A program made the position numbers and the translations under genes. Shown piece after piece: positions 1 to 64,000 of a stretch of DNA of 64,000 nucleotides (position 1 is the first letter of the stretch; each line of letters opens with the position of its first letter). The DNA comes from Actinomycetota bacterium (GTDB lineage Bacteria; Actinomycetota; Actinomycetes; Propionibacteriales; Propionibacteriaceae), in contig JAIUOR010000047.1 in assembly GCA_020161795.1 (NCBI GenBank), forward strand, positions 1 to 64,000. Reading direction: 5' to 3'. The notes under the pieces were generated by a model. It was not told the origin of the DNA and did not search any database. It saw nothing but the letters and a program-made list of their open reading frames with translations.

Positions 1-1242
1 GAAGAACTCCTTCAGCGCCGCAACGACGGGGCGGATGTTGATCAGGGTCTGCGGCGTGATCGCCTCGACGTCCTGGGTGGTCATCCGGTCCCGGACGACC
101 CGCTCCATCCGGCCCAGGCCGGTGCGCAGCTGATTCTGGATCAGCTCGCCCACGGTCCGCAGCCGGCGGTTGCCGAAGTGGTCGATGTCGTCCTCTTCGA
201 CGATCAGCTCACCGCGCGGCGCCTCGAGGGTCTCCCGGCCCTCGTGCAGCGCGACCACGAAGCGGATCGCGGCGACGATGTCGTCGATGGTCAAGACCTG
301 CTTGTCGAACGGTTCGTCCAGACCCAGCTTCTTGTTGATCTTGTAGCGACCGACCTTGGCCAGGTCGTACCGCTTCGGGTTGAAGAAGTAGTTCTCCAAC
401 AGCGCCTGCGCGGCCTCACGGGTCGGCGGCTCGCCCGGACGCAGCTTGCGGTAGATGTCCAGCAGCGCCTCGTCGGTGTTGGCGGTGTGGTCCTTCTCCA
501 GGGTGAGCCGCATCGACTCGAACTCGCCGAACTCGGACAGAATCTGCTCGTTGGTCCAGCCCAGCGCCTTCAGCAGCACGGTGACGTTCTGCTTGCGCTT
601 GCGGTCCAGCCGCACGCCGACCATGTCGCGCTTGTCGATCTCGAACTCCAGCCAGGCGCCCCGGCTCGGGATGATCTTGCAGGTGAAGATGTCCCGGTCG
701 GAGGTCTTGTCGGCGGTCTGCTCGAAGTAGACGCCCGGCGAACGCACCAGCTGCGAGACGACCACACGCTCGGTGCCGTTGATGATGAAGGTGCCCTTCT
801 CGGTCATCAGCGGGAAGTCGCCCATGAACACCGTCTGGCTCTTGATCTCACCGGTGTCGTTGTTCATGAACTCGGCGGTGACGAAGAGCGGCGCGGCGTA
901 GGTGACGTCGCGGTCCTTGCACTCCTCGACCGAGTGCTTGGGATCCTCGAACCGGTTGTCGCGGAAGGACAGCGACATGGTCTGGGAGAGATCCTCGATC
1001 GGGGAGATCTCCTCGAAGATCTCCTCCAGGCCCGACTTGGTGTTGATGTCGGTACGTCCCTCGGCCTGCGCGGCGGCTACCCTCGCTCGCCACGCGTCGT
1101 TGCCGACCAGCCAGTCGAAGGATTCGATCTGGAGATCCAGCAGGTTGGGAACCTCAAGCGGCTCATGGATCTTCGCGAACGAGATCCGGCCACTGGGCGA
1201 GACGACATTGGTGTTCTTCGACGCAGTGCGCGAGACGGCCAA
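1..1242 (-). CDS. rpoB: RNA polymerase beta subunit, N-terminal part (runs off the window)
   Basis: Catalytic beta subunit of RNA polymerase. The 414 visible codons cover the N-terminal beta1/lobe region. Near the start are RISFAKI and [12 protein letters not shown], the standard actinobacterial RpoB opening, and the last visible residues are [11 protein letters not shown], just before the FGSSQLSQFMDQ region that would lie outside. The start chosen is TTG at 1242 with AAGGA about 8 nt upstream; an in-frame GTG nine codons further upstream (1269) is a weaker alternative. The gene is transcribed away from the XRE regulator on the same strand, with a likely promoter at 1342-1370. Identity is certain; only the start is an interpretation. 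Confidence 0.97.
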
Positions 1243-1341
1243 GGTGGAGTCCTTCCAGAGTCCCGGCACGATGCCGGTTCGGTGCACGCAGAACGGCCCG
1301 CGTCAAAAGTCACGGGTCGTCAATGGCATGGGCAAAGCGAT

Positions 1342-1370
1342 AGCCTACCGCGCCACACGGCCGCACGCAA
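1342..1370 (-). promoter_or_regulatory. Candidate rpoB promoter
   Basis: On the minus strand TTGCGT (1370-1365) is followed after exactly 17 bp by TAGGCT (1347-1342), about 100 nt upstream of the rpoB TTG start. Both boxes fit sigma-A-like consensus loosely. The rest of the 284-nt gap before the XRE gene holds the stem-loop at 1424-1478 and no gene I can support. Confidence 0.45.
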
Positions 1371-1423
1371 CTGTGCGTATCGTCGCCGCGGAATCGCGGT
1401 TCGGCACTTGGGGCTGAAATTGC

Positions 1424-1478
1424 TGATCGGTGCTTGTGGCTGGCGCGGGAGGGAGATGCCAGCTTCAAGCACCGATCA
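1424..1478 (-). terminator. Long stem-loop between XRE regulator and rpoB
   Basis: Arms 1424-1444 and 1458-1478 are complementary over 21 positions apart from two adjacent mismatches, around a 13-nt loop. It lies 49 nt past the stop of the XRE gene and about 180 nt before rpoB, so a terminator or processing site for the regulator transcript is likely. The U-run on the exit side is weak (AATTT), so a small repeat element is an alternative. Confidence 0.5.
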
Positions 1479-1526
1479 TGAGGTGTACTCATCCGACGCA
1501 TTTTGGGGGGGCGCCGTTGACAGAAA

Positions 1527-2834
1527 CTACATCATGACTTGACCGTCGGTGTCAACTCCTGATGTCAAATTCCTGCCACAGGATTCGCTGAGCCGGTGAT
1601 AGGCCTCCAGCGCCTGCTTCAGACGGCCGTCCTCCTCGAACAGGTGCGCTGCCACGGCGTACTGCACACGGGCCTCAGGCTGCCGTCCCAGCGCGCACAG
1701 TGCCTCGCCGCGGATCCACTCCGACATCCCCCGGTTGTACTCCGGGTTGCCCAGCACGGGATCGTTCAGCAGCCCGTCGACGATCTCCAGCGTGCGGGCC
1801 GGATCGCCGGTGGCCAGCGCCAGGCGTGCCTGCGCCTGACGGAGATCCACCACGTCGAAGGCGTTGCCGATGATCTCCAGGCCGGTGGAGCTGATCCGCA
1901 GCAGTTCGCCCACGCCGTCGGTCTGGCCGGTGTCGAGGCGGCAGTTCGCCAGACTGCGATGGAACCGCAGCCACAGCCGCAGATCCCGCTGGGGCACGAG
2001 CCACTCGCCGGCCTGCCGGTAGCGCTCCTCGCCCTCGCTGACATCGCCGGCGCTGTAGGCGGCCGTTCCGATCGTCCAGGCGACCATGCCCCGCGCGTGC
2101 GAAGCCGTCAGCAGCGGGATCATCTCATCCAACTGCTGAACGTAGACGTCGATCTCGTCCCGCCCGTGACCGGCCTCAGAAAGCGCGCTGACAAGGGCCA
2201 TTACCGCTTCTGCCCGGATGATCGGGGGTAGCTCGGCGGCGGTCTCCACCGCCCGTGCACCGTAGGCGATCGCCCAGCCGAGGCGGCTCCCGGCGCGGTT
2301 CGCGATCGAGGCCAGGCTCAGCGACTGGGCCCTGGCCACTGCGTGACGGCGGGCGGCCTGGTGCTCGGAGATCTCCTGCGCGATCCGCGCGGCGCTGGCG
2401 AAATCGGCGTTGGCGAAGCGCGCCTGCGCCACGACGTACAACGCCTCCCAGTGCCGGACGCCGTCGCCGGCGACCTGGGCGCTGGCCGCCGCGCGCTCGG
2501 CGTGAGCCTCCGCGGCAGTCCAGTCCCGGTCGTACCAGGCACGCTCGGCCACCAGCAGTTCCTCGATGACAGCCGGGTCGTTGCTGGCCTCGGCGCGAAG
2601 CGTCGCCTCCTTGTCGAAGTGCGTCCGGACGCCCCACTCCAGCGGGGAGACGCCCAACTGGCGGGCGAGGAAATCGATGACGTCGGGCGTGGGCGTACGA
2701 CGCCCGCTCTCCAGGTGGGAGATGTAGCTACCGGAGTAGCGCCCACCGCCCAGTTCGACCTGGGACATCTTCCGACTGCGTCGACTCTGGCGCAGTAGCT
2801 GACCAAATTCCGCGTGGGTCGTCGTGGCTGCCAC
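1527..2834 (-). CDS. XRE-family regulator with TPR-like C-terminal sensor
   Basis: DNA-binding regulator of 435 residues. Residues about 9-65 form a Cro/C1-type helix-turn-helix (FGQLLRQSRRSRKMSQVELG, then SYISHLESGRRTPTPDVI). The remaining roughly 360 residues are Ala-rich paired helices that read as a TPR-like solenoid (e.g. AHAERAAASAQVAG, EARVQYAVAAHLFEEDGRLKQALEAYHRLSE). HTH plus TPR solenoid is the architecture of peptide-sensing regulators of the RNPP/Rgg type, although those are usually shorter. Start is GTG at 2834 with AAGGAG six nt upstream. It is divergent from a gene for a 52-residue secreted peptide with a palindrome between them, which suggests that the peptide gene is the target and the peptide a possible ligand (inference). 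Confidence 0.85.
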   Translation of the reverse strand: MAATTTHAEFGQLLRQSRRSRKMSQVELGGGRYSGSYISHLESGRRTPTPDVIDFLARQLGVSPLEWGVRTHFDKEATLRAEASNDPAVIEELLVAERAWYDRDWTAAEAHAERAAASAQVAGDGVRHWEALYVVAQARFANADFASAARIAQEISEHQAARRHAVARAQSLSLASIANRAGSRLGWAIAYGARAVETAAELPPIIRAEAVMALVSALSEAGHGRDEIDVYVQQLDEMIPLLTASHARGMVAWTIGTAAYSAGDVSEGEERYRQAGEWLVPQRDLRLWLRFHRSLANCRLDTGQTDGVGELLRISSTGLEIIGNAFDVVDLRQAQARLALATGDPARTLEIVDGLLNDPVLGNPEYNRGMSEWIRGEALCALGRQPEARVQYAVAAHLFEEDGRLKQALEAYHRLSESCGRNLTSGVDTDGQVMM

Positions 2835-2867
2835 TGCAACTCCTTCACCTCTATGTCCACGATGAGA

Positions 2868-2884
2868 TTGTCAAATCTTGACAA
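2868..2884. promoter_or_regulatory. Palindromic operator candidate between regulator and peptide gene
   Basis: TTGTCAA (2868-2874), three bases, TTGACAA (2878-2884) is a perfect inverted repeat. A third GTCAA half-site lies at 2890-2894. The right arm contains the TTGACA -35 box of the peptide promoter, so a bound protein would directly affect that promoter. The divergent XRE regulator is the obvious candidate ligand. Confidence 0.6.
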
Positions 2885-2907
2885 GCTAGTCAAGTCTGGC
2901 CTACGTT
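2878..2907 (+). promoter_or_regulatory. Promoter of the small peptide gene
   Basis: A consensus -35 box TTGACA (2878-2883), an 18-bp spacer and TACGTT (2902-2907) lie 40 nt upstream of the peptide start. The -35 is embedded in the palindrome at 2868-2884. Confidence 0.6.
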
Positions 2908-2946
2908 CTATCGCGAGGTACCCATCCGAGTCGCAAGGGAAAGATC

Positions 2947-3105
2947 ATGACCGTTATCCGCAAGATCATCGCCGCATCAGTCGCCGCCAGCGCCATCGCC
3001 CTGACCGTCGGAGCCGCCCAGGCCACCGCCGCTCCGGTCGTGAAGTCCACCAAGACCGTGGTCGCCCTCGGTGGCGGGCAGGGCAACTGGCCGCTCGCGC
3101 GCTGA
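2947..3105 (+). CDS. Small secreted peptide (52 aa), possible signalling peptide
   Basis: Unrecognised short gene. Residues 1-28 are a textbook Sec signal peptide: R5-K6, a hydrophobic Ala/Ile/Val stretch (7-24), and an ATA cleavage motif predicting a cut after A28. The mature part would be 24 residues starting APVV and ending GGGQGNWPLAR, with no cysteine. It has its own RBS (AAGGGA, six nt before ATG), a strong promoter overlapping a palindrome, and a perfect-stem terminator at 3174-3210, so it looks like a deliberate single-gene unit. The divergent neighbour is an HTH-TPR regulator of the kind that senses peptides elsewhere. Pheromone function is inference; a secreted structural or antimicrobial peptide is also possible. 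Confidence 0.75.
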   Translation: MTVIRKIIAASVAASAIALTVGAAQATAAPVVKSTKTVVALGGGQGNWPLAR

Positions 3106-3173
3106 CCCCCATCCCCTATTCGCCGTCGGTCGAGCCCTCCCCCCGGGCCTGACCCCTCCCACCCCCACTGACC

Positions 3174-3210
3174 CTGATCGGCGGAGACACCCCCCGTCTC
3201 CGCCGATCAG
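3174..3210 (+). terminator. Terminator of the peptide gene
   Basis: Perfect 15-bp inverted repeat (3174-3188 and 3196-3210) with a 7-nt loop, followed by CGTTT. It lies 68 nt after the peptide stop codon. Confidence 0.7.
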
Positions 3211-3279
3211 CGTTTCCACCGGTCTGTCGCGCGGGCTGACCCGTCACCCCCGCTGGATCCCGCACCGCGCCACAGACGA

Positions 3280-3316
3280 CGAATGGCGGCAGCCCCCTAA
3301 GGGCTGCCGCCATTCG
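3280..3316 (-). terminator. Terminator of the rplJ-rplL operon
   Basis: Perfect 16-bp inverted repeat (3280-3295 and 3301-3316) with a 5-nt loop, 29 nt downstream of the rplL stop on the minus strand. No strong U-run follows. It may also stop read-through from the convergent peptide gene. Confidence 0.7.
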
Positions 3317-3344
3317 CTTACGCGATATCAGGCGATCGCGATGT

Positions 3345-3737
3345 TCACTTGATGCTGACCGCGGCGCCGGCGGCCTCGAGGGCCTCCTTGGCCTTGGCGG
3401 CAACGTCGCGAGCGACCTTCTCCAGGATCGGCTTCGGGGCGGCCTCCACCAGGTCCTTGGCCTCCTTCAGGCCCAGGTTGGTCAGCGCGCGCACCTCCTT
3501 GATGACCTGGATCTTCTTGTCGCCGGCGGAATCGAGGATCACGTCGACCTCGGAGGATTCCTCGACCTCTTCGGCAGCGGCCTCGCCGCCACCGGCGGCC
3601 GGGGCGGCGGCAACGGCCACCGGAGCGGCAGCGGTCACGCCGAAGGTGTCCTCGAACAGCTTCACGAACTCAGAGAGCTCGATCAGCGTCATCTCCTTGA
3701 AAGCCTCAAGGAGCTCGTCAGTGCTGAGCTTCGCCAT
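3345..3737 (-). CDS. rplL: 50S ribosomal protein L7/L12
   Basis: Ribosomal stalk protein that recruits translational GTPases. The 130-residue product shows all three parts: an N-terminal dimerisation domain ([20 protein letters not shown]), an Ala/Glu-rich hinge around residues 38-62, and the conserved C-terminal globular domain ([20 protein letters not shown]). It lies 23 nt after rplJ, the usual order, and shares its transcript. A strong hairpin at 3280-3316 ends the unit. Confidence 0.98.
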
Positions 3738-3760
3738 GTTTGGGCGTCCTTTCTACGTAT

Positions 3761-4282
3761 CTACTCGTTCGACTGCTTCTGGTCCCGGAGAGCGCCCACT
3801 GCGCGGGCAGCACCGGAGAGTGGCGCATTGAAGAGCCCCGCGGCCTTGGCCAGGTTGCCCTTCATCGCGCCGGCGAGCTTCGCGAGCAGAACCTCGCGAG
3901 ACTCCAGATCGGCCAGCTTCTTGACCGAATCGGCATCGAGCACCCGCCCATCCATGACGGCGCCCTTGATGACCAGAAGCGGATTGGCCTTCGCGAAATC
4001 CCGCAGGCCCTTCGCCACGGTGGCTACGTCACCGCGGATGAAGGCGATCGCCGTAGGCCCGGTGAGTTGCTCATCGAGGCCTTCGATGCCCGCTTCGCGG
4101 GCAGCGATCGTAGTGAGGGTGTTCTTCGCGATGGCGTAGGTGGCGTCCTCACCCAAGGACCGGCGCAGTGCCTTCAGATCCTTGACGGTGAGACCGCGGT
4201 ACTCGGTCAGCACTGCTGCCGCGGAGGTGCCGAAAGCATCCTTCAGCTCCGCGACGGCGGCGGCCTTGTCCGACCTCGCCAT
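3761..4282 (-). CDS. rplJ: 50S ribosomal protein L10
   Basis: Base of the ribosomal stalk; it binds 23S rRNA and the L7/L12 dimers, and represses its own operon in other bacteria. The start is ATG at 4282 ([17 protein letters not shown]), with GGAAGGAG just upstream; an in-frame ATG five codons earlier lacks a separate RBS. The 173-residue product has the family hallmarks [12 protein letters not shown] and the C-terminal helix that holds L7/L12. The long untranslated leader before it carries an L10-type control region and an attenuator. Confidence 0.97.
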
Positions 4283-4329
4283 GGGTCTCCTTCCCACTTC
4301 TTGTTGTGTCAGCCATGTCCCGCCGGCAT

Positions 4330-4475
4330 AGAAAAACCCCGGCGCGCAGGGCGACCCGGGGATTACTCAGAACGAGCGATTCACGTTTCACCTGCGCGGG
4401 GTTTGCCGGCCCTGCTCACGCAGGAACCGAACCAGCGGTCTTCGGCTCCGCCTACTCTACGGGACAGCCCGCCAC
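4330..4475 (-). ncRNA. L10-type ribosomal protein leader with attenuator
   Basis: The roughly 210-nt leader of rplJ contains, in RNA sense, CCGAAGACCGCTGGTTCGG followed by a paired region, resembling the conserved L10-binding kink-turn of the ribosomal L10 leader family. Downstream at 4337-4361 is a CCCCGG/CCGGGG hairpin with five U residues (4332-4336), an intrinsic terminator still ahead of rplJ. The arrangement implies L10-dependent attenuation. The family match is from memory of the motif, not a covariance search. Confidence 0.65.
4332..4361 (-). terminator. Attenuator terminator in the rplJ leader
   Basis: GC stem CCCCGG...CCGGGG (4337-4361) followed by a run of five U on the minus strand (4336-4332), about 50 nt before the rplJ start. 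Confidence 0.7.
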
Positions 4476-4496
4476 CGGCCAAATCCGGCCGGGACG

Positions 4497-4835
4497 CTAG
4501 ATGCAGAACGGGTTGCCCTCCGGGTCGGCCATGACCACCCAGCTTCCGTTGCTGTCCGAGCGACGTTCGGCCAGCCGTCCACCGCGCCGGCAGATCTCGT
4601 CCATCGCGGTCTCCCGGTCGGCGACGCCGCAGTCGAGGCGGATCCATCCCCGCTGTCGGGCGGGCTCGTCGGCCTTCTGGAAGAGCAGCGGCACCAGTCC
4701 CCCGCCAGGCTCGACCAGGACGTAGCCGTTCCCCGTGTCACGGGGTGTACCACCCAGCAGCGCTGCCCAGAATCCGGCCAGCGCCCAGGGATCGAGCGCG
4801 TTGATGGTGACGCAGTTCACCGCGACGAGAGCCAT
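4497..4835 (-). CDS. VOC (glyoxalase/bleomycin-resistance) superfamily protein
   Basis: Small 112-residue protein with one VOC-like unit: opening VAVNCVTINALDPWALAGFWAALLGG, middle WIRLDCGVADRETAMDEI, and the closing VVMADPEGNPFCI typical of actinobacterial glyoxalase-like proteins. VOC proteins fold as paired beta-alpha-beta-beta-beta modules and often bind a metal, but no substrate can be inferred. It sits between rplA and rplJ, isolated from rplA by a strong terminator (4880-4911), so it is probably not co-transcribed with rplKA. Confidence 0.8.
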   Translation of the reverse strand: MALVAVNCVTINALDPWALAGFWAALLGGTPRDTGNGYVLVEPGGGLVPLLFQKADEPARQRGWIRLDCGVADRETAMDEICRRGGRLAERRSDSNGSWVVMADPEGNPFCI

Positions 4836-4871
4836 GCGCCCGACTCTAGGCCCAGTGCCGCCACCGCGCAG

Positions 4872-4911
4872 AAAAAGCGAGCGGGCCCCGTCCGGTTGGA
4901 CGAGGCCCGCT
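4872..4911 (-). terminator. Terminator of the secE-nusG-rplK-rplA operon
   Basis: Stem AGCGGGCC TCGTCC / GGACGG GGCCCGCT (4880-4911, minus strand) followed by CGC and five T (4876-4872). A classical intrinsic terminator 17 nt after the rplA stop. Confidence 0.88.
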
Positions 4912-4927
4912 GGCGGGATCGGTCAGC

Positions 4928-5629
4928 TCACTCCGCGGAGGGCTTGGTCTTGGTCGGATCGACGGCGACGCCGGGGCCCATGGTGGAGGACACCGTGACC
5001 TTCTTCAGGTAGCGGCCCTTGGCTGCGCTCGGCTTGAGGCGCAGCACCTCGTCCAGGGCGGCGAAGAAGTTCTCGGCCAACTGCTCGGTGGTGAACGAGG
5101 CCTTCCCGACGATGTAGTGCAGGTTGGCGTGCCGGTCCACCCGGAACTCGATCTTGCCGCCCTTGATGTCGCTGACGGCCTTGGCGACGTCCATCGTCAC
5201 GGTGCCGGTCTTCGGGTTCGGCATCAGGCCGCGGGGGCCGAGCACCCGGCCCAGCCGGCCGACCTTGCCCATCAGGTCGGGCGTGGCCACGACGGCGTCG
5301 AAGTCGAGGTAGCCGCCGGCGATCTTGTCGATCAGCTCGTCGGCACCGACTTCGTCCGCGCCCGCGGCGAGCGCGTCGGCAGCCTTCTCACCGGTGGCGA
5401 AGACGAGGACCCGTGCCGTCTTGCCAGTGCCGTTGGGAAGGTTGACCGTGCCGCGGACCATCTGGTCCGCCTTCCGGGGATCGACGCCGAGCCGCATCGC
5501 GACCTCGATCGTCTCGTCGAACTTGGCCGAGGCGCCCGACTTGGCCAGCGTCAGCGCTTCCTCGGGCGAGTACAGCTGAGCGGCGTCGATGGCGGATTCT
5601 GCGGCCCGGTAGGCCTTGCTTCGCTTCAT
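4928..5629 (-). CDS. rplA: 50S ribosomal protein L1
   Basis: L1 stalk protein of the large subunit; it takes part in E-site tRNA release and represses the L11 operon in other bacteria. The start is ATG at 5629 ([15 protein letters not shown]) with AAGGAGACC upstream; an in-frame extension of 25 codons has no RBS and is not conserved in character. The 233-residue product contains the family signature around [21 protein letters not shown]. It follows rplK by 91 nt. Confidence 0.97.
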
Positions 5630-5720
5630 ATCTGGTCTCCTTGTCGTTGGTGCGGCCCGCATGTGGGCCGTGGCCAGTCGTGGTGCGGGCGAGCGCCCTC
5701 CCACTGGGTTGGGGTGATGG

Positions 5721-6152
5721 TCAGCCGTCGACGACGACGCCCATGGAGCGGGCGGTGCCGGCCACGATCTTCATCGCGGCGTCGATGTCGTTGGCATTGA
5801 GGTCGGGCATCTTGGTGGTGGCGATCTCACGCACCTGATCGGCGGAGATGGTGCCCACCTTGTCCTTGTTCGGACGGGCGGAGCCGCTGCTCAGGCCGGC
5901 GGCCTTCTTGATCAGCTCGGCGGCCGGCGGCGTCTTGGTGATGAACGAGAACGTGCGGTCCTCGTAGATCGTGATCTCGACCGGGATGATCGTGCCGCGC
6001 ATCGCCTCGGTCTCGGCGTTGTAGCGCTTGCAGAACTCCATGATGTTGACGCCGTGCGGACCGAGCGCGGTGCCGACGGGCGGGGCCGGAGTAGCCGCAC
6101 CCGCATTGAGGGCGACCTTGACGATCGCCGCTACCTTCTTCTTGGGAGGCAT
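5721..6152 (-). CDS. rplK: 50S ribosomal protein L11
   Basis: Large-subunit protein at the GTPase-associated centre, needed for stringent-factor activation. The 143-residue length is standard. Visible hallmarks are [35 protein letters not shown] at the N-terminal domain and the C-terminal RNA-binding domain ending [21 protein letters not shown] lies seven nt before the ATG. It is in the usual order nusG-rplK-rplA. Confidence 0.98.
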
Positions 6153-6221
6153 GTGTGGGTCCTTCGTGTGTTGTGATGTTACGCAGCCGACCTGGAGGGC
6201 CGGCCGTCATCCGAGCAGCCG

Positions 6222-7022
6222 CTAGACCTTCTGGATCTGGCCGAAGGTCAGATCGACCGGGGTCTCCCGGCCGAGGATCTCGACCAGGGCCTTGAGGCGC
6301 TGGCTGTTGGGATTGATCTCGGTGATGGTCGCGTGCACCCCGGCGAAGGGGCCCTGAACCACCATGACGGAGTCGCCGACCGAGAAGTCGGCGATCTCGA
6401 TCTTCCGGCTGCGCGGCTTGGAGCCGGTCGCAGCGGCCGCGGCCTTGGCCAGGGCGGCCGGCGCGAGCATCTTCTCGACCTCGTCCAGGCTGAGCGGCAC
6501 CGGAGAGCTGGCGTGAGCGACGAAGCCGGTCACCGACGGGGTGTGCCGCACCGCGGCCCAGGAGGCGTCGGTCAGTTCCATCCGCACCAGGACGTAGCCG
6601 GGCAGGACGGTGCGGGTGACCGACTTCTTCGTGCCGTTGCGGGTCTCGGTGACCTCTTCGGTCGGGACCACCGCCTCGTAGATGTAGTCCTCCATGCCGA
6701 GGGTCTTTACCCGGTTGTCAAGATTCTGCTTGACCCGATTCTCCATGCCGGAGTAGGTGTGGATCACGTACCAGTCACCTACTTGACTGCGCAGGGTCTC
6801 GCGCAGTTCGGCCAGAACGGCCGCCTCGTCGGCGCCCAATTCCGGCTCGGGCTCGGGTTCCGGCTCGGACTCGTCCACCAGCCCGGGCAGCAGGATGTCG
6901 TCGTCGGCGGGGGTGTCGAGGTCGTCGGCGAAGTCGAGGTTCAACTCCACATCGTCGGCGCTGGATTCCAGCCGGCCCAGGTCGATCTCGAAATCGGCCT
7001 CGTAATCGGGGGTCTCAGTCAC
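6222..7022 (-). CDS. nusG: Transcription termination/antitermination factor NusG
   Basis: Elongation factor that bridges RNA polymerase to Rho or ribosomal S10. The 266-residue product has an acidic extension of about 75 residues with an EPEPEPEPE run, typical of actinobacterial NusG, then the NGN domain starting near [19 protein letters not shown] (about 81-195) and a C-terminal KOW domain ([17 protein letters not shown] to the end). It lies 15 nt after secE and is probably co-transcribed with tRNA-Trp/secE. Confidence 0.97.
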
Positions 7023-7037
7023 GTCGGGTCTCCGTCC

Positions 7038-7430
7038 TCATCCGAAAAGCTGCAGCAGCGCCCACCCGAACAGCAGGTCGAGGGCGCTGACGATGGCGAT
7101 GATGACCAGAACGAAGACCAGAACCACCACGAAGTACTGCTGCCACTGGCTCAGCGTCGGCCAGATGACCTTCTTCAGTTCCTCGGTGCTCTCGCGGACG
7201 AACTGGGCCGGTGTGGTCCGCGGTTCGTCGGTCTGGGTTCCGGCCTGGTCGCGCTTGCGGGTGGGACGCCCCTTGACCTCGGCCTCGGCGCTCTTGCGGG
7301 CCGGACGCGCGCCGGCCGCTGCGATCGCGACCTGCTCCTCCTCGCTCAGCGGAAGGTCGTCCAGCTCCACCGGCTGCAGGGTCGGCTCGTCGGGGACGTC
7401 GGCACCGGCCTTGTCCTGGTCATCCGCCAC
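7038..7430 (-). CDS. secE: Preprotein translocase subunit SecE
   Basis: Small essential membrane subunit of the SecYEG channel. The 130-residue product has a charged N-terminal extension of about 80 residues, the conserved amphipathic segment (ESTEELKKVIWPTLSQ) and one transmembrane helix (residues about 93-115, YFVVVLVFVLVIIAIVSAL). It is located between tRNA-Trp and nusG as in most actinobacteria. Confidence 0.96.
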   Translation of the reverse strand: MADDQDKAGADVPDEPTLQPVELDDLPLSEEEQVAIAAAGARPARKSAEAEVKGRPTRKRDQAGTQTDEPRTTPAQFVRESTEELKKVIWPTLSQWQQYFVVVLVFVLVIIAIVSALDLLFGWALLQLFG

Positions 7431-7490
7431 TACTGGTCGTCCTTCGCTGTCGCTGGGTCATGCAGAGCGGCGCCGCGGGCGCCGGTCCAG

Positions 7491-7563
<73 letters not shown>

Positions 7564-7665
7564 ACGGTGTCCATCCCGGCCCGCGCCATCAGGGCATGAC
7601 GGATCAGGCGGTCACCAAGATCAAGAGTGTACGTGGTTTGGCAGGCCGCGTCGAACCGAGCGGCG

Positions 7666-8859
7666 TCACCGGACGGCCGCTATCGCCGCGGCCACCTGCT
7701 CGACATTGGCCTGGTTCAGCGCGGCCACGCAGATCCGGCCCGCGTCGGTGCCGTAGACGCCGTGCTCGGCACGCAACGCCCGCATCTGCTCGGCCGACAG
7801 CCCGCAGTAGCTGAACATCCCCACCTGGTCGGTGACGAAGCCCATGTCGGTCACGCCGTGGGCCTCCAGCCCCTCCCGCAGCGCCTGACGCATGGCCTTG
7901 ATCCGCTCCCGCATCCCGCTGAGCTCGGCGTCCCACTGGGTGCGCAGCCCAGCGTCGCCCAGCACCCGTGAGACCAGCGCAGCACCGTGGGTGGGCGGGT
8001 TGGAGTAGGTGGTGCGGACGGCGATCTTGACCTGGGAGAGGACGCGGGCCGCCTCGTCGGCGTCCGCTGTGACGATGCTGAGCCCACCGACCCGCTCGCC
8101 GTACAGGCTGAAGCTCTTGGAGAACGAGGAAGCCACCAGCACCGGTATCCCGAGCGTCGCGAACCGTCGCGGCACGGCGGCGTCCGCCTCGACGTCGGTG
8201 GCGAAACCCTGGTAGGCCAGATCGAGGAAGGGCACCAGGCCGCGCCCGACCACGACCGCGGCGACCCGTTCCCACTGCTCGGGGGTGAGGTCGTAGCCGG
8301 TCGGGTTGTGACAGCAGGCGTGCAGCACCACGACCGTCCCGGGCTCGGCGGCGGTCAGGTCGGCCAGCATGCCGTCGATGTCGATGCCGCGACGCACGGG
8401 GTCGTAATAGCGATAGGAGGCGACGTCGAACCCGGCCCGGCTGAAGAGCGCCTGGTGGTTCTCCCAGGAGGGATCGGAGATCAGCAGCCTGCGCTGCGGG
8501 CTGGCGACCTTGAGGAACTCGGCTCCGATCTTGAGCGCACCGGTACCACCGAGGGCCTCGATGGTGACCAGGCGGCCGGAGGCCACCAGCTCGCTGCCGG
8601 CGCCGAAGATCAACTCGCGCACCGCCGTGTTGTAGCTGGCCATGCCGTCGATCGGCAGGTAGCCGCGGGGGCCCGGGGTGGCGGCCAGTTGCTGCTCGGC
8701 GATGCGGACGCACTCCAGCAGCGGCACCTTGCCGTTCTCGTCGAGATAGACCCCGACGCCGAGGTTCACCTTGCCGGCGCGCGGGTCTGCCGCGAACTGC
8801 TCGGTCAGCCCGAGAATCGGGTCGCGGGGTGCCAGCGGAACGCTCGCCAGAATGCTCAC
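7666..8859 (-). CDS. Aspartate/aromatic aminotransferase (class I, PLP)
   Basis: PLP-dependent aminotransferase of the AspC/TyrB type. The motif CCHNPTG lies at about residues 182-188 and the PLP lysine in SSFSKSFSLYGERVG at about K248. Substrate is probably aspartate or an aromatic amino acid with 2-oxoglutarate; the two cannot be separated from sequence. The chosen GTG start at 8859 (VSILASVPLAPRDPILGL) has AAAGGA about six nt upstream and gives 397 residues, the usual AspC/TyrB length; an in-frame ATG nine codons upstream (8886) is the alternative. It is a single gene with short gaps on both sides. Confidence 0.9.
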   Translation of the reverse strand: MSILASVPLAPRDPILGLTEQFAADPRAGKVNLGVGVYLDENGKVPLLECVRIAEQQLAATPGPRGYLPIDGMASYNTAVRELIFGAGSELVASGRLVTIEALGGTGALKIGAEFLKVASPQRRLLISDPSWENHQALFSRAGFDVASYRYYDPVRRGIDIDGMLADLTAAEPGTVVVLHACCHNPTGYDLTPEQWERVAAVVVGRGLVPFLDLAYQGFATDVEADAAVPRRFATLGIPVLVASSFSKSFSLYGERVGGLSIVTADADEAARVLSQVKIAVRTTYSNPPTHGAALVSRVLGDAGLRTQWDAELSGMRERIKAMRQALREGLEAHGVTDMGFVTDQVGMFSYCGLSAEQMRALRAEHGVYGTDAGRICVAALNQANVEQVAAAIAAVR

Positions 8860-9047
8860 TGTGTTCCTTTCGATGACCGCCGACAAGCCTATCCGACCCC
8901 GGGGGGCCGGCCGCGTCCGCGATCACCGTGGAGACTCCGGTCGCGCCTGACCGACCGGGCGCCCTCGTTGTTCTCGCGCCTCGCAGCCATTCCCGCGAAG
9001 GCGGAAACCTCCCGCCGGCTCCACCCGGCAGCCGGGCCGAGCCGGCG

Positions 9048-10136
9048 TCAGTCGTCCAGCGAGAGCCCGACCAGCACCGGTTCCGGTACCAGGCGGACGC
9101 CGAAAGCGCGCTCCACGCCGTCCCTGATCTCGCGGGCCAGCGCGACGACATCGGCCGCAGTGGCTCCGCCCCGGTTGGTGAGGGCGAGGGTGTGCTTGGT
9201 GGAGAGGGTGGCCGGCGGGGTTCCGTAGCCCTTGCCGAAGCCGGCGTGCTCGATCAGCCAGGCAGCGCTGGTCTTCACCCGCTCGTCGGGCACCTCGCGG
9301 ATGCCGCCCCTGGCGAAGAGCCGTTGGCCGGCCGGGAAGCGCGGGGCCCCCGGCGGCAATGAGGCGGATTGCTCCGGGGTGAGGATCGGATTGGTGAAGA
9401 AGCTGCCGGCGCTCCAGGTGTCGTGGTCGTCCGTGTCGAGCACCATGCCCTTGCCGCGTCGCAGTTCCAGCACAGCCTCGCGCACCTCGGCCAGCGGAGC
9501 GCGCTCCCCCTCCGCCACGCCGAGGCGACGTGCGAGTTCGCCGTAACGCAGCGGAGTCGAGTGTCGCCCCAGCGCGAACTGGAAGCTCACCGACAGCACC
9601 ACGTGGCGTCCCGGGTTCCGCTTGAACACCGAGGCGCGGTAACCGAACTGGCAGTCGGCGCTGAACAGGGTCTTCACCTGGTTCGAGGGCCGATCCCAGA
9701 CCCTGACCCGGGCGATCGTCTGGGAGACCTCCTGGCCGTAGGCGCCCACGTTCTGGATCGGAGTCGAACCCACCAGGCCAGGGATCCCCGAGAGCGCCTC
9801 CACCCCGACGAAGCCCTGCCGCTCGGCCGCCTGCCCGACGCAGTAGGCGACGAAGTCGTCCCAGGGCTCCCCAGCGGCCACCTTCAGGAAGGCTCCCGAG
9901 CAGGCGGTCACGTCCTCGGTCTCGATACCGCGCAGCCCGTCGGTGCGGATCACCGTTCCGTCGAAGCCGGCATCGGCGACCAGCAGGTTCGAGCCGCCGC
10001 CGATGACCAGGACGGGCTCGTCGGCCGCGTCGCAGTCGCGCACCAGCGCGATCAGTTCGTCCTCGGAGGTGGGGGCGAGCACGCGCCGAGCCGGTCCGCC
10101 GACGCGCAGCGTGGTGAGTTCGGCCAGGTCAGTCAA
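9048..10136 (-). CDS. murB: UDP-N-acetylenolpyruvoylglucosamine reductase
   Basis: Reduces UDP-GlcNAc-enolpyruvate to UDP-MurNAc with NADPH and FAD in peptidoglycan synthesis. Family features: TTLRVGGPARRVLAP and LVIGGGSNLLVAD in the FAD-binding domain, GIPGLVGSTPIQNVGAYGQEV, FGYRASVFKR, GMVLDTDDHDTWSAGSFFTNP, and the C-terminal IEHAGFGKGY. The likely start is TTG at 10136 (MTDLAELTTLRVGG), which overlaps the stop of the upstream dehydratase gene by 8 bp and has GAGG six nt before it; 362 residues result. Longer versions upstream have no RBS. Confidence 0.93.
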   Translation of the reverse strand: MTDLAELTTLRVGGPARRVLAPTSEDELIALVRDCDAADEPVLVIGGGSNLLVADAGFDGTVIRTDGLRGIETEDVTACSGAFLKVAAGEPWDDFVAYCVGQAAERQGFVGVEALSGIPGLVGSTPIQNVGAYGQEVSQTIARVRVWDRPSNQVKTLFSADCQFGYRASVFKRNPGRHVVLSVSFQFALGRHSTPLRYGELARRLGVAEGERAPLAEVREAVLELRRGKGMVLDTDDHDTWSAGSFFTNPILTPEQSASLPPGAPRFPAGQRLFARGGIREVPDERVKTSAAWLIEHAGFGKGYGTPPATLSTKHTLALTNRGGATAADVVALAREIRDGVERAFGVRLVPEPVLVGLSLDD

Positions 10137-10530
10137 CGAGAACCTCGACGACGGCCGAGCCCAGCACCTTGGCCTCGGCGTGGATGGCCTCGAGGGCGAT
10201 CGTTGCCACACCGTCGGCCACCGCGGTGACCGTACCGGAGAAGGTCACCTCACCGCCGGCGAGTTCGTCCACCACGACCGGCTTGGTGAACCGGACGTAG
10301 TAGCTGCGTACCCGGCCGGGGTCGCCGATCCAGTCGGTCGCCACGCGCAGCGCGGTGCCCATCGTGAGCATGCCGTGCGCCACGACCCCGGGCAGCCCGA
10401 GTTCGGCCGCCATGGTGTCGGACCAGTGGATCGGATTGAAATCGGTGGAGGCTCCGGCGTAGCGCACCAGGTCGGCCCGGGTGAAGGTGGCGGTGAAGCC
10501 AGGCAGCACGGTGCCCACGGTGACGTTCAT
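10129..10530 (-). CDS. MaoC-like (hot-dog) dehydratase, HadB type
   Basis: 133-residue single hot-dog domain with the R-specific hydratase motif (ASTDFNPIHWSDTMAAELGLPGVVAHGMLTMG), whose Asp and His (D30, H35) are the usual catalytic pair. It matches the HadB-like subunit that pairs with a HadA-like partner, here encoded just upstream, as a (3R)-hydroxyacyl-ACP dehydratase in fatty acid elongation. In many actinobacteria this gene pair precedes murB. The start overlaps the stop of a 22-codon micro-ORF (ATGA). Confidence 0.88.
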   Translation of the reverse strand: MNVTVGTVLPGFTATFTRADLVRYAGASTDFNPIHWSDTMAAELGLPGVVAHGMLTMGTALRVATDWIGDPGRVRSYYVRFTKPVVVDELAGGEVTFSGTVTAVADGVATIALEAIHAEAKVLGSAVVEVLVD

Positions 10531-10595
10531 GCGAGGTCCTCACGAAGTTGTTCGGGGGAGCGCGGCGGAGGAGAAGAACTTCGTGGGGTGCTCAT
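10527..10595 (-). CDS. 22-residue micro-ORF linking the two dehydratase genes
   Basis: Reads MSTPRSSSPPPRSPEQLREDLA. Its ATG overlaps the TGA of the upstream HadA-like gene and its TGA overlaps the ATG of the HadB-like gene, both as ATGA. This could be a translated coupler that keeps ribosomes moving between the two subunits, or a chance reading frame in a 61-nt spacer. No known family. Confidence 0.4.
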   Translation of the reverse strand: MSTPRSSSPPPRSPEQLREDLA

Positions 10596-11017
10596 GCCGC
10601 CACCGCCCGGTGCAGCAGGGTGGAGGTCGCTGTGCAGACATCCTCGCCCGCGGTGGTGACCAGGTGCACCGCGATCGTGACGAAGGCCATCGGGCCACGG
10701 GCCCGTACCTGTTCGATGGTGAGCTGGGCGGTCACCTCGTCCCCGGCGCGCAGCGGCCGGTTCCAGGCGAAACGCTGGTCGGTGTGCACCGTCCGGCTCA
10801 ACGAGAGCTCGAGTTCGGGGTCGTCGAAGATCGCGCCCCAGGCGGCCGACGACAGCACGACCGCGAAGGTGGGAGGCGCGATGGGGTCTGTTCCGCCGTA
10901 GGCCGGGTTGTCCCCGTCGCCGAGCGCCGCCGCGAACTCGGCGATCTTGGCGCGGCTGATCTGGTAGGGCTCGGTCGGAGGATAGCTCCGTCCGGCGTGG
11001 GCTTCGCTGATCGGCAT
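10592..11017 (-). CDS. MaoC N-terminal-like (HadA/FAS1-type) dehydratase subunit
   Basis: 141-residue hot-dog protein: YPPTEPYQISRAKIAEFAAALGDGDNPAY near the N-terminus and PTFAVVLSS in the middle are typical of the FAS1-like dehydratase domain that lacks the catalytic motif and serves as substrate-binding partner of HadB. Together they would form a heterodimeric 3-hydroxyacyl dehydratase. It lies downstream of rpmG behind that gene's terminator (11068-11092) and upstream of the HadB gene. Confidence 0.88.
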   Translation of the reverse strand: MPISEAHAGRSYPPTEPYQISRAKIAEFAAALGDGDNPAYGGTDPIAPPTFAVVLSSAAWGAIFDDPELELSLSRTVHTDQRFAWNRPLRAGDEVTAQLTIEQVRARGPMAFVTIAVHLVTTAGEDVCTATSTLLHRAVAA

Positions 11018-11067
11018 GGGCTAAGGCTAGCGGCGGCCGCCGGCAACCGCCCGGGCCCGAACACCAC

Positions 11068-11092
11068 AAAGCCGCCCGCCGAGGCGGACGGC
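11068..11092 (-). terminator. Terminator of rpmG
   Basis: Stem GCCGTCCGCC/GGCGGGCGGC (11071-11092, minus strand; one wobble) with a 2-nt minimal loop, followed by TTT, 18 nt after the rpmG stop. Confidence 0.65.
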
Positions 11093-11109
11093 TGGTGCGA
11101 TGGCTGGGG

Positions 11110-11280
11110 TCAGCGGGTCTCGCGGTGCGCGGTGTGCACGTGGCACTTGGGGCAGAACTTCTTCAGCTCAAGACGATCCGGGTCGTTACGACGGTTCTTC
11201 TTGGTGATGTAGTTCCGTTCCTTGCACTGGGTGCATGCCAAGGTGATCTTGGGCCGGACATCGGCTTGCTTCTTGGCCAT
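11110..11280 (-). CDS. rpmG: 50S ribosomal protein L33 (zinc-ribbon form)
   Basis: 56 residues, [20 protein letters not shown] at the start and ending [14 protein letters not shown]. The two CxxC pairs mark the zinc-containing C+ form; bacteria with a second, cysteine-free copy usually express that one under zinc starvation. It follows tRNA-Thr and tRNA-Met, a gene order shared by many actinobacteria. Confidence 0.97.
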
Positions 11281-11318
11281 CTGCCTCTCACTTCCTGCAA
11301 GTTCGGTACTGCCGAGGG

Positions 11319-11391
11319 TAGCGGGAGCGGGACTTGAACCCGCGACACAGCGATTATGAGCCGCTTGCTCTACCGCCTGAGCTATCCCGCC
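11319..11391 (-). tRNA. tRNA-Met (CAT), elongator type
   Basis: 73 nt; acceptor GGCGGGA/TCCCGCT with a G-U first pair, anticodon loop CTCATAA (anticodon CAT), T-arm GGGTTCAAGTCCC, discriminator A. The first base pair is formed and the anticodon stem lacks the three G-C pairs of initiators, which fits elongator Met. Confidence 0.95.
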
Positions 11392-11453
11392 GGGCGTGTC
11401 TGAAGACCGGAACCCCGGAACGACGGGCGGTTATTCCGTCCCTCCACACACAG

Positions 11454-11526
11454 AGCCCCCATGCGGAATCGAACCGCAGACCTTCTCCTTACCATGGAGA
11501 CGCTCTGCCGACTGAGCTATAGGGGC
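11454..11526 (-). tRNA. tRNA-Thr (GGT)
   Basis: 73 nt; acceptor GCCCCTA/TGGGGGC, anticodon stem TCTCC/GGAGA around loop ATGGTAA (anticodon GGT), T-arm GCGGTTCGATTCCGC. It is 62 nt upstream of tRNA-Met in the same direction. Confidence 0.95.
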
Positions 11527-11641
11527 CGGACCTCGGATGACATTACACGACCAGCCACCCGGCCTCAAATCAGGGCCCCGGCCCACGCCAGGCCTCCTGA
11601 CATGAGCCGGCGCCGACGGCAGGCCGGGCCTGCCGATCGGT

Positions 11642-11926
11642 TCAGACGCCGTACTCGCGGAGACTCACGGCGCCCCGCCGGACACCCACCCCTTCGGCCT
11701 TCAGCAACGCGCTGGCCTGCTCGACCAACTGGGGGGCGATCGATCCGTCCGCACGAATCACCCGCCACCAGCAGACCTCGTCCCCCCGGGTCGCGAGAAC
11801 CCGAGCCACCACCCGCGGGCCGTAGCCGACCATGCGTCCGATCGCTCCGTAGGTGGTGACCCTGCCCTCGGGGATGGTGGCGACCGCCAGCAGGACGGAA
11901 TCCGCCGCCTCTTCGATGACGCCCAT
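11642..11926 (-). CDS. Alkyltransferase-like protein (MGMT family, no acceptor cysteine)
   Basis: 94 residues covering only the DNA-binding domain of the O6-alkylguanine transferase family: PEGRVTTYGAIGRMVGYGPRVVARVLA contains the recognition helix and arginine finger. Where transferases have PCHR the sequence reads CWWRVIRADGSI, so the acceptor Cys is a Trp. Such ATL proteins bind O6-alkylguanine without repairing it and hand the lesion to nucleotide excision repair. Residue numbers are short of full-length MGMT, so it is a stand-alone ATL rather than a broken enzyme. Confidence 0.85.
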   Translation of the reverse strand: MGVIEEAADSVLLAVATIPEGRVTTYGAIGRMVGYGPRVVARVLATRGDEVCWWRVIRADGSIAPQLVEQASALLKAEGVGVRRGAVSLREYGV

Positions 11927-12086
11927 CCCGACAGCGTAATCCGCCCTCCTCCGTTCCGCCGGGATGGCGGATGGCGTCGTCCGTGCAGGCCTGGCTGGGC
12001 GAGGGCGGGATGCGCAGCCGCGGGATCAGTCCGGGAATTTCCGCTCGTCGCCACGGAGGAAAGCCGGCCGGTTTAGGGTTGTCGGC

Positions 12087-13478
12087 ATGGAATATCGCAT
12101 TGAGCACGACACCATGGGCGAGGTGCGGGTACCCGCCGACGCCCTCTATGCCGCCCAGACCCAGCGGGCCGTGGAGAACTTCCCGATCTCCGGACGCGGG
12201 CTGTCCTCCCACCACATCGCGGCCCTCGGCCAGATCAAGCGCGCCGCAGCGCTGGCGAACGCCGAACTCGGCGTGATCGACAACGCCATCGCCGAGGCGA
12301 TCGTGGCCGCGGCGGACGAGGTGATCGCCGGGCAGCATGACGACCAGTTCCCGATCGACGTCTTCCAGACCGGCTCGGGCACCTCGTCGAACATGAACAC
12401 CAACGAGGTGGTCGCCACCCTGGCCAGCCGCCGGCTGGGCAGCCCGGTGCATCCCAACGACCACGTGAACGCCTCCCAGTCGTCCAATGACGTATTCCCC
12501 TCCTCGATCCACATCGCGGCCGTGCAGGCGATCCACTCCGATCTGCTGCCCGACCTGGAGGTGCTGGCCAGCTCGCTGGAGGCCAAGGCCGCCGAGTACG
12601 CCACCGTGGTGAAGTCCGGCCGCACCCATCTGATGGACGCCACCCCGATCATGCTGGGCCAGGAGTTCAGCGGCTACGCCACCCAGATCCGCTACGGCAT
12701 CGCCCGGGTGAAGGCCACCCTCCCCCGGCTCAACGAGCTGCCGCTGGGCGGCACCGCGGTCGGCACCGGCATCAACACCCCGCCCGGGTTCTCGGCGCGG
12801 GTGATCGCGCTGATCGCCGAGCACACCGGCCTGCCGCTGGTTGAGGCCGCCAACCACTTCGAGGCCCAGGCCGCGCAGGATTCGCTGGTGGAGACCTCGG
12901 GCGCGCTGCGCACCATCGCTGTCTCGCTGGTGAAGATCGCCAACGACCTGCGCTGGATGGGCTCCGGCCCGCGCACCGGCATCGGCGAGATCGCGCTGCC
13001 CGACCTGCAGCCCGGCTCGTCCATCATGCCGGGCAAGGTGAACCCGGTGGTGCCCGAGGCGACCGTGATGGTGGCCGCCCAGGTGATCGGCAACGACGCG
13101 GCGATCGCCTTCGCCGGCGCGCAGGGCAACTTCGACCTGCTGGTGATGCTGCCGGTGATGGCCCGCAACCTGCTGGAGTCGATCAGCCTGATCGGCAATG
13201 TCTCCCGGGTGCTCGCCACCCGCTGCGTGGACGGCATCACCGCCAACGTGGAGCGCTGCCTGCAGCTGGCCGAATCCAGCCCGTCGATCGTCACCCCGCT
13301 GAACCGGGTGATCGGCTACGAAGCTGCGGCGAAGATCGCCAAGCATTCGGTGAAGCAGAACCTGACCGTGGCGGACGCCGTCCGCGATCTCGGGTACGTC
13401 GAGCGCGGCGAGGTCACCGAGGAGCAGCTGGCCAAGGCCCTGGACGTCGCGGCGATGACCGCGCCGAAGTCCTCCTGA
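12087..13478 (+). CDS. fumC: Class II fumarate hydratase
   Basis: Interconverts fumarate and malate in the TCA cycle as a homotetramer without an Fe-S cluster. The 463-residue product has the superfamily signature [10 protein letters not shown] (residues 311-320), GSGTSSNMN near residues 96-103 and [10 protein letters not shown] around 178-187. The start is ATG at 12087; an upstream in-frame extension is not conserved in character. Monocistronic, closed by a perfect 18-bp hairpin at 13500-13541. Confidence 0.96.
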
Positions 13479-13499
13479 TCCGGCTCCGACAAGCAGCAG

Positions 13500-13541
13500 C
13501 ACGGGGCCTTCACCCGGATCCACCCGGGTGAAGGCCCCGTG
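13500..13541. terminator. Bidirectional terminator between fumC and cupin gene
   Basis: Perfect 18-bp inverted repeat (13500-13517, 13524-13541) with a 6-nt loop, between the convergent fumC and cupin genes. Confidence 0.75.
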
Positions 13542-13593
13542 CCGTCTTCGGCAGTCAGGCTGAGCATTCCCGGCCGGGCGTTCCCGGCCGGCC

Positions 13594-14067
13594 TCAGGCC
13601 TTCTGATCCTCCGCGTCCGGCGCTGGTTGCACCGACCAGTCCGGCGGCTCGTCCTTGCCCGCTTCCTCGTCGGCGTCCGCGTCCTCGGAGGTCTTCTGCA
13701 CGATGCCGGGAGCGTGGTGGACGGGGGCGTAGACCACGTACAGCTGCAGCGGCTTCTCGCCGACGTTCTCGATGTCGTGCCAGTGGCCGGCCGGCACCTG
13801 CACGCTCCACCCGTCGCTGACCTCCCAGGTGTCGAGCTTGGCCTTGTTCGTGCCCAGCTTCGCCACGCCCTTGCCGGCGTCGAGCCGGATGAACTGGTCG
13901 GTCTCCGGGTGCTTCTCCAGTCCGATCGAACTGCCCGGCGGGATCGACATCAGCGTCACCTGGAGGTACTTCCCGCTCCAGGCGACCGTTCGGTAGTTGG
14001 TGTTCTCAACCGTCGCCTTCTCGATGTCGAAGACGTTCGGGTCGGGCCCGTTGTCGGCGATCTTCAT
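13594..14067 (-). CDS. Cupin-domain protein
   Basis: 157-residue protein with one small beta-barrel: motif 1 KHPETDQFIRL (residues about 46-56) and motif 2 VPAGHWHDIENVG supply possible metal ligands. The C-terminal 30 residues are acidic and look disordered. Similar stand-alone cupins are often annotated as mannose-6-phosphate isomerase-like but substrate is unknown. The start is ATG at 14067 with GAGGAG-like AGGAG three nt before. It is divergent from the octapeptide-repeat/JmjC genes and shares their 185-nt promoter region. Confidence 0.85.
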   Translation of the reverse strand: MKIADNGPDPNVFDIEKATVENTNYRTVAWSGKYLQVTLMSIPPGSSIGLEKHPETDQFIRLDAGKGVAKLGTNKAKLDTWEVSDGWSVQVPAGHWHDIENVGEKPLQLYVVYAPVHHAPGIVQKTSEDADADEEAGKDEPPDWSVQPAPDAEDQKA

Positions 14068-14252
14068 GCGCGCTCCTGTCTGGGTGCGATGCGGTAGGTG
14101 TCTGCTCACTACCCGGTTTCCGGGCCCGCCACACCTGCGCACCCATCCTGCCCGGGGCGGCGCCCGCTCAAACCACGGCACTTCTACCGCCTTGGCGTCG
14201 GTTGGGACGCGAAGTAGGTTCAGGCCCACGATCCCATCGAGAGGAGCACCCC

Positions 14253-14513
14253 ATGACCAGCGACCCCAACGAACCGGACTTCACCCTCAGCGACGCCGAC
14301 ATCTCCACCGACGACCCGACCGCGCCGGGTGGCGCCCGGACGGGGGACGCTGACGGCACCGACGGTGGGGACGCCGACGGTACCGACGGACACGACGGCG
14401 ACGGCACCGACGGACACGACGGCGACGGCACCGACGGACGAGACGGCGACGGCACCGATGGTGGGGATGCCGACGGCACCGATGGTGGCGACGCCGACGG
14501 CACCGACGCCTGA
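14253..14513 (+). CDS. Octapeptide-repeat acidic protein (86 aa), possible JmjC substrate
   Basis: Unrecognised small protein. Residues 1-30 are a unique acidic leader (PDFTLSDADISTDDP), and residues 31-86 are exactly seven tandem octapeptides of form [GHR]-D-[AG]-D-G-T-D-[GA]; two central copies start with His and one with Arg. There is no signal peptide and no cysteine. RBS GAGGAG lies six nt before ATG. It ends three nt before the JmjC oxygenase start, so the two are translated together. Asp-rich DxDGxD spacing could bind Ca2+; alternatively the repeats could be a hydroxylation substrate (inference). Low-complexity coding slippage is a third reading. Confidence 0.7.
   Translation: MTSDPNEPDFTLSDADISTDDPTAPGGARTGDADGTDGGDADGTDGHDGDGTDGHDGDGTDGRDGDGTDGGDADGTDGGDADGTDA
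14343..14510 (+). repeat. Seven tandem 24-nt coding repeats
   Basis: Seven direct copies of a 24-nt unit coding the octapeptide of the upstream small gene. Copies 3-4 are near identical, which suggests recent expansion. Copy number may vary between strains. Confidence 0.85.
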
Positions 14514-14516
14514 GGC

Positions 14517-15647
14517 ATGGACCCGCTCGGACTCCTCTCCGGCGACCCCGACAGCTTCGTCCGCGAGGTGTGGGGTCGCCGGATCCTCGTCCACCAGGCC
14601 GATCCCGGCGAACTGACCCGCATCTTCGGCATCGACGACGCCGACCACCTGGTCACCACCACCGCGCTGCGGACCCCGCAGGTGCGACTCGCCCAGGACG
14701 GCGCGGTGGTCGACCAGACGCGCTATCTGCGAAAGGCCACGATCGCCGGCCAGCCGATGACCGGCCTGGTGGACGCCCGCAAGGTGCTCGCGCTGTTCGA
14801 CGGTGGCGCGACGATCGTCTTTCAGGGCCTGCAGCGCTACTGGGAGCCGCTGCGCCAGCTCGTCCGCGGGCTGGAGCACGAGCTCGGCCATCCCTGCCAG
14901 GCCAACGCCTACCTGACCCCGCCCGGCTCGCAGGGGTTCGCGCTGCACACCGACACCCACGACGTGTTCACCTTCCAGACCTACGGCACCAAGGACTGGG
15001 AGGTCCACGATTCCGAGGGCGCCCACCAGGTGCTGATGAAGCCGGGCACGTCGATGTACCTGCCGACCGGCACCCCGCACATGGCACGCACCGGCGCAGG
15101 AGTCGCCTCGCTGCATGTCACGGTCGGCATCAACCAGGTTGTCTGGGCCGACGTCCTGAAGGACGTCGTCACCCGGGCAATCGACGCCGACCCGGCCCTG
15201 CAGGACCGGCTACCCGCCGCCCCGTTCGCCGACCCGCATGGCCTTGCCGCGGCGCTATCCGCTCGCCTCGGCGACCTGGCGGCGCTGCTGTCCGGCCTGG
15301 ACGTCGCCGCGGAGGCTGACCGGCTGGAGACGTCCTTCAGCACCGGACGACAACCGCTGCTCTCCGGCGGGCTGCGCGACCTGCTCGATCTGCGCGAACT
15401 CGGAGCCGACACGCCGCTGCGCCGGCGTCCGGGCAGCCGGTGCACGGTGAAGCAGCGGGACGGGTCGCTTGAACTCCTGCTCGGCGACCGCCGCCTCACC
15501 CTTCCCGCCGCGGCGCACACCGCCGTCCGCTTCGTCGTGGACGCCGACGGTCTGCGCCCCCGCGATGTCCCCGGGATCGACCAGGCTGGTGCGCTCGTGC
15601 TGTGTCGACGGTTGGTGCGTGAAGGGTTGCTGGAAGTCGTGCGGTGA
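14517..15647 (+). CDS. JmjC/cupin-4 family 2-oxoglutarate oxygenase
   Basis: 376-residue protein of the bacterial ROX/JmjC class, members of which hydroxylate ribosomal protein or other peptide side chains with Fe(II), O2 and 2-oxoglutarate. The iron ligands are visible: H144-x-D146 in FALHTDTHDVF and distal H188 in LPTGTPHMAR. After the cupin barrel (about 80-215) comes a helical linker and a C-terminal winged-helix-like part (residues about 300-376), as in ribosomal oxygenases. It starts three nt after the octapeptide-repeat gene and its stop overlaps the start of the next gene. Target unknown; the neighbour peptide is a candidate. Confidence 0.85.
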   Translation: MDPLGLLSGDPDSFVREVWGRRILVHQADPGELTRIFGIDDADHLVTTTALRTPQVRLAQDGAVVDQTRYLRKATIAGQPMTGLVDARKVLALFDGGATIVFQGLQRYWEPLRQLVRGLEHELGHPCQANAYLTPPGSQGFALHTDTHDVFTFQTYGTKDWEVHDSEGAHQVLMKPGTSMYLPTGTPHMARTGAGVASLHVTVGINQVVWADVLKDVVTRAIDADPALQDRLPAAPFADPHGLAAALSARLGDLAALLSGLDVAAEADRLETSFSTGRQPLLSGGLRDLLDLRELGADTPLRRRPGSRCTVKQRDGSLELLLGDRRLTLPAAAHTAVRFVVDADGLRPRDVPGIDQAGALVLCRRLVREGLLEVVR

Positions 15648-16546
15648 CCGAACGGTGCTCCACAGCCAGCCGGGCGCGGGCGGAGCCGCTGTGGGCGACG
15701 GCGTCCACCGTGGAGTCGTTCCTGCTGATCGAGGAGCCCGGCCCCTGGGGACCGCACATCCTGCACAGTCGCCGGTTGCCGGACGCGGTGCGCGCGGCGA
15801 TGAGCGCGTGGCAGCGCAGCCTGGGGATCCGGACGCTGCTGATCCGGCGACCGGGCCGTGCGGTTCAGGGCGCGTCGCGGGTCTTCGTAGCCAACACCCG
15901 GCACGGCTGGGTGCAGGTCACCGATCTGGAGCAGCTGGACGCGGTCGCCGACCTGGATCTCACGGGCATCCGCGGCAGGGATGGGGTCGGCCTGACACCG
16001 CACGACGAGCCCGTCCTACTGGTGTGCACCCACGGCCGCCACGACCCGTGCTGCGCTGAGCGCGGACGACCGCTGGCCGCCGCCCTTGCCCGTGACTGGC
16101 CGGACCTGGTGTGGGAGGCGTCCCACCTCGGCGGGGACCGGTTCGCCGGCAACCTGGTGGCGCTGCCCCGTGGCGACTACTTCGGTGGGCTGGACGCCGA
16201 CAGCGGTCCGGGTGTGGTCGCCCAGTACCTTGCCGGACAACTGGACCCCGACTTCCACCGCGGCCGCTCCAGCCAGTCGTGGGTGGTCCAGGCCGCCGTC
16301 CATGCGGCGCGCCGCCACGCCGCAGCGTTCGGGTTCCAGGACGTGGTCGTGCGTGGGGTGTCCGGCCAGGACACCGAACGGCGGGTCGGGCTGCTGGTGC
16401 GCGGTCGCCCGATCGACGCCCTCGTCCGGGTGTCCGCCGGCGAGGCCGCCCGCTTGACCTGCCATGCCGACCATCTCGACCGACCCCCCAGCTACGAGGT
16501 GACCCTCCAGGAGCCGCGCCCCGGCAGCCGAGTCGGCAGGGCGTAA
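15644..16546 (+). CDS. Sucrase/ferredoxin-like (thioredoxin-fold Fe-S) protein
   Basis: 300-residue member of the Suc_Fer-like family. Residues 128-137 read CTHGRHDPCC (C128, C136, C137), followed by SHLGGDRFAGNLV (H161), the family pattern thought to hold a 2Fe-2S cluster in a thioredoxin-like fold. The start is GTG overlapping the JmjC stop by four bases, so the genes are coupled. Electron-transfer or redox-sensing support for the oxygenase is an inference; 2-oxoglutarate oxygenases do not normally need a ferredoxin. Confidence 0.85.
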   Translation: MTERCSTASRARAEPLWATASTVESFLLIEEPGPWGPHILHSRRLPDAVRAAMSAWQRSLGIRTLLIRRPGRAVQGASRVFVANTRHGWVQVTDLEQLDAVADLDLTGIRGRDGVGLTPHDEPVLLVCTHGRHDPCCAERGRPLAAALARDWPDLVWEASHLGGDRFAGNLVALPRGDYFGGLDADSGPGVVAQYLAGQLDPDFHRGRSSQSWVVQAAVHAARRHAAAFGFQDVVVRGVSGQDTERRVGLLVRGRPIDALVRVSAGEAARLTCHADHLDRPPSYEVTLQEPRPGSRVGRA

Positions 16547-16589
16547 CGAGGTTCGATCTACCTCCAGCCCAACTCGCCGCCAGACCCCC

Positions 16590-19500
16590 CTATCGGCTGT
16601 CTTCCTCGGAGCCGAGTCCGACGAACCGTTCGAAGAAGGCAGCAAGCCTGGTGAGGACGCGCTGCTTCTTCTCGCCATGGCCGCCGTCGGGGGCGAAGCG
16701 TGAGGCGGGTGGGAGGACTCTGGTGATCGCGGTGCCGGTGGTGGCGATGCTGCCGTCGCGAAACGCGGTCGCCATGAAGTCTCGGGTCTGATCGGGTCGG
16801 AGGTTCTCCTGGGCGATGATGGCGGCGAGTTCAGCCTCGCGGCGGGCAGAGATGAAGGCTCGCCACTCAGCGTCGACGGCCCCATCGGTGGAGATGGAGT
16901 CGACGAAGTCCTCGATGAGGTCCTTCTTGTTGCGCAGGGTGGGGCTGGCGTCGACCGCGCGGGTGATTTCGGCGCGGACTTCGGCGTCCTCGCCGTCGCC
17001 GCGTTCGGCGCGGTACCTCTCGACCAGCATCAGGATGTAGTCGACATTGATCTCGACCTGCTTGATCAGCTCGATCTCGAAGACGACGTCGTCGTTGATG
17101 ATCTCCTTGTCGGCGTCGGCGTCCCTGCGGAACTCGGCGTACAGATCGAGGTAGACGCTCCGGTAGTCCTGGCTCTGCCGCTCGGTGAGGAGGTGGCTGT
17201 CCGCGAAGTCATCGAAGGCAGTCAGGATGTTCTCCAGCCGGAGGATGCTCCCGAACAGGGCGATGAACTCCTTCTGCAGGGATTCCCCGATGATCGGTGC
17301 ACCGAGCGGGAACCTGGCCAGCAGCTCGCTGACCTTGGACGCGTAGCCGCTGTAGTAGTCGGTGTAGGGCTTGAGCAGGACGATGCCGTGGGCGTCCTTG
17401 TTGCCGAACAGGGCGATGGCGTCGTTGGTCTGATCTTCGAGGTCGCGGAAGCTGACGATGTTGCCGTAGGTCTTGACCGAGTTCAGGATCCGGTTGGTGC
17501 GGGAGAAGGCCTGGATCAGGCCGTGCGCGCGCAGGTTCTTGTCCACGAACAGGGTGTTCAACGTGGTGGCGTCGAACCCGGTCAGGAACATGTTGACCAC
17601 GATCACCAGGTCGAGCTCGCGGTTCTTCAGCCGCATCGACAGGTCCTTGTGGTAGTTCTCGAACTTGTCCGAACTCGTGTCGTAGCTGGTGCCGAACATG
17701 TCGTTGTAGTCCTGGATCGCGTCTTCCAGGAAGGTGCGGGCGTCGTCGCTGAGAGAGTCGGTGTCGAAACCCTCCTCGTCCAGCAGGTCGTCGTCGACCG
17801 CGTCGTTGACCCCGTAGGAGTAGATCAGGGCGACCTTCAGCCGTCGGTCCGGCGGAAGGTCTTCCTGCTGTCGGGAGAACGCGTTGTAGTAGCGCCGGGC
17901 GGCGTCGATCGAGGCGGTCGCGAAGATGGCGTTGAAGCCCCGGATCCGCTTCGCCTGCCTGATCTCCTCGACCCGCCGGTTGCTGGTCACCACCTCGGCC
18001 ACGTTCGCCACGGCCGAGTGGAGGTAACCCGAAGCACGCTTGGTCTTCTGGTCGAAGTGCTCCAGGGTGTAGCCGACGATCTCCCCGATCCGTTGCGGCG
18101 CGAGGAGCGCCTTCTCGGTGTCGATGGCCGGCACCTGCTTGTCCGCGACGTCGCCGACCTTGATCGTGTTGACGTAGTCGATCCGGAACGGCAGCACGTT
18201 CTTGTCGGTGATCGCGTCGACGATCGTGTAGGTGTGCAGCTTGTCGCCGAACGCCTGCTCGGTGGTCTTCAGCTTCGGGTTGCCGCCGGTGCCGGCGTTG
18301 ACGGCGAAGATCGGGGTGCCGGTGAACCCGAACAGGTTGTACCGCTTGAACGCCTTGATGATCGCGGTGTGCATGTCGCCGAACTGGGAGCGGTGGCACT
18401 CGTCGAAGATGATCACCACGTGCCCGCCGTAGATCTCGTGGCCGGCGTTGGCCGTGATGAACGTGGCGAGCTTCTGGATCGTCGTGATGATGATCCTGGC
18501 GCCGGGGTCCTCCAGTTGCTTCTTCAGTACCGCGGTGGAGGTGTTGGAGTTCGCCGCCCCCTTCTGGAAGCGGTCGTACTCCCGCATGGTCTGGTAGTCG
18601 AGGTCCTTGCGGTCCACGACGAACAGCACCTTGTCCACACTCGGCAGCTTGGAGGCGAGCTGCGCGGCCTTGAAGCTGGTCAGGGTCTTGCCAGACCCGG
18701 TGGTGTGCCACACGTACCCGCCAGCGGCGAGGGTGCCCAGCTTTCTGGCGTTGGTCGCGATCTCGATCCGGCGGATGATCTGCTCCGTCGCGACGATCTG
18801 GTAGGGACGCATCACCAGCAGCATCCGATCGGCTGTCAGCACGCAGTACCGGGTCAGAACATTGAGCAGCGTGTGCTTGGCGAAGAACGTCCTCGTGAAA
18901 GCAGTCAGGTCCTGGATCGGCCGGTTGGTGGCATCGGCCCACCACGACGTGAACTCGAAGCTGTTCGACGTCTTCTTCGCGCGTTTCGCGCCTGCGGCTT
19001 CCTTGAGGTGCTGGTCGCGGGTGGTGTTGGAGTAGTACTTGGTCAGCGTGCCGTTGCTGATCACGAACAACTGGACGTACCCGAACAGGCCCGAGCCGGC
19101 CCAGAAGCTGTCGCGGGAGTAGCGGTTGATCTGGTTGAACGCCTCCCGCAGGTCGACCCCGCGCCGCTTCAGCTCAACGTGCACCATCGGCAGACCGTTG
19201 ACCAGGATCGTCACGTCATAGCGGTTGGCGTACCGGCCACCGCCATCGCCCTGTCCGACCTCGTACTGGTTGATCACCTGCAACCGGTTGTTATGGATGT
19301 TCGTCTTGTCCAGCAGGGCGACGTTCTTCGTGGAGCCGTCGTCCCGCTTCAGCAGCTGGACGTGGTCCTCCTGCAGGCGCACGGTCTTCTCGACAATCCC
19401 CTCGTTGGCACTGGCGATGCGCTCGGTGAAGAATCGTCGCCACTCAGCCTCGGAAAAGCTGATCTGGTTCAGCGCTTCCAGTTGGGTGCGCAGGTTGGTG

Positions 19501-19694
19501 ACCAGATCGGCCTCCGAAGTGATCGGCAGGTACTCGTACGCCTGCGACTGCAGCAGCCGGATCAGCTCGCGCTCCAGCTCAGCCTCCGACTGGTAGGCGG
19601 ACGCTACCACGGGATCAGGGATGTACTCGGCGACGACCGTGCTTTCCGAACTCACCGCGATCGGGTCGTACCTGCGGGCCTGCGCCTCGGTCAT
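16590..19694 (-). CDS. hsdR: Type I restriction enzyme, R subunit
   Basis: Motor and nuclease subunit, 1034 residues. The N-terminal nuclease has the D-ExK pattern (D160 in RYDVTILV, E174 and K176 in VHVELKRR). The SF2 translocase has Walker A TGSGKT (residues 332-337), DECH (431-434) and TGTP (458-461). The C-terminal helical domain would contact HsdM. Its ATG overlaps the hsdS stop (ATGA). Last gene of the hsdM-mrr-hsdS-hsdR operon. It appears intact. Confidence 0.95.
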   Translation of the reverse strand: MTEAQARRYDPIAVSSESTVVAEYIPDPVVASAYQSEAELERELIRLLQSQAYEYLPITSEADLVTNLRTQLEALNQISFSEAEWRRFFTERIASANEGIVEKTVRLQEDHVQLLKRDDGSTKNVALLDKTNIHNNRLQVINQYEVGQGDGGGRYANRYDVTILVNGLPMVHVELKRRGVDLREAFNQINRYSRDSFWAGSGLFGYVQLFVISNGTLTKYYSNTTRDQHLKEAAGAKRAKKTSNSFEFTSWWADATNRPIQDLTAFTRTFFAKHTLLNVLTRYCVLTADRMLLVMRPYQIVATEQIIRRIEIATNARKLGTLAAGGYVWHTTGSGKTLTSFKAAQLASKLPSVDKVLFVVDRKDLDYQTMREYDRFQKGAANSNTSTAVLKKQLEDPGARIIITTIQKLATFITANAGHEIYGGHVVIIFDECHRSQFGDMHTAIIKAFKRYNLFGFTGTPIFAVNAGTGGNPKLKTTEQAFGDKLHTYTIVDAITDKNVLPFRIDYVNTIKVGDVADKQVPAIDTEKALLAPQRIGEIVGYTLEHFDQKTKRASGYLHSAVANVAEVVTSNRRVEEIRQAKRIRGFNAIFATASIDAARRYYNAFSRQQEDLPPDRRLKVALIYSYGVNDAVDDDLLDEEGFDTDSLSDDARTFLEDAIQDYNDMFGTSYDTSSDKFENYHKDLSMRLKNRELDLVIVVNMFLTGFDATTLNTLFVDKNLRAHGLIQAFSRTNRILNSVKTYGNIVSFRDLEDQTNDAIALFGNKDAHGIVLLKPYTDYYSGYASKVSELLARFPLGAPIIGESLQKEFIALFGSILRLENILTAFDDFADSHLLTERQSQDYRSVYLDLYAEFRRDADADKEIINDDVVFEIELIKQVEINVDYILMLVERYRAERGDGEDAEVRAEITRAVDASPTLRNKKDLIEDFVDSISTDGAVDAEWRAFISARREAELAAIIAQENLRPDQTRDFMATAFRDGSIATTGTAITRVLPPASRFAPDGGHGEKKQRVLTRLAAFFERFVGLGSEEDSR

Positions 19695-20854
19695 GCCCCC
19701 AGCTCCCTGAAGGTCAACAGCCGGTCCCGGTAATGCTCATACTGCCTGCGACGAGCGGCCAGCTCGGCGGGCAGCCCGATACTCAAGTCGTTCACGAGCG
19801 CATCGAACTTGTCGAGAGCGGCTGCGACTCGCCGTTGGGCGCCGATGTCTGGAACACCGATGGCCAGCGATTTCAGAGTTCCAACAGCAAGTCCAGGCTG
19901 AGCTCCCTGAGAGACATATTGGTTGAGATTCATGGTGGTCAACTTGTGGAAAGCCCAGTTGTGGTCCACCGCGGAGATTGGTTCGACCACAACGGCGTGC
20001 TCCGTGGCATAGAACTCACCATCCACACGGTGGACGTTCCCACTGAGAGCACCTTGGCGCCCGACTAGCAGGCGCGACCCACGATGACTGGCCGTGGTCA
20101 CGTATCCACGGAGTCCGTTGCCGCCGTAGCACGGGAATGGGTGACCCTGATCTTGGCGAGGCGCAATATGATCAGCGGCCATGAATCGTCCTGAGCGCAT
20201 ATCAAAGAGCTCTCCCAGCGTCCTCGTTGCCTCGTCTCCGCGTGTCGATAGAAGCACTTCCTGGTGGTGCGCGTACTGGCGGCTGCGGGCTTCCAGCTCC
20301 GCTTCCAGCTCCGCTTCCAGCTCCGTGAACGTGTCGAGGATCTTGACGATCTCCCGCTGCACCTCCAGCGGCGGCACGGGGATCCGGTATTTGCGAATCC
20401 GGTTATCTGGGATGGATGGGTAGTTGCCCTCGATCTGATTGGCCTCCACATACCGCCGGAACCCCTGAGCTCCAAGCAGATGCGCGAGGAATCCGGTGAG
20501 GATAACCTCGGCGTCTGGTCGAAGCACGCAATATCCGGTACTCGCGAGCTGCCCCTCGTACTGAGGAGGAATCACAGCCCACCGCATCTGAGCGGGACGA
20601 GTGGTGGCAAAGATGACATCGCCAGCGTGAACAATCTGCTGCGCGCGGCTGGGAGCGTCGGCTGCCGTGACGGTCGCAGTGTCGCCGATCCGCCGGGTGA
20701 CGCGATCAACCGACGTGAGGTCGATGTACCTGAACTCCGCTTCACCCACCTCGCGCCATCGGACGTTAGTCCCTCTGGTCGTGACCGCGGACAGCGCCCT
20801 GAAGGGCACCCCTGCTGGGCACAACTCTGCGATCAAGTCGTCGAGGCGACTCAT
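19691..20854 (-). CDS. hsdS: Type I restriction enzyme, specificity subunit
   Basis: 387 residues, with two target-recognition domains (about 15-155 and 205-345), each followed by a helical spacer. The central spacer has three perfect ELEA repeats (residues 178-189), and the C-terminal spacer resembles the first (LEVQREIVKILDTF versus IGAQRRVAAALDKF), as expected for a pseudo-symmetric HsdS. The TRDs set the two half-sites of the target; these cannot be predicted here. ATG overlaps the mrr stop (ATGA). Confidence 0.93.
   Translation of the reverse strand: MSRLDDLIAELCPAGVPFRALSAVTTRGTNVRWREVGEAEFRYIDLTSVDRVTRRIGDTATVTAADAPSRAQQIVHAGDVIFATTRPAQMRWAVIPPQYEGQLASTGYCVLRPDAEVILTGFLAHLLGAQGFRRYVEANQIEGNYPSIPDNRIRKYRIPVPPLEVQREIVKILDTFTELEAELEAELEARSRQYAHHQEVLLSTRGDEATRTLGELFDMRSGRFMAADHIAPRQDQGHPFPCYGGNGLRGYVTTASHRGSRLLVGRQGALSGNVHRVDGEFYATEHAVVVEPISAVDHNWAFHKLTTMNLNQYVSQGAQPGLAVGTLKSLAIGVPDIGAQRRVAAALDKFDALVNDLSIGLPAELAARRRQYEHYRDRLLTFRELGA
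20289..20324 (-). repeat. Three 12-bp tandem repeats in the hsdS spacer
   Basis: Three perfect copies of GCTTCCAGCTCC (plus strand), coding ELEA in the central helix of HsdS. In the EcoR124 family, gain or loss of such a 12-bp unit changes the spacing of the bipartite target. Confidence 0.85.
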
Positions 20855-21771
20855 TCGAAGAAGTCCTCGTCGATTTCGACGACGTGGAAGGTGTCCCGAA
20901 TTTGGACTCCGACGCCGTAGCGGATCATCAGGTCGGTCAGGCGGCTCCCGTCGATGAGGATCAGTCGCATGGTGGTGTTGCGGTCGGCGTACTCGATCGC
21001 CCCGCTGCTGAAGCTGCTCGTGGTGATGAAGACACCCCGGTCGGCCTTGCCGATCAAGGCGCCGACGAAGCCCTGCAGCTCGGGGCGCCCGACGGAGTTC
21101 CCGGCCGCGTAGCGCTTCGCCTGGACGTACACCTTGTTCAGGCCGAGGACGTCCTGGTCGATGATGCCGTCGATGCCGCCATCGTTGAAGAGCTGGGTGG
21201 CCGCCGCCACGCCCCCGGTGCCGCCGTAGCCCATCTTCACGAGCAGCTCGACGACCGCCCGCTCGAAGAACGCGGGCTCCCTGCCCCGCAGGCGTTCGAG
21301 CAGTTCCTTCGCGACCGCGTCGTGGACGCGGGCGACGCCCTGCTCGATCTGCTCGGTGGGGTCGAGGGTGGCGGGCGGCTCGTCGATAACGGGATCCGCC
21401 GAAGCGGGGCGCGTGGACGGCACATACGGGTGGATGGCGGAGTTGGGGTCCTCCCCGAGCGCGTCGAGCTGGTTCTCAGTGATGCCGTGCGGGAACTGTG
21501 CCAGAACCTGCTTGCCCGCTGGAGTGATCTGGTAGTTGCCGCGCGAGGGCCGGGCCAGGGCACCGACCCGTGTGAGCTGGGAAAGGGCCCAGCCGACCCG
21601 GTTGGCATACATCGGTTGCCCCGAACCGAGAACGACCGCTCGCTGGTCCTCACTGAGCCCCACAACGTGGGCCGCCCGTTCGCGGATCTCCCGACGGTTG
21701 AGTACCGTCCCGTCGCTCAGGACCTTCAGGCACGGCACCATGAAGCCTTCCCACGTGGGCATGGCGGTCAT
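20851..21771 (-). CDS. Mrr-type restriction endonuclease encoded inside the hsd operon
   Basis: 306 residues in the Mrr layout: an N-terminal winged helix (PTWEGFMVPCLKVLSDGTVLNRREI, about 1-95), a linker, and a C-terminal PD-(D/Q)xK nuclease with D201 in NDGGIDGIIDQD and Q217-A-K219 in VYVQAKRY. Mrr proteins cut modified DNA (type IV). The gene is fused by overlaps into the operon: its ATG shares a base with the hsdM stop and its TGA overlaps the hsdS ATG. This is an unusual position for a modification-dependent nuclease and implies co-expression with the type I methylase. Confidence 0.9.
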   Translation of the reverse strand: MTAMPTWEGFMVPCLKVLSDGTVLNRREIRERAAHVVGLSEDQRAVVLGSGQPMYANRVGWALSQLTRVGALARPSRGNYQITPAGKQVLAQFPHGITENQLDALGEDPNSAIHPYVPSTRPASADPVIDEPPATLDPTEQIEQGVARVHDAVAKELLERLRGREPAFFERAVVELLVKMGYGGTGGVAAATQLFNDGGIDGIIDQDVLGLNKVYVQAKRYAAGNSVGRPELQGFVGALIGKADRGVFITTSSFSSGAIEYADRNTTMRLILIDGSRLTDLMIRYGVGVQIRDTFHVVEIDEDFFE

Positions 21772-23339
21772 CAGTTCGCTCCTTCCAGGTCGGCGACGAT
21801 CTCGTCGATGGCAATGCGCAGTTCCTGCTGCCGGACGACGATGCGGGCGATCTCGGCGTTGAGCGCCGTGATGTCGACGGCCTCGCGTGTGTCCTCGGCC
21901 TCGACGTAGCTGGAGACGGCGATGTTGTAGCCGTTGGCGGCGATGTCCTGGTTCGGGATCAGCTTGGTGAAGTGGTCGGCGTCCATACGGGTGGTGAACG
22001 CGTCGAGGATGCTGGCGCGGTTGTCGTCGGTGAGCTTGTTCTTGTTGCCCTGGCGCTCGAACTCTGCCGAGCCGTCGATGAACAGCACGGCGTTGTCGGT
22101 CTTGGACTTCTTCAGCACGATGATGCAGGTGGCGATGGTGGTGCCGAAGAACAGGTCCGGCGGGAGCTGGATGACGGTGTCGACGTAGTTGTTGTCGATG
22201 AGGTACTTGCGGATCTTCTGCTCGGCTCCGCCGCGGTACAGCACGCCGGGGAACTCGACGATCGCGGCAGTGCCGTTCACGGCCAGCCAGGAAAGCATGT
22301 GCATGGTGAAAGCCAGGTCGGCCTTCGACTTCGGCGCCAGCACCCCGGCGGGGGCGAAGCGTTCGTCGTTGATCAGCAGTGGGTTCGCGTCGCCGTCCCA
22401 CTTGATGCTGTAGGGCGGGTTGGACACGATGGCCTCGAACGGCTCGTCGTCCCAGTGGGCGGGGTCGAGCAGGGTGTCGCCGTGGGCGAGGCTGAAGTTC
22501 TCGAAGTTGATGTCGTGCAGGAACATGTTGATCCGCGCGAGGTTGTAGGTGGTCAGGTTGATCTCCTGGCCGAAGAAGCCCTGTCGCACGTTCTCCTTGC
22601 CGAGCACCTTGGCGAACTTCAGCAGCAGCGAGCCGGAGCCGCACGCCGGGTCATAGACCTTGTTGACGCTGGTCTTGCCGACCACGGTGATGCGGGCCAG
22701 CAGTTCGGAGACCTCCTGGGGCGTGTAGTACTCGCCACCTGACTTGCCGGCCTGGGAGGCGTACATCTGCATCAGGTACTCGTAGGCGTCGCCGAACAGG
22801 TCGATGGTGTTGTCGCCGAAGTCGCCCAGCGGCAGGTCACCGATGGCGTCCAGCAGCTTGACCAGCTTCTCGTTGCGCCGGGCTACGGTGTTGCCGAGTT
22901 TGCTGCTGTTCACATCCAGGTCGTCGAACAGCCCCTTCAGGTCGTCCTCGCTGTCGGTGCCGACTGCCGAGGCCTCGATGTTGGTGAAGACCCGCTGGAG
23001 TGTCTCGTTCAGGTTCGCATCCCGGGGTGCCCGGTCACGGACGTTCACGAACAACTCCGAAGGGAAGATGAAGAACCCCTTCTCGGTGATCGTGTCGTCC
23101 ATGCCGAACTGGGCCTGGGAGTCGGGCAGTTCCACGTAGTCGAAGTCGGAGTTGCCAGCCGCGCGCTCAGCCTTATTGAGATAGGTGGTCAGGTTCTCGG
23201 AGATGAACCGGTAGAACAGCATCCCCAGCACGTAGGACTTGAAATCCCAACCATCGACGCTGCCGCGCAGATCGTTGGCAATGCGCCAGATGGTCTTGTG
23301 CAGCTCAGCGCGCTGCGCTTCCTTGGTGGTCGGTGCCAT
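21771..23339 (-). CDS. hsdM: Type I DNA methyltransferase, M subunit
   Basis: 522 residues. SAM-binding motif DPACGSGSL (230-238) and catalytic NPPY (307-310) identify an N6-adenine gamma-class methylase; the N-terminal HsdM_N helical domain spans about 8-160. It modifies the site chosen by HsdS to protect host DNA. First gene of the operon; the 218 nt upstream to tRNA-Tyr hold no gene I can support and presumably the promoter. Confidence 0.95.
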   Translation of the reverse strand: MAPTTKEAQRAELHKTIWRIANDLRGSVDGWDFKSYVLGMLFYRFISENLTTYLNKAERAAGNSDFDYVELPDSQAQFGMDDTITEKGFFIFPSELFVNVRDRAPRDANLNETLQRVFTNIEASAVGTDSEDDLKGLFDDLDVNSSKLGNTVARRNEKLVKLLDAIGDLPLGDFGDNTIDLFGDAYEYLMQMYASQAGKSGGEYYTPQEVSELLARITVVGKTSVNKVYDPACGSGSLLLKFAKVLGKENVRQGFFGQEINLTTYNLARINMFLHDINFENFSLAHGDTLLDPAHWDDEPFEAIVSNPPYSIKWDGDANPLLINDERFAPAGVLAPKSKADLAFTMHMLSWLAVNGTAAIVEFPGVLYRGGAEQKIRKYLIDNNYVDTVIQLPPDLFFGTTIATCIIVLKKSKTDNAVLFIDGSAEFERQGNKNKLTDDNRASILDAFTTRMDADHFTKLIPNQDIAANGYNIAVSSYVEAEDTREAVDITALNAEIARIVVRQQELRIAIDEIVADLEGAN

Positions 23340-23557
23340 CTCTCGACTCTCTGCGCATCGCCGCGCAACGCTCCTGCCGGGTCCACTCCCGACCGTATCG
23401 TGACGACGACGCGCATGTGGCTCGCCTCGCGGTCTGGTCGATCTCGTCAGAGACAGCCTGACTGAGGCGGGAGTCCGTGGGGCTCATGGCAGTCTCACCG
23501 CCATGAACAAAGGCCCCCGACTCGGTGCTCACCGTAGTCAGAGGCCAGTTTCGCGTG

Positions 23558-23639
23558 TGGCAGGTGCAGGATTCGAACCTGCGTAGGCTGTGCCGACGGT
23601 TTTACAGACCGCTCCCTTTGGCCGCTCGGGCAACCTGCC
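23558..23639 (-). tRNA. tRNA-Tyr (GTA)
   Basis: 82-nt class II tRNA with long variable arm; acceptor GGCAGGT/ACCTGCC, anticodon loop CTGTAAA (GTA), T-arm GCAGGTTCGAATCCTGC, discriminator A. The 3' end faces the hsd operon. Confidence 0.96.
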
Positions 23640-23777
23640 GTGCCCGAGCACTCTAGCAAAGCGCCGGGGGCGACAACTAATCGTGTGCGACGACCCTTCG
23701 ACACCCCGGCCGGGCGGGCTCAAGCCGGGTTCAGCCATCGTTTCGATCCCGGCTGGCGGTGGGGCAGAATGGCTCGC

Positions 23778-24269
23778 ATGGCTGGTGAGAGTTCTTTCGA
23801 CATCGTGAACAAGGTCGACAAGATGGAGGTCGACAACGCGCTCAACATGGCCGCCAAGGAGGTGCGCAACCGGTTCGACTTCAAGGGCACCGACGCGGTG
23901 ATCAAGTGGTCGGGCGAGGTGGTCGAGATGGAGGCCAACGGCGAGGAGCGGGTGAAGGCCGTCCTCGACGTCTTCCAGACCATGCTGGTACGCCGCAAGG
24001 TCGACCTGAAGTCGCTGTCCGCCGGCGATCCCCGGCTGTCGGGCAAGCTGTGGAAGATCAGCGCCACGCTGGATTCCGGAATCAGCGCCGACAATGCCCG
24101 CAAGATCGCCAAGCTGATCCGCGACGAGGGCCCCAAGGGGATCCGCACCCAGATCCAGGGCGACGAGCTGCGGGTCTTCTCCAAGAAGCGGGACGACCTG
24201 CAGACCGTCCAGAAGCTGGTGCGCGACGCCGAATACGACTTCGCGGTCCAATTCACCAACTATCGCTGA
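23778..24269 (+). CDS. YajQ family nucleotide-binding protein
   Basis: 163 residues starting [23 protein letters not shown], the typical YajQ opening and length. It comprises two ferredoxin-like domains with [10 protein letters not shown] and [31 protein letters not shown] in the standard places. Family members bind nucleotides or RNA, and some bind cyclic-di-GMP, but the role in actinobacteria is unclear. A second in-frame ATG three codons upstream (23769) is possible; the family length favours 23778. Confidence 0.93.
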
Positions 24270-24322
24270 TGTACGCATCAGCTCACTCGCGCAATCGGTC
24301 GGGCAAACGAGCAAGCTCGCTC

Positions 24323-24350
24323 ACCGCTCGCCTCGATCGCGGCGAGCGGT
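24323..24350. repeat. 10-bp inverted repeat at the start of the next gene
   Basis: Perfect arms ACCGCTCGCC (24323-24332) and GGCGAGCGGT (24341-24350) with an 8-nt loop. It may end yajQ transcription or mask the ribosome-binding region of the small gene at 24352. Confidence 0.55.
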
Positions 24351-24351
24351 G

Positions 24352-24588
24352 ATGGCCGACAACGACCAGGAGTACGAGGCCTACCCTCGCGAGATAGCCG
24401 GTCTCAGCGTCTACGAGGAATCGTCCCGCGCGGATGTCGTGCTCTCCAACGGCATGGCATGGACGGGCAAGCGCCAGGCCAAGCTCAAGGCGGCGGTGGA
24501 CGTGGAGACCGGGGAGGTCAGGTTCTACATCGACCCGGCCGATGTGAAGAAGCTGCTGCCCAAGAAGCACACCGAGCCGGGGAGTTGA
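24352..24588 (+). CDS. Small conserved-looking hypothetical protein (78 aa)
   Basis: Function not recognised. The protein is soluble, charged, and compact: EYEAYPREIAGLSVYEES at the start, then GMAWTGKRQAKLKAAVDVETGEVRFYIDPADVKKLLPKK. The beta-strand/turn pattern with DVETGEVRFYID reads as a small single domain without signal peptide or membrane segment. A GTG directly before the ATG (24349) is an alternative start. It overlaps the start of the exonuclease III gene by three bases, so the two are probably coupled. Good codon use supports a real gene. Confidence 0.7.
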   Translation: MADNDQEYEAYPREIAGLSVYEESSRADVVLSNGMAWTGKRQAKLKAAVDVETGEVRFYIDPADVKKLLPKKHTEPGS

Positions 24589-25400
24589 GCGTCCTGCGTA
24601 TCGCCACCGTCAATGTCAACGGGATCCGCGCGGCCGTCCGCCGGGGTTTCGACGCCTGGCTGGCGCAGCGGGACTGCGACATCGTCGCGCTGCAGGAGGT
24701 GCGCTGTCCCACCGCGCTGGTGCCCTACGAGGCGTTCGAGGGCTATCACCTGAGCTACCACGAGGGAAATCTGCCCGGACGCAACGGCGTCGCGCTGCTC
24801 ACCCGGCAGGCCCCGCTGGCCGTCCGCGAGGGTTTCGGCTACGCCAAGGACGCCGAGGGCCGCTACCTCGAGGTCGACCTGCCCGGGCTGCGGGTCGCGT
24901 CGTTGTACCTGCCCAAGGGCGGAGTGCCGGACGGTGACGTCAGCGAGTTGACGCGGTACAAGCGCAAGATGCGCTTCCTGCGCTCCTTCCGTCCCTACCT
25001 CACCAGAGCCCGCCGAGCCGCGCAGGCCCAGGGCATGGAATTCCTGGTGATGGGCGACTTCAACATCGCCCACACCCGGCACGACCTGCGCAATTGGCGC
25101 TCCAACCAGCGCTCCGAGGGCTTCCTGCCCGAGGAACGGGAGTGGTTCGGCTCGATCCTCGGCCCGCGCACCCTGGTGGACGTGGTGCGACGGCTTCATC
25201 CCGAGGCCGACGGCCCCTACTCGTGGTGGAGTTGGCGCGGCCAGGCATTCGTCAAGGACACCGGCTGGCGGATCGACTACCACCTGGCGACCCCCGGGCT
25301 GGCTGCCCGGGCGGTCGCCGGTGGCACCGACCGGGACGCGGACTACGACTCTCGCCTCTCCGACCACGCCCCGGTCGTCGTGGACTACGCCGCTTCGTGA
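24585..25400 (+). CDS. xth: Exonuclease III / AP endonuclease
   Basis: EEP-superfamily enzyme cleaving DNA 5' of abasic sites and trimming 3' ends in base-excision repair. Catalytic motifs: TVNVNGIR, ALQEVRCP, GDFNIAHTRHDLRNWRSN, YSWWSWRGQAFVKDTGWRIDYHL and SDHAPVVVDY. The N-terminus is LSVLRIATVN. The start is uncertain: TTG at 24585 overlaps the upstream stop but has no well-spaced RBS, and a start a few codons later is possible. Length of 271 residues is normal for the family. Confidence 0.93.
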   Translation: MSVLRIATVNVNGIRAAVRRGFDAWLAQRDCDIVALQEVRCPTALVPYEAFEGYHLSYHEGNLPGRNGVALLTRQAPLAVREGFGYAKDAEGRYLEVDLPGLRVASLYLPKGGVPDGDVSELTRYKRKMRFLRSFRPYLTRARRAAQAQGMEFLVMGDFNIAHTRHDLRNWRSNQRSEGFLPEEREWFGSILGPRTLVDVVRRLHPEADGPYSWWSWRGQAFVKDTGWRIDYHLATPGLAARAVAGGTDRDADYDSRLSDHAPVVVDYAAS

Positions 25401-25590
25401 CACCCCCCATACCCGCGACGGCGCAGCGTACTGTCCTTCCGGGACCGGACCGGCAGACCGCCGGTCGCCGTGGTCGCCATCAGGCCAGGTAACCGCCTCA
25501 CCCGAACTGCCCTCCCAGCGAGGTCGACGGTGACCACGCTCTGCTTCGGATACTACGAACCGAGGGGTTGGCCAGCTATCGCCTGGGTGC

Positions 25591-27189
25591 TCAGTTTTTC
25601 TCAGTGGGGAGCACCTGCGCCGCGGACGGGGCGACCGGCTCCGGCGAGTGCCCGTCGTGGAGGATCGCGCGGTACTGGGTAGGGGTCATGCCGACCTTCT
25701 CCTTGAAGAACCGCGTCGCATTGCCCCAGTGCGCCAGGCCGCAGGCCGTGAATGCCTGGGAGACGCTCAGCTCCGGGTTGCGCAGCAGCTCCTTGAGCCG
25801 GGTGATCTTCATCTCCTGGTAGTAGCCGTACAGGGTCTGCCTGGTCTCCCGCTTGAACACCCGGCCCAGCTGAGAGCTGCTCAGGCTCACCAGGTCGGCG
25901 ACCACGTCGACGTCGAAGGGTTCGCGCCAGTGGTTCGCCAGATACTCTCGCGCCCGCGCCACCTCCGGTCGTCCTCGGTAGACCCGGCTGGTGAGGAAGA
26001 CGCTCATGACATGGCTCAGCCGGCCGGTGGCGTCCCGCACCGGGAAGTTCAGGATGTCGGTGTAGATCGCCCCCGGGTCGTCGGCCGGGCTCGCCTTCTG
26101 GTACGACTCCCAGAAGGTCTCCAGCGGGATGCGGACATCCGGCACCAGGACCGTCTCGCCGGCGAAGGCCCGCTCGATGTACTCCCGTAGCCCGTGCTCG
26201 TCGTTGACCAGCGGGTCGGAACGCAGGTTGTAGCTGCCGACGATGTCCCGGGAGTCCCGGAGGTTCCACGCCCGGAGCACGGCCTGGTTGATGAACGCCG
26301 CCTCGCCGTCGGAGCGGAAGACCTGCACCGGGATCGGAAGCAGATCGACGATCCGGAACATCCGATCCTCGTCGTCGGGCCGGGCGGCCTCCGCACCCGA
26401 TTGCACCGCCGTCGCCGGATCGGCGGGAGCGCCGCCGGCTCGGAACTGGGTCGGGGTCAGCCCGAGGACGCGTCGGAAGGCTCGGGCGTAGCCGCCCGCG
26501 TAGGCCACGCCGCTGCTGGCGAACGCCTCGCTGACAGTGAGCCCCGCATCCCGCAGTGCCCGCTGGACCTGGGCGATCTTGACGTCCTGATAGTGACGGT
26601 ACGGCGTCTTGCCGAGGAACCTGCGGAACAGCCGGGAGAGATGGTGGCGGCTGATTCCGGCGTGCCCGGCGATCAGGTCGAGGTCGAACTCGTCGCGCCA
26701 GTGGGTCTCGATGTACTGCCGGGCGCTGAGCACCGCCCGATGCACCTCGTAGACATGCCGGGTGACGAACAGCGTCACGACGTAGGCCAGGTCCCCCGCG
26801 ACATCCCGCAGCGGCAGGCAGGCGATGTCCTGGTAGGTCTCAAGGCCGGCGGTCACCTCACCGTGGACCAGGTGGCGCTGGTCGATCTCCTCCCAGGGGA
26901 CCCGCACGTCGCGCAGAATGGCGGTGTCCCCGGAGAAGACGCTGGCGAGGGGCCCGGCCAGCCCCATCTGGTCGTTGAGGTAGGGATCGGTCCGGACGTT
27001 CAGGTCGCCGACCACCTGCCCGGCATCGATTCCGAAGATCTCGGTGAAGGCCTGGTTCACGAACAGGCTGGAGCCGTCGGCGGCGAACACCTCAGCCGGG
27101 ATGGGCAAGCGCTCCAGCACGGCGAACAGGTCGGCGCGCAGTCCGTCCAGCTGGACGCGCGGCAGCGGGTGCATCGCCTTCGCCGACAT
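25591..27189 (-). CDS. Regulator with duplicated PAS-AraC modules
   Basis: 532 residues arranged as PAS (about 20-148), AraC-type DNA-binding domain (about 152-250), PAS (about 276-403), AraC-type domain (about 408-508). Both halves share patterns: RLPIPAEVFAADGSSLFVNQAF versus LLPIPVQVFRSDGEAAFINQAV, GDLNVRTDPYLND versus GSYNLRSDPLVND, and the second HTH ends in GMTPTQYRAI where the first ends in GLTPTQFRAG. It is a tandem internal duplication, unusual for AraC proteins. Last gene of a run with the mannosyltransferase and hydrolase (6-nt gap). Confidence 0.88.
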   Translation of the reverse strand: MSAKAMHPLPRVQLDGLRADLFAVLERLPIPAEVFAADGSSLFVNQAFTEIFGIDAGQVVGDLNVRTDPYLNDQMGLAGPLASVFSGDTAILRDVRVPWEEIDQRHLVHGEVTAGLETYQDIACLPLRDVAGDLAYVVTLFVTRHVYEVHRAVLSARQYIETHWRDEFDLDLIAGHAGISRHHLSRLFRRFLGKTPYRHYQDVKIAQVQRALRDAGLTVSEAFASSGVAYAGGYARAFRRVLGLTPTQFRAGGAPADPATAVQSGAEAARPDDEDRMFRIVDLLPIPVQVFRSDGEAAFINQAVLRAWNLRDSRDIVGSYNLRSDPLVNDEHGLREYIERAFAGETVLVPDVRIPLETFWESYQKASPADDPGAIYTDILNFPVRDATGRLSHVMSVFLTSRVYRGRPEVARAREYLANHWREPFDVDVVADLVSLSSSQLGRVFKRETRQTLYGYYQEMKITRLKELLRNPELSVSQAFTACGLAHWGNATRFFKEKVGMTPTQYRAILHDGHSPEPVAPSAAQVLPTEKN

Positions 27190-27195
27190 GGGCCA

Positions 27196-28137
27196 TCACC
27201 GCTTCGGATCCACCGCCGCCGGGAAGAAGGCGGCGACCTCGGACGGGGTCACCTCCGCCAGGCTGCCGTGGGACCAATGGGGATCGCGATCCCGGTCGAT
27301 CAGCTGGGCACGGACCCCTTCGGCGAAGTCGGGGCCCAGCGCGAACGCGACTCCCACCCGCAGATCCTGCTCGGCGACCTCCTCCAGGGTCATGGTGGCC
27401 GCTCGCCGCACGCCGGCCAGGGCGACGTGCACCGAGAGCGGGCAGCGGGCTCGCAGGGTCGCGGCGGCCTGGCGGGCGGACGGGTGCTCGTGCTCCGCCA
27501 GGCGTCCGGCGATCTCCACCGGGTCGTCGCCGGCGTAGCACTCGGTGATCCACGCATGGTCGGCGGCCAGAACCGGCGGCGGCACCTCCTCCCGGGCACG
27601 GTCGGCCAGCCCGAGCCACAGCGCGTCGCCGGCGTTCACCGCATCCCCGGTCAGGGCCAGGTGGGTGCCCACCTCGTCGGGCATGCGCGCCATCCGCCAG
27701 GTCACCAGGACGTCGGGGTAGAACCCGATCTGGGTCTCGGGCATCGCCAGCTGCGAGGTTGCCGTCACGATGCGGTCGGAGCCGTGTGCCGAAAGCCCCA
27801 TTCCGCCGCCCATCGTGATGCCGTGCATCAGCGCCCGGTACGGCTTGGGGTACCGCGCGATGGCCAGGTTGAGCCGGTACTCGGCGCCGAGGAAGTCGGC
27901 CGGATCGGCACCGTCCACCACCCATTGCCGCAGCTGGCGGATGTCGGCACCGGCGCACAGCCCGCGCTCGCCCTCACCCGTCACCTCCACCCGTTCGATC
28001 GCCGGATCCTCGGCGAACTCGGTGACTGCGCGGGTGATCGCACCCAGCATCTCGGCGCTGAGCGCGTTGATCGCGCGCGGCCGGTTCAGGTGGATCCGGC
28101 CGACGCCTTCTTCAACGCCGACCACGACATCGCTCAT
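27196..28137 (-). CDS. Enoyl-CoA hydratase/isomerase family, 3-hydroxyisobutyryl-CoA hydrolase-like
   Basis: 313-residue crotonase-fold protein. GLCAGADIRQLRQ and GITMGGGMGLSAHGSDR form the oxyanion hole; MPETQIGFYPDV carries the Glu and Asp of 3-hydroxyisobutyryl-CoA hydrolases; the C-terminal FAEGVRAQLIDRDRDPHWSHGSL is the tail typical of that subgroup. The likely reaction is thioester hydrolysis in valine breakdown, though substrate specificity is inferred. ATG overlaps the stop of the mannosyltransferase gene (ATGA). Confidence 0.85.
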   Translation of the reverse strand: MSDVVVGVEEGVGRIHLNRPRAINALSAEMLGAITRAVTEFAEDPAIERVEVTGEGERGLCAGADIRQLRQWVVDGADPADFLGAEYRLNLAIARYPKPYRALMHGITMGGGMGLSAHGSDRIVTATSQLAMPETQIGFYPDVLVTWRMARMPDEVGTHLALTGDAVNAGDALWLGLADRAREEVPPPVLAADHAWITECYAGDDPVEIAGRLAEHEHPSARQAAATLRARCPLSVHVALAGVRRAATMTLEEVAEQDLRVGVAFALGPDFAEGVRAQLIDRDRDPHWSHGSLAEVTPSEVAAFFPAAVDPKR

Positions 28138-29606
28138 TGCGCATCCTCCAACTCGGCTTCGGGCTCCTTGTGCTCCTGGTGGTGCCGCCAGGTCAACGTC
28201 AACAGCAGCGCCGCGCCGGCCAGGGCCAACGCGACCGCGTCGTTGAACCAGGCCAGGCCACCCGCCGCGTAGGCCAGCAGCACGATGGTGACGATGACCG
28301 CGCCGTTGATCACCCTACGGTTGGGGCGCGTCAGCGGCAGCAGCAACCCACCCCAGGTGAGATACCAGCTGTGCAGCGACAGACCGCCGAAGGCGAAGGC
28401 CAGCCACGACCAGCTGAGGAAGGTGACTGGCTGGCGGCGTCCGATCCCCAGCCCGAGCCAGAGCATCACCCCGGCGGTCAGGACCAGCCCGAGTGCCCGG
28501 GTTCCCGACGCCAGGAGCTCGCCGACCTCGGGATGCCCCAGCCAGGTCAGCAACGCGCTGAGCCCGGCCGCGAGCAGGCTGAAGGGGGCGATGGTCACGA
28601 TCTTCCCCGGGACGTCCGCGGCGTAGATCCAGCCGTATCCCAGCCCGGTGAGCTGGGTGATCCCGGCGAAGGTGAGCGCCGCTATGCCGGTGGCGGCGAT
28701 CAGCCGGCCCAGTGAGCGCAGGCTGTCCCGCCAGCCGAAGGTCAGCCAGGGATGGCCGATCAGGGCGACCGCGTAGGCGGCCAGGATCGCCGGCTGCTTG
28801 ATGGTGGCTGCCACTCCCACCACCACCGCGGCCGGGATGAACCGGTTGTCCGTTGCCAGCCACAGCGCCAGCACCACCATCCCCATCATCAGCGCGTCGT
28901 TGTGCGCGCCGCCCACCAGGTCGATGATCAGGATCGGGTTGATGGTGGCGAACCAGGCGGTCAGCTGCGGATCGGCCCCGATCCGCTGGGCCACCCGGGG
29001 CAGCAGGGAGACGATCAGCGCCACTCCGATCAGCGCCGGGATGCGCATCGCGACCGCCGAGACGTAGGGGTCGTTCTGGGCCAGCGCGACGACGCCGTGG
29101 AAGATCTGCAGGCTCAGCGGCGGATACATCGAGGTGTCGTAGCGCCAGGCCCAGGCGAACTGGTCGGCGAAGGCGCCGGGCAGCACGCTGATCGAGTGCT
29201 CGTAGGGGCTGAGCCCGTTGCGCAGCAGCCAGCCGAGCGCGGCGTAGCCGTAGGCGTCGTGGCTGAAGGTGGGCGGGGCGAACAGCAGCGGCGCGCTCCA
29301 GATGAGGCAGATCGCCCAGTGCTTGACGCTGTGGTACAGGCTCAGCCGCAGCCGGAACCAGGCGGTCACCAGCAGCACCATCCCGGTCACGACCAGCGCC
29401 GTGCCCAGCACCCGGGCCGGCCAGCTGTCGAGCCCGAGCCCCCGCATCGGCTCCCACCACGGGCTGTTCTGCGGAAGATAGGCCGGGGTCAGCGAGCCCA
29501 CGAAGATGCAGGCGGTGCCGGCCAGGCCACGCCGGACGGCCGGGAAGTTCCAGGCCTGCGCGAGATCGCGACCGATCGCGGCCAGCCGCCAGGGGCGCTC
29601 CTCCAC
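28134..29606 (-). CDS. MptB-like polyprenol-phosphate-mannose-dependent mannosyltransferase
   Basis: 490-residue multi-pass membrane protein (about 11-12 helices) of the GT-C class. Motifs SHDAYGYAALGWLLRNGLSPYEH and INPILIIDLVGGAHNDALM match alpha-1,6-mannosyltransferases (MptB/MptA-like) of actinobacteria that build lipoglycan backbones using C35/C50-P-mannose; the Asp-rich first loop is expected outside the membrane. The C-terminal end is charged and cytosolic. It is divergent from korA across a 175-nt promoter gap and leads the hydrolase and AraC genes. Confidence 0.85.
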   Translation of the reverse strand: MEERPWRLAAIGRDLAQAWNFPAVRRGLAGTACIFVGSLTPAYLPQNSPWWEPMRGLGLDSWPARVLGTALVVTGMVLLVTAWFRLRLSLYHSVKHWAICLIWSAPLLFAPPTFSHDAYGYAALGWLLRNGLSPYEHSISVLPGAFADQFAWAWRYDTSMYPPLSLQIFHGVVALAQNDPYVSAVAMRIPALIGVALIVSLLPRVAQRIGADPQLTAWFATINPILIIDLVGGAHNDALMMGMVVLALWLATDNRFIPAAVVVGVAATIKQPAILAAYAVALIGHPWLTFGWRDSLRSLGRLIAATGIAALTFAGITQLTGLGYGWIYAADVPGKIVTIAPFSLLAAGLSALLTWLGHPEVGELLASGTRALGLVLTAGVMLWLGLGIGRRQPVTFLSWSWLAFAFGGLSLHSWYLTWGGLLLPLTRPNRRVINGAVIVTIVLLAYAAGGLAWFNDAVALALAGAALLLTLTWRHHQEHKEPEAELEDAQ

Positions 29607-29781
29607 GACGATTCCTGTTCAGCTAGGGGTCGCACCAGCGTATCCGGCCCGGAGCAGCCGCGCCGCCGCTGCGGCCTCGCGGTGACTGACGGCTGAGACC
29701 GTCCGCAGCGATGCCCGGCACGGACTGCCCGACGGCGTAGACTTGATCGGCGGACCCCGCCGACGAAAGAGACGCCATCGC

Positions 29782-31638
29782 ATGACCGACATCACGACGC
29801 TCGACCATGTTGTGATCCGATTCGCCGGCGACTCCGGTGACGGCATGCAGCTGACCGGCAACCGGTTCACCCACGAGACGGCGGTGGCCGGCAACGATTT
29901 CTCCACCCTGCCCAACTTCCCCGCCGAGATCCGCGCCCCGCAGGGGACGGTGGCGGGCGTGTCGAGCTTCCAGCTGCACTTCGCCGATTTCGACATCCGT
30001 ACCCCCGGCGACGCTCCCAACGTGCTCGTGGCGATGAACCCCGCCGCGCTGCGCGCCAACCTCGGTGAACTGGCCAAGGGCGGCATCATCATCGCCGACA
30101 CCTCCGACTTCACCGCTCGCAACCTGGCCAAGGTCGGGTACGCCAGCGATCCGCTCACCGACGGCAGCCTGGACGGCTACCAGGTCTACGCCTTCGACCT
30201 CACCGCGCAGACGATCGCCGCGGTCGCCGAACTCGGCCTGGGGCGCAAGGACGCCGTCCGGACCCGCAACATGTACGCGCTGGGGCTCCTGAACTGGATG
30301 TACAGCCGTCCGGTGGAGCCGACGCTGGAGTTCCTGGCCCACAAGTTCGCCAAGAATCCGTCGGTCCGGGATGCCAACATCGCCGCGGTCAAGGCCGGCC
30401 ACGCCTTCGGCGAGACCACCGAGCTGTTCGCCACCCGCTACCAGATCGCGGCCGCGCCGGTGCCGCCCGGCACCTACCGGCAGATCTCCGGCAACCGGGC
30501 GCTCGCCTACGGCCTGATGGCCGGCGCCGCCAAGGCCGGGCTGCCGCTCTTCCTGGGCGCCTACCCGATCACCCCGGCCTCGGACGTCCTGCACATCCTC
30601 GCCAACGCCAAGCAGCACGGCGTCACCACCTTCCAGGCCGAGGACGAGATCGCCGCGATCGGTGCCGCGCTGGGAGCCAGCTTCGCCGGCAACCTCGGCG
30701 TCACGGTCACCTCCGGGCCGGGTATGGCCCTGAAGTCGGAGACCATCGGGCTGGCCGTGATGCTGGAGCTGCCGCTGATCGTCGTGGACGTGCAGCGAGC
30801 CGGCCCGTCCACCGGCATGCCGACCAAGACCGAGCAGGCCGACCTGACCCAAGCCCTGTTCGGCCGGCACGGCGAGGCGCCGGTGCCGGTGATCGCCGCC
30901 GCCTCTCCGGCCGACTGCTTCGAGGCCGCCTTCGAGGCCGCGCGGATCGCGATCACCTACCGCACTCCGGTGATCGTGCTCACCGACGGCTACCTCGCCA
31001 ACGGGGCCGAACCGTGGCGGATTCCCGACCTGGCCTCGCTGCCCGCGATCGACCCCGGCTTCGCTACCGAACCCAATGGCCCCGATGGCGGTTTCCTGCC
31101 CTACGCGCGCGACGCCAAGCTGGCCCGTGCCTGGGCGATCCCGGGGACGCCGGAGCTGGAGCACCGCGTGGGCGGCCTGGAGAAGGCCGACGGCACCGGC
31201 GCCATCTCCTACGACCCGGCCAACCACGAACGGATGGTCGGGCTGCGGGCGGCCAAGGTCGCCGGCATCGCCGCCGACCTGCCACACGCCGTCGTCGACG
31301 ACCCCACGGGGGATGCCCGCGTCCTGGTGGTGGGCTGGGGCTCCACCTACGGCCCGATCACCGCGGCTGCGCGCCGCGTCCGGCTGCAGGGGCGTGCGGT
31401 GGCCACGCTCCACCTGCGCCAGGTGAACCCGCTGCCCACCGGGCTGGGTGAGATCCTGCGCAGCTATGAGCGGATCGTGGTGCCCGAGATGAACCTCGGA
31501 CAGCTGGCGATGGTGCTGCGCGCCACCTACCTGGTGGACGCGCGCAGCTACTCCCGGGTGCGTGGCCTGCCGATCTCCGTGGGGGAACTCGCCGCCGATC
31601 TGGAGACGATCATCGACGAGGAGTTGGCGAAGCGATGA
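29782..31638 (+). CDS. korA: 2-oxoglutarate:ferredoxin oxidoreductase, alpha subunit (KorA)
   Basis: 618-residue fused gamma-alpha chain: the gamma domain starts VIRFAGDSGDGMQLTG (residues 9-24) and the pyrimidine-binding alpha domain includes GAYPITPASDVLHILA and FQAEDEIAAIGAALGASFAG, with the EDE loop for thiamine. With KorB it makes succinyl-CoA from 2-oxoglutarate and reduces ferredoxin, replacing or supplementing 2-oxoglutarate dehydrogenase. The start is ATG at 29782 (MTDITTLDH); the upstream in-frame ATG at 29743 lacks RBS support. The stop overlaps the korB start. Confidence 0.94.
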   Translation: MTDITTLDHVVIRFAGDSGDGMQLTGNRFTHETAVAGNDFSTLPNFPAEIRAPQGTVAGVSSFQLHFADFDIRTPGDAPNVLVAMNPAALRANLGELAKGGIIIADTSDFTARNLAKVGYASDPLTDGSLDGYQVYAFDLTAQTIAAVAELGLGRKDAVRTRNMYALGLLNWMYSRPVEPTLEFLAHKFAKNPSVRDANIAAVKAGHAFGETTELFATRYQIAAAPVPPGTYRQISGNRALAYGLMAGAAKAGLPLFLGAYPITPASDVLHILANAKQHGVTTFQAEDEIAAIGAALGASFAGNLGVTVTSGPGMALKSETIGLAVMLELPLIVVDVQRAGPSTGMPTKTEQADLTQALFGRHGEAPVPVIAAASPADCFEAAFEAARIAITYRTPVIVLTDGYLANGAEPWRIPDLASLPAIDPGFATEPNGPDGGFLPYARDAKLARAWAIPGTPELEHRVGGLEKADGTGAISYDPANHERMVGLRAAKVAGIAADLPHAVVDDPTGDARVLVVGWGSTYGPITAAARRVRLQGRAVATLHLRQVNPLPTGLGEILRSYERIVVPEMNLGQLAMVLRATYLVDARSYSRVRGLPISVGELAADLETIIDEELAKR

Positions 31639-32687
31639 CGATGAACGGTTCGAACGCCGGCGGCCTGGCCGGGGTGCCGCTCGCGGTGACCCCGCTGAAC
31701 CGCAAGGACTTCACCTCCGACCAGGAGGTGCGCTGGTGTCCGGGCTGCGGCGACTACGCGGTGCTGGCGACCTTCCAGGGCTTGATGCCGCAACTGGGCA
31801 TCAAGCGGGAGAACACCGTCATCATCTCGGGCATCGGGTGCTCGTCGCGGTTCCCCTACTACGTCGACTCCTACGGGATGCACTCGATCCACGGCCGGGC
31901 GCCCGCGCTGGCCACCGGCGTGGCGATGGCGCGCGACGACCTGGCGGTATGGGTGGTGACCGGCGACGGCGATGCCCTCAGCATCGGCGGCAACCATCTG
32001 ATCCATGCGCTGCGGCGCAATGTGAACATCACCATCATGCTGTTCAACAACCGGATCTACGGCCTCACCAAGGGCCAGTACTCCCCCACCTCCGAGCAGG
32101 GCAAGCTGACCAAGTCGACCCCCGCCGGTTCGGTGGACACACCGTTCAACCCGATCTCGCTGGCGCTGGGGGCGGAAGCCAGCTTCGTCGCCCGGACGGT
32201 GGATTCCCATCGCGCCCACCTCACCGAGGTGCTCACCGCCGCGATCAGCCACCGCGGTTCGGCGCTGGTGGAGATCTACCAGAACTGCCCGATCTTCAAC
32301 GACGGCGCCTTCGACGGGCTCAAGGGCCCCGATTCCGGGCTGATCCCGCTCAAGCACGGCGAGCCGATCCGGTTCGGCGCGGACGGTGAGCTGGGCATCG
32401 TCCGGGCGGCGGACGGCACGCTGCAGACCGTACGGGTGGACGAGGTGGGGCTGGAACGGATCCTGGTCCACGACGCCCACCGCGCCGATCCCAGCTTGGC
32501 CTTCGAGCTCTCCCGGCTGACCGATGCCGGCACCATCGTCAACGCGCCGGTGGGTATCTTCCGCGATGTCGACCGGCCGACCTACGACGACCTGGCCCGC
32601 GCCCAGGTGAGCATGGCGGCGGACTCTGCCCAGCGGCTGTCGGAACTGCAGGGCCTGGTCACGGGCGCCGACACCTGGACTGTCTAG
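31635..32687 (+). CDS. korB: 2-oxoglutarate:ferredoxin oxidoreductase, beta subunit (KorB)
   Basis: 350 residues. RWCPGCGDYAVLATFQ has the Cys pair of the Fe-S site, GIGCSSRFPYYVDSYGMHSIHGRAPA and VTGDGDALSIGGNHLIHALRRN the thiamine-diphosphate GDG-NN motif (FNNRIYGLTKGQYSPTSEQG). ATG at 31635 overlaps the korA stop by four bases; a second ATG lies two codons later. Heterodimer with KorA; uses ferredoxin as electron acceptor. Confidence 0.95.
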   Translation: MTMNGSNAGGLAGVPLAVTPLNRKDFTSDQEVRWCPGCGDYAVLATFQGLMPQLGIKRENTVIISGIGCSSRFPYYVDSYGMHSIHGRAPALATGVAMARDDLAVWVVTGDGDALSIGGNHLIHALRRNVNITIMLFNNRIYGLTKGQYSPTSEQGKLTKSTPAGSVDTPFNPISLALGAEASFVARTVDSHRAHLTEVLTAAISHRGSALVEIYQNCPIFNDGAFDGLKGPDSGLIPLKHGEPIRFGADGELGIVRAADGTLQTVRVDEVGLERILVHDAHRADPSLAFELSRLTDAGTIVNAPVGIFRDVDRPTYDDLARAQVSMAADSAQRLSELQGLVTGADTWTV

Positions 32688-32760
32688 CGACACCTGCGTC
32701 GGCGTGGGCCTGCACGCGCCTGCTGCGTGGCGGTGAGGCGAGTGCGTCGCCGCCCGGCCG

Positions 32761-33408
32761 TCAGCCGATCTCGAAGATCCGCTCCGCCCGGGACGCCGTC
32801 CCCCGGATGCGCTCGGCGTTGAGTTCGTCCACCTCCGCCGCCCAGCGGGTGGCCAGCTCCGGCGTCTTCCCGGCGGCGACGTGTCGGGCGACCAGCCGCT
32901 CGCGACGCAGGGCGTCGTCCACCCTCACGTACCAGGCGTGATCGGCCAGTTCCGGCACCCGGTCCCATGGCGCGGTGGGATCCAGCAGGTAGTTGCCCTC
33001 GGTCAGCACCACCGCGCAATCGGGTTCGATCGCGATCGAACCGGCCACCGGTTCGCCGCCGCCATGATCGAAGCCGGGAGCGTAGATCGTCCGGGGTTCG
33101 CCCGCCCTCACCCGTTGCAGCAGGTGGAGGTAGCCGTCGGCGTCGAAGGTGTCGATGGCTCCCTTCCGGTGCCGCCGGCCCAACCGTTCGAGCACGGCGT
33201 TCGAGAGGTGGAAGCCGTCCATCGGCAGGTGCGCGGTCGGCACCTCCAGCCGCCGAAGCTCCCGGCCCAGGTGCTGGACGAAGGTCGTCTTGCCGGCACC
33301 CGGTTCACCCACCACGGCAACCAGCAACCGCCCGGCGCTCCGGCTCTCGTCCCGCAACTGCGCGGCCAGCGCGCCGTACCGCACCGGATCGGGTGTCCAC
33401 TCACTCAT
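32761..33408 (-). CDS. Nucleoside/sugar kinase-like P-loop protein (uridine kinase/FrcK-like)
   Basis: 215-residue P-loop kinase: Walker A GEPGAGKT (34-41), then LPMDGFHLSNAVLE as in pantothenate/uridine kinase-like proteins, and AIDTFDADGYLHLL. A fructose-transport-associated kinase (FrcK) family member is the closest memory match, but substrate is not clear. Its ATG overlaps the stop of the winged-helix regulator, and the cluster is translated as one unit. Confidence 0.8.
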   Translation of the reverse strand: MSEWTPDPVRYGALAAQLRDESRSAGRLLVAVVGEPGAGKTTFVQHLGRELRRLEVPTAHLPMDGFHLSNAVLERLGRRHRKGAIDTFDADGYLHLLQRVRAGEPRTIYAPGFDHGGGEPVAGSIAIEPDCAVVLTEGNYLLDPTAPWDRVPELADHAWYVRVDDALRRERLVARHVAAGKTPELATRWAAEVDELNAERIRGTASRAERIFEIG

Positions 33409-33743
33409 CCGGTCGTCCCTCCGGCGTGCCCGCCGGGTCCGGAAGGGCGGGTGAGCTGTTCGAGCGCGGCCACGTGCCCCAGATAGGCGTTCCGGCCGTC
33501 CCTGGTCAGGCTGATCCAGGTGCGCGGCCGCCCGAACGGCTGAGCCCGCTTCTCCAGGGCGACATAGCCAGCGTCACCGAGAAGCCGGAGATGCTTCGAG
33601 AGCAGCGAGACCGAGATCCCCAGCGCCTCCTGCAGCGCGCTGAACTCCAGCGCGGTGGACGTTGCCAGGGCCGCTGCGATCCGAAGCCGGACCGGCGCGT
33701 GGATCAACTCGTCGAAGCGAGGCGTCGGCGCTCCCCAACTCAT
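33405..33743 (-). CDS. Winged-helix transcriptional regulator (HTH_34/ArsR-like)
   Basis: 112 residues: PVRLRIAAALATSTALEFSALQEALGISVSLLSKHLRLLGDAGYVALEK is a canonical wHTH with recognition helix SLLSKHLRLL, and RTWISLTRDGRNAYL the wing and dimer helix. No metal-binding cysteines, so not a metal sensor of the classic ArsR type. Overlaps both neighbours by ATGA. It lies downstream of twin palindromes at 34237 and 34265 that could be its operators. Confidence 0.88.
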   Translation of the reverse strand: MSWGAPTPRFDELIHAPVRLRIAAALATSTALEFSALQEALGISVSLLSKHLRLLGDAGYVALEKRAQPFGRPRTWISLTRDGRNAYLGHVAALEQLTRPSGPGGHAGGTTG

Positions 33744-34219
33744 AGCAGGTCGTAGCGGTGGTAGTCGCCGGCCGCCAGGCGGCGAGCCTGATAGCCGTCC
33801 TCCCAGCGGATCAGCACGAAGGTCACCAGCGTCAGCCCCAACCCGATCACGATCGAGTACCAGCCCTCGCCCGGTCGCGGCGCCAGTGCGGTGGCCGCCG
33901 AGAAGAGGCCGATGGTGATCGCGTTGACCACCGCCTGAGTTCCGATCGCCCGCCCGTCGACCACCCTGCCACGACGCCGCACGTAGGGACGGCCGAGCCA
34001 CAGCACAGCGGCTACGCCCAGCACGAACAGCGCGGCGCCGGCCCCCATTCCCCACGCCGTGCGGGTGGTGAACAGGCCGGCCAGACCCCCTATCCCCACT
34101 GCGATGATCGCATCCAGCCAGGCCGGCCGCCGGGTGGCCGTCACGACTGCCACCCGAGCCGCGGCGACCCGAGCCAGATCGGCCTCGGCCTGCTCCGAAC
34201 TCAGCGGTGACTCGCTCAT
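33740..34219 (-). CDS. Small membrane protein (about four helices)
   Basis: 159 residues with hydrophobic spans around 33-51, 56-75, 93-112 and 119-138 (e.g. IIAVGIGGLAGLFTTRTAW and IVIGLGLTLVTFVLI), and a soluble C-terminal tail GYQARRLAAGDYHRYDLL. Function unknown; membrane proteins next to HTH_34 regulators are common in actinobacteria. First gene of the three-gene unit ending in the kinase. Promoter region carries two near-identical palindromes. Confidence 0.8.
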   Translation of the reverse strand: MSESPLSSEQAEADLARVAAARVAVVTATRRPAWLDAIIAVGIGGLAGLFTTRTAWGMGAGAALFVLGVAAVLWLGRPYVRRRGRVVDGRAIGTQAVVNAITIGLFSAATALAPRPGEGWYSIVIGLGLTLVTFVLIRWEDGYQARRLAAGDYHRYDLL

Positions 34220-34230
34220 CGCGGATCCTC

Positions 34231-34285
34231 ACTTGGTTGACGATACGTCAAGCATCTCGCTTTGTTGAAGAAACGTCAACCAAGT
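34231..34285. promoter_or_regulatory. Twin palindromes upstream of the membrane-protein operon
   Basis: TTGACGATACGTCAA (34237-34251) and TTGAAGAAACGTCAA (34265-34279), 28 bp apart centre to centre. In addition a 12-bp inverted repeat ACTTGGTTGACG/CGTCAACCAAGT (34231-34242/34274-34285) spans both. Likely operators for the winged-helix regulator encoded in the unit; the second overlaps the HIT gene stop. Confidence 0.6.
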
Positions 34286-34704
34286 TCCGGTGCGCCCAGC
34301 GCGGCTCGCAGCCGGCTCGCATACTCGGCGGCCTCGCCCTCGGCGTAGCGGACGCGCGGCCAGAAGAAGCCGCGCAGCCCGTCCCCCTTGCTGCGGGGGA
34401 CGACGTGCACGTGCAGGTGCGGCACCGACTGGCTGACCACGGTGTTGATCGCGGTGAAGCTCCCCTCCGCGCCCAGCCCTTCCACTACAGCTGTAGAGAT
34501 CCGCTGCACGAGAGTGAACAACGGAGCGACCAGCCCTGTCGGAAGCTGCGCCAGCGTCTCGACATGGGCCGCGGGGCACACCAGCACGTGTCCCTTGAAC
34601 AGCGGACGATGGTCGAGAAAGGCGATCAGCTCCTGGTCGCGGTAGACCTCGTGGGTGACCAGCTCGCCGGTGACGATCCCGCAGACCACGTCCGGTGCGC
34701 TCAT
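34276..34704 (-). CDS. HIT-family hydrolase
   Basis: 142-residue histidine-triad protein: CGIVTGELVTHEVYRDQELIAFLDHRPLFKGHVLVCP at the N-terminal part and the triad HLHVHVVPR (about residues 94-102). It hydrolyses nucleoside 5'-phosphoramidates or related nucleotides. ATG overlaps the stop of the P-type ATPase gene, so the two are coupled. Confidence 0.93.
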   Translation of the reverse strand: MSAPDVVCGIVTGELVTHEVYRDQELIAFLDHRPLFKGHVLVCPAAHVETLAQLPTGLVAPLFTLVQRISTAVVEGLGAEGSFTAINTVVSQSVPHLHVHVVPRSKGDGLRGFFWPRVRYAEGEAAEYASRLRAALGAPELG

Positions 34705-37394
34705 GCGGTCTCGCGGGCTCGCAGCAGCGCCTTGCCGCCTTCCATCAGCACGAAGACACCGATCGCGAAGGCGAGCGGGATCAGCCAGCCCAGCCAGCCG
34801 ATCGCGGCCGAGCCGAACCAGGTGTTGAACACCGGAAGATAGGCGAAGGCGAGCTGCAGCAGGATCAGGATGCCCACCACCGTCCAGGCCACCGGGTTGC
34901 CGCCGATGGCCTCGCGCCGCAGGCTCGACTCCCGCAGGAAGCGGGAGTTGAACAGGTAGGCCGCCTGGCCCAGCGCCAGGGTGTTCACCGCCCAGGTCTG
35001 CGCAGCGGCGCCGGAGGCGCCGAAGGAGACCGCCAGGTGGTAGGTGGCCATGGTGGCCGCTGCTATCACCAGGGAGGCGATGGCGATCCTCGGTAGGTAC
35101 CTGGCGCTCACCAGCGGGGTGTTCGGCGGACGCGGCGGACGCCGCATGATGTCGGGTTCGGCCGGCTCGTAGGCCAAGGCCAGGGACAAGGTGACCGCCG
35201 TGATCATGTTGACCCACAGGATCTGCACCGGGTCGAGCGGCATCGCCAGCCCGAACAGCACCGCCACCAGCACCACCAGCGACTGCGCGCCGTTGGTGGG
35301 CAGCAGGAAGAGCACCGACTTGTGCAGGTTGTCGTGGATCCGCCGACCCTCTTCGATGGCGTATTCGATGGTGGCGAAGTTGTCGTCGGCCAGGACGATC
35401 TCGGCGGCCTCCTTGGTGGCCTCGGTGCCCTTGATCCCCATCGCGACGCCGACGTCCGCCCGCTTCAGCGCGGGGGCGTCGTTCACCCCGTCGCCGGTCA
35501 TCGCGACGATCTCGCCGTTGGCCTGCAGGGCCTTCACCAGGCGCAGTTTGTGCTCCGGACTGGTGCGGGCGAAGGTCTCGGTGCGATCGACGATGCGACG
35601 CAACTCCTCGTCGGTGGCCGCCTCGAGCTCGGCTCCGGTGATCGCCTCCTCGGTCGCGTCATCGAAGATGCCCATCTCGCGGCTGATCGCGGTGGCGGTA
35701 CCGGCGTGGTCGCCGGTGATCATGGTCACCTTGATGCCGGCGGTATGGCAGGTGGCGATGGCGGTGATCGCCTCCGGACGGGGCGGATCGACGATGCCGG
35801 TCAGGCCGAGGAACACCAATCCGGCCAGGGCGTCGTGATCGAGATCCTCGTCGGCCACCGCCGGCCGGGTGGCGGCAGCCAGCACCCGCAGCCCCTGGCC
35901 CGAGAGCCGGTCGATCTCGGCATCCCACCAGGCGCGGTCCAGCGGCGCCTGCGCCCCGGCGGAGGACAGCTCGGTGGTGCTGCGGTCGAGCAGCCGGTCG
36001 GGAGCGCCCTTCACCAGGATCACCCGGTGACCCTCGGGGGTGGTGTTGGCCGTGGCCATGTACTTGTGCTCGGAGTCGAACGGCAGCACCGCCGTCCGCG
36101 GGTAGGTGGCCGCGTCGAACCCTGCCTTCAGGCCCAGGGTGCGCAGCGCGCCCTCGGTGGGCTCGCCCACCAGGCCCCAGCGGCCGTCGGAGTCCTGGCT
36201 GACCTCGGCGTCGTTGACCACCGCCATCGCGGTCACGACCGAACGCAGGTCGCCGCGCTCGGCGAGCCGCACCGGGCTGCCCGCCCACTCGATCGCGCCG
36301 GCCGGGTCGTAGCCCAGCCCGTCCACCTGGTACTCCCCGGCGCGGGTGACGACGCTGCGCACGGTCATCTCGTTGGTGGTCAGCGTTCCGGTCTTGTCCG
36401 AGCAGATCCGGGTGACCGAGCCGAGGGTCTCCACCGCGGGCAGCTTGCGGATGATCGCGTTGCGCTTGGCCATCTGCTGCACGCCCAGCGCGAGCGTGAT
36501 GGTGACCAGCGCCGGCAGCCCCTCGGGGATGGCCGCCACCGCGAAGCCGATGGTCGCCGAGATCAGCTCGCCCGCCGGCATGTTGTGCAGCAGCTTGCCG
36601 ATCATCACCATCACCACGGCCATCACCGCGATGATCCCGGCCAGTTGCTTGCCGAACTGGGTGATCTGCCGGGTCAGCGGGGTATCGAAGGTCTCGATGT
36701 CGGAGAGCAGCGTGGTGATCCGTCCGATCTCGGCCGAGGCGCCGGTGGCCGTGACCACTCCGACACCCTGGCCGGCGGAGATGATCGAGGAGGAGAAGAG
36801 CATGGACGAACGGTCGCCGATGCCGGTTCCGGCGGCGACCGGGTCGAGCGACTTCTGGCTGGGCACCGCCTCCCCGGTCAGCGCGGCCTCCTCGGCGCGC
36901 AGATTGCTGGCCTCGATCAGGCGCAGGTCGGCCGGCACCCGGGCACCAGCGGCCACCCGGACGATGTCGCCGGGGACCAGTTCCTCGGCCGGCACCGATA
37001 CCCAGGCGCCGTCCCGGCGCACCTGGGCATCGGCCGAGAGCATGTTCTTGATGCCCTCCAGCGCGTGCTCGGCGCGGCCCTCCTGGACGAAGCCGATGAC
37101 CGCGTTGATCACCGCGACCGCCAGGATCACCCCGAAGTCGATCCACTCCCCCATCGCCGCCTTGAGCGCGGCCGCCGCCAGCAGGATGTAGATCAGGATG
37201 TCGTCGAAGTGCTTCAGGAAGCGCTTGATCGGCCCGTCCCGCTCGGGCTCGGGCAGCCGGTTGGGGCCGTGGACGCGCAGCCGGAGCTGCGCCTCCTCCT
37301 CGCTCAATCCGTCGGCGCTGGAGTCGAGCGCCACCAAGGCGTCCTCGACGGACAGGGAATGGGCAGCTTGCTCGGATAGCTCGACGACGGACAT
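34701..37394 (-). CDS. Cation-transporting P-type ATPase (P2, Ca2+-type)
   Basis: 897 residues. Phosphorylation site DKTGTLT (D333), [15 protein letters not shown] in M4 (the P2 signature), TGDHAGTA and [21 protein letters not shown] in the P domain, and six C-terminal membrane helices. The M4 PEGL and the length resemble SERCA/PMCA-like bacterial Ca2+ ATPases, but Na+ or Mn2+ transport is not excluded. The start is ATG at 37394 (MSVVELSEQ) with GGAGG upstream; an in-frame ATG 12 codons earlier lacks an RBS. Divergent from the M13 peptidase gene. Confidence 0.92.
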
Positions 37395-37469
37395 GGCACC
37401 TCCAGCCACTGGCCACACGGGCCGCTTCAACGCCTAGAACCTAGCAGTCGGAGCAGTACGCTGGCGCTC

Positions 37470-39386
37470 GTGACTGCCTTCGATCTCGATCCTGCCATCC
37501 GCCCCGCCGACGACCTCTTCCGCCACGTGAACGGGCGGTGGCTGAAGACCGCCCGGATCGCCGACGATCGCTCGTCCGCCGGTGGTTTCGTCCAGTTGAG
37601 CGACGAGGCCGAACTCGCCATCCGCGAGATCGTCACCGAGCTGGCCGGGGCCGAGCCCGGCACCGATGCCGCGAAGATCGAGGAGCTGTACGGAAGCTTC
37701 CTCGACGTCGAGCGGGTGAACGCGCTGGGCCTGGAGCCGCTGGCGCCCATCCTGGCCGAGATCGACCGGATCGCCTCGATCGACGACCTGCTCGACTACT
37801 TCGCCCGCAGTTCCCGTCGCGGCACCGGCGCGCCCTTCGCCTTCGACGTGGACGCCGATCCGGGCGATCCGGCGCGCTACGCCCTCTTCCTGGGACAGGC
37901 CGGGATCGGTCTGCCGGACGAGGAGTACTACCGGCTGGAGCAGCACGCCGCGATCCGCGAGGCCTACCGCGACCACCTCGACCGGACCATGCTGATGGCC
38001 CAGATCAGCGGCAGCGCGGCAGGGCTGATCCTCGAACTGGAGACCGAGGTCGCCGCCCAGCACTGGGATAAGGTGCGCACCCGGGATCTGGCCGCGCAGT
38101 ACAACCCGATGGCCCTTTCCGAGCTGGACGCCACCGGCCTGCCCTGGAGCCGGCTGCTGGACGTGATGGGGATCGCGGCCGAATCGGTGATCGTGATGCA
38201 GCCCTCCTTCGTCGAAGCGCTGCCCAGGCTGCTGGACGACGCCCGGCTGGAGCAGTGGAAGCTGTGGGCCAAGTGGGCGGCCGTCTCGCTGCTCTCGCCC
38301 TACCTGCCGGAGGCGATGGCGCAGGCCCGGTTCGACTTCTACGGCACCGTGCTGCAGGGAACCCCGGTGATGCGGGAGCGGTGGAAGCGCGGCATCGGCC
38401 TGGTGGAGCGCTTCCTCGGCGAGGCGGTGGGCAAGCTGTACGTCGAACGGCACTTCTCCCCCGTCGCCAAGCAACGGATGGACGACTTGGTCTCCCATCT
38501 CATCCAGGCCTACCGGATCTCGATCGCCGGGCTGGAGTGGATGACCGACGCGACCCGCGCCGAAGCGCTGAACAAGCTCGACCGGTTCACGCCGAAGATC
38601 GGCTACCCGGAGGTCTGGAAGGACTATTCCGAGCTGGAGACCCGGCCCGGCGATCTGCTGGGCAACGTGCTGCGAGCCTCCGAGTTCAGTTTCGACTACG
38701 AGGCGGCCAAGATCGGCCAGCCGATCCGGCGCCACGAGTGGCTGATGACCCCGCAGACCGTGAACGCCTACTACCACCCGCTGCGCAACGAGATCGTCTT
38801 CCCGGCTGCCATCCTGCAGCCGCCGTTCTTCGACGCCGACGCCGACGACGCGGTCAACTACGGCGCGATCGGCTCGGTGATCGGCCACGAGATCGGCCAC
38901 GGCTTCGACGATCAGGGCTCCACTTGCGACGGCGATGGCCGGCTGCGGGATTGGTGGACCCCCGCCGACAAGGAGGCCTTCAGTGCCCGCACGGCAGCGC
39001 TGGTCGACCAGTACGACGGCCTGACTCCCGCCGCGGTGCCGGACGTTCACGTCAACGGCAGGCTCACGCTCGGGGAGAACATCGGCGATCTGGGCGGGGT
39101 GGGCATCGCCTACCAGGCCTGGCAGCTCGCGACCGACGGCGTCGAACCCGACCCCGTGGACGGCATCCCGGCGACCCAGCGGTTCTTCCTGGCCTACGCC
39201 CGCGCCTGGCAGACCAAGCGGCGCGACGAAGCGGTGCGGCAGCAGGTCGCCACCGACCCGCACTCCCCCGAGGAGTTCCGGGTGAACCAGGTGTTGCGCA
39301 ATGTGGACGCCTACTACGAGGCGTTCGAGGTGACGCCCGAGGATGCCGCCTGGCTCGATCCGGAGCAGCGTGTCACGATCTGGTGA
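37470..39386 (+). CDS. M13-family (neprilysin-type) metallopeptidase
   Basis: 638 residues. Zinc site HEIGH (about 473-477) followed by GENIGDLGG (third ligand Glu and Asp), with NAYYHPLRNEIVFPAAILQPPFF as the conserved substrate-binding segment upstream. No signal peptide is visible, so it is probably a cytosolic oligopeptidase like PepO. GTG start at 37470 gives an intact protein. It ends 30 nt before the convergent MBL-fold gene. Confidence 0.94.
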   Translation: MTAFDLDPAIRPADDLFRHVNGRWLKTARIADDRSSAGGFVQLSDEAELAIREIVTELAGAEPGTDAAKIEELYGSFLDVERVNALGLEPLAPILAEIDRIASIDDLLDYFARSSRRGTGAPFAFDVDADPGDPARYALFLGQAGIGLPDEEYYRLEQHAAIREAYRDHLDRTMLMAQISGSAAGLILELETEVAAQHWDKVRTRDLAAQYNPMALSELDATGLPWSRLLDVMGIAAESVIVMQPSFVEALPRLLDDARLEQWKLWAKWAAVSLLSPYLPEAMAQARFDFYGTVLQGTPVMRERWKRGIGLVERFLGEAVGKLYVERHFSPVAKQRMDDLVSHLIQAYRISIAGLEWMTDATRAEALNKLDRFTPKIGYPEVWKDYSELETRPGDLLGNVLRASEFSFDYEAAKIGQPIRRHEWLMTPQTVNAYYHPLRNEIVFPAAILQPPFFDADADDAVNYGAIGSVIGHEIGHGFDDQGSTCDGDGRLRDWWTPADKEAFSARTAALVDQYDGLTPAAVPDVHVNGRLTLGENIGDLGGVGIAYQAWQLATDGVEPDPVDGIPATQRFFLAYARAWQTKRRDEAVRQQVATDPHSPEEFRVNQVLRNVDAYYEAFEVTPEDAAWLDPEQRVTIW

Positions 39387-39416
39387 GTGCGCCTCGGCGA
39401 CGGTTCGTCGCCGGCG

Positions 39417-40514
39417 TCACACCTTCACCACGATCCCGCTTCGGCCAGGCTTCGGCAGGACGAAGCGCGCCCCGGCCTCCGCGGCCCGATCGGACCACGG
39501 CGTGGTCCGGTCGCTGGCGTAGTTGCAGTAGAAGGTCGGCTGCCCGTCCGTGCCCAGGATGACGCGCGCGATCGCCGAGTCGTCGGGATGGGCGTAGCCG
39601 GCGCCGTCGGAGGAGATCAGGAAGCGGCTGCTCGCCAGCGCCCCGACGAAGCCGGCGGTGGTGTTCGCTCCGCTGCCGTGGTGGGGCAGCTTGGCCAGGT
39701 CGAAGCGGGGACGCGGCTCGCCGACGAGGGCTCCGAACCGCGCGAGGTTGCGGGTGAGCGGCTGCGGGTGGGCGTCCCCTGGCAGCAGCACCCGCTTGCC
39801 GGCGTACTCCACCACCAGCGCGATGCTCGAGCCGTTGGCGGCCGACGAGTCCGACTGCTTGCGGGCGGCCAGGTGCGCGAGCGCGGCGGCATCCAGGTGA
39901 TCCGGAAGCGGGGTGACGATCTTCTTCCGGGGTGCGACGAAGGCGCCTTCGCCTCCGGCCCCTTCGCCCGGAACCAGGCCGGCCTTCCTGACCACCTTCT
40001 CCCACTCGTTCGCCAGCCGGCTGAGCTTGGGCCCGTTCGGCGCCAGCACCATCGCCCGCGCGCCCCCGGGCAGGTCGATCCAGCGGAGCGCGGCGCGGTC
40101 ACCGACCGCCACCGGACCTCCCGTCCCCGGCCCCGGGCTCCCCGGGAAGCCGGTGTTCCAGGTGTAGCCGCCCAGCGCGATGCGCTCGGTCAACTGCTCG
40201 CCGTGGACCGGGCCGAGCACGCTGCCGCCTGCCGCGCAGTGGACATAGCCGTTGAACCAGATCTCCCCGATCCGGCTGCGCAGGTCGAAGTCGTCCAGCA
40301 GCGCGAGCGCACCACCGATGTGGTCCTCGTCCACGTGCGTCACGACGAAGACCTCGTAGTGGCCGTCCCGGCGAGCCTTGAGCCTGGCTCGCACCCCGTC
40401 CCAGTACGGCCTCGGGCCGGCATCGATCAGCAGCTTGTGGGTGTTGCCGCGCTGGCCCCACTCCACCACCACCGCATCGCCCTGCCCGGCCGGCAACTGC
40501 TCGACGCTGAACAC
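39417..40514 (-). CDS. ComEC/Rec2-like metallo-beta-lactamase fold protein
   Basis: 365 residues without membrane segments. Metal motif THVDEDHIGG (H60-x-D-x-D64-H65), LLPGDAHPQ and LPHHGSGANTT are those of the C-terminal hydrolase domain of ComEC-type proteins; the middle part (about 120-230) is a long insertion. MBL members of this group can be nucleases. GTG start at 40514 is four nt after the stop of the CHAT gene with GGAG upstream, so the pair is coupled, suggesting an effector plus protease arrangement. Confidence 0.85.
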   Translation of the reverse strand: MFSVEQLPAGQGDAVVVEWGQRGNTHKLLIDAGPRPYWDGVRARLKARRDGHYEVFVVTHVDEDHIGGALALLDDFDLRSRIGEIWFNGYVHCAAGGSVLGPVHGEQLTERIALGGYTWNTGFPGSPGPGTGGPVAVGDRAALRWIDLPGGARAMVLAPNGPKLSRLANEWEKVVRKAGLVPGEGAGGEGAFVAPRKKIVTPLPDHLDAAALAHLAARKQSDSSAANGSSIALVVEYAGKRVLLPGDAHPQPLTRNLARFGALVGEPRPRFDLAKLPHHGSGANTTAGFVGALASSRFLISSDGAGYAHPDDSAIARVILGTDGQPTFYCNYASDRTTPWSDRAAEAGARFVLPKPGRSGIVVKV

Positions 40515-40517
40515 GGT

Positions 40518-42971
40518 TCACTCCAATCCGACGTCAATCTGGCCGTGTGCGACGACCAGCAGCCCGATCAGCAGTCCGTCGGCTAGCAGGCGCCGGCGGG
40601 CCGCGGTGAGCGCCGTCGCCAGATCGACCCCCCGCCCGTCGTGCAACGCCTCCAGCAGCGCCACCCCCACCCGTGCCCCGTGCGCGCCGGACAGCTTGGC
40701 GAGCAATCCGACCACTGCCGCGGCTCCTCGCGAGGTGAGCGTGCCGGCCAGCGATCCCGACCGGTCGTTGATGACCGCTGAGGCGCAGGAGACCAGTAGC
40801 ACCAGCGGCGGCGGATCGCCCGGCCGGCCCAGCAGCTCCGGGCGGATGTCCGGACGGCGCAGCACCGACGGCCACCCCTTCGCGGAACGGCTGATCTGAA
40901 TCACTGCATCGGAGCCAGCGATCTCGGTGTGCGCCAGCAGCACCAGCAGCTCCGGGCGGACGCTGCGGACCCGCTCGCGCCAGTCGGACCAGGAGGTGGC
41001 GCGCTGCACCGGGCCGAACAGCTCGGCGGCCGCTCCCTGCAGGACGGCGCTCGGAAGGACGGCGGCCTCCGAGCCGCGGTCGGCCATCGAGGTCGCCCCG
41101 TACAGGGCCGGGGTGAGCCGCAGCCGGCGCGGCGGGACGCGGTCGATCCCGGGTCCGAGCAGGACGTCGCGGATGATAGTCCGGGTCGTTCCCCAGAAGG
41201 CGTACGGGCACACCACCCGCCGGTCGGCCAGGTCGCAGGGCGTGCCCGGCGGGGGTGGATGGGCGGCATGGCGGCACAACCGGGCGGAGGCCGCCGGCGG
41301 CTCGGCGTCGTAGACCAGCTCCAGCGGCAGGATGCGCGACCCCTCCTCGACGATCAGCGTGACCACGGGTGCACTGCCGAGTTCGAGCGGGTCGAGCAAG
41401 TCCCTCAGGTCCGCGCCGGTCCGGGCCAGGTCGATCAGCAGGGCGCGCGCGTCCGGCTCGTCCAGCCCGGCCGGTGGGCGATCCCGGCCCAGCACCCGGG
41501 AGGCGGACAGTTCGATCTTGTCCAGCAGGTCGTCCAGCCCGGCCAGACTCACCCGGGCGCCGTCGGAGCGCCACCGGAAGACGTCGCTGGCGGTCGCGTC
41601 CAGCAGCACGTCGGAGGCGATCCCGACGCCGGCCGGGCTCGGGCCGGCGGAGGTCTGCTGGACCGCCAGCCGCACCTTGTCGCCGGGCAGGGCGAAGTCG
41701 CGCACCGCGGCGGTGAGCGTGGCCCGCTGCAGCAGCCGCCCCGCGTAACTGACGTCGATCGCCACCAGCAGGGTGCTGCCGGAAGCCGGCGTGGTCAGCC
41801 GCCAGCCGGTGGCCGTGCTGGGCTCGTCCGGCTGATCCAGGCGCAGACTGAGCTGGCCGCGCTGCGGAACCGGCCAGACCTCGCTGCGGGCCTCGACGTC
41901 CAGTGTGACCACGGCCTGGTCGGTGTCAGGGTGCGGGAACGGCGCGTCCCCGGCGACCTCGCCGCGGCGGGGCACGGCGATCCGCAGGGCGAGGGTGAGC
42001 TCGCGCTGCGCGGGCAGTAGCGTGCGCAGTTCCCGGTCGCCGTCGCGCAGCGCAGCGATCAGTCGGCGGCGATCCGTGACGGACTCGGCCCGCTCCGGTG
42101 GCGGCGCGGCGGCGGCTTCCGCGGGGCCCAGATCGAGGTCGACCGGCTCGGCGTGGCTCTCCGACGGTGTCGCGGTCAGCGTCAACGCCCTCCCGACACC
42201 GGCGACCACGGCGTCGGGCACCAGCCAGGCCAGCGCGCAATCCAGCGGCAGGTTGTGATGCAATCCCTGGTGCAGGACCGGATCCCACCACGTCTCGAAG
42301 TCCCGGGGCACGCCGGCCAGCACACTCGCGCGGGGAACCGCCCGGTGGGCGAGCTCCAGCAGGTCGATGGCCGCGCCGGCACCGGTGGCGATCACCGCAC
42401 CGCAGCGCGGCAGTTCTGCCAGCTCCTCCTCCGAGGTGGCGGCGTCGAGGATGAGCAGATCCGGCGCGTCGGGGTCGAGCAGGTACCAGCCGGCCGCGGT
42501 GACGACCCGCTGCCAGGCGGGTGCCCGCGGCCCGGCGATCCAGACCCGCGGCGGAACCTGCCAGGTGAAGCGACCGCCCCGGGCGGGCAGCGAGCCGACC
42601 ACCATCAGGTCGGGAATCGCCGCGAGGCCACGCACCCCGGACAGGTCGTCCAGCCCGGCCACTTGGACCCGCGCCATCGCCGGGGAGAACCGTTCGACCG
42701 CCTCCTGCCAGGTCTGCTGGATGACGGCGGCGTGGGCGTCGAGCAGCCCGGTATCGGGCGGACGCCAGGAGGGCAGCTCGGCCGGCACCGCTTCGAGCGT
42801 CCGGGGTGTCAGCGGATTGCCGTCCTGGTGGGGGTCCCAGAGCGCCTGGCTGTCCAGCACATCCGCCAGCCGGGCGGCGACCTGCTCAGGAGCAGCGGCC
42901 GCGTCCAGCCACGAGGGCAGCAGACCGGCGGCGAGCACGACCGCGGGCGGGTGGGGCGGTACGCCTGTCAT
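40518..42971 (-). CDS. CHAT-domain (caspase-like) protein
   Basis: 817 residues. The C-terminal third (about 530-817) is a CHAT caspase fold with H681 in LLVLLAHTEIAG and C729 in VLLVSCASAV, the expected catalytic pair, followed by SRGAAAVVGLLAKLSG. The N-terminal 500 residues have no repeat or signal I recognise and may be a sensor of unknown family. Bacterial CHAT proteases are usually part of defence or cell-death modules. It is coupled to the MBL gene and preceded by an amidase gene (27-nt gap). GGAAGGA lies upstream of the ATG. Confidence 0.8.
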   Translation of the reverse strand: MTGVPPHPPAVVLAAGLLPSWLDAAAAPEQVAARLADVLDSQALWDPHQDGNPLTPRTLEAVPAELPSWRPPDTGLLDAHAAVIQQTWQEAVERFSPAMARVQVAGLDDLSGVRGLAAIPDLMVVGSLPARGGRFTWQVPPRVWIAGPRAPAWQRVVTAAGWYLLDPDAPDLLILDAATSEEELAELPRCGAVIATGAGAAIDLLELAHRAVPRASVLAGVPRDFETWWDPVLHQGLHHNLPLDCALAWLVPDAVVAGVGRALTLTATPSESHAEPVDLDLGPAEAAAAPPPERAESVTDRRRLIAALRDGDRELRTLLPAQRELTLALRIAVPRRGEVAGDAPFPHPDTDQAVVTLDVEARSEVWPVPQRGQLSLRLDQPDEPSTATGWRLTTPASGSTLLVAIDVSYAGRLLQRATLTAAVRDFALPGDKVRLAVQQTSAGPSPAGVGIASDVLLDATASDVFRWRSDGARVSLAGLDDLLDKIELSASRVLGRDRPPAGLDEPDARALLIDLARTGADLRDLLDPLELGSAPVVTLIVEEGSRILPLELVYDAEPPAASARLCRHAAHPPPPGTPCDLADRRVVCPYAFWGTTRTIIRDVLLGPGIDRVPPRRLRLTPALYGATSMADRGSEAAVLPSAVLQGAAAELFGPVQRATSWSDWRERVRSVRPELLVLLAHTEIAGSDAVIQISRSAKGWPSVLRRPDIRPELLGRPGDPPPLVLLVSCASAVINDRSGSLAGTLTSRGAAAVVGLLAKLSGAHGARVGVALLEALHDGRGVDLATALTAARRRLLADGLLIGLLVVAHGQIDVGLE

Positions 42972-42998
42972 GGGCGTCCTTCCTGGTCCCCAGAAACT

Positions 42999-44435
42999 CT
43001 AGGCGAGCGTGGGCACCCTCCGCCATGGCCCGGCTTGCTCCCAGCCGCCGGCCGCCTCCTCCAGGGCGGCGCCGACCGACAGCAGCGTCTCCTCGGCGCC
43101 GAACCGGGCGCCGAGCATGATCCCGATCGGCAGGCGTATGCCGTCCACCTCGGCGACGTGCAGCGGTAGCGAGATCGCCGGCAGGCCGCTGAGGTTGCAG
43201 ACGCTGGTCCAGGGCGTGAACCGGGTCTGGGCCGCGAAGTCGCCGGCCGGATCCGTGTCGTCCCGCAGGCTGCCGATCGGGGCCGGCGGCTGGGCCAGGG
43301 TCGGGGTGAGGATCAGGTCGAACTCGTCCCAGGCCAGCGCCACCTCGCGGGTGAGCCGCTGCAGTTCCGCCAGCGCCGCGGCATGCTCCAGGGCCGTCAC
43401 GCCGCGGCCCTGCTCGCGCAGCCAGCGGGTGAGCGGGGTGAGCAGGGGGTCGGCCTCCGGCGGCAGCGGGATGGACGCGGCGCCGACCGTCCACAGGGCG
43501 GTGAAGGCGTCCCAGCGTTCCACAGCGAAGGGGGCCGGGGCCTCCTCCATCACGTGCCCGGCGTCCTGCAGCAGGCGGACGGCGGCGGTCACTGCCTCCA
43601 GGCAGGCGGGGTGCACCTCGGCCTCGGCGATCACGGGGGTGGTGAGGACGCCGATCCGCAGCCCGGTGGGCCGGAGCCGGGTCGCGGCCAGGAAGCTGCC
43701 GGAAGGCGGCGGGGCGACGTAGGTGTCGCCGGTGCGGTAGCCGGCCAGCACGTCCAGCGCCGCCGCGGTGTCGGCCACGGTCCGGGTGAGCACCCCGGCG
43801 GTGGCCAGGCCCGGGCCGGGCGGCATCAGCGGGCCGGAACTGACTCGTCCCCGGCTGGGTTTCAGCCCGACCAGGCCGCAGGCCGAGGCCGGGATCCGGA
43901 TCGAGCCACCGCCGTCGGAGGCCTGCGCGATCGGGACGATACCGGCGGCCACCGCAGCCGCCGCCCCGCCGCTCGAGCCGCCCGCCGAGCGGGTCGGATC
44001 CCAGGGCGTCGCGGCGGGCGGACGTCCGTCCGGTTCGGTGTAGCAGGGGAAGCCGAACTCGGGGGTGGCGGTCTTGCCGAGCATGGTCGTGCCGGCCTCC
44101 CGCAGCCATTCGACGATGCCGTCGTCCACCTCGGCGAGGTTCCCGCGCATCGCGGTCGAGCCCGCCTCGAACCCGACGCCGGCAACCGGGTTGAGATCCT
44201 TGATCGGGCAGGGCACCCCGAGCAGCGGCAGATCGAGCGTCGGCTCGTCCGCCAGTCTCCGGTCGATGTCGGCCGCCTGCCGCAGCGCGAGGTCGGGAGC
44301 GAGCGTGACGAAGGCACCCCAGGCGTCCGCCTCGGCCCGGCGCAGCGCGGCCTCGGTCACCTCGACCGCGCTCACCTGCCGCTCCCGGATCGCCGCGGCC
44401 GTCTCCAGCGCGGTGAGCTCGGCGAGGTCGGTCAC
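42999..44435 (-). CDS. Amidase-signature family hydrolase
   Basis: 478 residues. Ser-cisSer-Lys triad is complete: K79 (GVPCPIKDLN), S154 (SAGGSSGGAAAA) and S178 (QASDGGGSIRIPAS). The enzyme hydrolyses amides such as those of aryl or acyl amides; the precise substrate cannot be read out. Not a GatA: gatB/gatC are absent nearby. GTG start overlaps the stop of the NADH dehydrogenase gene by four bases. Confidence 0.9.
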   Translation of the reverse strand: MTDLAELTALETAAAIRERQVSAVEVTEAALRRAEADAWGAFVTLAPDLALRQAADIDRRLADEPTLDLPLLGVPCPIKDLNPVAGVGFEAGSTAMRGNLAEVDDGIVEWLREAGTTMLGKTATPEFGFPCYTEPDGRPPAATPWDPTRSAGGSSGGAAAAVAAGIVPIAQASDGGGSIRIPASACGLVGLKPSRGRVSSGPLMPPGPGLATAGVLTRTVADTAAALDVLAGYRTGDTYVAPPPSGSFLAATRLRPTGLRIGVLTTPVIAEAEVHPACLEAVTAAVRLLQDAGHVMEEAPAPFAVERWDAFTALWTVGAASIPLPPEADPLLTPLTRWLREQGRGVTALEHAAALAELQRLTREVALAWDEFDLILTPTLAQPPAPIGSLRDDTDPAGDFAAQTRFTPWTSVCNLSGLPAISLPLHVAEVDGIRLPIGIMLGARFGAEETLLSVGAALEEAAGGWEQAGPWRRVPTLA

Positions 44436-45787
44436 CGCTGCTCCCGGTCGGAGTCGAAGGTGGCCCAGATGCTGGGCTGGAAGTCATCGCCGAGTTGCTT
44501 GCGCGCGAGCCGCCCGACCAGCTGCTGCTCGGTCGTCACCCGTTCCGAACGGGAGCGTCCCAGGAAGGTGATTGCCCATTTCAGCAGGGTCGAGAGCCGG
44601 TTCTTGAAGCCGACCAGGTAGACCAGGTGGACGCCCAGCCAGGCGGCCCAGGCCACGAAGCCGGTGAGGCTGAGCTTGCCGACCTGGGCAACCGCACCGA
44701 ACTGGCTGACCACCGCCATCGAGCCCTTGTCCTTGTACTTGAACGGTTCGGTGACGGGCTGGCCGGCGAGCTCGCCGGCGATCTTGCGGGCCGTGTACTT
44801 GCCGCCCTGCAGCGCGACCTGGGCCACTCCCGGCAGCCGGTCGAGGCTCATCATGTCGCCGAGAACGAAGACCTCGGGGTGTCCGGGCAGGGTGAGGTCG
44901 GGCTGGACGGCGACCCGGCCGACCCGGTCGACCTCACCGCCGGACTGCTCGGCGAGCTGCTTGCCGAGCGGGCTGGCCTGAACCCCGGCCGCCCATACCT
45001 TGCAGCTGGCGACGATCCGTTCGGTGCTGCCGTCGGCAAAGCTGACGTCCACGCCCGTCTCGTCCAGGCCGGTCACGCGGGCACCGAGCCGCACCTCAAC
45101 CCCGATCTTCTCCAGCCGCGCCTTGGCGGAGGCCGAGAGCTTGGGCGTGAAGCCGGGCAGCACCGCGTCGGCGGCGTCGAGCAGGACGACCCGCGCCTGC
45201 CGGGTGTCGATCCGCTTGAAGCTGCGCACCAGCACGTCACGGGTGAGTTCGGCGATCTGGCCGACCATCTCGACCCCGGTGGGGCCGGCGCCCACGACCA
45301 CGAAGGTGAGCAGCCGTTCGCGCTCCTCCTCCGAATCGCTGAGTTCGGCCATCTCCAGCGCGCCGAAGATCCGCGCCCGCAATTCCAGTGCGTCGTCCAC
45401 CGTCTTCATGCCGGGGGCGAAGATCTCGAACTGGTCGTTGCCGAAATACGACTGCCCGGCCCCGGCGGCCACCACGAGGTAGTCGTAGGGCACCGTGATC
45501 GTGTGGCCGAGCTTCTCGGCGGTCACCATCCGGCTCGTCAGGTCGATTCCGGTGACCTCGGCCAGCAGCACGGTGGCATTGGGCTGCTTGCGCAGGATGT
45601 CCCGGGTCGCGGGCGCGATCTCGCCGGTGGAGAGGATTCCGGTGGCCGCCTGGTAGAGCAACGGCTGGAACAGGTGGGACACGGTCTTCGAGATCAGGGT
45701 GATCTCGACCGGCGCGTCGGCCAGCCCTTTCGTCGTGAACAGGCCCCCGAACCCGGAGCCGATCACCACCACCCGCCGACGTTCCAT
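44432..45787 (-). CDS. ndh: Type II NADH:quinone oxidoreductase
   Basis: 451 residues. FAD-binding GSGFGG (10-15) and NADH-binding VVGAGPTGVEM, with the quinone-site AQGGKYTAR-like segment and a C-terminal membrane-anchoring helix pair (GFVAWAAWLGVHLVYLVGFKNR). Non-proton-pumping entry of electrons from NADH into menaquinone, complementing complex I encoded 20 kb away. First gene of the ndh-amidase-CHAT-MBL run. Confidence 0.93.
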   Translation of the reverse strand: MERRRVVVIGSGFGGLFTTKGLADAPVEITLISKTVSHLFQPLLYQAATGILSTGEIAPATRDILRKQPNATVLLAEVTGIDLTSRMVTAEKLGHTITVPYDYLVVAAGAGQSYFGNDQFEIFAPGMKTVDDALELRARIFGALEMAELSDSEEERERLLTFVVVGAGPTGVEMVGQIAELTRDVLVRSFKRIDTRQARVVLLDAADAVLPGFTPKLSASAKARLEKIGVEVRLGARVTGLDETGVDVSFADGSTERIVASCKVWAAGVQASPLGKQLAEQSGGEVDRVGRVAVQPDLTLPGHPEVFVLGDMMSLDRLPGVAQVALQGGKYTARKIAGELAGQPVTEPFKYKDKGSMAVVSQFGAVAQVGKLSLTGFVAWAAWLGVHLVYLVGFKNRLSTLLKWAITFLGRSRSERVTTEQQLVGRLARKQLGDDFQPSIWATFDSDREQR

Positions 45788-45882
45788 CAGGTCTCCTCGG
45801 ACGATTTACGCAAACCCTAACGCGCGAAACGAACCGAACCAAGGCTTCCGGCAACCGGTGGACGCCGAACCCCGCCGTTGGG

Positions 45883-45918
45883 GGTCACTGCATACCCTGC
45901 GGTCACTGCACACCCTGC
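45883..45918 (-). repeat. 18-bp tandem duplication at the end of the MDMPI-like gene
   Basis: Two adjacent 18-bp copies (45883-45900 and 45901-45918) differing at one base; the second includes the stop codon at 45903. Looks like a recent slip at the gene end. Confidence 0.7.
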
Positions 45919-46688
45919 GCCTGGCCGGCCCGGACCGCGTCCAGCGCCTCGGCGTCCCCAGTCGTCGCCGGTTCGGGTCCGCGCCCCCATAGCCACCGGT
46001 ACACCTCCTCAGCCGTGCCGCTGATCACTGCCACCGGTTCAGTGCCCGAGGTGAACGCGATACCGGGCTCGTCGTAGGACTTGCCCGACTGGCCGGTGCC
46101 CCGCCAGCGACCGCCGATCACGAACCGTGGCTCGGCGTCGCTCAGTCGCAGTTCGACGGTCCCGGCGCTGGGCTGGAACTCGAAACCCGGATTGGTGCCC
46201 CACCAGGCCAGCATGACCTCGATGGCATGCGCGATGCCGTCCGCCGCCACCTCCCGCGCGATCGGCGCCGACTCGACTCCGGCGGTGAGCTCGGCGTCGA
46301 CCCGGTGCATGGTGGCCTCGTGCACCTGCATCCGGCGGGTGAACCCGACAGTCTGGTCGGTGGCGAACCACGACCAGGCCGGCTGGGAGTCCGCTCGGGT
46401 GGCCAGCTGGCCCACCAGGGCAGCCGTCTCGTCCTCCAGTAATCCGATGACTGCCGCCGGGTCGTCCAGGCGGGCCGGGTTGGCTGCCTCGACCCGATCC
46501 GATTCTTCGTCCGTCACCGCACCGGAGGCGAGGATGTGCGCCCAGAACGCGTGAACCTCGGTGAGATGCCACAGCAGGTCGGCCGCCGTCCATTTCGGGC
46601 AGGTCGGCACGGGAGCCTGGGGGTCGACACCGCGTAGCGCCGCGATGAACCGGTCGGTCTCGGATTGGATGAGCGCCAGGTGATCCAT
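45903..46688 (-). CDS. Mycothiol-dependent maleylpyruvate isomerase-like (DinB fold) protein
   Basis: 261 residues, MDHLALIQSETDRFIAALRG opening, and PKWTAADLLWHLTEVHAFWAHIL as in the DinB/MDMPI N-terminal four-helix bundle with a His metal ligand, then a SCP-like C-terminal domain. In actinobacteria such proteins use mycothiol or bind metal in unknown reactions. The stop lies in an 18-bp tandem repeat. Stand-alone gene. Confidence 0.82.
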   Translation of the reverse strand: MDHLALIQSETDRFIAALRGVDPQAPVPTCPKWTAADLLWHLTEVHAFWAHILASGAVTDEESDRVEAANPARLDDPAAVIGLLEDETAALVGQLATRADSQPAWSWFATDQTVGFTRRMQVHEATMHRVDAELTAGVESAPIAREVAADGIAHAIEVMLAWWGTNPGFEFQPSAGTVELRLSDAEPRFVIGGRWRGTGQSGKSYDEPGIAFTSGTEPVAVISGTAEEVYRWLWGRGPEPATTGDAEALDAVRAGQAQGVQ

Positions 46689-46798
46689 GAAGGGACCCTA
46701 TGCCCCCTGGGTCATCCCGAAAAGCCGGTGGCGGGGACGAAGTCGTCCCAGGACTCCGACGGAACGCTGTCCGGCGACCGTCCCGTTCCGGCGCCGGG

Positions 46799-46829
46799 GG
46801 TGTCCCCTGACACCCTGTCTTGCGACAGG
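46799..46829. repeat. Two adjacent short palindromes upstream of the DUF222-HNH gene
   Basis: GGTGTC-CCCT-GACACC (46799-46814) and CCTGTC-TTGC-GACAGG (46814-46829), each with 6-bp arms and a 4-nt loop, 100 nt before the start of the DUF222-HNH gene. No other gene or element is seen in the 241-nt gap. Confidence 0.6.
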
Positions 46830-46929
46830 AGTTTCTCTACAGATGACGGCTGGATTCTTTGTGTGACAAGCAGAGATGTCGGCATCTTGGCGCACGGTTT
46901 CTGTCAGTGGCGGGCCGTAGAGTCCTGGC

Positions 46930-48285
46930 ATGGACGAGCCGATCGCCACTCAGCTGGAACAGCTGGACGCCAGCAGCCTGCTGGTGCTGATCGGCTGTGC
47001 CCTGCGCGAGCTCGGCGACTCCCGTCACCAGCTGATACCCGAGCGGGACCAACTCGACCTGCTACGCGACGCCCTGCGCTTCGACGCCCAGCTCAACGCC
47101 TGGAGCCACCAATGGGCGGCCCGGCTGGACGCCGCCGAGGTCGCCTGGCGCGAACACGGCACCTCAACCTCCACCTGGCTGGCCGATGTCGCCAATCTCA
47201 CCCGCCGCGAAGCCTCCGCCCTGGTCAGAGCGGGACACGAACAGACCCGGTTCCCCATCGTCGGCCGGGCGACGCTCGACGGCCAGGTGCTCCCCACCCA
47301 GGCATCAGCAATCACCAGCGTGCTGGACCAGCTCCCAGCGGAGTTCCCTGACGACGTGGTCGACCACGCCCAGGAGATGATGATCGACTTCGCCCATACC
47401 CACAACAGTGCCGAACTCCGCCGCCTCACCGGGCGGCTGCTGGAGGTTCTGGCTCCCGACACCGCTGACCAGAGGGAGGCCGCCCGGCTGGAACGCGAGG
47501 AACGCGCCGCCAGACGCCACCGGCACCTCACCTTCACCCACAGCCATCAGGGGTCGGTGCTGATCAAGGGCAGCCTGCCGATGATCGCAGCCGAACCGTT
47601 CATCCAGATCGTTGAGGCCTACGCCGCAGCAGAGAAGCGAGCGCTGGACGCCCTTGACCCGAACGCGGAGTACATCACACCCGCGATGCGACGCGCCGAC
47701 GGGCTACTGGCGATGGTCAACCACCACAACCAGCAGGCGTTGGCGCCGGTGCATGGCGGGGACCGCCCCCGGATCAGCATCCTGATGTCCTACGACAAGC
47801 TGCACAAGGCAGCCCACGACAACGGGCTGCTCACCGGAGCTCTCGCCGGATCAGGCGAACCGGTACCGGCCGGAACCCTGCGACAACTGCTGTGCGACGC
47901 CGACCTGCTGCCGGTGGCCCTGGGTGGACCCTCCGAGATACTCGACGTCGGACACTCCCAACGGTTCGTCACCCCCGCCCAACGCCTGGCGCTGGAAGCT
48001 CGCGACGGTGGCTGCGCGTTCCCCGGCTGCGACAAGCCACCCCAGGACTGTCACGCCCATCACATGATCCCGTGGTGGCAGGGCGGGCCGTCGGATCTTT
48101 CGAACCTGGTCCTGGTCTGCGCACACCACCACGGCATCGTGGAACCCAGCCGAGACCCCACCGCCGACCGCTGGCAGATCCGGCTCGGCACCGACAGCAC
48201 CCCCGAAGTCACCCCACCCCGTCGCGTCGACCCCCACCAACGCCCTCGACGACACACCCGCTACCTCACCCGACAACGCCAGTAG
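46930..48285 (+). CDS. DUF222 and HNH endonuclease domain protein (13E12-like)
   Basis: 451 residues. N-terminal DUF222 (about 1-330) and C-terminal HNH (about 360-405): CAFPGCDKPPQDCHAHHMIPWWQGGPSDLSNLVLVCAHHH with zinc-binding CxxC-like pairs and the catalytic HH. The family occurs in many copies per actinobacterial genome and its function is unknown; some belong to the 13E12 repeat family. Flanked by palindromes upstream. Full length. Confidence 0.9.
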   Translation: MDEPIATQLEQLDASSLLVLIGCALRELGDSRHQLIPERDQLDLLRDALRFDAQLNAWSHQWAARLDAAEVAWREHGTSTSTWLADVANLTRREASALVRAGHEQTRFPIVGRATLDGQVLPTQASAITSVLDQLPAEFPDDVVDHAQEMMIDFAHTHNSAELRRLTGRLLEVLAPDTADQREAARLEREERAARRHRHLTFTHSHQGSVLIKGSLPMIAAEPFIQIVEAYAAAEKRALDALDPNAEYITPAMRRADGLLAMVNHHNQQALAPVHGGDRPRISILMSYDKLHKAAHDNGLLTGALAGSGEPVPAGTLRQLLCDADLLPVALGGPSEILDVGHSQRFVTPAQRLALEARDGGCAFPGCDKPPQDCHAHHMIPWWQGGPSDLSNLVLVCAHHHGIVEPSRDPTADRWQIRLGTDSTPEVTPPRRVDPHQRPRRHTRYLTRQRQ

Positions 48286-48401
48286 GCGAAACCTGTCCTC
48301 GGTTCGCAGCCGGGCGTGCGCCTGAGCCCGCACACTTCGGAACCCCGGGCCGCGACGCGATCGAGTGACCGGTCCTCCGGCGGCACGTCGCGGGAACTCA
48401 G

Positions 48402-49409
48402 CTACGCAGGATTGGGATGGACCTGCAGCACGCTGGCGCCATCCTCGTGGTCGCGAAGCTGATACAGATGGTCGTCGACCACGCGGAACTCACGGTTGGG
48501 GATATGGTTTCCGTCCCGGGGAGGCGTGAACGTCCGAAGCAGGGAACCGTCGGCCGCGAACTGGTAGACATGCGAAACGACGATGTTCCCGCGGGCGTCG
48601 TCGTAGTAGCTCTCGGCCGTCGCGTAGTACGAACCGGCGCTGTCCCGGTGGAGCAGCCGGATTCCGAGCGGATCATGGCTGGTGAGCAGCCTGACGTTGA
48701 GCAGGCCGTCTGCCACAAGGTGACTGGGAAGCTCCTCGTCGATATCCAGGAACGGGTCGGGCGGGAGCTCGCCGGGCCCTTCGATGAGGAACCGTCTACC
48801 GGAATAGGTGACGCCGATCAGGTTGCCGTCCTGGAGTTCGATCTGGTCGGTCTGCGAGGAGGCGCGCGAACTGAAGTCGATCACGCGAACCGGGGAGAGT
48901 CGACCCTCAACGCGCTGGTGGACATGGACGAGCGGCTCCAGGAAGGCCAGGAAGTAGAACGTGTCGCCGTCGATCGCCAGATCGACCGCAGGCACAGCCT
49001 CTCCACCCTTCGTCACAGGCCATGCCAGAGTCTCGACGATCCGGGCATCCTGGAATGTCGCGATCCGACTGTTGAGGTGGTCGGCGATCGTGACCAGATC
49101 GCCGTCGACCCAGAACGACTCCGGCCCCCGAGGCTCCTCCTCCGGCCGAGAGAACACCATCGACGGATCGCTGACCAGCACGGTCACCTCGCTCATCGTG
49201 TCAGGAAGCACCTCGATGGTCCGCCGTGCGGCCGGCGTCGGGCTCGCCGTCGCAGTCCGAACAGGAGTCGGCGGAACTGCAGTGGGGCTGGGGGTGACCG
49301 GCCGCGCCGGCGAGCACCCGCTCAGCAGCATGCTCGAGACGGCCGTCGCGATACCCAGCCGGACCAGAGGGACGCAACTCACCTCCTTGTTGGGAGGTCC
49401 GTTCTTCAT
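48402..49409 (-). CDS. Putative lipoprotein, possible beta-propeller
   Basis: 335 residues. Lipobox SMLLSGC gives a lipidated Cys at residue 32, followed by a Pro/Thr-rich linker (PARPVTPSPTAVPPTPVRT) and a domain with repeated strand-rich segments such as FWVDGDLVTIADHLNSRIATF and DNGNLIGVTYSGRRF-like units, resembling a beta-propeller. Exported to the outer face. It is 61 nt downstream of another lipoprotein gene on the same strand. Function unknown. Confidence 0.75.
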   Translation of the reverse strand: MKNGPPNKEVSCVPLVRLGIATAVSSMLLSGCSPARPVTPSPTAVPPTPVRTATASPTPAARRTIEVLPDTMSEVTVLVSDPSMVFSRPEEEPRGPESFWVDGDLVTIADHLNSRIATFQDARIVETLAWPVTKGGEAVPAVDLAIDGDTFYFLAFLEPLVHVHQRVEGRLSPVRVIDFSSRASSQTDQIELQDGNLIGVTYSGRRFLIEGPGELPPDPFLDIDEELPSHLVADGLLNVRLLTSHDPLGIRLLHRDSAGSYYATAESYYDDARGNIVVSHVYQFAADGSLLRTFTPPRDGNHIPNREFRVVDDHLYQLRDHEDGASVLQVHPNPA

Positions 49410-49470
49410 CGGCCTTTCCTTGCTCGATACGACGCAGGCATCGGGGCCACCACCCCGGGGGAACCGGTAG

Positions 49471-49959
49471 TCAGGCGACGCCCCAGTTCGTCACCGTCCA
49501 CGGTGCGGATGGCTCCGCGCGGGTCACCGTCCACGTCCAGTCGCGGTAGGTCGAGTTCGGGTTGAGGCCGTTGTTCTGCCCGTTCGGGCCCACCCGGAAC
49601 TCCGAGTTGAACACCACGGTGTCCGTCCCCTTGGGCAACGGCGACGAGGCCAACTCACGTTGCCGCTGGGAGAACGCCTCGCTGAAGGTGAGCTTCACCA
49701 GGGTGCAATCCTCGAACCCGCGGAAGGCCTCCAGAACGGCGTCAGCCGCAGCCTTCAGCTCGGCCTGGCTGAACTGTGACGTCTCACCGATCACGATGGA
49801 CGCCTGGCTCACGTTCCCGGGCGACGCGCATCCCGTGAGAATGAGAAGAACAGCCGCCGCGACCGCCAGCAGTCTTCGAAGACTCGCCGGCCGCCGGATC
49901 GACGCAACTCCGGATCCCTGTTCGTCACGGTTCGGTGTCCTGATGGCTTCCGGGTTCAT
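49471..49959 (-). CDS. Putative lipoprotein
   Basis: 162 residues from ATG at 49959. A long N-terminal part precedes the hydrophobic stretch LLAVAAAVLLILTGC with lipidated C44; a later start is possible, since lipoprotein signals are usually shorter. Mature part includes FEDCTLVKLTFSEAFSQRQREL and ends YRDWTWTVTRAEPSAPWTVTNWGVA. No family recognised. Upstream of the other lipoprotein gene and probably co-transcribed. Confidence 0.75.
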   Translation of the reverse strand: MNPEAIRTPNRDEQGSGVASIRRPASLRRLLAVAAAVLLILTGCASPGNVSQASIVIGETSQFSQAELKAAADAVLEAFRGFEDCTLVKLTFSEAFSQRQRELASSPLPKGTDTVVFNSEFRVGPNGQNNGLNPNSTYRDWTWTVTRAEPSAPWTVTNWGVA

Positions 49960-50091
49960 ACCCACGAACCTACGACAACCCGTAGGAGCCCGCCTCCACC
50001 CAGCGGTCACCGTCCATCCTTCAAACGGACGATTCTCAAGCCCGTCGCGTCAGCGAGTGCGGCGATTTGTCAGCCGCCGCGAACGAGAAGC

Positions 50092-51096
50092 TCAGGCAGA
50101 GCGGGTGATGACGGTGTCGCAAAGGGCGAGCAGGGCGTCCTTTGCGGGACCTTCGGGCAGCGGTGCCAGGTGCGCGCGGGCGACCTCGGCCCGCCGGGCG
50201 ACCTCGGCCCGCGCCTCGGCGAGAACCGGGTGGGCCCGGAGCAGCCCGAGCGCCTCGGCCACCTCGGCGTCGTCGTCGATGCCCCCGGCCAGCAGCGACA
50301 GCAGGCGGGCGTCGGAGGGGTCGGTGGAGCGCTGGGCCAGCAGCGTGGGCAGGGTGGGGACTCCGGCCCGCAGGTCGGTGCCGGGGGTCTTGCCGGCGGT
50401 GTCGCTGGCGATGTCGATGATGTCGTCGCTGAGCTGGAAGACCACGCCGATCTCCTCGCCGTAGGCCGACAGCGCCGCCAGCACCTCGTCCGATGCCCCG
50501 GCCACCATGCCGCCGAAGCGCGCTGAGGTGGCGATCAGCGAGCCGGTCTTGTCGGCCACCACGGCCAGGTAGTGCGCCAGCGGATCGTCATCGGGCTGCG
50601 GGCCGCGCGTCTCGGCGAGCTGGCCCTGCACCAGCCGGGCGAAGGTCTCCGCCTGCAGCGTGACGTACTCCACGCCCAGCGTGGCCACGATGCTGGAGGC
50701 CCGGGAGAACAGCAGGTCGCCCACCAGGATCGCGACATTGTTGTCCCAGCGGCGATTCGCGCTGGGCGCGCCGCGGCGCAGCTCGGCCTCGTCCATGACG
50801 TCGTCGTGGTACAGGCTGGCGACGTGGGTGAGCTCGACCACCAGCGCGGCCCGGGCCACCTCGTCGTCGTCGGCCGCACGCTGCCCCAGCATGGACGACA
50901 GCACCACCAGCAAGGGTCGGAACCGCTTGCCGCCGGCGCTGATGATGTGCTGGGCGGCCTGGGTTGCGAAGGCGGTGTCGGCGACGGCCGCCGCCATCAG
51001 CTGTTGTTCGATCCCCTCCAGCAGGGCGGCGACCCGATCGCTGAATTGGGAATCGACGGCCGCTGCCTGCGCTGCCATGGCACTGTCGACGAACAT
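50092..51096 (-). CDS. Trans-polyprenyl diphosphate synthase
   Basis: 334 residues. The first aspartate-rich motif DDVMD (98-102, LYHDDVMDEAELRRG) and the second LSDDIIDIASD bind Mg-diphosphates; FARM context (five residues before the first DD) is LTHVASLYH, which indicates a medium to long product such as C35-C45 for menaquinone. It is 30 nt after nuoN, an order seen in many actinobacteria, and would supply the quinone tail. Confidence 0.92.
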   Translation of the reverse strand: MFVDSAMAAQAAAVDSQFSDRVAALLEGIEQQLMAAAVADTAFATQAAQHIISAGGKRFRPLLVVLSSMLGQRAADDDEVARAALVVELTHVASLYHDDVMDEAELRRGAPSANRRWDNNVAILVGDLLFSRASSIVATLGVEYVTLQAETFARLVQGQLAETRGPQPDDDPLAHYLAVVADKTGSLIATSARFGGMVAGASDEVLAALSAYGEEIGVVFQLSDDIIDIASDTAGKTPGTDLRAGVPTLPTLLAQRSTDPSDARLLSLLAGGIDDDAEVAEALGLLRAHPVLAEARAEVARRAEVARAHLAPLPEGPAKDALLALCDTVITRSA

Positions 51097-51126
51097 CTGG
51101 ATCAGCCTAGCCGACCGGGATCCCGG

Positions 51127-52683
51127 TCACCGCCAGAACACCTCGGCACCCGCCAGCAGCTCCAGCAGCTGACCGGGGAAAAGGCCCAGGTAGACGGTTG
51201 CGGCCGCGCCGACAACGATCGGCACCCAGGTCATGCCACTGGCCTTGCCGACGGCCACCTGCCGGTTCGGCTCGCCGAAGAACATCACCACGATCACGCG
51301 GATGTAGAAGTAGGCCGCCACCAGGCTGAAGATGATCGCCGCCAGCACCAGCCACCAGTAACCGCCCCGCCAGGCAGCGGAGAAGACCGCCCACTTGCCG
51401 ATGAAGCCACCGGTCAGCGGGATGCCGGCGAAGCTCAGCATCAGGAAGGCGAAGACGCCGGCCAGCGCGGGATGGGTGCGGCCCAGGCCGCTCCATCCCG
51501 ACAGCGCGTTGGCCTCACCGGCCGAGTCGCGTACCAGGGTGACGATCGCGAAGGCCGCGATCACGGCGAAGCCGTAGGCGATCAGGTAGAACATGATCGA
51601 TCCGACGCTGTTCACCTGGCCCTCTGGGACGACCGCCAGGGCACCGACCACCGCCGTCAGCAGGAAGCCGGCGTGCGCCACCGACGAGTAGGCCAGCATC
51701 CGCTTGATATCGGTCTGGGTGAGCGCCAGGATCGCGCCGACCGCCATGGTGAGGAGCGCCAGCACCGCCAGCAGCGGCTGCCAACTCCAGCGCTCGGCGC
51801 CCAGGGCGACATAGAACACCCGGACGCCGCCGATCACCGCGGCCAGCTTGGTGCAGATCGCCATGAAGCCGGTCACCGGGGTGGGCGCACCGACGTAGAC
51901 ATCCGGAATCCAGGAGTGGAAGGGCACCACGCCGATCTTGAACAGCAGCCCGACCGCCAGCATCGCGATGCCGGTATACAGCAGCCCGGGGCCGAAGGTG
52001 GGCGCGGCGATCGCGACATCGATCGCCTTCAGGTCGAACGAGCCCGCGTAGCCGTAGAGCAGCGCCATGCCGAACAGGAAGAAGGCCGACGAGAAGGCGC
52101 CCAGCAGGAAGTACTTCAGGCCGGCCTCCTGGCTCAGCAGCCGGCGCCGCCGGGCCATCGCGCTGAGCACGTAGAGCGGCAGGCTCATGACCTCCAGCGC
52201 GATGAAGAGCGTGATCAGATCGTTCGCCGAGGCGAAGACCATCATGCCGGCCAGGGAGAACAGGGCCAGCGGGAACACCTCGGAGTGCTCCAGCCGTGCG
52301 GTCGTGGCCTCGGATTCCAGCGGGCTGCCGGGAACCGATGAGGCGGACGCGGCGAACACGGTCGCGCCGTTGTCGAGCCTGCGCTCGGAGAACACCAGGA
52401 TGCCCAGCAGGCCGAAGACCAGCAGCGAGCCCCAGGCGATGTAGGCCGGGCCGTCCAGGCTGATCGAACCCATGGCGAGGATGCCCCCGCTGCCCTGGCG
52501 CCAGTTGATCACCAGCATCACGATCGCGGCCAGCACGGTCGCGGCGAGCAGCACCAGCTGCGAGACGAACCGCAGCCGCCGGGGCATCAGGGCCTCGACC
52601 AGCACGCCGAGGCAGGCTCCCACCAGCACGATCAGCAGTGGCGAGAGCTCGAACCATTCGAAGGTCGGTGCGGGGATGTTCAC
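51127..52683 (-). CDS. nuoN: NADH-quinone oxidoreductase subunit N
   Basis: 518 residues, about 14 membrane helices, proton-pumping subunit of complex I. Hallmarks: LALFSLAGMMVFASANDLITLFIALEVMSLPLYVL and the GLLFKIGVVPFHSWIPDVYVGAPTPVTGFM region that carries the conserved Lys, and QTDIKRMLAYSSVAHAGFLL. It follows nuoM with a 13-nt gap. Last nuo gene of the operon. Confidence 0.95.
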   Translation of the reverse strand: MNIPAPTFEWFELSPLLIVLVGACLGVLVEALMPRRLRFVSQLVLLAATVLAAIVMLVINWRQGSGGILAMGSISLDGPAYIAWGSLLVFGLLGILVFSERRLDNGATVFAASASSVPGSPLESEATTARLEHSEVFPLALFSLAGMMVFASANDLITLFIALEVMSLPLYVLSAMARRRRLLSQEAGLKYFLLGAFSSAFFLFGMALLYGYAGSFDLKAIDVAIAAPTFGPGLLYTGIAMLAVGLLFKIGVVPFHSWIPDVYVGAPTPVTGFMAICTKLAAVIGGVRVFYVALGAERWSWQPLLAVLALLTMAVGAILALTQTDIKRMLAYSSVAHAGFLLTAVVGALAVVPEGQVNSVGSIMFYLIAYGFAVIAAFAIVTLVRDSAGEANALSGWSGLGRTHPALAGVFAFLMLSFAGIPLTGGFIGKWAVFSAAWRGGYWWLVLAAIIFSLVAAYFYIRVIVVMFFGEPNRQVAVGKASGMTWVPIVVGAAATVYLGLFPGQLLELLAGAEVFWR

Positions 52684-52696
52684 TGTGCTACCTCGC

Positions 52697-54214
52697 TCAC
52701 TTCTCTGCGAACGGTACGGCCGGATCGGAGATCTGCGCCTGGGTCAGGGTGGCCACCACGGTCGGTTCGATCACGTTCAGCGCCACCTGCGGCACGAAGC
52801 CGAGCGCCAGGATCACCGCGAGCAGCGGCGCCATGACCCACCGCTCCCGGGCGTTGAGGTCGGTGGTGACGTGCTCGCGCACCTGGTCGGTGACCGGCCC
52901 GGTCATCACGCGCTGGTACATCAGCAGGATGTACACGGCGGCCAGGACGGTTCCCAGCACCGCCACGGCAGCCACCCACGGCTCCCGGGACCAGGTTCCG
53001 GCCAGCACCATGAACTCGCTGACGAAGCTCGACATGCCGGGCAACGCCAGCGAGGACAGGCCGGCCACCAAGGTGGTGCCAGCCAGCACCGGGGCGACCT
53101 TCTGCACGCCGCCGAAGGATTCCACCAGCGCCGAGCCGCGGCGGCTGATCAGGAAGCCGAGCACCAGGAACAGCGCGGCTGTCGAGAAGCCGTGGTTGAA
53201 CATGTAGAACACGGTGCCGCTCATGCCGCCGGTGGTGAAGGTGTAGATGCCCAGCACCATGAAGCCGAAGTGGCTCACCGAGGTGTAGGCCACCAGCCGC
53301 AGCAGGTTCTTCGAGCCGATCGCGGCGACCGCGCCGTACAGGATGGAGATCAGTGCCAGCACGATCATCACCGGTCCCGCCTCGCGGCTGGCGTCCGGGA
53401 ACAGCACCAGGCAGAACTTGATCATCCCGAAGGTGCCGATCTTGTCCAGGATGCCGACCAGCAGCACCGAAGTGCCCGGCGTCCCCTCCTCGGCGGCGGT
53501 GGGCAGCCAGGTGTGCACCGGCACCATCGGCGCCTTGATCGCGAAGGCGAACAGGAAGCCCACCATCAGCAGCATCCCGGTCGCCGGCGAGAAGCCGAGC
53601 CCGGCCAGGTCGGAGACCAGGAAGCTGGGCCGGCCCAGCAGCCGGGTCGACTCGGCGTACAGCCCGACCACGCTGAACAGCATCACCAGGCCGCCGGCCA
53701 GGCTGAACAGCAGGAACTTCACCGCGGCGTAGGAACGCCGCGCACCACCGAAGCCGCCGATCAGGAAGTACATCGGGATCAGCGTGGCTTCGAAGAAGAG
53801 GTAGAACAGCAGCACGTCGTCGGCAAGGAAGACGAACAGCGCCAGCGACTCCAGCGCCAGCACCAGGGCGAAGAAGACCTGCGCGCTCCACCGGAAGGCT
53901 CCGGTGTCGAACAGCTTCCACTCGGCCAGCAGTACGGCCGGGACGAGCAGCACGGTCAGCAGCACCATCATCAGCGACATGCCGTCCAGGCCGAGCGCCC
54001 AGGACGCCCCGAAGGGCGGGATCCAGGGAGCGATCTCGGCCAGCTCGGTGCCACCGACATACAGGGCGGCGACACCGAAGGCCACGCCGGCGGTGATCAG
54101 GGCGAAGGCCATGCCCAAGCCCTTGGCGATCTCCTTCACCGGGAAGCACAGCACGGCCGCGCCCAGCAGCGGGATCAGCCCGAGGACGGTCAACCAGGGA
54201 ACACTCATCTCCAC
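52697..54214 (-). CDS. nuoM: NADH-quinone oxidoreductase subunit M
   Basis: 505 residues, about 14 membrane helices, proton channel subunit. Includes DDVLLFYLFFEATLIPMYFLIGGFGG, LAFAIKAPMVPVHTWLPTAAEEGTPGTSVLLVGILDKIGTFG and NLLRLVAYTSVSHFGFMVLG. It is intact and lies between interrupted nuoL and nuoN. Confidence 0.96.
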   Translation of the reverse strand: MEMSVPWLTVLGLIPLLGAAVLCFPVKEIAKGLGMAFALITAGVAFGVAALYVGGTELAEIAPWIPPFGASWALGLDGMSLMMVLLTVLLVPAVLLAEWKLFDTGAFRWSAQVFFALVLALESLALFVFLADDVLLFYLFFEATLIPMYFLIGGFGGARRSYAAVKFLLFSLAGGLVMLFSVVGLYAESTRLLGRPSFLVSDLAGLGFSPATGMLLMVGFLFAFAIKAPMVPVHTWLPTAAEEGTPGTSVLLVGILDKIGTFGMIKFCLVLFPDASREAGPVMIVLALISILYGAVAAIGSKNLLRLVAYTSVSHFGFMVLGIYTFTTGGMSGTVFYMFNHGFSTAALFLVLGFLISRRGSALVESFGGVQKVAPVLAGTTLVAGLSSLALPGMSSFVSEFMVLAGTWSREPWVAAVAVLGTVLAAVYILLMYQRVMTGPVTDQVREHVTTDLNARERWVMAPLLAVILALGFVPQVALNVIEPTVVATLTQAQISDPAVPFAEK

Positions 54215-54222
54215 GTCCTCCC

Positions 54223-56130
54223 TCAGGCCAACTGACTCAAGATCATCACGACTCCGATTCCGACCACGCCCATGGTCAACCCCAGGGCGTAGCGGCGCAC
54301 CTGACCGGTCTGCAACTGCCTGCCCCGGCTGGACAGGCCCTGAACGATGTCCGCCAGGCCGTCGGCGCCGGCGTCGATGGCTCGCTGGTCGGTGGCCACC
54401 ACGCCATCGGCCAGCAGCATGGTCGGCTTCACCACCAGGGTGTCGTTCACCGCATCGCCGAACAGGTCGTTGCGGCCCACGATGGTGAACGGATTCGAGC
54501 TGGCCGGCGCGCTCTCCGGGATCGGCCTGCGGCCGAACAGCAGCCAGCCCACGGCCACGCCGACCGCCACCACGGCCATGGTCGCCCAGCCGACCGGCGT
54601 GGGCACCCAGCTGATCTCGTGCGGGTGGGCTCCGGTGGCCGGCTCCAGCCAGCCCTGGATCCAGCCGTTCATCGCCACGCCGGAGACCACGCTCAGCGCC
54701 GCCAGGAGGATCAGCGGGACGGTCATCGTCTTCGGCGACTCGTGCGGGTGGACGCCCTCCTGCCAGCGCTTCTCGCCGAGGAAGGTCATCAACATCAGGC
54801 GGGTCATGTAGAAGGCGGTCACGCCGGCACCCAGCAGGGCCAGCGAGCCGATCAGCGCGCTACGGCCGAAGGCGGCCTCGATGATGTGGTCCTTGGAGAA
54901 GTAGCCGGCAAGCGGCGGGACGCCGATGATCGCCAGGTAGCCCATCGCGAAGGTCCAGAAGGTGTACGGCATCGCCTTGGCCAGAGCGCCGTAGTGGCGC
55001 ATGTTCACGTCGTCGTTCATGCCGTGCATCACCGAGCCGGCGCCCAGGAACATGTTGGCCTTGAAGAAGCCGTGGGTGAGCAGGTGGAAGATCGCGAAGG
55101 CGTATCCCGCCGGGCCGAGGCCGGCCGCCAGGATCATGTAGCCGATCTGGCTCATCGTGGAGCCGGCCAGCACCTACTTGATGTCGTCCTTGCTGGTGCC
55201 GATCCAGGCGCCGGCCAGCAGGGTGACGGTTCCCACCACGACCACGGCGGTGCTCGCGGTGGTCGAGAGTTCGAAGATCGCGTGCGAGCGGACGACCAGG
55301 TAGACGCCGGCGGTCACCATGGTGGCGGCGTGGATCAGCGCCGACACCGGGGTCGGGCCCTCCATGGCGTCCAGCAACCAGGCCTGCAGCGGTACCTGGG
55401 CCGACTTGCCGCAGGCGCCGACCAGCAGCAGCAGCCCGATCAGGGTGGGCCAGAACGGCCCGGCCTGGCCGATGCCGTGGTTGACGGCCTCGAAGGCCGA
55501 CGACCCGAACAGCGCCAGCATGGCCATCACGGCCATCGTCATGCCGAGGTCGCCGACGCGATTCATCACGAAGGCCTTCTTGGCGGCGGCAGCCGCCGAG
55601 GGCTTGTGCTGCCAGAAGCCGATCAGCAGGTAGGACGCCAGGCCGACACCCTCCCAACCGACGAACAGCACCAGGTAGCTGTCGGCCAGCACCAGGATCA
55701 GCATCGCCGCGATGAACAGGTTGAGGTAGGCGAAGAAACGACGCTTGCGCTCGTCGTGGGCCATGTAGCCCAGCGAGTAGATGTGGATCAGCGCGCCGAC
55801 GCCGGTGATCAGCAGGGCGAACAGGATCGACAGCGGGTCGATCAGCAGACCGGCCTGCACCGACCAGGTGGGGGTCGCGATCCACTCGTACAGCGGCACC
55901 GACACCGCCCGCTCCCCGACCGGGGAGAGCAGCTGCTGGCCGAACAGGTAGGCGGCCATGGCGAAGGAGGCCAGCACGGCCCCGACGGCGACGGGCGGGC
56001 CCACCTTGTCCAGCGCGCTGCCGCCGAGCAGCAGCAGCGCGGCGCCGAGCGCCGGGATGGCGATCATCAGCCAGGCCCACTCGAACATCCCCGTCGCGAG
56101 AACGGGGGCGATCGTCTCCAGGACAGTCAC
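54223..56130 (-). pseudogene. nuoL: NADH-quinone oxidoreductase subunit L, interrupted by in-frame TAG
   Basis: The frame from GTG at 56130 to 54223 codes a normal-length NuoL (about 635 codons), with [22 protein letters not shown] and, after the break, VLAGSTMSQIGYMILAAGLGPAGYAFAIFHLLTHGFFKANMFLGAGSVMHGM. At 55174-55176 it reads DDIK-stop-VLAGSTMSQIG, where homologues continue without interruption. A single-base change (AAG to TAG) would explain it; both halves are otherwise intact and without frameshift. Either a nonsense mutation, a sequence error, or a read-through. If real, the membrane arm would lose its distal pump, with the Ndh enzyme as back-up. Confidence 0.9.
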
Positions 56131-56140
56131 GTCGTTCCCC

Positions 56141-56440
56141 TCAGAGTTTCAGCAGACTGGCGGCGTCGACCGAGGTCGAGCGTCGGGTACGGAAGATGAT
56201 CATGATGATCGACAGCCCGACCACCACTTCGGCCGCCGCCACCACCATCACGAAGAAGCTGGCGACCTGGCCTTCGAGCCCGCCCCAGGCCAGCGCGAAG
56301 GCGACCATGGCGAGGTTGGCGGAGTTCAGCATCATCTCCACCGACATGAAGATCACCAGCGCGTTGCGCCGCACCATCACCCCGATGGCACCGATCGTGA
56401 AGATGATCGCCGCCAGGATGAGCAGATTCTCGGTGCTCAC
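56141..56440 (-). CDS. nuoK: NADH-quinone oxidoreductase subunit K
   Basis: 99 residues, three helices, with the two conserved Glu in helices 2 and 3 ([15 protein letters not shown] and [15 protein letters not shown]). GTG at 56440 overlaps the nuoJ stop by four bases. Small MnhC-like pump subunit in the arm. Confidence 0.95.
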
Positions 56441-57225
56441 TCTTCCTCCTCGTCCACGACCCGCTCGATGGCCTCGAAGGTCGCCTGGGTGGCCTGGGAC
56501 AGCGCCGGGGCGTCCACGATCACACCGCGGCCGGCCAGTACGTGCGAGACCGACGCCTCGGCGATGCTGCCGTCGGGCAGCAGGGCCGGGGTGGCGATCG
56601 AGTTGTGCCTGGCCAGCACGCCGGAGTTGGGCAGCGTGCCCGGGTGGGCCCCGGTCTCGGCGTAGGCCTTCATCCGGGCGGTGGCCAGTTCGACCTGGCC
56701 CGGCTTGGGATGGACGCGGCGCCGGTGCGCCAGCACCATCGCCGCGACGGCGGCGGTGATCAGCAGCGCCGAGGTCAGCTCGAAGGCGAAGAGGTAGCGG
56801 CCGAAGATCAACGCCGCCAGGCCCTGCACATTGCCGCCATAGGCGCTGTTGGCCTCCGCCAGCCCGGCGGCCGAAGCGGTCACCGCGCCCCCGATGCCGA
56901 AGATGATCAGGGCCACCAGCCCGAGGGCGGTCAGCCCGGCTGCCACCCGCTGGCCGCGCAGCGTCTCCACCACCGAGTCGGGGGTGTCGATGCCGACCAG
57001 CATCAGCACGAACAGGAACAGCATCATGATCGCGCCGGTGTACACGATGATCTGCACGGCACCGAGGAAGGGGGCGTCCATGGCCAGGTAGAGGGCGGCC
57101 AGGTTGAGCATCGCGAAGACGGTGCTGAGCGCGGAGTACACGGCCTTGCGGAACAGCACCAGGCCGAGCGCTCCCAGCACCATCAGCGGTCCGCAGATCC
57201 AGAAGGCGACGTCTGCCCCGGTCAT
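56437..57225 (-). CDS. nuoJ: NADH-quinone oxidoreductase subunit J
   Basis: 262 residues. Five membrane helices in the first 170 residues, with the characteristic [17 protein letters not shown] (including the pi-bulge helix 3); the hydrophilic C-terminal extension of about 100 residues is typical of actinobacterial NuoJ. ATG overlaps the nuoI stop. Confidence 0.95.
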
Positions 57226-57785
57226 CGGGTGCCTCCCGTCGCGTCACGGACGACCGGGGTTCGGTTGTCCGGCTGGCCGGTACTGGGCAGGCCGAGGAAG
57301 TAGTCCTTCTCGTCGTCGCCGAGCCGGCGTGGGTGGGGCGGCTCCTCCATGCCCGGCAGCAGCGGGGCGAGCAGCCGATCCTTGGTGTAGATCATCTTCT
57401 CCCTGGTCGTGTCGGCCAGCTTGAAGTCGTTGGTCATCGTCAGCGCCCGGGTCGGGCAGGCCTCGATGCACAACCCGCACAGGATGCAGCGCAGGTAGTT
57501 GATCTGGTACACCCGGCCGTACCGCTCACCAGGGCTGAACCGCTCCTCCTCGGTGTTGTCGGCGCCCTCGACGTAGATCGCGTCCGCCGGGCAGGCCCAG
57601 GCGCACAGCTCGCAGCCGACGCACTTCTCCAGGCCGTCCGGCCAGCGGTTGAGCTGATGGCGGCCGTGGAAGCGGGGCGCGGTGACCTTCTCCTTGCCCG
57701 GTTCCGGGTAGCCCTGGGTGAAGGTCTTGCGGAAGATGGTGCGGAAGGTCACACCGAAGCCCGCCCACGGGTCCAAGATGCCCAT
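57222..57785 (-). CDS. nuoI: NADH-quinone oxidoreductase subunit I
   Basis: 187 residues with two 4Fe-4S ferredoxin motifs, [12 protein letters not shown] and [12 protein letters not shown], clusters N6a/N6b. Start ATG at 57785, overlapping the nuoH stop. A 55-residue C-terminal tail after the clusters ([23 protein letters not shown]) is common in actinobacteria. Confidence 0.96.
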
Positions 57786-59077
57786 CACGCCTCCTTCTGG
57801 GTCGAGTCGTCTTCGGTGGAGGCGACCACGCCGGCCAGCTCGGGCAGTACCTGCCCGGGCATCGGCGGAACCGGGTAGCCACCCGCGAAGGCGTCGAACG
57901 GCTCGTCGGCGTCCTCCGGTTCCGGCGGTTTCTTGTCGCCGACGAAGAGCAGCGCCACCATGATCAACAGCAGTGCCACGGCTATCCCGACGGTGACCGT
58001 CCACAGCAGATCGCTCATGCCCTCCTGCTGCACCTTGCGGATCACCGAGATCATCACGATCCAGCCCAGTGAGATCGGGATCAGGACCTTCCAGCCCAGG
58101 CTCATGAACTGGTCGTAGCGGAACCGCGGCAGCGTTCCACGCAGCCAGACGAACAGCGAGATGAACAGCTGCACCTTGATCACGAACCAGACCGGCCCGA
58201 GCCACGGGTTGTTCAGGAACTCGACCTGGTTCAGCGGCCACGGCGGCAGGTAGCCGCCCACGAACAGCGTGGTGGCGATCGCCGAGACGGTGGCCATGTT
58301 GATGTACTCGGCCAGGAAGTAGATCGCGTAGCGGAAGCCGGAGTACTCGGTGATGTAGCCCGACACCAGCTCGGATTCGGCCTCCGGGAGGTCGAAGGGC
58401 GCCCGGTTGGTCTCGCCCACCATCGAGATGACGTAGATGAGGAAGCTCGGGATCAGCGTGACGAACAGCCAGTTCGGCATGCCCCAGGCGTCGAACCCGA
58501 AGGGCATCAGCGGCACCCGCTGCGCCTCGACGATCTCCGCGGTCGACATCGAGCCGGCGTAGAGGAAGACCGCCACCAGCGACAGCCCCATCGCGATCTC
58601 GTAGCTGATCATCTGCGCGGACGAGCGCAACGCACCCAGCAGCGAGTACGGCGAGTTGGAGGCCCAGCCGGCCAGCACGAAGCCGTAGATCGCCACCGAC
58701 GAGACCGCCAGGAAGACCAGCACGCCGATGTCGAGCTCGGCCAGCTGCAGCCGGGTGGTCACCCCGAAGATCTCCACCTCGCCGCCGAAGGGCATCACGG
58801 CCCAGGCGGTGAAGGCGGCGGTGCCGGCGATCAGCGGCGCGATGGTGAACAGCGCCCGGTCCACCATGTGGGGCATGAAGTCTTCCTTGATCAGGAGCTT
58901 CATGCCGTCGGCGAGCGCCTGGGCGAGGCCGAACGGGCCGTTCAGGATCGGGCCGAGACGGTGCTGCATCTTGGCCACCAGCCGGCGCTCGTACCAGACG
59001 TTGAAGATCGTCCAGACCAGTAGCACGACGAACAGGACGACGACCTTGATCAGGACCAGCCACCACGGATCGTTCAT
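57785..59077 (-). CDS. nuoH: NADH-quinone oxidoreductase subunit H
   Basis: 430 residues, eight membrane helices, forming the quinone chamber with NuoD and Nuo[53 protein letters not shown] and [19 protein letters not shown] are the signatures. C-terminal acidic extension. TGATG overlap with nuoG. Confidence 0.96.
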
Positions 59078-61485
59078 CAGGCGACACCTCCCCGGTCGAG
59101 CTGGACGGCGTCGCCGGCCAGCACCCCGTACTCGCCCAGGGACATCCCGGGCGCGTTGGTGGGCACCCAGACCGTGCCGTCCACCATGTCTGCGGCCACC
59201 TCCAGCGGCAGCGAGAAACTGCCCGCGGCGGTGGTCACCGTCACCAGGTCACCCTCGGCGAGGCCGGCAGCCGTCGCGACAGTGGGGCTGACCCGCGCGA
59301 CCGCCGGCTTGGCGGTGGCGGCCAGGGCCTCCTCGTAGTCCATGCCGCGGCCGCCGTCCAGCATCTCGCGCCAGGTCGCCAGTCGGTAGCTGCCCGCCTT
59401 GACCTTCGCCGGCTTGGCCTTGGCCGCATCGGCGGACGCCGGACGAGCGCCCTCCCAGGCGCCCAGCTCGGCGAGCTCGGCCGCCGCCTGGGCGACGGTG
59501 CGCACCCCGAGGGGCTTGCCGAGCGCATCGGCCAGGGCGGCCAGGACGCGCAGGTCGGTCATCGGATTGTTGGCCTGCTTGATGACGGTGTTCACCACGC
59601 CGGCGCGATGCTCCCAGTTCAGGAAGGTGCCAGCATGCTCCTCGATCAGCGCCACCGGGAAGACCACATCGGCCCGCTCGGTGACCTCGGAGAGCCGGTT
59701 CTCCAGGCTGATCACGAAGCCGGCGGCCTCCAGCGCTTCTCGGGTGGCCACGGCATTGGCGAAGTCCTTCGGCTCCAGGCCGGCCACCACCAGGGCGGCC
59801 AGCTCGCCGTCGGCGGCGGCTTCCAGGATGGCTGCCGCATCGAGACCGGGCTCGGCGGGCAGGGAGTCGACTCCCCAGGCCGCGGCCACATCCACCCGAG
59901 CGGCCGAATCGGCCACCGTACGTCCACCGGGCAGCAGGGTCGGCAGGCAACCGGCCTCGATCGCACCGCGGTCTCCGGCGCGCCGGGGAACCCAGGCGTA
60001 GCGGGCTCCGGCCTTCGCGGTCGCGGTCACCACGGCGGTGAGGACGCCGGGCGCGGTCGCCGCGCGCTCCCCCACCAGCACGACGGTGTCGCCGTCCAGC
60101 TCGATGCCGGCCAGGGCCGCCGCCTCGTCGCCGGGAGCGGTGGCCACCAGCGTCGCGTTCAGCTTCGCCGAACCGTTCGAGGCGTAGGGCGCGATCGTGG
60201 TGACCTTCAGCCCCTTCTTGCGGACCGCCTTGCGCAGCCGCAGGAAGACGGCACCGGTCTCCTCCTCGGGTTCGAAGCAGACCAGCACGACCTGCTTGGC
60301 GGTCTCCAGGTCGCCGTAGGTGACGCCCTCACCGAGCGTCCGGCCGGCGATCTGGCTGGTCAGGAAGCCGGTCTCCTCGGCGCTCAGCGGCCGGGAGCGG
60401 AAGTCGATGTGATTGGTGCCGAGCACGGCCCGGGCGAACTTGGCGTAGCCGTAGGCGTTCTCCACGGTCAGCCGGCCGCCGGTCAGCACGCCCACGGAGT
60501 TCCCGGCCGCCTGCAGGCCGGCCACCGCGGCGTCGATCGCCTCCGGCCAGCTGGCCACCTTGAGGACACCGTCCCGGCGCACCAGCGGGCGGGTGATCCG
60601 GTCCTCGCCGCGTCCGGAGACGAAGGCGAACCGGCCCTTGTCGCAGTTCCACTCCTCGTTGACCTCGGGGTTGACCCCAGCCAGGCGGCGCTTCACCTGG
60701 AAGTGCCGGTGGTCCACCCGCAGCGAGCAGCCGCCCGCGCAGTGCTCACAGGTGGAATCGGTGGAGATCAGGTCGAACGGCCGGCTCTGGAACCGGTAGG
60801 AGACGCTGGTCAGCGCGCCCACCGGGCAGATCTGGATGACATTGCCGGAGAAGTAGGAGTTGTAGGGGTCGTCGGCGTACTTGCCGACCTGCTGCAGCGC
60901 GCCGCGCTCGACCAGGGCGATGAAGGGATCGCCCGAGATCTGCTCGGAGAACCGGGTGCAGCGCGCGCACAGGATGCAGCGTTCGCGATCCAGCAGGATC
61001 TCGGCCGAGATCGGCACCGGCTTGGGGAAGGTGCGCTTGACCCCCTCGTAGCGGCTCTCGCCGCGGCCGTTGCTGAGCGCCTGGTTCTGCAGCGGGCATT
61101 CGCCGCCCTTGTCGCAGATCGGGCAGTCCAGCGGGTGGTTGACCAGCAGGAACTCCAGCATCCCCTCCTGCGCCTTGGCGGCGGCCGGCGAGGTGACCTG
61201 GGTGCTGATCTTCATCCCGGGAGCGCATTCCAGCGTGCAGGAGGCCTGGGGCTTGGGCATGCCGCGGCCGTTGCCCATGTCGGGCACCTCCACCAGGCAC
61301 TGCCGGCAGGCGCCGACCGGGTCGAGCAGCGGGTGGTCGCAGAACCGCGGGATGGCTATCCCGATCATCTCGGCGGCCCGGATCGCTAGCGTGCCCTTGG
61401 GCACCTGCACCTCGATGCCGTCGATGGTCACCGTGATGGTGTCGACCGGCGCCACGGCCTCGCCGGGCTTGGTGATGACGCTCAT
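59077..61485 (-). CDS. nuoG: NADH-quinone oxidoreductase subunit G
   Basis: 802 residues. N-terminal 2Fe-2S domain ([15 protein letters not shown]), then the His/Cys and 4Fe-4S motifs of NuoG ([13 protein letters not shown] and CILCARC), then a molybdopterin-oxidoreductase-like domain, which has lost Mo binding in this family. ATG overlaps the nuoF stop by four bases. Confidence 0.95.
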
Positions 61486-62798
61486 GCGTGGCTCCCTTCA
61501 GCAACCTCGAACAGGGCGCTGCGGCCGTACGGGAACAACTCGTAGGCCGGAGTGTGGTAGCCGGCCTCGAACTCCGGACGGAAGTGCCGCACCGCCGAGG
61601 TGACGCAGGCGACCGCACCGTCGGCGAGCGCGCAGAAGGACTTGCCGCCGATGTTGTCGCAGACGTCCAGCAGCTTGTCGACGTCGCCTTCCTCGGCGAC
61701 CCCGTCCTCGAACTTCTTCAGCAGCTGCACCAGCCACCACGAGCCTTCGCGGCAGGGGGTGCACTTGCCGCAGGACTCGTGCTTATAGAACTCCACCCAG
61801 CGCAGCGTGGTACGCACCACCGAGACGGTCTCATCGAAGATCTGCAGCGCCTTGGTGCCCAGCATGCTGCCGACCGACGCCATGCCCTCGTAGTCGAGCG
61901 GGACGTCGAGGTGCTCGCCGGTCAGGATCGGGGTGGACGAGCCACCCGGCGTCCAGAACTTCAGCTCATGGCCGGCCCGGATGCCGCCGGAGAGGTCGAG
62001 CAGCTCCCGCAGCGTGATGCCCAGCGGAGCCTCGAACTGGCCCGGACGGGCGACGTGGCCCGACAGCGAGTAGATCGTCATGCCCTTGGACTTCTCGGTG
62101 CCCATCGAGGAGAACCAGGCCGCACCGTTCGCGACGATGCAGGGCACCGAGGCGATCGACTCGACATTGTTGATCACGGTCGGCGAGGCGTACAGGCCGG
62201 CCACCGCCGGGAACGGGGGCCGCAGCCGGGGCTGGCCGCGGCGTCCCTCCAGCGAGTCGAGCAGCGCCGTCTCCTCGCCGCAGATGTAGGCGCCCGCGCC
62301 GGCGTGCACGATGATGTCGAGGTCGTAGCCCGAGCCGTGGATGTTCTTGCCGAGGTGGCCGGCAGCGTAGGCCTGCTCGACGGCGTGCCGCATCCGGCGG
62401 ATGACGTGCAGCACCTCACCGCGGATGTAGACGAAGGCGGTGTGGCAGCCGATCGCGTAGGACGCGATGATCATGCCCTCCACCAGGGTGTGCGGGCTGG
62501 CCATCAGCAGCGGGATGTCCTTGCAGGTACCCGGCTCGGATTCGTCGCCGTTGACCACCAGGTACTTCGGGTTGGGATTGTCCTTGGGGACGAAGCTCCA
62601 CTTCATGCCGGTCGGGAAGCCCGCGCCGCCGCGGCCACGCAGCCCGGCGTCCTTCACCAGGTTGGTCACCTCGTCGGGGGTCATCGCGAACGCCTTGTCG
62701 ATCGCCGCGTAGCCGCCGGACGCGGTGTAGGCGGCGATGTCCCAGGACTTCTCGTCGCCCCAGTTGGCCGACAGGACGGGTGTCAGCAGGTCGGTCAC
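61482..62798 (-). CDS. nuoF: NADH-quinone oxidoreductase subunit F
   Basis: 438 residues, NADH- and FMN-binding subunit. GLRGRGGAGFPTGMKWSF (NADH/FMN binding), GAGAYICGEETALLDSLEG, and the 4Fe-4S site ESCGKCTPCREGSWW followed by SFCALADGAV. GTG start at 62798 overlaps the nuoE stop by four bases. Confidence 0.96.
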   Translation of the reverse strand: MTDLLTPVLSANWGDEKSWDIAAYTASGGYAAIDKAFAMTPDEVTNLVKDAGLRGRGGAGFPTGMKWSFVPKDNPNPKYLVVNGDESEPGTCKDIPLLMASPHTLVEGMIIASYAIGCHTAFVYIRGEVLHVIRRMRHAVEQAYAAGHLGKNIHGSGYDLDIIVHAGAGAYICGEETALLDSLEGRRGQPRLRPPFPAVAGLYASPTVINNVESIASVPCIVANGAAWFSSMGTEKSKGMTIYSLSGHVARPGQFEAPLGITLRELLDLSGGIRAGHELKFWTPGGSSTPILTGEHLDVPLDYEGMASVGSMLGTKALQIFDETVSVVRTTLRWVEFYKHESCGKCTPCREGSWWLVQLLKKFEDGVAEEGDVDKLLDVCDNIGGKSFCALADGAVACVTSAVRHFRPEFEAGYHTPAYELFPYGRSALFEVAEGSHA

Positions 62799-63517
62799 AG
62801 CTTCGTCACCTCCGGGTTGGGGGCCGTCCAGCCCTCGGCGTCGGCGATCCCCTTGCCCAGCAGCGAGGCCTCTCCGGCACTCGGTCCCTCGTCCGCGCGG
62901 CCGTCGGGGAAGCCCGCCAGGACCCGCTCGGCCTCGCGCCAGGAGGTGAGGGTGGCACCCCGGCTGGCCTTGACGTCCTTGCCGGCGGACAGGTCGTCCA
63001 GCAGCTGTTCGGCCTTGTCCGGGGTCATGTTGTCCATGAACTCCCAGTTGACCATCATCACCGGGGCGAAGTCGCAGGCCGCGTTGCACTCGATCCGCTC
63101 CAGGCTGAAGGCGCCGTCGGCGGTGGTCTCGTCGGGGTGGATGCCCAGCTTGGCCTCCACGCAGTCCAGCAGCGCGTCGCCGCCCATCACCGCGCACAGC
63201 GCGGTGGTGCAGACGCCGATGTGATGCCGGCCGGCCGGCCGGCGGCGGTACATCGTGTAGAAGGTCGCCACCCCGGACACCTGGGCCGTCGTGATGCCCA
63301 GCACCTGCGCGCAGGCCTCGATGCCGGCCGGGGACACCCGTCCGTCGACGCTCTGCACCAGGTGCAGCATCGGCAGCAGCGCCGAGCGCGGCTGCGGGTA
63401 GCGGCCGGCGAGCTCGCGCAGCTCGGCCATCGTGGTCTCGTCGATGTTCGTCGAGGTATCGGTCATGTCGACTTCCCCGGATTCGGGGAAGAAGGACTGG
63501 AACTCGTGGCCGCTCAT
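62795..63517 (-). CDS. nuoE: NADH-quinone oxidoreductase subunit E
   Basis: 240 residues, thioredoxin-like 2Fe-2S subunit: [13 protein letters not shown] and [15 protein letters not shown] hold the four Cys of cluster N1a. The start at 63517 ([13 protein letters not shown]) overlaps the nuoD stop in ATGA style as in neighbours; a later ATG (MTDTSTNID) is possible. C-terminal 55-residue extension. Confidence 0.94.
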
Positions 63518-64000
63518 CGGTCGACGCCTCCCATCACCGGATCGAGGGAACCGATCGCCACCACGATGTCGGCCAGCATGCCGCCCTCGCACTGGATCGG
63601 AACTGACTGCAGGTGGTTGAACCCGGGGTCGCGCATGTGGACGCGGAACGGCCGGGTGCCGCCGTCGGACACGACGTGGCAGGCCAGCTCGCCCTTGGGG
63701 CCCTCGATCGGCACGTAGGCCTGGCCGGGCGGCACGCGGAAGCCCTCGGTCACCAGCTTGAAGTGGTGGATCAGCGCCTCCATGGACTCGCCCATGATGT
63801 GCGCGATGTGCTCGTGGCTGTTGCCCTGGCCGTCCGGACCGAGCGCCAGCGTGGCGGGCCAGGCGATCTTCGGGTCGTCGATCATCACCGGCTGCCCGGT
63901 GGAGGCCTCCAGCCGGTCGGTGGCCTGCTTGACGATCTTCAGGCTCTCCCACATCTCGTCCAGCCGGACGCGGAAGCGGCCGTAGGCGTCCGAGGTGTCC
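63514..64000 (-). CDS. nuoD: NADH-quinone oxidoreductase subunit D, C-terminal part (runs off the window)
   Basis: The last 162 codons of the quinone-binding subunit: [21 protein letters not shown], then [31 protein letters not shown] and the terminal [19 protein letters not shown], the invariant NuoD end (His/Asp/Arg near the quinone site). 5' part lies beyond the window. Confidence 0.97.

What the first reader, a model, noticed from the sequence alone, without database searches (positions are those of the whole stretch)
1527..3211. Possible peptide-sensing pair: XRE/TPR regulator and divergent secreted 24-residue peptide
A regulator with HTH plus TPR-like solenoid is divergent from a self-contained 52-codon gene whose product has a signal peptide with an ATA cleavage motif and a cysteine-free mature part ending GNWPLAR. 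The peptide gene has a consensus -35, a palindrome over that -35, and a perfect terminator. HTH-TPR sensors with secreted peptides are the RNPP/Rgg logic of Firmicutes; in an actinobacterium next to rpoB it would be new to me. The pairing is inference; the parts are visible.
Basis: partly seen in the sequence, partly recalled or inferred. Interest (0 to 1): 0.8.

Follow-up and report, generated by a model that had tools for sequence, protein, structure and literature searches.

The report
Actinobacterial peptide pheromone and sensor cassette
Next to a core RNA polymerase gene, this actinobacterium carries a small secreted-peptide gene paired with a sensor-like regulator gene, and similar pairs in other actinobacteria point to a kind of peptide cell-to-cell signalling that the papers seen describe in Firmicutes.

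Summary
In the genome's own family, 36 of 36 regulator relatives have a divergent short secreted-looking ORF (35 intact, 1 frame-disrupted). Its C-terminal core is G-x-G-x-W-P or a variant; four precursors carry it 3-5 times in tandem, as some known pheromone precursors do. Four genus members checked without the regulator also lack the peptide at this spot. A TTGACA-N5-GTCAA palindrome lies over the peptide promoter (30 of 36). A similar element sits at the regulator's stop codon (25 of 36); upstream of rpoB it occurs in 24 of 30 loci with the pair and 0 of 36 genomes without. After it comes a structured RNA with C-rich loops whose second hairpin shows compensatory changes (12 of 17 pairs). 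Distant actinobacteria have pairs whose peptides end in -CC (43 of 66 places; 31 of 54 without the seed rows). Best reading: an RRNPP-like secreted-peptide/HTH-TPR pheromone circuit, perhaps with an RNA output. Binding, import and regulation are inferred; no sequence match to RRNPP families was found.

The parts
1527..2834 (-). XRE-type HTH + TPR-like solenoid regulator, 435 aa, putative cytosolic peptide receptor
   Evidence: Pfam HTH_31/HTH_3; AF2 helical-pair solenoid; 36 relatives in 35 of 197 family genomes at E<=1e-10; single match in own genome at E<=1e-5
2947..3105 (+). secreted pro-peptide gene, 52 codons (signal region about 2947-3030, mature 24 residues 3031-3102)
   Evidence: ORF; divergent counterparts at 36 of 36 family regulators; dN<dS in 8 of 8 close pairs. 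Cleavage site by eye.
3070..3093 (+). conserved peptide core GGGQGNWP, putative pheromone core
   Evidence: core in the peptides; tandem copies AGGGIWPK x5, AGGGIWYK x3, GEGIWY x3, ADRGIWY x3
2868..2894 (.). operator-like array GTCAA-N3-TTGACA-N5-GTCAA over the peptide -35
   Evidence: TTGACA-N5-GTCAA in 30 of 36 intergenic regions; coordinates
1539..1568 (-). second operator-like array (TTGAC, then TTGACA-N6-GTCAA) at the 3' end of the regulator gene, with a promoter-like -35 directed towards the RNA and rpoB
   Evidence: 25 of 36 loci; upstream of rpoB 24 of 30 with the pair, 0 of 36 without; alignments; coordinates
1425..1516 (-). two hairpins with C-rich loops (hp1 1494-1516, hp2 1425-1477): putative regulatory RNA or rpoB leader
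   Evidence: RNAalifold on 19 loci; hp2: 12 of 17 pairs with compensatory changes, hp1: none of 6; no Rfam match here at E<=1; coordinates
3176..3208 (+). perfect 13-bp hairpin 3' of the peptide gene, loop ACCCCCC, no T-run; possible terminator
   Evidence: a perfect stem of 9 bp or more within 230 nt of the peptide stop in 26 of 34 family loci against 12 of 500 random segments (in this genome the longest such stem is another one, at 3280-3316)
3345..3737 (-). rplL, one flank of the cassette
   Evidence: rplL and rpoB both flank the pair in 29 of 36 loci, one of them in 3 more
1..1242 (-). rpoB 5' part, the other flank

Best explanation
A self-contained peptide-pheromone circuit. The small gene makes a secreted pro-peptide. 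Extracellular processing releases a short peptide around the C-terminal G-x-G-x-W-P core. It re-enters the cell, probably through oligopeptide permeases, and binds the TPR-like solenoid of the divergently encoded XRE regulator. The regulator binds TTGAC/GTCAA half-site arrays that lie over the -35 and spacer of two promoters: that of the peptide (feedback) and one at the regulator's 3' end that reads into an RNA with C-rich hairpin loops and on towards rpoB. Since the sites overlap -35 and spacer, I favour repression relieved by peptide. Shown: pairing, co-absence in the relatives checked, conserved core, tandem cores, conserved operator-like sites, covarying RNA hairpin. Inferred: processing, import, binding, that the regulator binds these sites, the sign of regulation, and that the RNA is an output.
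For: 36 of 36 regulators paired; co-absence in four relatives; tandem cores, a known feature of some Bacillota pheromone precursors (PMC9765709 and PMC11343458, passages); peptide type by clade; dN<dS in 8 of 8; operators; RNA covariation; HTH and helical-pair solenoid, Foldseek hits that include Rap-CSF (rank 24) and NprR (rank 25); 7 matches to SBP_bac_5 (oligopeptide-binding proteins) in the genome; analogous pairs in other families, with similar leader and variable end in one of them.
Against: No binding, expression or peptidomic data. No Pfam or NCBIfam match of the regulator to an RRNPP family. Foldseek similarity is generic TPR, with eukaryotic LGN/Pins first, from a model of middling confidence. 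The palindrome is not enriched in the own genome (3 sites, reversed control 6), so no wider regulon was found. Spacing at the second element varies by 1-2 bp between genomes, unusual for a dimer site. Some relatives show no recognisable peptide: L106/L107, 23 of 66 A3 places show no -CC ORF. hp1 of the RNA has no compensatory change, and hp2's CCUCCC loop is not seen in the five loci G064, G048, G090, G030 and G016.
Confidence: 0.78

Rival explanations
1. The secreted peptide is an antimicrobial or other effector, and the adjacent XRE regulator is simply its local repressor, sensing something else.
For: Small secreted peptides beside HTH regulators need not be signals; no binding evidence; the peptide promoter carries an operator-like site.
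Against: In this window the neighbours are rpoB and rplL, with no immunity or export gene between them; short cores repeated with variable spacers; TPR-like solenoid; peptide type follows the regulator clade; similar leaders with variable ends in family f20.
Confidence: 0.12
2. A toxin-antitoxin-like pair: a membrane-active small peptide with an HTH antitoxin/repressor.
For: The best NCBIfam hit of the HTH, far below its cut-off, is a HipB/Y4mF-type antitoxin model.
Against: The hydrophobic stretch sits at the N-terminus after basic residues, as in a signal peptide, while conservation lies in the C-terminal core; tandem cores; an antitoxin would not need a solenoid of about 330 residues.
Confidence: 0.04
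3. The second operator-like element and the hairpins are an rpoB promoter and leader, not an output of the peptide system (compatible with the peptide/regulator pair itself being real).
For: They lie upstream of rpoB on its strand and look like promoter plus leader; no T-run terminator was identified after hairpin 2.
Against: The element keeps its place at the regulator's stop codon (-26 to +10) while its distance to rpoB varies from 284 to 586 nt; it is absent upstream of rpoB in 36 of 36 relatives without the pair and in two (G045, G023) whose pair lies on another contig.
Confidence: 0.35

Closest known systems
RRNPPA (Rap, Rgg, NprR, PlcR, PrgX, AimR) peptide quorum-sensing systems of Bacillota
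   Same: Adjacent secreted pro-peptide and a receptor with TPR solenoid, in several subfamilies with an HTH; repeated pro-peptides occur (PMC9765709 Table 3 and PMC11343458, passages).
   Different: Different phylum; no RRNPP model in the Pfam/NCBIfam hits; G-x-G-x-W-P or -CC peptide ends; usual place between rplL and rpoB (both flanks in 29 of 36); linked structured RNA. PMC10075063, PMC9765709 and PMC12700828 treat the family in Firmicutes/Bacillota (passages).
6C/B11 sRNA of Actinobacteria (RF01066)
   Same: C-rich hairpin loops; in Mycobacterium abscessus B11 has two C-rich loops, either of which suffices to repress a target with a G tract (PMC10470900, passages).
   Different: RF01066: 0 of 30 genus genomes over the cut-off, and none of the listed weaker matches at this locus; different place.
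gamma-butyrolactone signalling of Streptomyces
   Same: Autoinducer signalling in actinobacteria (PMC4748050, passages).
   Different: Small-molecule signal with TetR-type receptor (receptor type recalled); here a gene-encoded peptide and an XRE-TPR protein.

Membership tests
RRNPPA | Receptor with TPR solenoid (5-9 repeats, PMC9765709) | tested here: met
   AF2: about 8 helical pairs, residues 87-418, mean pLDDT 68.6; but no TPR Pfam over cut-off
RRNPPA | N-terminal XRE-type HTH (DNA-binding subfamilies) | tested here: met
   HTH_31, HTH_3 over cut-off
RRNPPA | Adjacent secreted pro-peptide gene | tested here: met
   36 of 36 family loci, 35 intact; secretion judged by composition, not by a predictor
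RRNPPA | Sequence homology to known RRNPPA families | tested here: not met
   No such Pfam or NCBIfam model at E<=1; no RRNPPA chain among 19 PDB sequence matches of profile A1; Foldseek similarity to Rap/NprR is generic
RRNPPA | Direct binding of the processed, re-imported peptide by the TPR | not testable with these tools
   Only indirect: tandem cores, permease-type binding proteins present
6C RNA (RF01066) | Match to the family covariance model | tested here: not met
   0 of 30 genus genomes over cut-off, no listed match at this locus; none here at E<=1
6C RNA (RF01066) | Two hairpins with C-rich loops | tested here: met
   A4 (19 loci): CCUCCC of hp2 and three C of the hp1 loop invariant; hp2 covaries. 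Five more divergent loci lack the hp2 loop motif

The most novel reading that the evidence does not exclude
Actinomycetes have their own large, unrecognised class of secreted-peptide/HTH-TPR pheromone systems, with at least two pheromone chemistries (G-x-G-x-W-P cores, sometimes tandem, and C-terminal -CC peptides). In the Propionibacteriaceae-type family the circuit is inserted between rplL and rpoB, and its second operator drives a C-rich-loop regulatory RNA, wiring population sensing straight to translation control and/or RNA polymerase supply.
Probability: 0.45. Interest if true: 0.95.

Novelty: new variant of a known kind. Interest (0 to 1): 0.85.

Why it matters
The papers seen describe peptide signalling through cytosolic HTH-TPR receptors in Firmicutes/Bacillota and their mobile elements, and actinobacterial signals as typically small molecules (passages). 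A conserved, widespread peptide/receptor class in Actinomycetes, with candidate pheromone sequences readable from the genomes, would make cell-cell communication in these bacteria directly testable with synthetic peptides. The linked C-rich-loop RNA suggests an output that I know of in no such system (recalled, not searched).

Tried and rejected
Genome-wide regulon: TTGACN6GTCAA occurs at 3 places in the own genome, the reversed control at 6; of the two other places one lies before and one inside an open frame with no seen link. No regulon is claimed.

6C membership: rejected. Rfam hits are all below gathering scores and elsewhere; taken as chance.

The first upstream extraction ignored strand for minus loci and was redone. 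My first divergent-only test found 1 of 14 order-level loci with a peptide; widening afterwards to any strand and side, for ORFs with W or -CC near the end, gave 10 of 14 in all (none at L089, L090, L091, L099). By the divergent test 18 of 29 class-level loci had core or -CC. Profile A3 was built from 21 regulators picked because they had a -CC peptide; 12 of the 66 places are such seed rows, so the fair count is 31 of 54. The weak peptide hit in G153 has no W core; taken as chance. No peptide was found at L106/L107 or at the second f20 group L216-L220, L222-L227. Endings other than -CC in f20 (L207, L210, L212, L214) were picked by eye. Peptide-type labels on the tree were set by hand and lump some variants; G002 bears the main label but sits in another clade; no test of association was run. 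Literature: nine searches on signalling listed no actinobacterial peptide/TPR pair among the titles and abstract starts shown; one more was on 6C RNA. The library holds no bioRxiv and few subscription papers. Two notebook lines are too wide and are mended here: operators in 'all' intergenic regions (30 of 36) and '24 of 36' for the second element (25 of 36).

Full report
OBSERVATION. The regulator (1527-2834, minus) and the 52-codon peptide (2947-3105, plus) are as described. The regulator has an XRE-type HTH and, by an AlphaFold2 model of moderate confidence, about eight helical pairs. The peptide starts MTVIRKIIAAS and ends GGGQGNWPLAR. TTGACA at 2878 lies inside a palindrome. The hairpin at 3176-3208 is perfect but lacks a T-run.

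PAIRING. The own genome has one match to this regulator at E<=1e-5. A relative with 67% identity lies in a MAG named Propionicimonas sp.; its contig is that of G177, which the tool places in the same genus. In the family, 35 of 197 genomes hold 36 regulators at E<=1e-10 (G171's is split in two by a frame break, G015 has two, G015's second and G029's run off a contig end). Strand-corrected extraction shows a divergent short ORF with a signal-peptide-like start at all 36; that of G058 (80% complete) is frame-disrupted. A fixed criterion (positive N-terminus, hydrophobic stretch, core motif) finds 35 of 36, against none of 4000 random window draws (those overlapping the locus were skipped but not taken out of that number) and 0 of 85 regions upstream of long ORFs; a secreted-looking ORF alone occurs in 13.9% and 15 of 85. 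In a peptide-only search all 8 matches at E<=1e-3 lie beside a regulator. Of the genus members without a regulator match, four were looked at: G092 and G127 have rplL and rpoB about 420-480 nt apart with neither gene, G032 and G142 have unrelated genes beside rplL.

PEPTIDE. Of 34 peptides tabulated (G080 is identical to G175; G058 left out), 33 have Trp in the mature part and none in the first 25 residues; the exception has GGQGSYP. Four precursors are tandem: five AGGGIWPK (G005), three AGGGIWYK (G029), three GEGIWY (G015), three ADRGIWY (second pair of G015). Residues after the core vary. dN is below dS in 8 of 8 close pairs, though only weakly so in one (0.15 against 0.22). Repeated pro-peptides are documented for NprR, Rap, PlcR and AimR systems (PMC9765709, passages) and studied in PMC11343458 (passages).

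OPERATORS. TTGACA-N5-GTCAA lies between the two genes in 30 of 36 loci, with one further copy of other spacing in G002; the other six (G005, G015, G015b, G029, G045, G023) have half-sites with other spacings. TTGAC-N6..8-GTCAA sits at the regulator's stop codon in 25 of 36 loci, in 15 of these 25 with another TTGAC 11 or 13 nt upstream. It looks like a promoter reading towards rpoB (judged by eye, no promoter scan was run on these loci). Within 600 nt upstream of rpoB the pattern is found in 24 of 30 loci with the pair beside rpoB, 0 of 36 family genomes without the pair, 0 of 2 with the pair on another contig, and 6 of 6000 shuffles. The genomes are related, so the Fisher value there is not a true probability. 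Genome-wide in the own genome the pattern is not enriched.

RNA. Between this element and rpoB lie two hairpins with C-rich loops. On 19 of the 26 loci for which coordinates were made, RNAalifold gives 23 pairs. All 12 pairs with double compensatory changes are in hairpin 2 (12 of 17); hairpin 1 has none in 6. Cells paired 93.5% against 82.5% in shuffles (0 of 500 as high), covariation score 0.446 against 0.228 (0 of 500), and slid structures pair 31-43%. The stored structure comes from the same alignment, which favours it. Left out were two near relatives of included rows (G080, G171) and five divergent loci (G064, G048, G090, G030, G016); these five have C-rich stretches in hairpin 1 but not the CCUCCC loop of hairpin 2. 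No Rfam family matches there (window 1-6200 and 6 loci), and 6C was tested and not met. By analogy with B11, whose C-rich loops act on a G tract (PMC10470900, passages), I propose a regulatory RNA; it could also be an rpoB leader.

POSITION. rplL and rpoB both flank the pair in 29 of 36 loci, one of them in 3 more; of the other four, G015's second pair is at a contig end and G002's contig is 3 kb.

BREADTH. Profile A1 finds matches in 48 of 245 order genomes (16 of them in the own family; E<=1e-25), 43 of 296 class genomes (own included; E<=1e-30), but only 3 of 296 phylum-wide genomes, own included, at E<=1e-50. Two other families have Trp cores in tandem: GNWPDPM x3 and x2 (L104, L105) and VGGSWPT x3 (L230). 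A second clade pairs with secreted peptides ending in -CC, divergent, convergent or once co-directional. Its profile A3, seeded with 21 regulators that have such peptides, finds 66 places in 50 of 296 class genomes at E<=1e-60; 43 have a secreted -CC ORF within 700 nt (31 of 54 without seed rows), against 0 of 3000 segments of this window, a control from one genome only. In family f20 leaders are alike and ends differ: 34% against 13% mean identity over ten, 69% against 22% over four (ungapped, members picked by eye). Four f23 loci have two such peptides. On a 75-row tree the hand-set peptide types largely follow regulator clades. Genera are not named by the tool; I use its family codes.

MECHANISM. 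Sites over the -35 and spacer suggest repression; relief by pheromone would give positive feedback. Seven matches to the oligopeptide-binding family PF00496 make import possible, though 11 of 14 control genomes have this family too. Six large invariant residues of the solenoid (W129, R180, W253, W288, R290, D327, 27 sequences) fall, by the model's secondary structure, in the first helix of their pairs, the helix that lines the groove in TPR proteins (recalled); weak evidence for a conserved ligand site.

KNOWN OR NEW. The RRNPP papers consulted by passages treat the family in Firmicutes/Bacillota, and a review of actinobacterial quorum sensing shows no such pair in the passages seen, though it lists 'TPR' among putative components in several genera. 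Nine literature searches on signalling listed none. It works like RRNPP; by sequence it is not shown to be a member. Hence: new variant of a known kind.

Noticed in passing
window 1425-1516 (-): RNA with C-rich hairpin loops, hairpin 2 covarying, between the regulator and rpoB; no Rfam match found.
   Followed up: partly
43 of 66 places among L162-L191 and L193-L228: Secreted peptides ending in -CC beside XRE-TPR regulators of other actinobacterial families; in f23 genomes the divergent region has a CTGTCATGACAG-like palindrome.
   Followed up: partly
L172, L178, L179, L181 downstream of the regulator: A second, convergent secreted peptide (..GGSDFCC..GGSDYCC..GGSLYCC) on the other side of the same regulator.
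   Followed up: no
L201, L203-L205, L207, L208, L210, L212-L214 (family f20): Divergent secreted peptides with similar leaders and very different ends (CECC, LYCC, GWNHPG, GPLNNAE, PWGYPI, WNGPW), like pherotype diversification.
   Followed up: partly
L024 and L066 (genome G015): Two pairs in one genome with different tandem cores (GEGIWY and ADRGIWY), suggesting separate signal channels.
   Followed up: no
L231 and L112 (family f22): Secreted peptides near related regulators in 7-9 Mb genomes: co-directional ..QASIEWP (L231) and divergent with DIGWP twice (L112).
   Followed up: no
window 3280-3316: Perfect 16-bp hairpin between the peptide gene and rplL, probably the rplL terminator.
   Followed up: no
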